Assembly: GCA_034509925.1 (NCBI GenBank)
Contig: CM067538.1
Location: 768,501 to 832,500 of the forward strand
Direction: 5' to 3'
DNA: 64,000 nucleotides
From: Hirudinaria manillensis
Lineage: Eukaryota; Annelida; Clitellata; Hirudinida; Hirudinidae
A program made the translations under genes and the position numbers. The notes under the pieces were generated by a model that searched no databases, was not told the origin of the DNA, and worked only from the letters and a program-made list of their open reading frames with translations. Shown here piece by piece: positions 1 to 64,000 of this stretch (within the stretch, counting starts at the first letter, position 1; the number at the start of each line of letters is the position of its first letter).

Positions 1-188
1 GATTGTGTCTCTGCTGCCTTCGCGATTTGCTTGTAAACTAATTTGATAAGGAAATATAAAGTAATTACAATAAAAAGCAAAATTTAAGCTTCCAGCTAGA
101 TTCGACTTCCTTTCATCAGCTTGAGTTACGATATACTTGAAGATAACGAAAGACTTAAATTAAACAGCTGAATAATTGATTTTAAAAA
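1..188 (+). promoter_or_regulatory. 5' flank / 5' UTR of the PPIP5K gene
   Basis: AT-rich sequence before the first ATG of the PPIP5K gene. I see no clear TATA box or splice acceptor, so the transcription start cannot be placed. It is probably 5' UTR and proximal promoter, by position only. Confidence 0.4.
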
Positions 189-3100
189 ATGTCAGATGCT
201 GCGATGGATGACATAATGCAAACAGAAGAACTCACGTCTGCTGACAAACTCGTCCATTTTGTGGTTGGCAGTGGGCCGACTTATTCACCAACATCTACAT
301 CTTCGTGCTCCGAGGGGGTGGGTTTGACAAACGCGTCTGCTCAACATCTGATTAATAAATTATTAACTTTTCCTATAATCACCAGATTATAAGCAGCCGC
401 ATGACATTTGATCAATAAATTGATAACTTCTGCTGTCACCAGAGCACCGAAGAAGACGACGAAGATGACGACGACGGAGGCCGCGTGAAGGTCGGGGTGT
501 GCGCCATGGCAAAAAAGTCGAGGTCTCGTCCGATGCAAGAGATCCTAGAAAGACTGGTCCGCTTCAAGCACATCGAGACTTTCATCTTCGACGAAGACGT
601 CATCCTGAATCAACCCGTCGAGAATTGGCCGATCTGCGACTGCCTCATCTCCTTCCACTCCAAGGGCTTCCCGCTGGAGAAGGCAGCCCAGTATGTGGAG
701 TTGAGGAAGCCTTTTGTCATCAATGACCTCAAGGCTCAGTATGCCCTCCAGGACAGGTTGGGACGTTTTCGATGGAACTTTTTCCCTTTTTCTTTTGGCT
801 GCTCGGATCGTCGTCACGGAGATGGGAATTGTGGAATTAAGGATTTGATTTTAAAGCACTGAAGTTTAGTTGAGTTTAGCTGAAATATATTATAACTGAC
901 GTCTGCTAAGTATTAGACTTTAGCTTTAGTTTTAGGTTTTTTTGGTGACTTTATTAGACTTTTATGAGTGGCTTATGCTTTCTGGGACTTGAAACTGCTG
1001 TTCCAGAAGCACTGCTTTGGATGATCATTTAAGCTAAACTTTTAAAGGATATTTTGATCCATCGTTGCCAATGGAAACCTATTTTTATTTTATCCATTAA
1101 TACCAGTTAATACCTATTAATACCAATCAATACCTATTAATACCAATCAATACCTATTAATGCCAATTAATACCTATTATTACCCATTAATACCAATTAA
1201 TACCTATTAATACCAATTAATACCAGTTACAAATGACATTAAATATAATTAATAAAATTACCATTCATAGTTTTGATGTTTTCAACATTATTTTAATTAA
1301 AGATCAAAAGTCTATCAGATCCTATCCTACTACGGCATCGACAAACCCAGATATGCCATCATGAACAGGGATCCCGCGGTCGAAGGTTTGTGGCCTTCTA
1401 GGGTACCTCGGATCCTCCCTTTTTGCCCCCGATCCCTGGAGTTTAAGAGGGGATGGATTGTTGACTCTTTAGAATGAATTATGCATTTTTTTAGTAGATT
1501 CATAGCTTTGAGGAATATGTATTTGATTTGTAAAATTATAATAATTATATATTTCATAATTTTAATGGCACTAAATTAATTTGAACGATCAAGAATCAAC
1601 GATGGAATTGTTTGTCTGGCAAGCCTGGGTATTCAAATCTCAGACTTGCTTCATTTTTGCTCGTTCATTCACTCGTTCCAGGGATGTGCAACTTCGTAGA
1701 GGCAGACGACTACATCGAGGTCAACGGGGCCATTTTCCACAAGCCCTTCGTGGAGAAGCCGGTCAGTGCGGAGGACCACAACGTCTACATCTACTTTCCT
1801 TCCAGTGCAGGCGGAGGAAGTCAACGACTGTTCAGGAAGGTCAACTTTTGGATTCTTCGTCGTTGATGTTTGACTTTGTTGTTGCTGGTCGGTCGGTTGT
1901 TTGTTGTTGTTGTTGTCTTCAAAGTTGTTTGTGTTTGTTCCCTGAGAGCAGAGCCAACTTGAGGGGAATATATCTCCAAATATGTTATTATTAAAGTATA
2001 TTATAACTCCTTATGACCTGCAATGCTTAGGTTTACAGTGCTTTGTAGATGCATCATCTTATTATATTTGTAATGACATTTCTGAATTCAAGTACCTAAA
2101 CTTGTGGTACTTCTGATGGTCCATCTCTGATGGTTAAATCTACATGGCTATGCAAATATGCTTGTCATCATCATTATCATCATATCAATCCAATATGGAT
2201 ATATTATTGTGCATTTATTCATCCTCTTAACGTGCACGAAGGATGAACGACATTTTGATCCGATCAGAGTCGAATAGTCCGGTTTTGTCGTCTGCAGATC
2301 GGAAGCAGGAGCAGCGTTTATTCCCCCATCAGCACCGTCAGGAAGGTCGGGTCGTTCATGTACGAAGAGTTCATGCCCACCGACGGGACGGATGTCAAGG
2401 TCAGGAACTTTGAACTTTACCGCGCTATTGTCGTCATCATGGTCGTCATCATCATCATCATTGATGTCCCTTCCATTTGAGATATTTATTCAGTGGACTT
2501 ATTCTGTTGGATTATGAATTGAACAGTTTGTGTTTGTGTTTGTGTTTGTTCCATGCTGACATTAGAGTGGCTGAACTTAAACAATTATATCTCAGAGTGC
2601 ATTGCAACTTTTAGTTATGAACAAGACTCTACATACATCATGAACAGACATATCATCATCATCACCATTACAACTCCTAACCAGGTGTACACCGTGGGGC
2701 CCGACTACGCCCATGCGGAGGCCCGAAAGTCCCCCGCCCTGGATGGAAAGGTGGAGCGAGACAAGGATGGAAAGGAGATCAGATATCCGGTACTGCTGTC
2801 GGCCAAGGAGAAGATGATCGCAAGGACCGTCTGCCTCGCCTTCAAGGTGCGTGTCCGTTATGGAGCTCAAGAAGTTTGGACTTCATTACCAATGCATGAG
2901 AGATTAGTCGTTCTCAACTTGAAGCCACTTGAGGATTTAAATTGGCCAATCAATCGATTAATAATCAATCAGCCAATTAATAATTGCAATCAACCAATCA
3001 ATATTCAATTGGCCATTCGATGATTTCAATCAACACTTTCAACAATTTCAATCAACCAATTGACAATTTCAATCAGCCAATCAATGACTTCAATCAATTT

Positions 3101-4829
3101 CAATCAACCATTTCAATCGAATTCCTCTTCCTCCTCCACAGCAAAACGTCTGCGGCTTTGACCTTCTGAGAGCCAACGGAAGGTCGTACGTTTGCGACGT
3201 CAACGGTTTCAGTTTCGTCAAAACATCGCCAAAGTATTACGACGACTGCGCCAAGATCCTGGGGTTCGATAAATAATTATATAATATAAATTATAAATAA
3301 TTAAATAATATAAACGATAAGTAATTATATAATATAAATTATAAATAATTATAAACAACTGATCGACTGCATGAGCAGTGGCGACGCTGATGATGATGCT
3401 GATGTTGAGATGCTCATGATGATGGTGATAATGATCTGATATAAATGATAATGATCCTTATCATTATTATTCGAGCTGTTATTATTACCAAGCTGCAATA
3501 ATCTGTTAGTGTCTCATTTGGCCCCAACCGAAATATCGATTAACATAATTTATGCAGGAACATGATCCTGAGGCAGTTGGCCCCGACTCTGCACATACCG
3601 TACAGCGTCACCTACCAGGCAGAGGACGTTCCCATCGTGCCAACCACCTCGGGGACCATGTAGGGCGACCCTCTTCTCGATAATTAATTATGTTAATTGG
3701 AGGTTGATTATGCTAATACATGTAATTATGTTAATGCAACGAATGACATTCGACCGATCAGGATGGAGCTGAGGTGCGTGGTGGCCGTGATGAGGCACGG
3801 GGATCGAACGCCGAAGCAGAAGATGAAGATGGAGGTCAAGCACAAAATGTGGGTTCATTTGGAATGGCGGTGATGATAGTGATCACGATGGTGATGATGC
3901 TGATGATTCTTATTATTCTTCGAGACAGTTTTTGATGATGACGGTGGTGGTGGTGGTGATGATGATGACGACGACGATGATGATGATTATAATGATGACA
4001 AACCAGAATGGTGACAGCTTTGACAGATTATCAAGTGGGACATCAATGACTTTCATCCTCCATCATCATCATCATCGTCATCATCATCATCTTCTTCTCC
4101 ACGATTCCTTCGCAGGTTCTTCAACCTCTTCGAAAAGTATGGCGGCTTCCAGACGAGTCACCTGAAGCTGAAGCATCCCAAGCAACTCCAGGAAGTCCTG
4201 GACATTGCCAGGTTCCTGCTGTCGGAGGCGACCTCGCATCCTGATAGCGATGTCGAGGAGAAGAGGTCCAAACTGGAGCAGCTCAAGTCCGTGCTCGAGA
4301 TGTAAGTTGCTGCTGCTGATTATGATGATGATGACGACGATGACGATGATGGTTTTGAATCACGTGATGGCATAAAACTGGCTATAATGATGACAGTGTT
4401 GTTTCTACGATGATGGATCTGGTGATGATGACCATTGTGTTTAAAATGGTGATGATGACGACGACGATGATGCATCCACAGGTACGGACACTTCTCGGGC
4501 ATCAACAGAAAGGTTCAGTTTAAGTACCAACCCCACGGCTGCCCCTCGCAATTGCCACAAGAGGACGATGATAAGAATGGTTGGTTGGTCCATTGATTTT
4601 CAAACGACCAATTACAATGTCCATTAATAACGACCAATGAAATCAGTAATCAATAATAATAATAATAATTGTAATAATAATAATAATAATTATAATAATA
4701 ATAATAATAAATCATAATAATAAAAAGGTGTAATAATGATTATGATAATATTAATAACACTATATAATTGGTTAAAAACTATTGCACTAATTGTTCTAAT
4801 TGCACTAATAACAACCACTGAAATCATCT

Positions 4830-4898
<69 letters not shown>

Positions 4899-5491
4899 CA
4901 ATAATAATAATAGTGATGATTATGATAAAATTTATAATAGTGAATGGAATAATAATATTAATAACATCACGTAATTGATTAACAACCCCAACAAGTCTCC
5001 TGGCAGTCCAACCAATAACTATTAAACTGTACGACACAATCGTCTGCAGGCGAGAAGACCGACAAGTTGGCGAAGAAAAAGAAGAAGGACAAGGTCAAAG
5101 GCAACTCCTCGTCTTCGAACGATTCCTCCCCGAAGGGCGAACCCTCCCTCGTCCTCATACTCAAGTGGGGAGGGGAGTTGACCCCGGCGGGGAAGATTCA
5201 GGCCGAGGAGTTGGGGAAGGCGTTCAGGTGCATGTATCCCGGAGGAAGAGGTTCGTATCCGCGATCGTATCGCATCGTATCGGATCGGCTTGCTGTAAGG
5301 GTTCTGATTCTGTGGCTTTAACGATTGTGGCTTGTTAGTGATGTCATTTTATTATTATTATTATTATTACTATTATTATTATTGTTATTATTATTATTAT
5401 TGCTATTACAGTTGTTGGTGTTGTTAGTCTCACACAGTGATTGTAGGCCTTACTAATTTATTATTATTATTTTTTATTATTATTATTATTA

Positions 5492-5524
<33 letters not shown>

Positions 5525-8500
5525 GAAATTTACTAATAAACTAATTAATTCACTGCAATCATTTCTGTCTAAATCTTGTGCCTCTTATAAATCTCTGTGC
5601 CATCTCCGTATTTCTGAATATGCTGTCTAGGAACACCTTGTCCAGTCTTTGCCTGTTAGTAAATGTTCTGTCATCATCCTTGGCTTGATATCTTTGCTAA
5701 TAATTATGCTTGTAATATATTATTATTATTATTATTGTTGTTATTATTATTATTGTTATTGTTGTTGTTGTAGTTTCATGTAGTATCTTCGATGGTGTTG
5801 CTTCTTTATAGTTTCTTCCATTTTCTGTTGAAATTGTCGTTTAGGGATGCATCTTTGGAAAACAACAAAAACAACATTCATTCATTCATCCATCCATCCA
5901 TCCATCCATCCATCCATCCATCCATCCATCCATCCATCCATCCATCCATCCATCCATTCATTCATTTATTCCCCCATCTTCTCTGCAAATTCAAAATGAA
6001 TTGATGAACAACAACCAGTTGGAAGAACCACTTCTTTTGAATTTTTAAGTTGCCCTTTGCAACCTTTTGCTCACAAAAAAAGCAGAGGGCTAAGGATGTA
6101 GAAACGTGGACAAAAGATGCGGAAGTCCCTTTCGCGTGTTTTACTACCGTGGACGAATTTTTTGGAATTAAAATTAAAACCCCTGATATGGTCCTTCCAG
6201 ATGCATCCCTGAAAAGATATTTTCCTCCTTTGTTTATTTATTTTCCTCCTTTGTTATTATTTTTTATTTCTTTTCTAATCTTTGAATATTTTTTAAATTT
6301 AATTTTTTATGGTTTGTATTGTACATCATCTTTTAATAACTGGTTAAGTAATTACTCAATCAATTCTTAACGACTCATCACCAGTATTATTATTATAATA
6401 ATAATAATATAATTAATATAACAGTATCATTAAGATAATGCTGGAATTACCATAATAATATAATTAACATAGCACCATAATTATCATAATAATAATAATA
6501 AGTAACGATAACATAACCAATTTGTGATTCATATGACATCAGCACGTTTCATCCCTCATTACTGCTGTCCCTTTGATTCCCTTCTCGCACGGCTCATCAT
6601 CATTTCTCCCCGTGACTTTCCTTCCCTGCACGATCCATCGATTGATCGATCGTTTGCACTTTCTAATCCTGGTCACCAGGTGCCACCACTCTTTTATGCA
6701 TGCCTCATTTGTTTTGTCTTTCATTTGCATATTCTTTATTTAATGCATAATTTATTATTATTTTCCAAATTTATAATTTGTTACCATTTAGTAACCCATT
6801 ATCATCATCATTATTGTTGTTATTATTATTATTATATTAGTTATATTTATTTTTATATTTTCATTTTATCTTACCTGCATGTTAGCCTTTTGCCACCTTT
6901 CACTGTTATGGATTGGATGTGCACATTAGAATCAGATACGATAAGAATCTTTCTCAACTGCAACAGTGATGAGCCGCTGACGGGTCAACGAATAATAAAT
7001 TAACATTAACATAATAAATTAATTAATGTCAGCCTATTCGTAAATATATGTTTATAAAGTGGCTCATCGCACATAGCTGCAGTTCAAAGTATAGTCATGT
7101 TGATCGAAATATGATTAATTTGAATAATAATGAAGTGATAAATATTAATGATATGCTAATGACCTTGTACATTATAATTTTCCTAACCCCTGTACTTAAC
7201 CCCAACCCTGTAGAGCAAGTCTAAGTGTGTATCTCTAGTTATGACTTGTTGGAATAACATCTTGTTGTTGGTGTCTTGAATTGATTCCTTTCTCTTTCTT
7301 ATCTGTCCGTCTTTTGTTTTAATTCTTCCTTATCATAACCATAATATCTATCATAGTAATGTTCATTAATAATATCATTAACTATTATTATTACTACTAT
7401 TATTTTTATTATTATTATTCGTTATTAGTCACAGTTTTTATTGCTTCGTTCATGGAGCAGCTTCCGTGACCGTGCGTGGTTTAACATCCGCGTTGTTGTG
7501 GCCCGTGGTTTGTCGATGTTGTTGCATGCGAATCTAACAAGAGTCGTTCGTATATTAACACGACCAATTGCAACGAGCAACAAGACGGTCTTCCAGGATG
7601 GTATCCGAAAGGTCGGGTTGTGCGAAGGTCGATTGCCGTGCCCCGGCGCACCTGAAGGTCGTTATTCTGTCGGCAGGGGTCTCTTCGTTGCCCTGCTTTC
7701 CGATCGGACGAAATATTTATTCCAGTGGTTTTGCATGTTCGTCTTGTTTTTATTCGCCGAGGATCTAAAAAATCCAACGATTCGTCTTCTGATGGCGACA
7801 TCGGGTCGAAGTTCCTGCCATTTTTATCTTGAATTGTCTCGGGGAATTGAAGAAACAAAACAAAAATGGATGAACAGGAGAGAAACATGATGATTTCTTG
7901 TGGATGTTGGATTGGTTTTTGTCTTCGTTTGAAAGATTCTTCTTCTGTAAGAAAAGGAGTAAAGTAACTAAGAGTGAAAAGTTATCCTTAAGGCCTGGAA
8001 ATTTGTGACTAGTCATGTTAAGACTCCAGTGACTTCGAGTCCAATGAACCTAACAGTGTTCCAAGGCAGCTATTTCATTGGCTTGCAAGCACAGAATGGT
8101 ATCAGCTAAGCAAACTTTTTATTGTCAAAGTTTGAGCTTAGATTGAGGTCAGATTGGCCGTTACAAAGGAAGGGTAGTTCAATATTTTTGGAGAGACACA
8201 TTGGAAGTGCTATACTATAATTGGTTTGCTCGAGTTTATTTATTATTATTACTACAATCACAATTATGAATTGTTTATAATTATCATAATTTATTTAATT
8301 AATTAATTAAGTAATCGTTCAAATTAATTATCTGATTCTCTCTTTTCCTTTCCTATTCATTGATTCAAGACACCTAACGTGATGTTGTCTCTTTTTTTCC
8401 TCCCCTCTACAGTAAGTTTGCTTCTGATACCGCCCGTTTTAGGTGATTACGGCCAATCACCGGGACTCGGCCTTCTCAGACTCCACAGCACCTTCAGACA

Positions 8501-11500
8501 CGACCTTAAAATCTATGCCTCGGACGAGGGCAGGGTCCAGATGACCGCCGCGGCCTTCGCCAAGGTTAGCCGGCCTGTGCCCCGACTTAACTTCACCCAG
8601 GGGAGGGTGGTGTGATGGTGGTGGTGGTTGGGGGGTGATTTGGTTGATGCCCTGAGTGCTAGTGCTGCTGGTTTTGATTTTCTGAGACTTTTTGGAGTTT
8701 TTTGTGTTTGATTTTTTTTTCCGTAGATGTTTTTTGTCCGTCTCGGGGAATTGTTGGTCGATTGATCGACTTTCTGTGCTTTGACTTTGTATTATTTTAT
8801 GTATTATTTCTATTTAATTTTATTTCATCTTTAATTTGAGTTAATTGTTTAATTTCTTTTTATTCGGACATTTTGCAAACTCTGCGTAAAATTTCTGCGC
8901 TTGGATGGTTTTGGGAATTCTTTTGTTTTGACGATTAAATTATGTTAATGGGTCGCAAACCCGTCAACACCGCGACCTCTCGGCTGATTGGCTGCTTTTC
9001 CGTCCAATCACGACAGGGCTTTCTTGCCTTGGAAGGTGAACTGACCCCGATATTGGTGCAAATGGTGAAGAGTGCAAACATGAACGGACTCCTCGATAAT
9101 GAGAATCAATCTCTCAAGCTTCACAATGAGTGAGGACTGATGATGATGATGATGGTAGTGGTGATGATGATGATGGCAGTGGTGATGATGATTATAATCT
9201 CTACTGTGGTTGTCTGATGATGAATGTTGCTGTTATGGTTTTGCTATCAGTGACAATTTGTATTATTATTTAAATAATAATTATTATTTTTATTAACTAT
9301 TTTCATTGCCATTAGTAAATTTGTTTTTAATAATTTGTAAATAATAATAATAATGTTTTGGTAATTTTTAAAAATTATTTTCAGAGTGAAGGAGCGTCTG
9401 CAGGAGATGATGAATGTGGACAGGCAATTCACGGAGGAGGATTACGAGAAGGTGGATGAGCCATCGTCATCATCATCATCATCGTCGTCGTCGTCATCAT
9501 CATCATCATCATCATTGCCACTCTCATCATCACCATGTCATGTCATATTGTAGTCAAATATCAACATCACTATGTAATCATCCTAGTTTTCAACATCATT
9601 GCTAGAACTGTCACCATGGTTTCCTTAAATTGGTCATCATCATCATCTTTATCAAGTTACTTACTAACTATTAAACCACTGACATCTTGGCTTCCTTATA
9701 TAATCATCATCATCAAGTTAATTACTAATTATATAAATTAAGTGCTATCATGACTTCCTCTGCATGGTCATCATCATCAATATCATTATCAACATCAACG
9801 CCATCATCATCATCACGACCTCACCTCCACTGCAATCTCTTCCAGTTCGTGCCCATGAAAGCCTCTTCAGTGGTCAAAGCCATGCAGTTCATCGGAAACC
9901 CGCGCGTAGCTTGCACCAGGATCCACGCGATGATGTTGAAGCTCATGGAGCGCATCAGGGAACTCAAAGGAGACCCAAAGGCGTCTGGTGAGATGGTTTC
10001 GAGAGTTTTTGTACTGTTGAGAGTGCTAAATATCTGCCCTCTGTTGTACCCTGTGCTCTTATAATCATTATTATACACATTTTTCCTGCTTCTTCTCGGT
10101 CTCACAGCCGGTGATGAATGAATGCTGAGCACTACCAGTGCTCTCAGCAATTCATCCAAGAACTTTCCGAAGATTATTAATATTATTGTTATTATTATTA
10201 GAGACCCCTATATAAACCTCTGAACTATGTAACTTATTTGATCTTTATCACAATGCTCATTATCAATAAAGTTCATCATCATCAATAAAATACATTATCA
10301 TCATCTTTGCTTCCAAAAATCAATAAAATTCATCACCTCAACCAACCCAACCCCCCCTTTCCACCCACCCAGACATGAAACTGTACCACGGGGAGTCCTG
10401 GGAGTTGATGAACCGTCGCTGGGGAAAACTTGTGAAGGACTTCATGCGACCCGACGGACTCTTTGACATCAGCAAAGTTCCTGACATTTACGACTGCATC
10501 AAGTACGACCTTCAGCACAACTCCAAGGTCCTCAGGTTCGCGGACACGGAAGAACTCCACGCCATCACCAAAGCCATGGCCGACATAGTCATACCCCAGG
10601 TGACGACGATGATGATGATGATGGGGATGATGATGATGATGATGATGATGATGCTGCATGGGTGGAGACAGTGATGATGTGAGGTGACAGCCACTGTCAT
10701 AATAGAAATGCCGATTATTGGCTGATTCAGTCTCTTTGTACGAGTAATAATGATGACTACGATGGTGATGATGAGTACGACGATGAGACTGTTATGTTGA
10801 TAAAAGCGATTAGGATGATGATAATGATGGCAATAACTACGATCGCTGATAGTCTGATAAGACGTCTTTCCTTGCAGGAGTACGGAATCACCATGGATGA
10901 GAAACTGAGCATCGGGAGGTCCATCTGCAGTCCACTGCTCAGGAAGATACTGGCGGACTTCCAGAGGAACGAGGATGGAGACGAACCTACCAGACTGGAC
11001 TCCAGGTGATGATGATGATGATGACAATAATGTCGATGCTGGTGGTGGTGGTGATGATGAATATGATAATGATTTTGATGATTATGATATGGTGGTGATA
11101 ATGATTATGGAGATGATATGATTGTTGGACCTTCTCTCTTTTTCTCTCTCTCTTAATTGATGCTGTTATTGACCTGCTCTGAACTTTGACCTTTGCAGGT
11201 ACTCGGAGGGCGTGACCTCTCCTCAGAGACACGTGAAGACGAGGTTGTACTTCACCAGTGAGAGTCACATTCACTCGCTACTCACGGCTTTCAGATACGG
11301 AGACCTGTGCGACGTGAGGATCATCATCATCATCACCACAATTATCATCATCGTTGTCACCTTAGTAAATGAATTAACCACCATAACTGTCTTCTTTACA
11401 ATCATCATAAGCATCGTCACCATAGTCAAGGAAGTGGCCATCAACATCTTCTTCACAATCATCATCATCATCATAGCCAATGATGTGATCATCATCATCA

Positions 11501-14500
11501 TCATTATCTTCCAGTCCATCAAGGATGAGCAGTGGGCACGTGCCATGGACTACGTGAGTTCAGTCTCGGAGTTGAACTACCTCTCGCAGATCGTCATCAT
11601 GCTCTACGAAGACCCAACCAAGGTCAGTTCGACGATGATGATGATGGTGCTGGTTGTGTTGGTGATGATAATGGTGGTGGTGATAACAATGACTATGCCT
11701 ATTACGCTGACATTGATGATGGCATGATGATAAGGTAATGTTACAATGTTGCTCGTGATGATTCTGATGACCTTCGACCTTTCCAGGCAGCCAACTCCGA
11801 GGAGCGCTTCCACGTGGAGCTGCACTTCAGTCCCGGGGCGTACACCGTCGGACAGAACAAAGAGTTCCTGGCCGGGAGGGGCTACAGACCCCAACTAGGA
11901 GAGAAGAAGCAAGTGAGGAGACTTTGGAAGTCGTATCGAGTCGATTGCTCGGTTAACTAATTATAAATTAATCATTAATTTTTTTTGTAATATGTATTTA
12001 ATATATTAATATTTTTAATTTTTATAAATTATTCGTTATTGGATGATTCAAAGTAATCAAAGGTAGTTGACATCAATTATATTCAATTTACTATTGTTAA
12101 TTCTTTAAATATTGATATTTATTTCATAAAGTCATTAATAGTCTTGGACTTAATGTTTCACTATACAACGATAATAATACTTATCATAATTTATCTCCAA
12201 TTGAAGAAGGCCGAGCTGGAGACCAATCAGAAGATGGTGAGGGAGGTCCTTACTAGTCCTAGCCAATTGCATCTCATCGAGACCGTGCCGGAGGAGGAGC
12301 CGAGTCAGGTCGATGGCAAATTGCAGCCGAGGGTGCTCTCACCCAACCCTACCAGTAATACGATTTGTCCAATTACGGCATATTACTTAAATGGCTTTTA
12401 TGAAATTTGAGACCTTTTTAATTTGTATTATTAAATTTATCGTTTTTATTACATTATACTTTCATTTTTATCTTATATCGTCACAATTTTTTTGTAATTT
12501 GCAAGCTCTGGTAGCCAAGCCACACCTGACTCCTCTCGTTCTGTGTCAGGTGGACAACACCTGCACGGACAGGTCGTCCAGGTCGCTCGTCAGGAGGACC
12601 TTGCAGCCCGTGCAACAGGTACGAAAAAGGTGTACTATGGATGTCTAGGGTTACTGGTATCAAAGAGGTCATTGTTGTTGTTGTTATTCCAAGTTTATCA
12701 ATGGCGATGTTGTCTGAGGTCATGGATGATGATGGTCACGGTGATGATGATGTTGGCAGTGGTGGTCTTGATGATGATGATGACAATGAGTAGTAACATC
12801 AACCTAATGTGTTAGCTTCAAAGGCCCAATGGTTTGAAAAGTTGAGTCAGTTTCTTTACAGCAATCTCGTGGATTTAAAGTTGCGTTCGGCAACAATCGA
12901 CATTGCTTCGTTAAATTCATGGAGGTCCTCGTCGTATTGTTTTAAAAATGCAGTACATGTGTCATGACATGGTTACATGACATAGCATAACAATAGGTGG
13001 TGCTGCATTGACATGGCATAATGTTAGGTGGTGCTGCATTGACATGGCATAACGTTAGGTGGTGCTACATTGACATGGCATAGCATACCAGTAGATGGTG
13101 GTTGAATGCCTTATGGTGAACAATCAACAGGAGGTCGAAGAGCCTTCCTCATCGTCCGAAATGGAAGACTCGAACAACTCTGACGTCAAGCGTTCGGGCG
13201 GAAAGGTCGCGAGAAGGTCGACCGAGAGACCGAAACCTTTGCCTAGCAAGCAGATCCCTGCGCAGAGCAGGAGTTCGGAGTTCACGTCCGCCTCGGAATC
13301 TTCCAAAGAAGTCCAGACTTTGGCAGTGGGAGGCTTCGCCGCTCAAAGGCAGACGTCGCTCGACATACTCGTTTGCGACTCTCATTCAAAAGAGGATCCT
13401 CTTTCTGCGGACAGGGACTGCGTCGATCGGTGTCAATCGATCAGCCAATCGGACGTGACTTTGGTTCCCCAATCGAAAGACTCCTTCATTGTCGATAAAC
13501 ACTTCCAAGTTGACCAACAATTCGTCCTGGAATCTATCTCGATGTCTGGATTGGCTGTCGAAGACCATTCTTCCTGCCCTCCAGAGAGTGTGGAATCCAT
13601 GGCCGGAGACTTCGAAAAATCTGCCAAGGTGCAAGACTTTACGCCAGATTATTCCCTGGCCAATCACATCGTCCAACTTCAAAGGCCGTCGCCCAATCAG
13701 ACGAGGGTCCATCCGGCAGAGGATCCGACCGAGGGGATTTTCTCGGACGTCAGAGACCCGACCTCGGAATTGCCGGTCCAGTCGTCCCTGACTTCTTCCT
13801 CCTCTCCGTCAAGCGTCACCAGTCACTACGACTCGTGCACGGCCAGCATTTCCAGCAGTCCGATCAGGGGCACGAAGGATTTCGGGCTTCCGGCCGGCGA
13901 ACGGGAAAAGTCCGCCGTCGCCGCACGCAACCAGGTTTGCACTTTTGACTGCGGCTTCGGTTCCGCGACGAGAATTTGGGAAGCGGAAGAGTCTGCAAAT
14001 TGTTTTGACGGAGGTTTTGAATCAAAGTTATCGTATGATGAGCAAGCGCAGCCACTTGCATTGTTCAAAACCTGGCCTTGTGTTTACTTTTTGTATGCTG
14101 GGTTTGGGATTCTTGCTTGTTTAAAATGTTTCCTTTCATTTTTTAGTTTCTAATTTAAATATTTATTATACTATTTATTATAATTGCTTAACAATCAATT
14201 ATTTCCTTTAATATTTAATTATACAGATGCCTAATTACTCTAAAAAACACTTTTCAAACAACTACAGGCTGAGGCCCAGTTTGTCCAGCAACAACAGCAA
14301 CAGCAATCTGTCGAAGGAGAGATGCCGTCCTCTGATTGGACGAGAGGTCGCTTGGTGTCAGCCAATAACGGTGAAGGAGGTTCGAGGAGGAGGCATCAAT
14401 CCACCAGTAGCGTAGGTGGGCGGCCAAAAATCATTCTCATCATTGGATCCTTAGGATTTCTTGTCATTGGAATCTGATTTGATAAATGTATATTTAATTT

Positions 14501-17500
14501 TTGTAAATTATAATATTTATAATAAGTAAATATTAAAAATATAAATATTATCATATCATATTTTTAACACTTTAAGTTAAGACATTATCATATTAGAATT
14601 GGATTTATTTTGGTTTTATTTGATAACCTTTTCGTTGCCTCAAACAGAAGGCTCCTCCCTCTGGGACCTGGCCTGCTGCAACAACGGAGACAACCCCGCC
14701 CCTTCGAGTGCACGACAACAGGAGCAGCAGCAACAACAACAGCAGCAGTTCGACTCTCTCGGCTCCGGCGTCTCTTCCTCCATCGACAGCCAAAATGTCG
14801 ACGCGAACTTGGCAGGCAGTGCCTCGCTGTTCGACACTCCCGAAAGTTGTGAGTCGCGGACTCGTCGTTTGAATTTTGGTGGCAGACGACACGGAGATGG
14901 TGGAAGAGTCGTCTGCTTTCATATTGATTGGAGATGCAATGCGGCTCAGTTCATGGCTGTTCATTGTTACTGAGATCATTCTCATTATCATATTATAATC
15001 ACGTTATTATCATATTATAATACAACAATCATGTCATTATTACATTGTAAATATAGCCTGATCATGATCATTTCATAATCACAACTGTGTCATTATCATA
15101 TTATAATTAGATTATTATAATCCAGCCTTCATCCAATCATCTCCTTCCACTGCAAGTATGGAAAGAACTGCCAAGGAATCTCGCAGCAGGTCACTGGAGA
15201 CCCTACAGAAGAATCATCATCATCACCAGGGAAGGGAGCACCATCATCATCATCACCATCACCACCATAGAGGTCCTTATTCTGTCCTAATTGGATAATC
15301 TCAGCCTCTTATCACTGTCACTATTAATAATCAAAATAATAATAATAGTAATAATAATAATGATAATAATAATAGTAATAATAATAATAGTAATAATAAT
15401 AATAATAGTAATAATAACACCCAGTTCTTTTTACCATCAGCCTTAAATGTTATTGTCCTACGTTTGCATCTTAACTTAAACATTATCATATTATAATTAG
15501 ATTATTATAATCCAGCCTTCATAATTAGTTTATTCATTAGTGACCAGTAACTCAACTCTGCTAACTCTGCTCCCGTGTGTCATTGCGTCAGTGCGTTATT
15601 ACCCTTTGCACCCCCCGTCCCTAATACTAGTTCATTGTGACATAGGTCATGTCATGTGACTTTTTGACATCTCTGCTGTGCTGTGTCATGCCATGTTGTG
15701 TCGAGTCATGTCATGTTAGAGTTTATTTTAATTGGCCGTCTTATGGCCTCTGACTCCGCCCACCCGTCCGTTCCGCAGAGCACGGGAGACACAAGAGAAG
15801 CTCGTTCCTTGCCCTCTTCCACTCTCCAAACTCCGAGTCTCTCGGTGAGTACCGCCTCCTTGGCTCCTCCCATTCGTAATGAATAATTAATTAGCCATTC
15901 GTTCATAAAGTTAATATTAATCACCACTGTCACATGTCCGACTGCATAAATTATTTGCTCATCACCATTGTTGTTGTTGTTGTTGTCGTTGTCGTCGTTG
16001 CCATGGTCACCGTTAAGCGACTGCTCGTGCTACCACAAGGTGCTCGGAAACTCTTCGGCTCCAGCGTCCCGACACTGCCGGTCCCGGACGCCGTCCAAAT
16101 GATAGGTTCACGACCTTTGACCTTTGAACCGCTTCGTTCACGAGGTCGTTTGGGGCGCAAGATGTTTTCTTTTCATGTCCGTGTGTGCACGTGCAGTAGA
16201 GAAGCAGAAACGTTTGCTCGTGTGTGTGTGTGTGTGTATGTGTGTGCGTGCGTGTGTGTGTGTGTGTGCGTGCGTGTGTGTGTGTGTATGTGTGAGCTTT
16301 TGAATGGTGTTCCTTCGTAGAGGTGAAGGCCATTTCATTTTCCTGCTTCACTCAATCTTGCCTGCCTCTTGTACTCTTTGAACTTTCCTTTGTGGTCAGG
16401 GTGGGTGGGTGTGGGGGAAGATGAGGAGGCGGGCATCGAGAGTGGCATGGTTTGCAGTGCCATCGTGTGCATTTCAAGCATGCTCGTGGCATGAATATCC
16501 ATTAGTTCTAATGCTACTCTCGGTGATGCTTTCTGATTGACCGTTGACACTTATTTAGTGTTGTAATGTTTCAAATTATATTTTGAAATTATAATTTCAT
16601 ATTTATTAGTTATAATTATGGGACGCATGTGATATAAACTTGAATACATGTGAATGTAGATGAACTTCTATGATCGGCCATTTTGTTCTCCGTCAAAATC
16701 AGAAGTTGTTGTGTAATCTGTCATGGATTTTTGTTGTGGATTTTTTCTTTATTTTTATTTTTTTAATATTTTTTCCAGCATAATTAAATATTCATTATTC
16801 AGTGAGAGCTTGGTTCGAAATGGTGAAAGAGATGTTTTTTGGGTTTTCTTGTTTATTTTTAATTTAGTCTCGTTCACTCCTCACGAGCTTGATGATTAAG
16901 GGTTATAATTATAACTATAATTATCGTTATTATTATTGTTATTATTAATATTATTATTATTATAGAGTTTTGATTTATCATTAGTATAATATAATATCAT
17001 TTATTACATTGCCGACAAATGTTTACGTTTCTGTCTTCACAAACCCCACCTCAAAACACAACAAAACGATACAAAAAAAACAATACGAAAGCAAAAACCC
17101 ATCATCGCAGACGGCTGGAGGGTTCCAAGTCTGAGACCTTTGGAGACACTGCACAACTCTCTGACCCTGAGTCAACTGGAGAGGTTCATCAAGTCCACCA
17201 CGGAGTCATTCACCAAGACCCCCGACCCGATGCAATCCTCCTGCGAGAACAACCTCAGAGAAGCTTTGCCCATCGACAGAGGTCGGAAGACTCCATTGGC
17301 TATTTATTAATTATTTTATAACTTTTTATTTTTTATTGGAGTTGACCAGGATCGGTTGATTGATTGATTGATTAGTTAATCAATTACTCATAAGATTAAC
17401 AAACTGCAAGATTTCCATCTTGAGTAAATATACACTAATAGCCTGCCTATGCAACGAGCAACATATCGTGTCATAGTTAAGTGAAACCATTGAAACATTA

Positions 17501-17678
17501 CAATCCAGTGTCCTACTGCTCATCCCTGGAGGCCTGCTACAAGCCGCCCGTCCTTCCACCCGACGTTCCCCTGACGAAGCCACCCTCCTCTTCGCTCTCC
17601 TCATCCTCCTCTTCCCAGTCACCCGTCAAGCATTCGAACGTGGACGAGCTGAGACTCGACCTTTCCCTCAACATCTGA
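189..17678 (+). CDS. PPIP5K: Inositol hexakisphosphate and diphosphoinositol-pentakisphosphate kinase (PPIP5K/VIP1), 31 exons
   Basis: Bifunctional cytosolic enzyme that makes and removes inositol pyrophosphates (1-position kinase and phosphatase). Exons: 189-317, 443-756, 1303-1385, 1682-1839, 2298-2399, 2685-2846, 3142-3263, 3558-3659, 3762-3848, 4116-4301, 4482-4579, 5050-5250, 8443-8564, 9017-9129, 9385-9451, 9846-9987, 10373-10599, 10878-11005, 11199-11313, 11515-11622, 11787-11912, 12207-12354, 12506-12618, 13131-13934, 14268-14415, 14648-14852, 15157-15272, 15779-15844, 16040-16105, 17111-17281, 17509-17678. Phases join throughout, giving about 1,632 residues. The RimK/ATP-grasp kinase domain spans roughly residues 44-385 and includes [18 protein letters not shown] and [12 protein letters not shown]. 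The histidine-phosphatase domain (about 391-964) starts with [10 protein letters not shown] at about 401 and contains [13 protein letters not shown]. The tail from about 965 is Ser/Pro/Gln-rich and disordered, apart from a conserved patch ([14 protein letters not shown]) in exon 30. The junctions around exons 25-27 were chosen to preserve frame; the exon 26 donor is weak (a stronger GTGAGT at 14849 would break frame). Family assignment is secure, tail splicing less so. Confidence 0.96.
1087..1228. repeat. AT-rich ~10-bp minisatellite in PPIP5K intron 2
   Basis: About 14 imperfect copies of a 10-bp unit close to TAATACCAAT, alternating with TAATACCTAT, just upstream of exon 3. It is a simple intronic tandem array with no sign of coding or mobile-element function. 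Confidence 0.85.
2940..3118. repeat. Degenerate CAATCAA-type tandem repeat in PPIP5K intron 6
   Basis: Intron 6 is filled with diverged copies of a CAATCAACCAAT/TTTCAATCAA motif, ending shortly before the polypyrimidine tract and acceptor of exon 7. It has decayed too far for an exact unit length to be given by eye. Confidence 0.7.
4645..4975. repeat. AAT/ATT microsatellite cluster in PPIP5K intron 11
   Basis: Long runs of AAT and related trinucleotides. The cleanest block is about 4833-4895 (roughly 20 uninterrupted copies). Both strands give Ile/Asn/Leu-only open frames, which are artefacts of the repeat. Confidence 0.9.
5251..8442 (+). other. 3.2-kb PPIP5K intron 12
   Basis: The largest intron of the gene lies between exon 12 (ending GGA AGA G) and exon 13, which resumes with GT GAT TAC; together they restore the family motif GGRGDY. 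It holds ATT runs near 5345-5400, 5459-5526 and 5720-5770, a CATC array (5877-5966), and a 12-bp inverted repeat (5843-5854 and 6199-6210). Several open frames, for example 7441-7890, match no protein family I recognise. I see no nested gene. Confidence 0.75.
5877..5966. repeat. (CATC)n tetranucleotide microsatellite
   Basis: About 20 near-perfect CATC units flanked by CATT variants, within PPIP5K intron 12. The purity suggests a length-variable locus. Confidence 0.95.
10606..10656. repeat. (GAT)n microsatellite in PPIP5K intron 17
   Basis: GATGAT-type run immediately after the exon 17 donor at 10600. Similar GAT/ATC runs occur next to many exons of this gene (for example 3940-3990, 4320-4350, 9140-9190, 9464-9520, 11007-11060, 12724-12790), where they create poly-Met or poly-His/Ser open frames that are not coding. 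Confidence 0.85.
12979..13101. repeat. 31-bp minisatellite, about 4 copies, in PPIP5K intron 23
   Basis: Tandem copies at 12979-13009, 13010-13040 and 13041-13071, plus a diverged fourth copy to about 13101. Each starts GACATGGCAT (first copy GACATAGCAT) and contains AGGTGGTGCT. The array ends about 30 bp before the acceptor of the large exon 24. Confidence 0.88.
15091..15132. repeat. 42-bp direct repeat, left copy
   Basis: An exact copy of 15481-15522, starting CATTATCATATT and ending CCAGCCTTCAT. It lies just upstream of the His-rich exon 27 of PPIP5K (15157-15272). Confidence 0.9.
15481..15522. repeat. 42-bp direct repeat, right copy
   Basis: An exact copy of 15091-15132, offset by 390 bp. 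The two copies bracket exon 27 of PPIP5K and an AAT/AGT-rich tract (about 15326-15418). The sequence after each copy diverges at once, so the exon itself is not duplicated. Confidence 0.9.
16214..16293. repeat. (GT)n dinucleotide microsatellite
   Basis: Interrupted GT/GTGC run in PPIP5K intron 29. It generates Cys/Val and Thr/His artefact frames on the two strands. Confidence 0.93.
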
Positions 17679-18253
17679 ACTTTGACCCCCTGCACGACCT
17701 TCTGCCGGGACATAGTCTGGAAAAGAAGTCGTCGTTGCCCGAACTGGACTTCAAAACTCTGTTTGACGTGCTGTCGTTTTTGTTCGTTAGGAATGGAAAC
17801 ATTTGATTATTTGATTATATTTCCACAAGTTTATTTGAAGTTATAATAATTAATTATTGTTATAATTATTATCATTATTATTATGTCAATTTATACTCAA
17901 ATGAGTTTCTTCTTAAATTCGTTGGCTTGTATGGAGCCCATGATGCAACAAAAATTTTAGAAGTTAGCTCCACCCAATGTTATGTCCACCTAGAACTGAT
18001 ATTGTCGTTCTTTGCTGATCAGACGATCAGATTTCAGTTTAGTTGTTAAGGCTGCTCTGTTCATGATTCCATTTCAAGTTTATTAACTTAATTAGTTAAG
18101 TAATATTAATAATAATCAATTGAGACTGTTAGAGATTCACGTTATGTTATGTTGACTCTGTTAATGGTACCTGATATGTCAATTCAATTCAATTGTGACT
18201 CAGAATCTCAAATTCTCAGAAGATCTCAAAATTTCGATCGGTCCGTCGTCTCT
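17679..18253. other. Convergent intergenic region PPIP5K / kanadaptin
   Basis: Contains the 3' UTR of PPIP5K and the distal 3' end of the minus-strand kanadaptin gene. No canonical plus-strand AATAAA stood out close to the PPIP5K stop, so its polyadenylation site is unplaced. No further gene seen. Confidence 0.6.
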
Positions 18254-18259
18254 TTTATT
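18254..18259 (-). promoter_or_regulatory. Polyadenylation signal of kanadaptin
   Basis: TTTATT on the plus strand reads AATAAA on the minus strand, about 42 nt past the kanadaptin stop codon. The 3' UTR would be very short. Confidence 0.6.
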
Positions 18260-18300
18260 ATTAAACGTTGAAATGAAAACGGCGCGTTCCGAATCCCGGA

Positions 18301-20439
18301 TCAATATCCGAACTTCTCGTTCAGTTTCGTTCTTCCGTCTCCGGTCTGATCCTCCGGAGGAAGCCAGGACGGTTCTTCCGGAAGGGACTTCAGCAACTCC
18401 TCTTCGGTGCAAACTTCGGGGAAGACTTTCGCGCTCGGACGATCGACGGACGAGGGAGTCGACGGCTGAAGACTCTCGTCCGTCTTCGACGACGTCCTTC
18501 TTCTCTTCTTCGGGTCGGACTTCGGAGTCGACCGGGTCGGTTCTCGTGGGAGAGACTCGATTTCTTCGTTTTTAGACTTTGGTTCTTCGGGACTGGCTGG
18601 GGCTTCAGCCTTTACTGGCAGATCAGTAGCGGGAAGGGAATCCAATTTAGGAGTCGGACTCTCGTCTTCTTCTTCTTCCTCTTCCTCTAAGTCTCTCTCT
18701 TCCTTGACGAGTGCACCGGACTGATCCTCGGGCCTGGGCAGGTTCAGTCTGCTGAATTTGTTTTTTCCAAAGAGTGCCAAACCAGCCGGCTTCTTCTCGG
18801 GAGGATTCGGGGCTATCTTTACCTCAAATGGCTTCGCTATGGCAACCAGCGACTCCAACTTGGTCCTCACGTGCTTGAGTTCGGTGAGGCGCGCCTTCAT
18901 GGTCATCTTCGTCTTGACGCTGAGTCCTCCGAGCTTCACGGTCTTCATGAATGCGTCGAGGGCGTCGCATTCTTCGTCATCGCCCGTCATGTCGGCCTTG
19001 GCCCTTCTGGTCAACTCGTCGTCTTTCTGAAGGCTAGCCTCTATTTCGGCGATCTCTTTGACCGCTTCGGCGAGCTTCACCGTCAGGCTCTCGTGCGTCT
19101 CGGACTTGCCAGGCATGTTCTTCTTCATCCTCTTCTCCCTCTTTTTCTCGAGGTCCCCCGTCCTGTCGAAGTAGCTGTCCTCGTCGCTGTCGTAGTAGTC
19201 GTTCTCCGCCCAGTCCTTCTTCCTCTTCTTCGATCGGGACTCGTGCGTGGCCTGCCTGAGGAGACCCATCTTATCGAGGATCCTGCAGGCTTCAAGAGCA
19301 CAGGCCACGATGGCTTCTCGTCTCTTGCCGTCCACCGGGACTTCTGCGTAGACCGGCCTGCCGCTAGAAGAGTCTATCGGAAGTTCCAGACGACACCTCT
19401 TCCTCGAACCGAGTCCGAAAGTGGAGTTGTCTTCGATGAACTCGTAGTCTGGGGCGTCGAGGCCCTCCCTCTCAAAGAAACCTTTGATGGATTTCTTGGG
19501 GTCGTCCAGGTACAATGATTCGTCGGTCAGGGACGAATCTGCGTACGGGTTCTCCGCCTCCGGGTTTTCCTCGGCCGCGTCATCGTCCATGCCCCAGGTG
19601 CAGAACTCGTTTCGCTTGCTGAACGCTTCAGACACGTTCTGCCTCTCGCTCTCCTGGTCCTCCGCCATCTCCTTCATCTTGCGAGCCAGTTTGGCCTCTT
19701 CTTTCAATCTCGTCATCTCTGCAAAACTCAGTTCTGTCTCTTGGTCGCAGTCGTCCGGGGGTCCGTCGACTACGAAGAGTCTCGTGCTGCCTCCGAACTT
19801 GATGACGTAGCCAACCCTCAGACGGACGAACACCTCTGGCTTTATTCTCTGCTTGTTCACAAAGGTTCCATGAGTGCTATCGAGATCGTATATGTACCAT
19901 CCGGTCAAAGGCTTCGACTGATCGTCATCTTCTTTCTGAAGTCTGTACTGAAATACTGCATGGTGTCTCGAGATGGTAGGGTGGTCCATCTGATGGTCAC
20001 AGCTTTGCAACCTTCCGAACACAAACATAGACTTCCCCGCGAGAGAAACTTCGTCTATATTCGTTCCCTCTTTGATCACATCTAGTTTGTACTTTCCGGA
20101 ATCTTCGCCAATACCACCCCACGATGGCTCCTTGTATGAAAAAGTTGAAGACGTCTCCAGCTGCTTCAGTTTCTCAGCTGGAGAAATTGGTTCCTTTCTC
20201 CTACTCTTTTCTTGAACCTTTTCTGTGTTATTTGTCTTAGAATCATCTTTGCTTTTGTCAGGTACTATTTTCTTTTCTGAAACTTTCGAATCTGACGATT
20301 CACTTGCTATGGCATTTTTCTTCTTTGCGCGTAGTCCAATCAAAGTCGGCACTTTGAACCCAACTTCTTTAACATCGGATTCATTTTGAATATCTTTCGA
20401 ATCATCCATGAGTCTTCTCAAGTTATTTATTCCCGGCAA
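18301..20439 (-). CDS. SLC4A1AP: Kanadaptin (SLC4A1AP), FHA-domain protein, single exon
   Basis: A 712-residue nuclear FHA protein that in vertebrates was named for binding the kidney anion exchanger and is found with splicing/RNA-processing factors. The FHA domain is at about residues 118-226, with the phosphothreonine-binding loops GR (142-143), SRHH (157-160) and STHGTFVN (188-195). The double-stranded-RNA-binding-like domain follows at about 313-397 (DDPKKSIKGFFEREG to ACRILDKMGLLRQ). Then come coiled-coil and basic/acidic low-complexity stretches, including a Glu run near residue 590. Length is close to the roughly 740-800 residues of vertebrate orthologues. The whole protein is one open frame with no intron, unlike its neighbours PPIP5K and SNAPC1. 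An alternative start is Met11. It is head-to-head with SNAPC1, with 698 bp between start codons. Confidence 0.95.
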   Translation of the reverse strand: MPGINNLRRLMDDSKDIQNESDVKEVGFKVPTLIGLRAKKKNAIASESSDSKVSEKKIVPDKSKDDSKTNNTEKVQEKSRRKEPISPAEKLKQLETSSTFSYKEPSWGGIGEDSGKYKLDVIKEGTNIDEVSLAGKSMFVFGRLQSCDHQMDHPTISRHHAVFQYRLQKEDDDQSKPLTGWYIYDLDSTHGTFVNKQRIKPEVFVRLRVGYVIKFGGSTRLFVVDGPPDDCDQETELSFAEMTRLKEEAKLARKMKEMAEDQESERQNVSEAFSKRNEFCTWGMDDDAAEENPEAENPYADSSLTDESLYLDDPKKSIKGFFEREGLDAPDYEFIEDNSTFGLGSRKRCRLELPIDSSSGRPVYAEVPVDGKRREAIVACALEACRILDKMGLLRQATHESRSKKRKKDWAENDYYDSDEDSYFDRTGDLEKKREKRMKKNMPGKSETHESLTVKLAEAVKEIAEIEASLQKDDELTRRAKADMTGDDEECDALDAFMKTVKLGGLSVKTKMTMKARLTELKHVRTKLESLVAIAKPFEVKIAPNPPEKKPAGLALFGKNKFSRLNLPRPEDQSGALVKEERDLEEEEEEEDESPTPKLDSLPATDLPVKAEAPASPEEPKSKNEEIESLPREPTRSTPKSDPKKRRRTSSKTDESLQPSTPSSVDRPSAKVFPEVCTEEELLKSLPEEPSWLPPEDQTGDGRTKLNEKFGY

Positions 20440-21137
20440 GACTAAATTATTGAAATCAGTTATTGAATTGCGTTAGTTCTCAAACATCACTTGTAAACAA
20501 AAGATATAAAACCCGGCAAAAAGGATTTTTCTTGGTCAAATAATTTTTTGACTTTCTCGTAAAAATTTAGAATCATTTAAATCATCTTTTGTGAATTAAT
20601 AAATTTAACTATAAAAACACAACACCAATTCAGATATGGAACAACTGGAATAAACAAAGTGTCTGCTATACTACATTTGAAACAGTGTTCTCCGAAGTAA
20701 TTTTGCTTTGAAAGAACAATTTTAAAAGGGCCTTTATTCACAAATTGATGGGCAAAGTAGTTCACAGTAGCAATCTGGATTGAGATGTTGTTTCAACTCA
20801 ACTTCAACTGCAACCTTATGTGGGATTCTTAAAATGATCATGAAGCATGAATTGAAGCGCTCACATCAAAAGGTATATTGCAGCCATTGTTAATTTGCGA
20901 AACGCTAAATCTGAATAATTTCAATTTCCCTAAAATGAAAATTAATTGTCGATTTGTTCGGCAAATGTGTAGTTTAAAATTATTTAAAAATCTATGTAAA
21001 AACTCATAAAACTCATAGTTTTTGGTAATTTGTTCTTCATAGGGATTTAATAAATTACACTTTTGAATTTAAACAAATTACTTCACACTTAAAATAAACT
21101 GATTTTAAAAAGACAACTGCCCATAAAGTACAACGCG
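20440..21137. promoter_or_regulatory. Divergent promoter region kanadaptin / SNAPC1
   Basis: A 698-bp AT-rich gap between the two divergent start codons. It must carry both 5' UTRs and both promoters unless upstream non-coding exons exist elsewhere. I identified no specific factor site. A minus-strand 62-residue open frame (20577-20765) resembles nothing known to me. Confidence 0.45.
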
Positions 21138-23324
21138 ATGGAAGAATTCTTAGACGATTATACTGGATACACTCCGTCCATTTTGGAAGACTTTGATAAG
21201 TTCCGCAACAAGTTTGTGAACGGGGCCTCTGCAAGCTTCGAATCCTTCTTGGCTCTGTGGAAAGAACTGAAGTTTGACTGTCTCTTCATGGGAATAGAGG
21301 ATCAAAAATATGGACATATCGTAAACACATTCTCTCTTTTTAAATCGCTTTGATTTTTTAATAAAATTGCCATTGGCCCAGTAATTGTAGCTATATATTA
21401 TTAGTAATGTTTATTATTTCATTAATATTAAGTAGTGCATAATTAATCGACTGCCCATGCTTTTACAGTACAGCCAAGATCTCTTTAGAGCAGCCATTGG
21501 TTACACAGATCCGTCTAACATGCCCCTGGTACGAATTTTGGGCTTGTACTTGTGTTATGGAATCTACAAGAGCTACCCATTTCATGCTTCTATCAAGACA
21601 CAAGTAGGTTTTACACATATTTTCGGTTATTTAATTAAATAAAGATATTTATTTAAGATATTATAAAGATGAGATTAGATAAGAGGATATATATATATAT
21701 AATAAAATTATATAATTATAATATTAATATAATAATATATATATAATTATATAAGATATGAAAGAAACTTTAAAAATCTGGTAATTGTAATTCGGAGTGG
21801 TCATTTCTTATATTATTCTCAGTATAATTGTTTACAATTATTTACTTAATATTACTAATTCTTTTTTTTAATCACCCCCAATAGATCCGTTTGATACCGG
21901 ATGAGTGGCTTGCCCTGGGCACTTTCGTCAAGGAAATCCACGACAAACTCTTGGCTTGTACAGGTAGGATGTTCAGAGGATAATAAATATAAAATAAAAT
22001 AATTATAGTTCGACATTAACATAATTAATTTTAATTTATGCAGCTCCAGAGGAAAAGTTGTGGCACGTCGTCCACGTATTTAACTTGCTTCGAAAAGAGA
22101 AGATATTCTGCTTGGCACTCACCAAGATGGAGGTGAGGAATTTCATAATTTACGCATATTTATTTAGTGAAATTGATCAATATTTACTTAAAAGTCCTAC
22201 TCATTCATGACTTACCCAACCCAGCCTCGTATAGTTAACATGAGTAATATCATGTAGTTTACCTGAGTAATGTAATATCGAACATCTTAAAGTTGGACAT
22301 CCATAAGTCATAAGACATTGACATGAACGATATTCCTTAAATTAAGTTTAAATTACTATTTAATTATCGTTTAATTATAATAATCATCATCCTCAATCAC
22401 CGATCAAACTATAACATTTCTTTCAAGTTGTTTCCTGCAACTCACAAACTTCTGAATGTCGACGACAAAGATGGCCGAGAAGTTGTGAAGCGACCAACAG
22501 CTGTAACCAAAATATTCAACGACATGGTCTTGCAGGTCCGTAATTTATGATGCTTTCATGTATAGTAATGATTTTAAAAATGTTTATTCAATCATCTGTT
22601 TAATTTACATAACTGCATACGGTTTATACCTCACACTTTTAGAGCGACCAAAGTCGCGATGGTCCAATGACATGGCTCAAGTTTCCATTGTTATTACTAT
22701 AATAATATAATATAATAATTATTATATTATAATAATTTATTAATTATTTCAATCAAGTAACTTGTTGAACCATTGATTGACGAATACAATTTCGTACCAG
22801 GAGTTGGAGGCAAGTCAACAGGGATACGAAAAAGCGAAAGAAGAAGCCATTTTGGCCAACCCGAGTTTACAACTGTTGCCGGAAGGAAACATCGTTGAGA
22901 AGCTGAAAGGGTGAGTGTTCTGATCTTTACCATCGTATCTGGTCTTTCGTCCCAAAGAGGACTCATTTCTCAGTCGTTTGAGACTGGATGTTCACATATT
23001 TCTGCATTCTTTGACCTCTGTGGTCAAGTTGAACTTCCGATAAACGCCTTCGGGATGGTTGTCAGACGGGTATAAGCCAAGGTAGGTTATCGGGTCGGAG
23101 TTCAGAGCATCAACGACGCAAAGTCGTATTGGATGTTGCCTTGAATGAGTTGTTAACTGATGCCTCCGTTATTTATTTAAAACGTAATTCTTTTAAACGA
23201 AATAATCTGAAATATTTCTTGAACGATTTTCCTCAGAATATTGGAGGGTCGTAGAGAACATAAGACGTCGGGCAATGAGGTTGGTGCCTTTCTCTGGAAG
23301 TCTTTTGATTGTTATTACTTGTTG

Positions 23325-23395
<71 letters not shown>

Positions 23396-23929
23396 AGTAA
23401 TACAATTATTGTTGTTATTGTTTTTTAACACACCATGACCGCCGTCACAAGTTAGTATGCCGTGTTTAATGAGCAGACAAGAAAATCCATAATTAGCAGT
23501 CACTGATTCTGATATTCTGTGATAATTTTTTTTTAAATTAAAATTTCGAATTTAAAGGATTTCTCAAATGACAACGATGCTGATGTGGAAATTTCAACGG
23601 TAATACTTGGTTCACATTCCCCTGTGAAGTATTAGGCTCCTGAGTGAACTATTGTTCAATCATCACAATTTAGTCTAATGATTGAACTAAATACTCATTT
23701 TAATTTCAATCGTTCTTAATTTTAGGTACCATTGAGGGCAGGACCAAATCGGAACTTCGGGAGAAAATGTCCAAAGGCACCGAACAAAAGAAAGTGGAGG
23801 ATGGAACAGCATGCCAATTCGCCCGAACCAAAGAGGGCTCGCTTGGATGACCCGAGTGACAACGATGATGCCCCTGATGAGAATGATAATGAAGATGACC
23901 TGGATTCCATAATGGATCTGCTGTCGTAA
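21138..23929 (+). CDS. SNAPC1: snRNA-activating protein complex subunit 1 (SNAPC1/SNAP43), 9 exons
   Basis: Nuclear subunit of the SNAPc complex, which binds the proximal sequence element of snRNA promoters for RNA polymerases II and III. Exons 21138-21320, 21469-21603, 21885-21963, 22044-22132, 22428-22535, 22801-22910, 23237-23279, 23558-23599 and 23726-23929 join in phase to 330 residues. Family signature in the N-terminal half: FESFLALWKELKFDCLF, then LVRILGLYLCYGIYKSYPF, then IRLIPDEWLALGTF and WHVVHVFNLLRKEKIFCLAL. These match the conserved SNAPC1 helical core. The C-terminus is basic then acidic (RKWRMEQHANSPEPKRARLDD and a final Asp/Glu-rich segment). Vertebrate SNAPC1 is about 370 residues, so the length fits. 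The last small exons (23237-23279, 23558-23599) were accepted because both splice sites and phase agree. Confidence 0.9.
23329..23393. repeat. (ATT)n microsatellite in SNAPC1 intron 7
   Basis: More than 20 near-perfect ATT units between exons 7 and 8. They give poly-Leu and poly-Asn open frames, which are artefacts. Confidence 0.95.
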
Positions 23930-24027
23930 AACTTTTATGTCGAGACTTCCAGAAGGTGTCATTTCAGTTGAACCTTAACCAGTAATAATCTTAACCAAAT
24001 TCTCGATAATCGAACAACCGGGTTCAA

Positions 24028-24033
24028 AATAAA
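24028..24033 (+). promoter_or_regulatory. Polyadenylation signal of SNAPC1
   Basis: AATAAA about 100 nt after the SNAPC1 stop codon, in an AT-rich 382-bp interval before the first U2AF2 copy. Confidence 0.55.
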
Positions 24034-24311
24034 AATTACTTTACGTCCAAATGAGATCGTTAAAAATTTTTTAAATTATTAGAAATTTGAACATAATGAT
24101 TGCTTTAAAACAAACACGAAAATTTGTCGATAATAAAAAAAAATTAATCGAAATTTTAATGACATTAAAAATTTATTAAATAAAAATAGTGCGTGCTATT
24201 CAGAATCTTTCGCTATCGTGATATTGGAGCTAGACTAACGTTTACAAATCATAAGCACAAAATCATAAATACAAACAACAAAATCTTTAGAAGCATTCGA
24301 CAAAATACAAA

Positions 24312-25730
24312 ATGTCCAAAGTAGATATGAGCATGGAACTCAATCGCAACTATAAGGAACAGCCCAAAAGGGAAGTACGAAGCCGAGATAAAAGTAGAGA
24401 AAGGAACAGGGACAGAAGTAGAGAGAGACGCAGAGATAGAAGCAGGGAGAGACACAGAGATAGAAGTAGAGAGAGACATAGAGACAGGAGCAGGGACAGA
24501 CATAGGGAACGAGGTAGGGACAACAATAGATATTCCAGAAGAGATAGATCAAGAAGTCGATCTGAAGTTAAACAGGTTCAACTTGAGAGGAAACCAAACA
24601 AATTCTGGGACGTCCCCCCTGCTGGCTTCGAAAATGTCTCTGTCATGGAGTATAAGGCCATGCTCGCCAGCGGTCAAGTACCAGTACCCCAGGTCAACGT
24701 CACGGGTCCGGCCGTGCTCAGCACCAACATACCATTCGTCGGCAACGCAGTCAGCAGACAGGCGAGGAGGTTGTACGTTGGAAACATTCCGTTCGGCATA
24801 GGAGAAGAGGAAATGAAGATCTATTTCAACGAGCAGATGAAAGTCAGCGGTTTGAGTCAGACAGGAGGCGATCCTGTCATTGCCTGTCAGATTAATATCG
24901 ACAAGAACTTTGCCTTCCTCGAGTTCAGGTCGGTCGACGAGTGCACACAAGCCATGGCCTTCGATGGTCTACTGTTTAACGGACAATCATTGAAGATAAG
25001 AAGACCGAGGGACTACCAACCACTGCCAGGTACCATGGAGAATCCATCGGTTGCTGTTCCGGGCGTTGTCTCCACTCAAGTCAGTGACAGTTACGACAAG
25101 CTGTATATTGGTAACTTGCCCACCATAGTCCAAGAAGACTTTGCCAAAGAACTTTTGACATCTTTCGGACCTCTGAAAGCCTTCAATCTTGTCATGGAAC
25201 CAGGATCTGGACTTTCCAAGGGTTATGCTTTCTGCGAATATCTGCACCCTCAGGATACGGAAAATGCCATTCGTGGTCTGAACGGCCTCGTTGTTGGCGA
25301 GAAAGGCCTTATCGTTCAGAGAGCCATCCTTGGTAAAAATCCTTTGGCCCACGGTGGAATGTTGACAACCATGCTCATACCCGGTGCCGACATTGACGAA
25401 TTGAAGAATAACATTCAGGCAAATTCGTATCCCGTTCTCTGTCTCTCCAACATAGTGACGGCCGAGGACTTGGACAATGAAGAGGATTACGAGGAGATCA
25501 TGGAAGACATACGAGAGGAATGCGGAAAGTTCGGAACGGTCATCAGTCTCGAAATCCCCAGGCCTATTGCAGGCATCGAGGTGAGAGGAGTTGGTCAGAT
25601 CTTCGTCGAATTTTCAACCAGCGAGGAGTGTCAGAATGCTGAGAAGAATCTCACCAATCGAGTATTTAACAAAAAGAGAGTCGCTACTAAGTTCATGGAC
25701 CGTGACACTTACCAGAGGAGGGATTTTTGA
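24312..25730 (+). CDS. U2AF2: Splicing factor U2AF large subunit (U2AF65), intronless copy A
   Basis: Nuclear pre-mRNA splicing factor that binds the polypyrimidine tract, U2AF35 and SF1. 472 residues: RS domain at about 24-85 (repeated [10 protein letters not shown]), U2AF35-binding linker around Trp99 ([21 protein letters not shown]), RRM1 about 152-232 ([20 protein letters not shown]), RRM2 about 262-341 ([17 protein letters not shown]) and the C-terminal U2AF-homology motif about 373-468. It ends TYQRRDF, without the terminal Trp of vertebrate U2AF2. The frame is uninterrupted, whereas U2AF2 is split into many exons in most animals and other genes here are intron-rich; this suggests a retrocopy that became, or replaced, the working gene. 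It is almost identical over most of its length to copy B (26632-27999), which lies inverted 0.9 kb away. Reading frame, domains and the polyadenylation signal are intact. Confidence 0.97.
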   Translation: MSKVDMSMELNRNYKEQPKREVRSRDKSRERNRDRSRERRRDRSRERHRDRSRERHRDRSRDRHRERGRDNNRYSRRDRSRSRSEVKQVQLERKPNKFWDVPPAGFENVSVMEYKAMLASGQVPVPQVNVTGPAVLSTNIPFVGNAVSRQARRLYVGNIPFGIGEEEMKIYFNEQMKVSGLSQTGGDPVIACQINIDKNFAFLEFRSVDECTQAMAFDGLLFNGQSLKIRRPRDYQPLPGTMENPSVAVPGVVSTQVSDSYDKLYIGNLPTIVQEDFAKELLTSFGPLKAFNLVMEPGSGLSKGYAFCEYLHPQDTENAIRGLNGLVVGEKGLIVQRAILGKNPLAHGGMLTTMLIPGADIDELKNNIQANSYPVLCLSNIVTAEDLDNEEDYEEIMEDIREECGKFGTVISLEIPRPIAGIEVRGVGQIFVEFSTSEECQNAEKNLTNRVFNKKRVATKFMDRDTYQRRDF

Positions 25731-25791
25731 ATGTTTTGTAATTTAACTTATAGTAGATTTTTGAAGATGTAATTTAATATATTAAAGATTT

Positions 25792-25797
25792 AATAAA
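25792..25797 (+). promoter_or_regulatory. Polyadenylation signal of U2AF2 copy A
   Basis: AATAAA about 62 nt after the stop codon of copy A. No AATAAA or ATTAAA equivalent was found by eye within about 330 nt downstream of copy B. Confidence 0.65.
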
Positions 25798-26100
25798 GAT
25801 TTATTTAACTGTTCTACATATAATGAGTTTTTCGAATGATTGATTCAATATAGTTTCGCCTTTTGGTCTAAAAACCCATTAGTCTTCAATGACTTAGAAT
25901 ATCGCGCTCCAATAGATTTCATACCTCAACATCTCGGCAAGAAAATCATGAGATGCTTGAGATGCTAATCCCCAATTTAAATTTCTTTCGTATAAATACT
26001 TCCACATGTATTTTCAATCTGTATTCTATTTCATGAATCCTTGCTCTGCTCTATCGCATCTTCGTCAGTCATATTGGAAAAAATATGTTTTTTTGAATAG

Positions 26101-26307
<207 letters not shown>

Positions 26308-26410
26308 TGAAATCTATAGTTATTATAATAAATGCTTGTCTTACAAATATGATTAACGTTTTGAGTTATTTTATAAATTTAATCCAAGAATTCAAATCCA
26401 ACGGGATTCA

Positions 26411-26490
26411 TTAAAATTAGTAGGATAAAGCATGGAGTGACAAACCTCCATTAAAATTAGTAGGATAAAGCATGGAGTGACAAACCTCCA
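26411..26490. repeat. Perfect 40-bp tandem duplication
   Basis: Two identical 40-bp copies (26411-26450 and 26451-26490) between the U2AF2 fragment and copy B. Each contains GCATGGAG near the middle and ends CTCCA. The second is followed by TGC, so GCATGGAG and CTCCATGC form an 8-bp perfect inverted repeat around an 8-nt loop. Confidence 0.92.
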
Positions 26491-26631
26491 TGCTTACTAT
26501 CTTAAATAGACTGCCTCGATTCTCAATTTTACGCATAAAATCATTTTAAATTTAAGAACACTCAAGAAATCAACACAGAAACAAGTTGTGAAGTAATTCT
26601 CTTTTTAAAACAACAAAACTGTCATCTTTTC

Positions 26632-40574
<13,943 letters not shown>

Positions 40575-40875
40575 TTTGCTCACTGGCAACCATTTGCATG
40601 CCTAACTTAGGATTACGTTTCGATTGGCTTATTAAAAGAATTCTTTATGCGATTTCTTTGAGTTTCGTTGTTACTTAGGATTAATTATCTGAAAAAAAGG
40701 AACGGCATGAAATGAGTTTGAATTTTGGTTCTTTCTGGGTTTAGTTTTGTTGATTCGGTCATCTTTAGTTGATCTTGTAATAGGTTCTCAGGGAGTGGGT
40801 CTGACAGAATCGTTGTTATTTCTGATTTGCTGATGTTGTGCTGACACAAGTACTCAGATTCTTGCCAGGAAAAAT

Positions 40876-40881
40876 AATAAA
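40876..40881 (+). promoter_or_regulatory. Candidate polyadenylation signal of EPRS1
   Basis: AATAAA about 300 nt after the EPRS1 stop, in the 687-bp convergent gap shared with the glycosyltransferase gene. Confidence 0.5.
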
Positions 40882-41003
40882 CTCAACTGAATTTAAAAAT
40901 AGTTACCCCTTTATAGCTGAGAGTGGCAGGGTGGTGTGGGGTGTATTCCTGAGAGCGTTAAATTCATACGCTGTATTAAGCATGGACGTTTGTAAAATAT
41001 GGC

Positions 41004-41009
41004 TTTATT
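41004..41009 (-). promoter_or_regulatory. Candidate polyadenylation signal of the GT61 gene
   Basis: TTTATT on the plus strand (AATAAA on the minus strand), about 255 nt beyond the stop codon of the minus-strand glycosyltransferase. It faces the EPRS1 signal 120 bp away. Confidence 0.5.
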
Positions 41010-41261
41010 TAACGTGATTTAAAATGATAACGAATTCTTCAATCATGGAATGATAAAAAATATTCTTCTGATCGCAGAAGTAAAAAATCCAGTTTAGGAA
41101 ATGCATTGGCATTGCTACAACTCTTTCTAATGAGCAAGACACCTGTCCAATCTTGTCCAATATTTCATCCCACACTTGACCTCCTTGACCCTAGGGTCAA
41201 TGATCCCCTCTCAGGAATGATTGTGACAAAATCATTTCTCTATACCTGTAATTTTCTCCAG

Positions 41262-42999
41262 TCACAAGTCCACAGCAAGACTTTGAAGTACGTCGATCAG
41301 ATCTTTCTCGTCCACTATGGCGTCTGCCCACTTCCAGAAGTGGTCGAAGCTGTTCCCGACCCTTTGTCCGCTCAGGATCCGCAGCCTCTCCTCCATCTCG
41401 ACCCTAGCACCTCCCCGAACTTGGTTCTCGTAGGTCGTCCAGTTCGGTCTGACGTGGGATGCCACGACTTTGTGGTGATCGATGCCGTACTGTCTGACGT
41501 AGTCCTGGAAGTAGAAGCCCCAGTGCTTCTGTGGCCAGGCTATCTCGACCAGGTGGGAGGAGGGTGGCATGAAGACCGCCCACTGAAGCCCCGCCCCCTG
41601 CACGCCCACCATGACTCGGGCACGACTCGCAGCCCGGAGCTTCGAGAAATTGAAATAGAAACATTGGTTTCAGACTGTCATCACCAACTAAATTTCTCAC
41701 TGTGTATTGTATGTGTATCTAAATGAAACACACTTATCAGAATAGTTGGCAGGTATTATGAATGTAATACAACATAATATTGTAGATATAATACAATATA
41801 TTAATAATACTAATAATATAATAATATAATTTTGTGCCAATATACTTAATGTCATTCAAGTGATTTATTCATTAAGATATCATTAAGGCTATTTACAACT
41901 AAAAAGTAATCATAACCATACTTATATTAATACTAGCTGCATATACACTAGCTATATATATACATTGAATATAATCAAACAAACACCCTACCTGTTGTTC
42001 CACAGGGATGTCTTCAAAAATGAGCCTGCAAACAGAAGCAGAACTCAAGGATCTGGCGACGTCCATCAATCTGTCGATGTTGAGAATCTTTCTCGTATTC
42101 CTGTCTAGAAAAAGGATCGTGCAATCGGAACTCTTGCGTCCGTCGTCCTCTTGATTTTCTCCAAAAGACCGAAGTACGTGTTCGACCACTTCTCGTGGAG
42201 TGGACAGAGTGGCCGTCGTGATCCCAAAGACTCCGCTGGAAAAACACGACCCTTCTGGAACGTTGAAGAAAGTTTCGTGAGGCAACTTTACGTACAAAGA
42301 TTTCGAAAGCAGGCTTTCAAATGTGGAAACGTTTGTGCAGTCTCTCTCGAAATCTTCCCTCAAATTCATCGGTTGCTTGTAAAAGAGTCTGTTCTCAGAC
42401 CCTTCTTTCAATCTGTTACCCTGCTTTATTACAGCATACAGTGGGACAAATTCATCTATCCAGAAATGATGAAAATTCGCAGGACAAGTGGGAACGATAA
42501 AGAAAGCTGTGACTGGATAGAAAGTGTAACCTTTGGGAATGGACCTCCTGGTAAATCTTAAATCCCATTCGTGACTGTAAGCGTTTGACGAACCGACAAC
42601 ATATAATCGCTGGTCACCGTCTCTATAGAAGCTGTTGTAGACGACGATCCGTTTGGTCTCGTTGTATGTTACTGTTTTGCCGAATACATTTATCTCTTTC
42701 ACTTGAGGATTTCTAACCGCTTCGATACAAACGTTCCAAAACGAATATACACCCTTGTCGTTAACAGGGTAGAATCCGTAATTATTAAAGTTCAACTTAT
42801 AACTATGCACATCGTCATGATCGCTTAGAAATCGAAACTTTGAAATTAGCACCTTGTGGTGAAATACAAGAAAGTAAACGATCGACGTGACAAGCAACAA
42901 AAAGATGGCATAAACATAAAATGTTTTCTTCGTTAATTCAGTCGCTAAGATTTTGCAATCCATGTAAACAAGTGTCCGACAACATGAGGATCTCTCCAT
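41262..42999 (-). CDS. GT61-family type II membrane glycosyltransferase, two exons
   Basis: Exon 1 is 42999-41992 and exon 2 is 41639-41262. Both junctions are phase 0 with GT (41991-41990) and AG (41641-41640), giving 461 residues. A single hydrophobic segment at about residues 27-46 after a short cytoplasmic N-terminus fits a Golgi type II enzyme. GT61 (DUF563) hallmarks: CPANFHHFWIDEFVPLYAV in the middle, a TILFLDRNTRKILN strand, and near the C-terminus ARVMVGVQGAGL...FMPPSSHLVEIAWP. The family includes EOGT, POMGNT2 and plant beta-1,2-xylosyltransferase. The membrane anchor argues against EOGT, which is a soluble ER protein, and I cannot assign a donor or acceptor. Another start is Met13. 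It is convergent with EPRS1. Confidence 0.85.
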
Positions 43000-44248
43000 T
43001 TTATTTTGAACCCAATTTGAAATCTTATGACTAATAATATAATAAGTATTAATTTTTACGAGAAGCTCTGAAAATTCGCTAGCTACAAAAATTCACAAAT
43101 GATGCCTTTCCACCGGGCAGAATACATCATCATCCCCACTTTCAAATGCATGGACTTTTTCCTGGTGAGTGTTGTAAACACCAGGTGCATCTGTCCTTTT
43201 TCCAGGTGAGAAACTTTGATGAAGCTTATGAAAATCTGAACTAGATTATATTCGCAACATGTTATTTAAAGAGCTTAATGCTCGTAAGCATTAAGGTCAT
43301 TTGTGTAGTTCACTTTATAGCGGCACAAGCTGGGTTTCGAACAGGCGATTGTTATAGTTTTCGTTTTAGTTCTTTGTTTAGCGTTGATAGGCAAACCTCA
43401 AGTCGGGCAAACGAATCTCAAGCGTTTGACACCGAAATCGACCTTAGTCCGAAATGGAACCAAACAAGGCTGATGAGAATCCTCAATCACAAAACTATCA
43501 CCGGCATCCTCTAGGAATACTATCAAAAGTAATCAATACAACTAGCTTTCTTTCATTAACTTTTAAAAGGCATTTCTTAACCACCCTTACGCTATTGGGC
43601 CAAGGTGGTTTTATTGATTCATTTTTGTATCTAAAATTCTTATGAGATCTATTCTATGGAGATGCATTCGAAAGTAGCTTAATCAACAACTAAACAAATA
43701 GTTGCGAGAATTAATTTGTTTAAATGCATCCATAACAACAATTTGCTCTATTAATTTGAAATTATGAATTTTTAATTTTAATAAATTGGTATTTAATTAT
43801 AAAAAAAAACAAACATTTATCTAACTAATCTGCAGTTACATTTTTAAAAATAATAAAAAAATCTTAAAAATGCACTTTTCAAAGGCGCGCATTGTTCGAA
43901 GTTGTTTACTTTCGACTATATTTGAATGTTTCATTAAACGGTAGTTTTTGACGACATTTCGTATATAGCAACGCCAACTGTAAGCATTTCATAATTTCTA
44001 GAAAGGAAACAATTGTTTTAATCTTAGACTTGCTCTTTCGTCTGCTCCTCCGTCGAACTAAAAAGGTTGCTTTTTCTAATTATTTTGTCACATTAAAAAG
44101 TGGTACTAGTTTGTTATTAATTAGAAATTGATACTATGACCAATTCTCTATTAAACCAAGTTTTGCGTGCTGTTTTTCTTTAAAAAATTGCGCTTTGTAT
44201 GTGGAGCCTTACCATAACTTTAAAGAGAATTTGCAATATCTATTTCAG
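43000..44248. other. Intergenic region between the GT61 gene and the borealin-like gene
   Basis: Divergent 1.25-kb gap. It is AT-rich with short unrelated open frames (for example 43278-43514). A TTTCAG directly before the ATG at 44249 hints at a non-coding 5' exon for the borealin-like gene somewhere here. No element identified. Confidence 0.5.
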
Positions 44249-44895
44249 ATGGCCCACAAAAAGTTGAAAAACGAGCTCAGCAGTTTGGTTGAAGACGACT
44301 TGAAAAAATCGGACAAAATGCAAACTTTTGTGAGAGACTTTAGGAATGCAGGTGACAATATGTGGCTTTGTTATGCTTGTTTATTTGCTGACTTTGTTCT
44401 TCCGGAGATTATGATATTGATTGATATGATATTGACCTATTTGATTTTATCAAAATCATAAACTTTTAACTGCCTCACGATCTGGACATTAACAAAGTTG
44501 TTTTTAACGTCCTTTAACAACTGCTACTTTATGTCATTACAATATAATTAATACATTAATTAATTTATTTATTATTTTATAAGTAACAATAACACAAGCA
44601 GTTACATCTGCCTTTTCCAAGATTGCAATTTATTCTGCTCAATAACCCACTAAGTAATGGAAGTAACATCTGTTATGAATAAAAAGTGCATTGGCACAGA
44701 AAAATTGCAAAAAAAATTGGCAAAATTGCAGTTGAAATGAGGGTCAGGTCGATGGAGGACTCGTTGGCTCAGAACATTGTCAAGATTGAGTCACACTTTA
44801 ACATGAAGAAGTCACAGATTGCACAGGTTTTTTCAGATTTAACGTTTAATTGCCATTAAAACAACATGAACTGAATATTAATAACAATAATAATG

Positions 44896-44926
<31 letters not shown>

Positions 44927-45900
44927 TAATAATAATGATAATTGAATCAATTACAGTGTTAAGTCTTTATAATTCAATTAAAAAGTTGAAAGACTTCAAC
45001 AAACAAAACTCAATTTATTGTTTTAAAATAAAATGTGATTCTCTCTTTTTGCAACACAGGAAACTTTGCAAATGAGATTTTTGGATTTCATTGGTGAGTT
45101 GTTTATGTTCAGATTCGAGTCTTATTTCTATGCTTCCACGATCTGACGCGCTCGTCTCGAAAGTGTCGCGGAATTCAAACTCTTAGACTTTTATGACTTG
45201 CAAAGGCATCGAAAGGACAGCAGTATTCATTCAGTCATTGAACATTTTTCATCAGCATACAATTACATTTGTATATTATTAAATATTTTGTATTTTGTAA
45301 ACGAAATGTATTTTCAGAATATGTGTCACAATATTAGGCAAATAGGTTGCCCGAGTTGAGTACCAGATCTTTTGATTGATATTCGAGTTACTCATACATC
45401 GCAATACATCGTGAAACAATCATCATTTGTATATTTCGTATGCAATTCATTTGTTGTTAATTGTTGTTTAATTTAAAAAAAGATTTTCTTTTGTAATGTT
45501 GTGATAATGTTACCTTCTCTAATTCCAACAACCAGAAGAATCTGAAGGCAAGAAAAAGGCAAAGAAAACAAAGGAGTGAGTTCAGTAAACATTTTTCCAG
45601 TGAATTTATTTTCTGAATTTTATTTTAAAAACTAAAAATATCTTGAATTATGGAGTTATTATGAATTATTACATCATCTTGGTATATTCTTAGTATATCG
45701 TTATCGTATTGTTATCATTCTGATATTCTCCATTCCTAACCTCGTACTGTTTCAGTACTGCTGAGGATGCAACAACCAAAACCAGAACCACAAAGGTTTG
45801 AATTTCTCGATCAGTTTAATAATTTCAAGGAGATAATTATTTTTATGCCAGCTTACCATGATTTTTTAAAAATTATTGCTTATAAAGTCTTATGTAGGGC

Positions 45901-45948
<48 letters not shown>

Positions 45949-46993
45949 CATTTTGAAACATTAAGCACATCATCAATTTTAAATCACGAAATATCGTGCA
46001 AATTGTCTTTAATTCCAACACTTTTATTCAGAAAAAGACCAGAGTTGCCCCAGCAACCGCAAGGTTTGTTTTGTAGCCGATACTTTGCTTTACTTATAAT
46101 AATTTATGCAGCACATGACTAAATAATTCATGAGTTCTACTCAATTATGCAAATTAGTGAGACTCATTTGAGCAGTTGAGGTGCAATCTGCATCCAAAAA
46201 ATGTCCAAAAAACTTATTTCAATAATTCCCTTCCCAAAGATGTGCCATACATTTGGAGCATCTGTTTATAACTTAAACTTAATTATGTAAATTAGGTCAC
46301 TAGGTTAACTAATCATTAATTAGGTCATTAATGATCCAATTAAAACGTCCAGGAGGGGAAGGACCGCCTCCAGGCTTCCGACCGAAGCAGACGACCAGGA
46401 GGACAAAAACGCCGAAATCGACCCTTCCTCCTGCAATATTATTGTGAGTAATTTTTATTATTTTTTTTTATTAATTTATTATTATTATTTAAATATATGC
46501 AAATATATTACTCGTAAATCGCCCAAAGTAGCTGTTGCATGGCCGATCTTTTTGTTTTTCTCTGTTATCGTGATTACATGAAGACATGTCTTTGTTAGCA
46601 AATATTTTCCAAATATTGTCCCCATTGTTTATTTGTTTCTTGAAATCCAATTGCATAATTAATGCCATGTGAAAGCACATGTAAATGTGCATCTTTTTAA
46701 GTTGAAGATAATTGGTCAAACACTCATTTGTTCTGATTCTCTTTATGGGCAAATTAAAACAGCAAAAATACTAAATGCCAAATCTTCTTCTGTTCAATCT
46801 ACTGGCATCACATACACACCCCATTGTGTTGCACCTTTGTTGACCTTTGACTTCAAAATTCCATCCACAGGAAGTGCTTTGCAAGGGAAACATTGACCTC
46901 GATGACCTCAACGTACCTCCTGAACTCACCGAGAAGTTCCTGGAAAACGTGAAAAAGTTGCAGGAGAAGGCAGGATCGAGGAAGAAGAAGTGA
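44249..46993 (+). CDS. Borealin-like protein (chromosomal passenger complex), 8 small exons
   Basis: Exons 44249-44351, 44732-44826, 45060-45093, 45536-45575, 45756-45795, 46032-46063, 46353-46443 and 46871-46993 join in phase to 185 residues. The N-terminal helix region (FVRDFRNAVEMRVRSMEDSL...KKSQIAQETLQMRFLDFI) resembles borealin/CDCA8 N-termini (a DFDREVEIRI...NWLDYF-type pattern), the segment that forms a three-helix bundle with survivin and INCENP. A basic Lys/Arg/Thr linker follows (about residues 80-110), then an acidic-to-helical C-terminus (LDDLNVPPELTEKFLENVKKLQ) resembling the borealin end. It is shorter than vertebrate borealin (about 280). If correct, it acts in chromosome alignment and cytokinesis with Aurora B. 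Similarity is short and judged by eye, so the name is a moderate-confidence call. Confidence 0.68.
45900..45951. repeat. (ATT)n microsatellite in intron 5 of the borealin-like gene
   Basis: About 16 perfect ATT units between the exon ending 45795 and the exon starting 46032. Confidence 0.94.
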
Positions 46994-49900
46994 TGCCCGA
47001 TGATGATGATGATGGTGGCAATGAGGAGGATGATGATGATGATGATGATGATGGCAATGAGGAGGGTGATGATGATGATCCTCATGCGCCATATGGAATG
47101 TTGAATTGTTATTAACTCAGATTTTTATATATTGGTTTTAACTTCAAAACATTGCTGAAAATTTGCATCCAAGAATCAGAAGATTTTTTGACTTTAAAAT
47201 AAAGCAGGGATATTTGCAAGAACCATTTTATTAAATTTAATAAATAAAATAATAATATAAATTAACTATTATTATTTTATTTATTTATAAAAGTATTTAA
47301 CTAATTATTTATTTATTTAACTGGCTCTTTCAATGCACACCAGTATTCCCTGCTTTGCATAGCTGTTCCTAATTAAATGACATTTTAGGCTCATCCCTTA
47401 ATTAATTCTGACAAGCATTCAATTTAATCCTGTGCCAAGCATTTGGTTGAAAAGCTAAAGGTCAAGGGCCAAAGACTGTTGACTCTTAAGTCTATGAACT
47501 AAATTGGTCTGTTCTGCCTGAATTCCTTCTCAATAGTGAATTATGCGCTTTTAGGTGAAGTGGTTCTCTGCTAGGGAGATCAGGTGTTGTTTTTTTAGAG
47601 TGTATGGCGAGTTCTGCATTTCATATCCTGGTTTCTCGTCAGGAATATTTTTCAGGATACTGTACAACATGTAGGACAATCAACAGTGTATCACATTCAG
47701 CTAAATATCTGAAATAAAACCTCAGTAGGTAAAGTGCAATAGGTTTCTGCATTAGTCTCTAGCCCAGCGAATTCTTGACAATGAATTACAAGTTGTATAA
47801 AAACTTGCTCAATTTGAAAGATCTAATATTGCTTGAATACGACCGTGTAATTTATTGTAATGACAGGCATTTAACTTCGATATTTCACGTTCTACACTTT
47901 TTTCCGATCGCGTGCGTCTTCAGCCGCTGATAAGTAAAATAAATTCGTTGTCAAGAACAAATCAAAGAAAATTCCTTAAATCGCCAGAAAATTCCTAGTC
48001 TCATAGACTTTAGTCAGTTTTTTTTTTTAATTTTTATGTGCATAAAATACACAAAGGTTCTTAAAAAGATGCAATTGCAAAGTTATAAAAAAAATTCCAC
48101 AAACCAAAATTGTAATTCCATAAATTTTTATCATTCCTCCTTTATTCTTTGGTTGAAAGTTTGAAATATTGAGTACCAGCTACTGTTTTTAATACGGTTT
48201 TTGAGAAAATCGGATAGAGTTGCGAAAATCACAATTACTAATTTCTCATTAACTGACTTTTCATCTTGATTTCTTTTGCTATTTAGAAAAAATTATCACC
48301 ATTAATAATTTTAAAGAATTCTGTAATTCTATGTTCACAAGAACGCAAAATGTAGTCAACGAAGTTTCCATTATTTAATTAACTTTATCCAATTTAATAT
48401 TTTATTTAAAACCAATCAATTTTTTTATATAAAGCATTTTTGCTTTAGTAATTTCTGGCATTGAAATGCAAAATAGCGATTTAGGTGTATGACATTCTGA
48501 TTAATAAAATAAAAACATTTAAAAAAATATATAAAATTAAATTTATATTTATTCATTTTTTTTATTATTTAAAACACATTAATTTATTACCACGCTTGTA
48601 GGTCAAAAGCAGTCGTTTTTTTAATTTTTAATAAAATACATAAATTTTAGAGATTTAATTATATTTGTTTTAATCAAAATCGTAAAGTAGTCGTCAATTT
48701 TTTTTATAAAATTTCCACGATAATTATTTAGCTTGCGAAGTGAAAAACAAGCTTGTTGGCCAATTGCTGCCTACGTCGAAACAGAAACTAGAGAGCTAGG
48801 ACGGCTAGGAAATCCGATTTCAGAGTCGATTTTTGTCGTCAAATTTCGTTCTAATTTTGTAATTTTTACTCGCCAACAAAGTTCCAGTTGAGATTTACAG
48901 ATCGTTCCATCAAATCGAAGAATTGTTTTTCAGGTTTGCTTGCTAGTTTTCTGCCATTTTTGATCGTAGAATGCCTCGCTCACGCCAGATCTAGGCTGCC
49001 CTTCGACATCACTTGTGCCATTGTGGGTTGGGCATGGTCGGAGACTGACGTGTAACCGTCAAATGATGGTTGGAATTTGATGGTTGGAATAGATTACCGA
49101 AAATAAGGGGAATTTTTTCGAAAATTGATCGATATAAATTGGCCGCTGAGATACTTTTCGACTTTCGCTTTAATGGCACGCGTTCCATATTTCGATGAGT
49201 GATTCACTTCAATTTTACTGAGAGAGGTGGGCGATCGTTCGCTACATGAATGTCCGTTTGATGAAAAGGTTCGAACTCATTGACTCTCAAAGCGGCTTTG
49301 CGAGACCGCCGAGAATGATTTTCTTTGGAAACCACGGTATGCTGAGTAGTAGTTGCCTTAAGAAGAATTGAATGAATGAATCAATTAATCTATAAGCAAA
49401 CACCGAGAAATTGTCAATGTAACGACATAAATGAGGGAATATTTTGATTAAAAAATATTTTAAAGTTTATTTTGTAAGTATTTGAGAAGTCTGTGCATAT
49501 TTTAGTACTTCACTGCCAGATTATAATTTCAAGCACAAGAATTGCCCTATCGTCACCTTGAATCCACCTTGTAAAAATTACCTGCGTGGAGGCAATTCTC
49601 AAAAAAATTTTTGTCCACTCGTGATGTGGCAACAACTTGACAACTCTTTCGTAAGAGTCGAGTTTGAGAGGATCTCCTGAGTTGTGACAAATTGTTTCGT
49701 CCTAGTCGAGTGATTGGTGCACAAACGTTTAAAGTTATTACATGACACAAATCATCGAGAGGTGAAACATTATTAATAATTAGCTAATTGCAGAAGCATT
49801 TAACGACTCGAAGCTATGTAAGTCCGCCAATGAGGCAATCTTTTTTACTAATAAGCTTTTAATAGGCTTTAAACTGAAGGCATCTTAAAAATCACAACTT

Positions 49901-51497
49901 AAACAAAACTAAGAGATGTTGAATCTCTCATGGATGCGTCGTGCAAATTAATTTCTTTAGATTTTTCTTTTTAAGGGTGAGTCATGGAGAAATTTGTCGT
50001 CTGCCACGTGCCTTTTTTAAGCTTTGTTTGGGAGCGTTTTAAAAATATGACAGGGTTTTTCAGAAGCGAGCGTCACGTGTGATCCTGAATCAACGTGCCA
50101 ACCCACATTTTATTTTTGTTATTATCGCTCCACCATCTTTTTTGATTACAAATCTCTTCATGATTTCATCAAGTTAAAAATAAGTCGTCAAACTAATTTC
50201 CAAGACTATTAGAAATAATAATTTCTTGCATAATTATTTTTTTTAAACTTTTTTTGGGAGAGCAGAAAGGGAGCTTCTCAATGAAGAATGTATGTGCCTT
50301 CATTGCCAATGAAAATGGCTGGCAGTATTATTCATAAAATTAAAAAATTTTAATAGCTGTCCTTTTGAATAGGAAAAGAAAATGTTATTATTGTAATTCC
50401 CCGAGAAGTGGTCCAAATTGATGTGTGCACAAGTTTTTGGTATTATAATTAATATTATTGGCTATATTAATAATATAGCAATATAATAATAATATTGGAT
50501 ATAATTATATTATATAATAATAATTGTTATATTATATGTATCTATATATATATTTTTGGCAGGATAATATATATAATATAATAATTATTATCATTATATA
50601 TTATATATATATATTATAATTTTAGGAGGTGTTATAATATTTTAATTTGGTTGATGGGATTTGAATTTATAAATTTAGCAACACGAATTGTTAGACAATA
50701 TTTATGAGTTAATATCAAAGTGCTTTCTTCTTTTAGCAACAATAATATTAAATTTTTTAAAATCTTATTATTGGAAAATCCGGCGAAGTCGCAAAAAGTC
50801 GAGTGGTAAAAATAGATGTTTTTCAACGTCCGGCCAATCAAAAGGGGGAAGTGTTGTTTACTTGGTTGTGAGTGACTTTAGGCTTTTCCAAAGTTGCCAA
50901 AATAGAAAGCTTTCGAGAGGAATGTTCGATGGCCTGGCATTTATCGAAGCTTTGGATTTGATGAGTTTCGACGCAATTGGGCATTCGACGCACATCTTTT
51001 TGGGAATTTTTATGATCATACTTCATCATCTTGGCCCTTTAAGTCAGGCCTAAGCTTCACTAAGAGAATGGATTTGTTATGAACTTTGAAGCGTTTCGAG
51101 AATGGTGGATGATGAATTTTTATCTTCCAAGTTTTTTGAGGTACTTTTGAAAGTGAAACCATGGAGATGCTTTGCTTATGCACTGAGAAGCTTTGGCACG
51201 GACTAGATTCTCATTTTATCTCTTGAATATCTATTTTATGCATCATAGAAGTTCGTGAACATCTGCTAATTTGTATCATTGCATGGCATTATATGGCACT
51301 GCAACAAATATTGATATAATAGGTACACTTGATGTAGAGTTAGCCAAATTAGATCATAAGCTCTAAGTGTAGATACAACCTCTTTTATTAGCAATGCCAA
51401 TTGTAATATTAATAATATCATAAATTAAATTATTAAGACAAAACAGTAATAACAACAAAGATCACAACAAACGTCGTTTATTCTCCATCAGTTCCGC
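46994..51497. other. Long gene-free interval before the IRF gene
   Basis: It begins with a GAT/GGT repeat (about 47000-47085) in the borealin-like 3' UTR and an AATAAA at 47198-47203, then more than 4 kb of AT-rich sequence. Short open frames such as 49553-49750 (-) and 50688-51053 (+) resemble no family I know. About 50440-50640 is a dense TA/AT palindromic tract. The TCTCCATCAG before the ATG of the IRF gene looks like a splice acceptor, so non-coding first exon(s) and the IRF promoter probably lie in this interval. Confidence 0.6.
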
Positions 51498-54400
51498 ATG
51501 GAGTCCTCGGACGACGACAAGTCGAAGGGTTCCGAGCCCGACTCCCCAAGGAGCGGCCACGACCTCTCCGGTCGCAGCCACTCCTTTCCCTTCAGGGACG
51601 ATGACCGTCCCGGCAGGGTGCTGCTCAGGCCGTGGTTGGAGAACATGCTCGAGTCCAATACCATCGAGGGACTGCAGTGGCTCGACAGGGAGAAGACCAT
51701 GTTCAAAGTTCCCTGGAAGCATCGGAGCAAGAAGGACTGGTCGACCAGGCATAGCAGCGTCTTTCTTGTTAGTAATGATGATGATGATGATTATTATTAT
51801 TGTTATTATTATAATTATAATTATTGTTGGCAGTAGTACCGATGGTGTTAATATTGTTATAGTATAGTTTAAACACATCCTGAATTTCACTGTACATACA
51901 TTTGATGATTCCAAATTTGGTGGTATTTCTGACACCCTAGTTAATTGGAACAATTAATCATAATTTAATGACATAATTATAGTCGGTCAGATTAATATTA
52001 TGAGCAAAGTTCAAAATGTGGAACTTCTGTGATTTAGAAGAAGTGAAACAATTATTTGGTAATTTCCTGAATCAGCCTGGGAATTCCAAAAAAAAGTTGA
52101 AGTTTCAATTTAGGAGCAGAGATTATTGTCAGACATTGTAAAGCCTGGCTCCTAATCTACATTTGCAAGAAGCGTACTTAAGACATGACCCGATGACGAG
52201 TTATTTTGCACCGTCATTCCGTCATTCGGATATTTTGAGCCAAAAGGAAAGTGAAGAGACTTCTTGCAACACGAGCCTTTTAGTTCAATATTAACGATCG
52301 ATAAAATCAAGAATTGCAATAAAACTCAAATATAAATTTTATTTCTTTGCCTTATGACTCCTAAGTTCTAATTAAATGATTATGATATTGCTGGCTTTTC
52401 CCAGGCATGAATGAGCATTACAGTAGTAGTGGTAGTAGCACTGTTGAAGTAGTTTTGTTGAAAGCTAAGCTGGTTTAGCCATCCAAATTGTTTCCATTTT
52501 ACAAATTAAATGAATAGAATACATCGTCTGAATTGTTTTAAAATTCACTAACGCCGGATCAAAACTTGGAACAGGAGTGGGCCAAAAACACGGGACGGTG
52601 GAACAGGGGAGACCCGACCCCCAACTACGCCCAGCTCAAGACGAGGCTCAGGTGCGCCTTCAACAAAGCTCCAGACATCGAGGAGATGAAGGGCTACCAC
52701 TCGGCCCAGGGTGAGGAGCCTTACAAGGTCTACAGATTCAAAAATAGAAAAGGTTGGTCGTGAAGTTACCATCTCTCGTCCTCTGCTTTTATTACTTTTT
52801 TTAATCGATATTTGTTACATTATTATTTATTATTGCTCTTTAATTTGCTTCGTTAAGTGAGAATTGTTTTTGAATTTATTTGGAGTAAAATGGATTAAAT
52901 AATGGTACTATAATTATAATTATAATTTTTTCAATCACCATTTTACTTCGTTAAATAAGGATTATTTTTCTATTTATTTGGAAACATACGGCTTAATTAA
53001 TGTTAATGTGCTTGATGCTTAATATGTGATTCTTAATAATAGGTATAAATAGTTTAATAAATTTGGTAAAGGCCAAAATAGTTAGCATTCATGTAGTTGT
53101 ATACAGTTGTATGTAGGATTGATCAATACTTGTATCATATTACTAATTGTATCGTATTATTACTTTCATCGTATTATTATTTGTATTGCAGAGTGTTTGG
53201 CCAATAAACTCAATCAAAGTAGCAAGAACTTGCCTAAGGTGAGCATCTATATTTTTTGGTCTTCCACTAGTTTGGGCAAGTCATGATTAATATTCATGAG
53301 ATGTTGATTGTTGAAATTATTGTTATTGTTGTTGGTCCGTCTGCAGGACTAATTATTTGGGCAAAAAAATTATGGCATTACTTATATTTCCCATGCATTA
53401 TTATTATTATTATTGTTGTTATTATTACTATTATTATTATTAATAATTGTTATTATTATTATTGTAATAACCTGGGGTCCTAATTATGGAAGTTAGGTTT
53501 ATTTAAAATGTTCGGATGGCCTTTGGAATATTTGCAATGCCCATTTGCCTAGGTCCTGCAATATGTTATCTCTCTCTCTCTCTCTCTTTCCCTTTTCTCG
53601 ATTACCTGATTTGTCGAGCTTCATAACCAAACCTAACCAAAGACCCTGAACAGTACCCTTACCAAGATTAATTATTGATTAGATATTATAATTGACGGGC
53701 AAATTGAAATTTAAAAACCGTTTTATGATCGAAATCCCTTTGAGCTGCGTCACGACAACACGGACGGACCGCCGTCCTAGTACTAGACGGAGATACTGCT
53801 AAAAGGATGTGCGTCGGTGACTTTATTTAAGTCCACTTTTACTGCCTGACAACCGATTATGAAAGGGCGGATCGAAATTCAATCGCTCGGCGAAAGAAGT
53901 AACCTGATCGGTAGTTTTCCATTTTTTTTTTCAGCGTTTCTTTGGATCCTCTTCCGGGAGAGGCGGCAACCAGGGAGGTCTGTTCGAGATCAAGAGGGAG
54001 AGGTGCGAGGACGAGGCGATGGCCGCCGGGGACGGCGACTCCTTTTACCCCGACGGCACCCAGGAAATGCAAATACTTTCCTTCAAGGACCAGGTTGGTT
54101 TTTCGGCTCAGTTTCGACACCGTCGACGGATCTTATATCGTCTTTTATCGAAGATTTGGTAAGAGGTTACTAACGTCACAAACTCTGACACTACTTGACG
54201 GTCACTTAGCGACATTTAAGGTGCCTTAACTGGTGTTAATTGGCCACTTGGCTTAATTGGTTGTTGATGCAACTGCCAATCAGATAATTCGAGTCGAGAC
54301 TTTTATGAGAACCCGTCCCGCAACCGGTGAGGCGTAACTTTGGATGATTATTAGCCACCGTGTTAATCGTTTTAGTTTTTATCATTATGTTTTTAATGGA

Positions 54401-57400
54401 CGTTATTAGGGCTGGTGATGTTTTAAGTTTCGGGGCTTTTGGAGACATTTCGTGTGAATCATCGTAATGATTGTTTGATTGTCGGTCGGGTTAATTAGAG
54501 TTGTGACGATGCGACAACCTTGGAGCGAGCACCTTCGTCTTGTCTGGTTCTGACCCCTCGAAGCACTTAGGGACCGGTTAGGCCCAAAGATATTCGTTAG
54601 GCTCGGATTCGAATGATTTGGAAATGAAAATGAAGAGTTTGAAGTTTGGTTGTTTTGTCATTGCACTGTTGAGTATAAAAACTGTAAGAGTGAGAAATGA
54701 GTGAAGAGTATTTTAACTGTTGTAGTTGCTATAAGATGTGAAGTTAGGTATGCTATTAGCTACCATATACTAAAAAGGTATGTATACTATTAGCTATATA
54801 TCCTAAAAGTTATATGCTATACGATATATATATACTAAAAAGGTGTAAGGTATACTTAATCATATGAGGCAGATGTGCTTTGAGTTGGTGCCTTTGTATA
54901 AGATTACCATTTAATGTTTGTTAGGTCTATGGGCTAAGTCCTAGGATGGTAATACCACATATCTTAGAAAATGATTGAATCATATATCACAAAAAATGAT
55001 AAATAAAATAAAATTCTGTTGCAGGGTGGAGAGATGGACGAAGAACTCAAAGGTGATCAAAGGAATAGCAACTGTGAGTAATTTGGCACATTAATGATCT
55101 AAATGATGATGACGATGATGATGATGATGACTACAATGATGACGATGAGAACGCTATGGCATTGTCAGCGCTTGGTGGTAACATCCTAAATAGGTCGAGG
55201 GATTTTTATTGCAATAGCAGAGAAGTGAGGACTCTGATTAACGGTTGCTTATATAATAGTTCGGTTTTGTTAAGGCGGAGACTACTTTTCTTTTACTATT
55301 CTTTCTATCTCTTTCTCTCTACATCTCGCTCTCTCCTAACCCCAATTGTACGAATAGAACTGTCATTCTCAGACCTTCAATGCAAGCCAAGCGAAGCTCT
55401 CGGAGCAGTTCAGACGAAAAATCCTGTGATTAATAATGTCAGGCATTAAAAATGTTGCGTAACTTGAATAACACACATTTAGGTATTTAGGCCACATAGG
55501 TATTTAGGTCAGTTTTAGGTATTTAGACTCTTCCTCTCTGTGTGTGGCTGATGATGATGTCATTATTAGTTTCTTTTGTTTCTCATTCTCTTGTACGAGA
55601 GCATCGGACATATGCTGCAAGATGTGCCAGACGATGGCGATTTTTTAAAACGATGTCGTCATGGAGACGTCAGAAAGCTTCGCATGTAATCAAGATGGTC
55701 CTTAATTCTTCATTCCAGGTGTCTCCCCCGATGAGAGGGAAACCAAGTTCAATCCAGGTGTCATACCTCTGACAGTAGAGATGTTTTCCTCTTCTGTCAG
55801 CGACGAGTCTGACACGGAGAACGAAGGATCGAAGAGGTGAGAAATGCTTTCTTCGAACAGACAGATTGGATTTAGTGTCGCTTGACCATCGTCACACTGA
55901 GCCAGTTACTTTGAATGCCTTCTTTGATGGGTGATTCATAACAGATGTTATTGCATCCGAGCGGATGGCTGGTTTTCAGAATGCACCCAGTATCATGATA
56001 CTCTACTTCATTTTCACATCATGTGATAATATCACCTTTAACGATTCGAATTTTGGGCATAATGATTACTTTTGGATTTCCCAAAGTCTTTCTAGTCTTA
56101 ACCTTAAAGTCGATCGCCTCCCCTCAGGTCGAGAGGTCACAGGGGTCGGCACGGCACTCCCAAGGGTCAGAAGCATCAGGAGTCGCTGGTCGAACCTCAG
56201 AACGGACATCTCGTCCCCTTGAAACAGCATCAGGTCCATCAGAAGCAAAACGATTTTGGCAGCAACCAACAACCGGGCGTGACGGACGGGGGTCTCGGCA
56301 CGGTTCAGACCAACGGCGCTTCCGGAGATTCCAAAGAGTCGTCTGCAGGCGACGAGAGGGGAAATTTGGATTTCCTCACGGTGGCTTCCCTCTTTATGGA
56401 GGCAGAAAAGATTCTCCAGAATAAGAAGGATCCCATCACTGTCGGAGGAGAAATTGAAATGAAACAGTGCATCAAACAGGAAATTCCAGAACAGATGACC
56501 TCTGAAGGTCAGTTCTTGATGTTTTTCTGATTCCTTTCCAAGCGTACTTTTAAGCATTTCGCTTTTTATGGAAATGCCTAGAACTAATTCGATCGTGACT
56601 CGACCAAAATGCTCGGCCGAGTTTGGAACGGACGTCGTCTGCATGTTCTTATCTGAATCGTGCTTACCTATAGAAATAATTCTATGTCCAAAGCATGCTA
56701 AACAAACCTCATAATCAAGCTTATTCTGCAAATAAATTCGGAACGCACCCAAAGGAGTGTTTTTTTTTAAATGAAAACAAAGAAACTCAGCATTCCTTAT
56801 GCTCTGGGCGTATTGGGTGGCCTTCAGCCGACACCGTTGTTTATTTAAGAAAAAAAATTCTGCACGATTTTTTTCCTCAATTTCCCCCGCATCACTCGTG
56901 CCCGTTGCTCGGTCGCTCGCTGCTGCCAGCACGAGTGATGAGTGCCTAGGAACAGCTGTTTGCTGCTTCGCTACAGCCTTCCGACTGCAAAAGGGAAAGT
57001 GAAAGCTGCAGTCGTGAATTCCCAATTTGCCTCAAAGGGAAGATAAATTGCAGGATCCCCTGTCCAATAAATTAAGTCACAAAATCATCGGGTGAAATTG
57101 ATGAAAATGTTTCACCAAAAACCGCTTGTTTTCTTTTCTAAGAAAACATGGATTCGAGTTGAGCTTAGTCGAGGAAGTTGAGGTTAAAAGAACCCCAAAG
57201 TCACAGCAAATGTCTCAATTGTTATGCAAAATCTGTCCGAACAAGAAATAGCTCTTTGACAATTTATGGAGTGAAACTCCATAAATTTTTGCCTGCATCT
57301 CGAGTCTTTAATAAAAAAATGTTTGCGTATGGGAATAGTTGAAGCTACATACAAGTGTGTTCGTAGTTGTTGTTTTGTATCGCTGCTCCAACATAATCAA

Positions 57401-60400
57401 AACGACCGACGTTTGTTTCCTTGTTATCATTCGTTGTCTCAGCGGCCTTTCAAATGCAATGAGGTGTTTTCAGTTGGACTTCATTTTTCTTTCAAAGGAG
57501 ATCCAGCCAACAATTCTGAAGAAAGCATAAACGACATTGCTGCCAACGAACCAGGTAAAGTCTCTTTAATTGAAACTTACATGATTATTTATGTATTTAT
57601 TTATTTATGTATGTATGTATGTATGTATGTATGTATGTATGTATGTATGTATGTATGTATGTATGTATGTATGTATGTATGTATGTATGTATGTATGTAT
57701 GTATGTATGTATGTATGTATGTATATCACCAACTTATAAATTCATTATTATAATAATACAGTTTAATCTTGAATGGCTTATAAATTATTGTTGTCATGTA
57801 TTTAATTTCTATTTTAATTCAAAGTAATAAAAGTTATAATATTAACTAACACATACTTATTTCATCAAATAAATCATCTTTTACAGGAAAAGAAAAACAA
57901 AGTACGGGTGTGCTCCGGTCTTTAGACTCTACGTTGAATGGCGTCCCGAAGCCCAGCCTCCCGCCCGTCTCTTCTGCGAGCGGCCACGGATACCCGCCGA
58001 AACTCCCCAAATTGGTACCTCTGTCTTCGCTCAGGAATTTTCCTCTGTTGAACAACGATCAGAAAGGCAACGCGAGCAGTACCCTGCTCTCTCAGCTATC
58101 CAAAATCAGAATGGTGAATGGCAACCTGCTGCACCAATCCGTGAAACCTCAGGTCCGGTTGAACCCCTCTCCGGGCACCCCCTCCTTAACCCTCGGAGGA
58201 CAGGCCGTGGCCATCCACAGACCGGATTCGGCGACCCATTTCCAGCCGAGACTTTTGATCCTCCCCTCCTCCTCCTCATCTTTCCTTCAGGGCTTCTCCG
58301 CCCCTACAGTGGCCAATCCGGCCAGGCCCGTCAATCCGGAGAGCGTGAGGATCGTCCTGGGAAAGTTCCAGGCCCCTCAGGTAGTTGGTCCCTCCGTCGC
58401 AAAGGACTCCGGCTTTGGCAGCCAATCCCTGCCTTCCCTCATCATGCTGTCCTCTGCAGCAGAGGCAGCAGAGTCTGCCACCTCCATCGCCAAAGCTCAG
58501 GCCACTCTTCCGGGCCTTCAGGCAACTTTGCCAATCAACGGCACTTTTCCTAAAGACGCCAGGAACGTTGCGATCCCAGGAAACGAGTCTCCCATGGCAA
58601 CGAATGACGTCAATGAACTCGGAAACGTCGCGAAAGTCGAGGCCGAGAGTTGCGTCGTGCCTGCTGCAAAGCCCGTTGCCAGTACAATCCCCCAGAAGGA
58701 GGTTTCCATGGACATCGATGCCCAAGAAGGTCTGACCGATTTTTTCACCGTACCTTTGATTCGGCGGTAGGAATGCGAAATTGCCGACCGTCAAGTTTTA
58801 TTTAAAAATAATATTAAAATTATATATTAATATTAATTAGTAATATAAAGTAAGGGTAATAATATAATTTCCTGTCATCATAAGAGTGATAAATAAGTTG
58901 GCCATCTTAGTAATGATTCACATCAATATGACTACAAATGCTATTACTCCACCTTTAGAAGCCCTGGATCTTTCCTCTGCCACTCTGAAGCAGAAGGAAC
59001 CAGAGCAGTCAATACCTGACGACCTTTCAGACAAGTTGGAGATCGACGAAGTGCCAGCACCTACGTGCAGCTCTGCCAAAGATGATGCCAGCTGTAAGCA
59101 GATCACTTCTGATGATGGTGCAGTGGATATCAATGCCAGAATGAACGGTCAGTTAAAGTCTCCTGATGGTTTATGATGACATCTAGTGTCAGATGTTTAA
59201 ATTAAAATTAAATTAGAGTCTAAATAGTTAAGAATTATGACTTCACCAATTAACGTTTCTCGAACCGTAATCGGTCAGCATATATTCCAACTGTTGAGAA
59301 TGAATTTGTAGAAGCAACGACTGCTCTTAGAGAGGCAGAGGATTTGACGACGGACGTCAATCCAAAATGTCTGAAGCTGCTGAAGGGGGTCATCGAGACC
59401 CTTAGGACGTGCACCGTCGAACTGAGCCAGTGGCAGAAGTCCTTGAATTCCGAGAAGGATGTGCTCCACTGGAGGACGAAGCTGCTGGAGAGCGAGGAGG
59501 AAAAGATACAACTGAAGGTCCAATACTACGGCATCACGCAAAAAAAGGACGAACCGACCAGTCTCGGGGATCCGCATCCCAACGAGTCCGGAACGACGGG
59601 AATTAACAAGGATATCTCCAAACCGAAGCAGCCATTTCAGGTTGGCAGCTCCATCCAGGCATCGAATGACAAAGTCTTAGATTTAGCAAAAGCTCAAAAT
59701 CCATCGATTGCCAGTAAACAAAGCTCTCCTCTCGGACTTTTGCCCCAGAAGGTCGTTGGAATGTCGAACGTAAATGCCGGTCCCATCAAGGTGACCGTGG
59801 CACCGAGCACCCCTTCGCAGGCCCCTCCGCAAGCCCTGACGGCCTCGTCCAAATCTCCGAAACCGATCAGAGTGATCAACCTTAGCAAGCCCTCCGAACC
59901 TTGTGGCGTGGTTTATCCGATGCAGCAGGACAGAAGCAAGGCCCCACAGCCGAGACCTTCCACTCCCGCCCTTTCTCTAGTGAACGGCATGAAACTGGCC
60001 TGCTCTCTGAAGAGCGCGGGGCCCCAGTCGGAGGTCGCGGGCGCGTCTCAGTCGTCGCCGTCTTCGTCTCCTTTAGTTCTCAACATCCAGAGTCCCTTCA
60101 ACCACTTGAAGGTCGTCAAGATAAACAGGACCCCGTCGACGGACGGCGGCTTGCAGTTTTCGGGCGCCCCCTGGTGTCCCCCGACCGTCCTCTCCTCGTC
60201 TTCTGCCAAATCAAAATCTTCCGACGTCGACGAACTCAAAGGGGCGGACGAACGCCTCCGTCGGGATTCCGACCTCCCCGACGAGGGGCCCGGGGTCGTC
60301 GAGTCCTCGGCGAAAAGGTTCAAGCAGTCGCCAGAGGACACGATGAACTTGTCAGCGACGAGCGGCAACGACAATCAGACCTCGAAGGAGTACGATCAGT

Positions 60401-60426
60401 TCAAAAGGAAATATAAGTTCATGTGA
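51498..60426 (+). CDS. IRF-domain transcription factor with a very long C-terminal extension, 11 exons
   Basis: Exons 51498-51767, 52575-52752, 53192-53238, 53935-54093, 55025-55073, 55719-55836, 56128-56507, 57498-57554, 57887-58729, 58959-59147 and 59312-60426 join in phase to 1,134 residues. Residues 43-149 form an interferon regulatory factor DNA-binding domain: the five-Trp repeat is complete (W46, W61, W73, W81, W92), and the recognition helix LKTRLRCAFNKAPDIEE keeps the Arg116, Cys117 and Asn120 equivalents that contact GAAA DNA in vertebrate IRFs. The intron after SVFL sits inside the domain. The rest is Ser/Pro-rich and acidic with a predicted coiled-coil stretch at about 764-840 (LLKGVIETLRTCTVELSQWQKS), ending DQFKRKYKFM. 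No IRF-association domain is recognisable. Exon 9 uses an AAG|GTCTGA donor, because reading through would meet a stop at 58768. The true start may be further 5'. IRF identity of the DNA-binding domain is secure; the full length rests on phase agreement only. Confidence 0.85.
57604..57724. repeat. (GTAT)n tetranucleotide microsatellite
   Basis: About 30 perfect GTAT units in intron 8 of the IRF gene. They create Met-Tyr-Val-Cys artefact frames and are likely length-polymorphic. Confidence 0.97.
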
Positions 60427-61670
60427 ACGGCCAACAAAAAATATGGACGTCATCGTCGACAAGAATCAATTTTCAATCCCCTCCCCTTTTTTTGCCCCTC
60501 CGAACAGAACCGAGACGTGCAGTTTGCGGAAAGCGACGGAACTTCTTTCATATCTTCTTTGTTTGTCTTTTGTTGTTCTTTTGACGATTCGTTCTTTGCG
60601 TTTATTTAAGATCATTTCCGTGCAGGAGTTTGCCAAAGATCTGCGACGTGCGATTGGTTTTGCAGAGTCGCCGAAAACGTCCCCCGACCAATGATTTTCA
60701 TGAAGAAAAGTATTTCATGTCCGACAGCTTTTCGCATTATTTCTCTTTTTTTTCTTTTCTCTTGTTTTTAAATGTTCCCCGAACAACAACACTGTAAAGT
60801 TCATTGTAAAGTCAACGTGTCTTTGAATTTTGACTTGTTATGTCTGTTGGGAGTCACCCACAAAACTGATTTCCTCCTTCCATTTTATTTACCCGTTCGA
60901 CCGTTGGTCGGATCGGTCTTCGGATTGCACTTTCCCGAGACATCCTGAGCGAAGAGGGAGGACATTCCTCGTTCTTCTGCATCGTTCTGCAGATGGCCAA
61001 TTATTGCACGTTGAAGTGATGGTATTGTTGCCAAGACCTCCGAATAGCAGGGTTTCAAATAGATCTTCCTGTATGTATAGAACGGCATCGCACCCGACGA
61101 TCGGACTTGCTTCGCGAGATACCTCTGCTGCTCTCGAAACGCCGGTCTTTTCGCAAAAATCCGTCTCGGTCGTTTGACTATCGAAGCTCGCGTCACCGCT
61201 AGCGCACGCCGTCACGTCCTGGCATCGTCGAGGGTGCATTCCGACTCGTGTACTTCGATTCATTTTTTGTTCGTTCGAATCCTTTATCGATGATCGTAGC
61301 TTCGCTCCTCCGTAGTTCTCACGTCCACCGATCGATTCGAACCTTAAACTTCTGTCCGAACTCGCACGCATTCTCACGACAACTGAGTTCCAAAAAAAAA
61401 CACTTCGTACCTCCGAGAGTCTGGCGTTCGAACGACCCGAACGACGTCGGTCCTCGCCGGAGTTCGGAGGTCTCGGACGAAGGAGACGTTCTTGAGTTTC
61501 GTCGACGAGATGTGATCCTTCTTTTCAGGGACATTCGAGAGTGTGTCGAATTTTCTCGGAGAAACTCGGTCGTCTTAAAAGATCCGTCGCGCGAATGGAT
61601 TTTTTTCTCTCTGTATTTTGGCTTTAATTTGTTATGATTTATTAAAATCTTGTAAAAAAAAAAAACAAAG
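60427..61670 (+). other. Probable 3' UTR of the IRF gene
   Basis: A CG-richer stretch follows the IRF stop codon and ends near an ATTAAA (61641-61646), with an A12 run about 15 nt later. Open frames on both strands (61248-61637 +, 60889-61377 -) show no known domain. The composition change at about 61660 suggests a transcript end, but this is inference. Confidence 0.45.
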
Positions 61671-63433
61671 CGATTAAAGTGCTGCTAATTATTCTCGTCG
61701 TTGTCTTTTCTCTTGGCGACTTGCGTCGTGCAATTCGGAGAGCCGTCGTCGTGTCGTGCTTTTGTTCAATTTCTGTATCGTCACACATAGAAGCAAATGT
61801 TTTCACATTATTCAAGTCCACAAAATGGCCTGCAATGATGGTTCTACTCGAATATTTAAGAGTTTATTGTAGCAGGACCTTCTGTCCTCTACGTTTTGCC
61901 TGTTGTAAAGCTTCTTCTTTTTTTTATTTAGAATGTCCTAACAAGCGTTTAGTCACACTAAAAGCAAATCTATATTAATCTCATCAAGAAGATTGTGTTT
62001 AATAATTTATTTTAAGATGTCAATTGATGTCAATTGCCTTTGTTTCTGCACAACTCCGACTTATCTGACACCAGTATCATTTTCAGCATGATCTTCAATT
62101 AGTAATTTCATTGCAAAGTAATCCATAGCCATGAAGCATTTGTTTTGAACTGAATTTGTTCTCAAGCATTAATTTCACAAATTTGCAAACAGTCACTCAA
62201 AGCAACAAAGACTTCGGTCGAGGTGTCTAGTAGCCCCTCCTGGAGTGGAATTCTGATGAACTTTCAAAATTTTTCTTTTTCCAGTTTTATTCGTTTAAAC
62301 TTTGGGGCCTCACGTTAGTTACGTTCAGTTAGCTTTAGCATTATTCAAAATTCTGATCTTTTTTTTTTCATTTTAATAAACTGATTAAAAGACCACTCGA
62401 TTGCTTCTCTGGCGGCTGGTCAGATGGTCCGAAGTTTGTGAACCTTTAGAATCAAAGACTGGGAAAGATTAAGTAAGCTCGCGAGATACAGACTTGGCAG
62501 GTTTCTTTCCCGGAAGTCCTCATCGAGATACTGGTACCATATTCCAATTTTCAGGAGAAAAAACCTCCGGTTAAAATTACCTAAAGTGCATTAGCGGAAC
62601 AGACAGTTGTTCAAGCGGACGCCTTAGGCAAGCGTTTAAAAATGCGTGAACTGTAATTAACACTCTTCTTAATTATACTATTTTTTTAAAGACAGAAATG
62701 GATGCCATGGGCCATCGGTTTAAAAATAAGAGAAGAAAATTATTAGCAACCAGTCTAAAATTTTCGAAATTCACGTTTTTTATAATCAGAATTTTGAGTC
62801 AAACGGTTTATCTCGTGCCTTAAAGATGACGTAAATTAGTCCAAGATTAATTTAGTTGAAGTTTTTTTGAACCTTTAATATATTTACGGAATGTTGAAAT
62901 AAACCGATCTTTACGCTTTATTTTAAGCAATAAAGTAGGCGCGCCTTCAATTTTAGTAAATGATTAAATTTTAGTCTTAACAATAATTACCAATTAGGGA
63001 GTTTGGGGACAATTTATACTCGAAATTAGTTGCAATTACGTCAGTTAGGTCCTATGGTAACACCTTAAACAATAAACTTATCTAAACAGCCAATTTCGCT
63101 GAAACGATAATCTTTCGGGTTGGTCTGGCAGAAAAACATGTCGGAAAGTTGTTGCGTGCTCTGTCAGCTCACAGATGGGCATGTTGTTGAGATTTCTTAA
63201 AACCAGATAGGGTACATTTTACGATGTTCCAATGCCGGTGTTTAAATTGTGATCGTTGTTAAATAGGAAAAAATGGATTCGTTTTGTTTTGCTACAGTCT
63301 CTTCGAATGTTTATCATCGTCAGAAAGACACTCATTTCTCATTCGATCAGCCTTTTTGAAGCTAAAAGTTCATCTATTGGGGGCTTCAATTTTAGAAACA
63401 GTAATCGAAACAGCAAATAAAAGTTCAGCTCCT
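61671..63433. other. Intergenic / 5' region of the DYRK gene
   Basis: AT-rich sequence without recognisable coding similarity. A TTCAATTTTAG at 63385-63395 is a plausible splice acceptor, so the DYRK coding exon may start at about 63396, with a leader exon upstream. Nothing else seen. Confidence 0.5.
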
Positions 63434-64000
63434 ATGAAAAGTAGAATGCCATCACGTCAGTTACCACCTCTGTCCAACCAAGGCGTAGGATCTATAAACA
63501 ACAATAACGGCTCTTCGTCGACCTACATGAACAGACGTCAGAGAAATAACGGCCAGAACAACAACGCCTACAACCAGCAACAAGCCGAATCCCGCAACTA
63601 CAATTCAACATCTGGCTATCGCAACACCAACTCCCACCACGGCCAGACGTCGAAGGATGTCATGGAGGCCGCCACGAACTTGGTCCAGGGCGACGGCCTG
63701 ACCTACCGAGAGTTTGGCTCGGGCCACAAGCAGAACGCCCAGACCTCTCACTTCCACCTGCCCCACCTCAGGCCCACGTCCAGTGCGGCCAGCAAGGGAG
63801 ACTTCATGACCAACGAGAAGGGACAGTCGAGGTACCCCGACGACTGTTCCCTCAGCCCGAGCTCCGCCGTGAAACTCTTCGGAGACTGCCTGACCTCTTA
63901 CGAGCTAGAGGAAATACGCTCGTACAAGAACATCTACTTCCTGGGGCAGAACGCCAACAAGAGACCCGGGATCAGCGGAGCTCCGAACAACGACGGATTT
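63434..64000 (+). CDS. Class II DYRK (DYRK2/3/4-like) protein kinase, N-terminal part, cut by the window end
   Basis: 189 residues from the ATG at 63434 to the window edge, open to the end. The first about 130 residues are Asn/Gln/Ser-rich and disordered. The final about 50 (SAVKLFGDCLTSYELEEIRSYKNIYFLGQNANK...GAPNNDGF) match the conserved segment ahead of the kinase domain in DYRK2/3/4 (a LTxxEhxEI...YFLGxNAKKR...GGPNNGGY-type pattern), part of the NAPA region needed for tyrosine autophosphorylation. Members phosphorylate Ser/Thr after self-activation on tyrosine. The frame stays open upstream of this ATG to about 63396, where a TTTTAG acceptor occurs, so the start codon could differ. The kinase domain lies beyond the window. 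Confidence 0.85.
   Translation, partial: MKSRMPSRQLPPLSNQGVGSINNNNGSSSTYMNRRQRNNGQNNNAYNQQQAESRNYNSTSGYRNTNSHHGQTSKDVMEAATNLVQGDGLTYREFGSGHKQNAQTSHFHLPHLRPTSSAASKGDFMTNEKGQSRYPDDCSLSPSSAVKLFGDCLTSYELEEIRSYKNIYFLGQNANKRPGISGAPNNDGF

Follow-up and report, generated by a model that had tools for sequence, protein, structure and literature searches.

A long IRF-family gene in the leech Hirudinaria manillensis, probably one of two long paralogues

Gene structure and coding evidence

We identified one candidate IRF-family gene on the forward strand at positions 51498 to 60426 of the window, by which we mean the whole 64,000-nucleotide stretch analysed here (positions 768,501 to 832,500 of contig CM067538.1). 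Eleven exons joined at GT-AG sites form a single frame of 1,134 codons with no internal stops. This frame runs from an ATG at 51498, with an in-frame TAA upstream at 51450, to a stop codon that ends at 60426, and its ten GT...AG introns are 164-990 bp in size. The exons are as follows.

Exon 1, 51498..51767, + strand: start codon, acidic N-terminus and first half of the IRF DNA-binding domain (DBD)
Exon 2, 52575..52752, + strand: second half of the DBD, with the recognition helix TRLRCAFNK
Exon 3, 53192..53238, + strand: 47 nt, with the weakest coding signal of all exons
Exon 4, 53935..54093, + strand: motif IKRE of the sumoylation consensus type, within chance
Exon 5, 55025..55073, + strand: 49 nt
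Exon 6, 55719..55836, + strand: part of the gene model, with a codon score
Exon 7, 56128..56507, + strand: begins with a basic stretch; motif IKQE, within chance
Exon 8, 57498..57554, + strand: 57 nt; skipping it is frame-neutral
Exon 9, 57887..58729, + strand: large and Ser/Pro-rich, residues 420-701; donor GTCTGA
Exon 10, 58959..59147, + strand: short, phase 1 at both ends, opening with EALDLS
Exon 11, 59312..60426, + strand: last exon; a predicted helical region (residues ~766-837) comes first, followed by mostly low-confidence, disorder-like sequence to the stop

In leave-one-out scoring, the modelled forward frame had the top codon log-odds in all 11 exons. The other two forward frames contain 2-20 stops in exons 7, 9, 10 and 11, while in the small exons alternative frames are open too. 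When the + strand was scanned from 51400 to 61000 for segments scoring at least 9, coding-like segments coincided solely with modelled exons, the small exons 3, 5 and 8 falling below that threshold. The sequence-only reading had proposed eleven exons in phase and a product of 1,134 residues, and both are borne out by the GT-AG junctions and by the codon scores in 11 of 11 exons.

Exon 9 has a weak-looking donor, GTCTGA, which could permit a shorter form of the protein. Retention of intron 9 would end translation at 58770 after 713 residues, with the loss of exons 10 and 11. Skipping exon 8 or exon 10 singly causes no frame shift.

The DNA-binding domain

In a Pfam search, the IRF family (PF00605) matched residues 43-145 over profile positions 2-104 of 105, with an E value of 2.6e-36 and a score of 124.6 bits (cut-off 27). 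All five of the family tryptophans align (W46, W61, W73, W81 and W92), and the recognition-helix residues R116, C117 and N120 are present. The domain is therefore the textbook IRF DBD that had been described from the letters, with one qualification. Against the IRF1 residues listed in an excerpt of PMC7819612, the position of IRF1 Ser87 is occupied by Lys121, as in IRF4. In the window gene, as in the hand-spliced paralogues on contigs C12 and C7, the DBD is interrupted at one shared position by a phase-0 intron. Plasmid records searched with the DBD gave no match at E<=0.01.

The C-terminal tail

The whole 1,134-residue protein matched IRF alone in Pfam, with no further family at E<=10 in a search whose HMMER filters drop most weak matches. 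A single-sequence AlphaFold model of exon 11 alone placed helices at segment positions 2-13, 17-43, 47-73 and 355-366; the model is of low confidence (mean pLDDT 45.9, with 269 of 370 residues below 50, and pTM 0.20). One helical region is thus predicted at about residues 766-837, where the last exon opens. The best Pfam match of this segment, Ipi1_N, was under the cut-off (E 0.059), and its best PDB match had an E value of 0.2. Searched across the genome at E<=10, the last exon matched only itself.

Seven patterns per tail, of the sumoylation and CtBP types, pLxIS, NLS and TP/SP, were compared with shuffles without correction for multiple tests. No linear motif stood clearly above the shuffles, the lowest counts being those for P.DL[ST] in the window tail (53 of 1000) and LDL in the tail of the long paralogue described below (36 of 1000). 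Because the motif counts are near chance, no CtBP or SUMO mechanism is claimed, and such mechanisms were set aside.

A second long IRF gene

The leech genome contains six IRF loci. Those on C3, on C4 and at 2.02 Mb of C12 are known from the coding-segment scan only, and the gene on C7 was spliced by hand into a six-exon version. The nearest relative of the window DBD is the locus at 2.70-2.73 Mb of C12, with 72% identity and tree support of 97/94. Hand-spliced at C12:2727580-2699119, this gene spans about 28 kb and has six GT-AG exons, compared with eleven in the window gene. Its phases are consistent, the best forward frame is the one used in 6/6 exons, and its product is of 1,007 residues. 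Pfam found IRF (1.4e-35) and no other family at E<=10. The tail exons lie about 16 kb from their own DBD and are joined to it by phase and layout alone.

Both genes have, in the same order, a two-exon DBD with the phase-0 split, a large Ser/Pro-rich exon, a short exon with phase 1 at either end, and a last exon. The short exon opens with [AV]LDL[ST] in each, and exon 10 of the window gene (EALDLS) is a possible counterpart of exon 5 of the paralogue (VLDLT). The last exons measure 1,115 nt in the window gene and 1,118 nt on C12, and both open with a Trp-containing helix-like segment. Sequence comparison leaves the two tails not demonstrably homologous. BLASTP between the last exons gave an E value of 3.8, and the observed scores were reached by 41 of 2000 shuffles for the helical part, 112 of 500 for the last exon, 210 of 1000 for the penultimate exon and 9 of 300 for the part made up of window exons 3-9 against C12 exon 4. 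Across the genome, the C12 last exon had two matches besides itself, at E values of 0.34 and 0.45. Given the 72% identity of the DBDs, the similar layout and the long product, the window gene and the C12 gene probably form a pair of long IRF paralogues.

The model could also have fused two adjacent genes: a short IRF that stops near exons 6-7, and a second, unrelated gene consisting of exons 9-11. The coding signal is at its lowest in two small exons, exon 3 with 0.08 per codon and exon 8 with 0.26; introns 7 and 8, like other introns, contain poly(A)-type hexamers; and a tail with no Pfam family and a last exon with no other match in the genome would suit an unrelated gene. Against such a fusion, frame and phase are kept at 10 of 10 junctions, and every exon except the 15-codon exon 3 scores 0.26-0.59 per codon. 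In addition, the paralogue carries similar large, LDL and last exons in the same order after its DBD on a different contig, even if homology of the tails is not demonstrable. We regard a fusion as quite improbable, and a single gene as the better account of the locus.

Search for an IRF-association domain

IRFs are generally viewed as a DBD to which members of the IRF-4 branch add an association domain (IAD, PF10401) that sets partners and activation. No PF10401 match was found in the window protein in the Pfam search at E<=10, a search that also misses the IAD-like tail of the C7 gene. Genome-wide, there was none at E 0.001 and one sub-threshold match (E 1.82) elsewhere; this search is without shown power, since it was positive in none of 14 control genomes. 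When an HMM of four IAD sequences of solved structure was run against the window and C7 tails with 500 shuffles of each, the best 15 rows were all shuffles, and hhalign gave a probability of 0.1 per cent for both tails alike. The C7 tail resembles an IAD by eye and is missed by Pfam and by the four-sequence HMM. For this reason, the lack of a match in the window tail proves little.

Composition offers a second line of evidence. The top 160-residue stretches of the window tail reach 0.30 hydrophobic residues (WYFILMVC) and 0.056 aromatic residues (WYF). The IADs of IRF3, 4 and 5 have 0.37-0.38 hydrophobic and 0.10-0.11 aromatic residues, and the corresponding values for the C7 tail segment are 0.40 and 0.08. 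The tail of the C12 long paralogue has 0.29 WYFILMVC, with WYF up to 0.119, level with the IADs. A highly diverged IAD could be hidden in the window tail, for example in exons 7-9, in which case the protein would be an ordinary factor of the IRF-4 branch to which disordered sequence has been added. The weakness of the profile searches would allow for it, as would one of the two trees described below, in which the DBD leans to the IRF-4 branch, but the window maxima stay below the IADs of IRF3, 4 and 5, and we consider a hidden domain very improbable. The earlier claim of a long IRF with no recognisable IAD consequently stands as to the missing profile match and the low hydrophobicity of the tail, while the profile test behind it is a weak one.

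Placement in the IRF family

Like members of the IRF-1/IRF-2 subfamily, the window protein has the DBD (39.6% identity to IRF1 over 106 positions and 39.8% to IRF2 over 108) and no detected IRF-4-type IAD, but it differs from them in its 1,134 residues and its IRF4-like recognition helix. With the IRF-4 branch it shares the helix TRLRCA.NK, and it departs from that branch in its undetected IAD and in a tail composition unlike that of an IAD.

The gene may be an ordinary member of the IRF-1/2 branch, where a missing IAD is the norm, with nothing but its tail enlarged. The IRF-1 branch is described as having no IAD in an excerpt of PMC3308963, and Aplysia IRF1/2-like genes as having no SMAD domain in one of PMC9334734. 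Single-sequence scores of chains that have one IRF domain were higher for IRF2 (86.1 bits) and IRF1 (85.0) than for the best IRF4 chain (76.0), and a 12-row DBD tree left the long pair apart from IRF4. However, the recognition helix is of the IRF4 type, whereas the C3 and C4 genes of the leech carry the IRF1/2-type ANFRCA, and a 10-row tree without IRF3 and IRF7 joined the long pair to IRF4 with support of 93/93, though this grouping was not starred. A tree forced to place the pair beside IRF1/2 is worse by 6.5 log units (p-AU 0.074), so that this alternative is not rejected. An ordinary IRF-1/2 gene seems to us somewhat unlikely, and the DBD leans, unproven, to the IRF-4 branch. Because lack of an IAD belongs to the IRF-1 branch whereas this DBD leans to IRF-4, the loss of the IAD in the window gene may be real.

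Interpretation

We conclude, with a probability of about 0.76, that one real gene occupies the locus and encodes a long transcription factor of the IRF family whose disordered tail is proposed to recruit partners, and that a second long IRF gene is probably its paralogue. Known IRFs have about 300-520 residues. The IRFs of the shrimp Litopenaeus vannamei (362 aa; excerpt of PMC4602278) and of Schistosoma mansoni (476 aa; excerpt of PMC2194728) share the N-terminal IRF DBD and are less than half as long as the window protein. A literature search for annelid or leech IRFs returned none on point among the matches listed.

The implication that a long IRF with no IAD is exceptional is weakened by the 1,007-residue C12 gene, which is similar in layout, and by descriptions of IAD-less IRFs as one of two normal branches of the family (PMC3308963 and PMC9334734, as excerpted). 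The window protein is an odd member of the IRF family and not a new kind of protein. It may be lineage-specific, as the sequence-only reading suggested. That its partner binding works differently is something we can only infer; the tail shows a single predicted helical region, and its motifs do not clearly exceed chance.

The long IRF would bind GAAA-type IRF elements through its DBD, and short linear segments of the long disordered tail would recruit partners in place of an IAD. The helical region at 766-837 may join in this recruitment, perhaps by dimerising or by contacting a cofactor. The protein would serve innate-immune or developmental gene control, like IRFs elsewhere. IFN homologues are said in an excerpt of PMC7819612 to be confined to vertebrates, and one abstract claims IFN-like proteins in oyster. 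A bolder proposal is that both leech genes belong to a distinct IRF class of the IRF-4 branch: their folded IAD would have been lost and replaced by a disordered tail of ~850-985 residues that carries the [AV]LDL[ST] motif and, toward the C-terminus, a helical module taking over partner binding; we hold this to be tentative and, on the evidence above, unlikely.

The practical interest of the finding is moderate, its main use being to document how far the tail of an IRF may be free to change outside the vertebrates. If true, a pair of IAD-less IRFs of about twice the usual size would test how far IRF function needs an IAD, in a non-vertebrate animal.

Gene model

The IRF gene of the window (51498-60426, forward strand) comprises 11 exons joined by GT...AG introns, giving 1,134 codons with no internal stops, and the start codon is preceded in frame by a TAA at 51450. 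When the codon scores for each exon were trained on the remaining ten, all 11 exons scored highest in the modelled forward frame, with per-codon values ranging from 0.08 (exon 3, 15 codons) to 0.59 (exon 4). A forward-strand scan of 51400-61000 found coding-like segments scoring at least 9 only within modelled exons; the small exons 3, 5, and 8 fall below this threshold. The coordinates, exon count, and length proposed in the sequence-only reading were correct, and the long IRF-domain gene that it described is confirmed.

The weak points of the model are the exon 9 donor, GTCTGA, and exons 8 and 10, whose lengths are divisible by three and which could be skipped. GTCTGA is the most downstream of three GT sites with the required phase in 58400-58775, and if it is not used, reading through to the stop at 58770 would give a protein of 713 residues. 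A long TATG tandem repeat is visible in intron 8 at about 57600-57725.

DNA-binding domain and relationships

Pfam identified the IRF domain at residues 43-145 (2.6e-36). The five family tryptophans and the recognition-helix residues R116, C117, and N120, noticed earlier by eye, were all found by alignment. At a further position, where the vertebrate rows share a tryptophan (as in TWK and the like), this protein and a second long leech IRF have leucine. The recognition helix, TRLRCAFNK, is of the IRF4 type; single-sequence scores of the DNA-binding domain (DBD) lean to IRF1/2.

The genome (148,429,096 bases in 23 contigs) contained 12 matches to PF00605, grouped into six IRF loci:

Window gene, on contig C13
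Contig C12 at 2.72 Mb, the second long IRF
Contig C12 at 2.02 Mb
Contig C7 at 4.12 Mb
Contig C3 at 0.33 Mb
Contig C4 at 0.32 Mb

In a DBD tree of 12 rows, the two long IRFs were joined with support of 97/94, and four leech genes formed a group at 86/86 with IRF4 outside. A second tree, from which the long-branched IRF3 and IRF7 were omitted, had the long pair, the 2.02-Mb C12 gene, the C7 gene, and human IRF4 on one side (93/93) and IRF1, IRF2, a fish IRF, and the C3 and C4 genes on the other. Among the aligned DBDs, the C4 row is incomplete at its N-terminus, and the junctions used for C3 and C4 are approximate. The 93/93 grouping is not a proven split, and the long pair may belong to either branch. 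Constraining the pair to IRF1/2 cost 6.5 log units (p-AU 0.074).

Leucine-rich-repeat-like segments, recognized by eye downstream of the 2.02-Mb C12 gene (about 2.015-2.018 Mb, minus strand), seem to be part of another gene.

The second long IRF

In a 50-kb same-strand scan beyond the DBD exons at C12 2.72 Mb, the top two coding segments were two large downstream exons. Hand splicing gave six exons with GT...AG borders and compatible phases, encoding 1,007 residues; the modelled frame scored best in all six, and Pfam found only the IRF domain (1.4e-35). Because about 16 kb separates the DBD exons from the remaining exons, their union in one gene is no more than probable.

The two long genes are alike in that a phase-0 intron cuts the DBD at the identical place, each has a large Ser/Pro-rich exon, and each has a short exon with phase 1 at either side, opening with EALDLS in the window gene and VLDLT in the paralogue. 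The last exons, of 1,115 and 1,118 nt, respectively, both begin with a Trp-containing helix-like segment. This shared layout, spotted post hoc, is suggestive. Alignment of the tails is not convincing: shuffles matched the observed score in 41/2000, 112/500, 210/1000, and 9/300 cases for the four parts, and BLASTP of one last exon against the other gave E 3.8. A basic-aromatic FKRKYKFM at the C-terminus of the window gene (60400-60423) may be set beside WKRRMKWM near that of the paralogue; four of eight residues are identical (E 3.8, not significant).

The tail and the IRF-association domain

Profile searches of the 985-residue tail of the window gene (Pfam; an HMM of the IRF-association domain, IAD) found no IAD, and the same searches also miss the IAD-like tail of the C7 gene. 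Composition is the better argument against a hidden folded IAD. The tail is 44% STPGNQ and 3.4% WYF, and its 160-residue stretch richest in WYFILMVC reaches 30%, versus 37-38% in the IADs of IRF3/4/5; the C7 tail segment has 40%. The richest stretch in the C12 paralogue tail reaches 29%, though one stretch there equals an IAD in aromatic content (11.9% WYF).

The hand-spliced C7 product (C7:4109001-4119000, minus strand) has 369 residues and, by eye, looks as if it carries an IAD; its hhalign trace touches the expected place with no significance. This short IRF is a possible test case for leech IAD detection.

AlphaFold, run on exon 11 of the window gene alone with no alignment, predicted helices at segment residues 2-13, 17-43, and 47-73 (pLDDT block means 55-78) and a short helix at 355-366; 269 of 370 residues had pLDDT below 50, and pTM was 0.20. 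The protein as modelled has an IRF-type DBD and a long tail in which no second folded domain was detected.

Other genes in the window and genome

An inverted pair of RRM proteins, 94% identical over 397 residues, lies at 24291-25727 (+) and 26635-28023 (-). We take these to resemble U2AF large-subunit copies, and they are probably a recent inverted duplication. Neighbouring ORFs belong to ordinary genes:

419-856, forward strand
18304-20469, reverse strand
31184-31384, forward strand
39403-39624, forward strand

These neighbours include a PPIP5K N-terminal domain, an FHA-domain protein that resembles kanadaptin, and domains of the class I tRNA synthetase and anticodon-binding types; the last two may come from a single glutamyl-prolyl-tRNA synthetase gene. 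Of ten window ORFs put through the family search, three had no family and one had only a sub-cut-off match.

Genome-wide, a single hirudin-family match scored above the Pfam cut-off, at 33.9 bits, and the matching stretch contains a stop. Among the 52 homeobox matches listed, 13 had at least 78% identity to the Antennapedia-type query and were spread over six contigs, in keeping with a report of rearranged Hox genes in one leech (PMC11371463).

Comparison with known IRFs and a possible mode of action

Cnidarian and bilaterian IRFs are described as forming two branches, IRF-1, which lacks the IAD, and IRF-4, which has it (PMC3308963, citing Nehyba et al.). Among the Aplysia genes listed in PMC9334734, two of IRF1/2-like type lack the SMAD-type domain and five carry it. 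IRF1 is stated to possess an IAD2 (PMC7819612). Since such IAD-less genes are published, the absence of an IAD is not in itself new; of the earlier interpretation, a long IRF without a detected IAD stands, and the missing domain alone does not set it apart. The two published invertebrate IRFs compared for length have 362 and 476 residues, in contrast to 1,134 here. There were no leech or annelid IRF papers among the matches listed, which is no proof that long IRFs are unknown.

Counts of sumoylation-type, CtBP-type, NLS, pLxIS, and TP/SP motifs in the tails were not clearly above shuffles. No particular cofactor is supported. We suggest that the protein would bind GAAA elements and that partners would be recruited through short tail segments and through the predicted helical region at residues 766-837.
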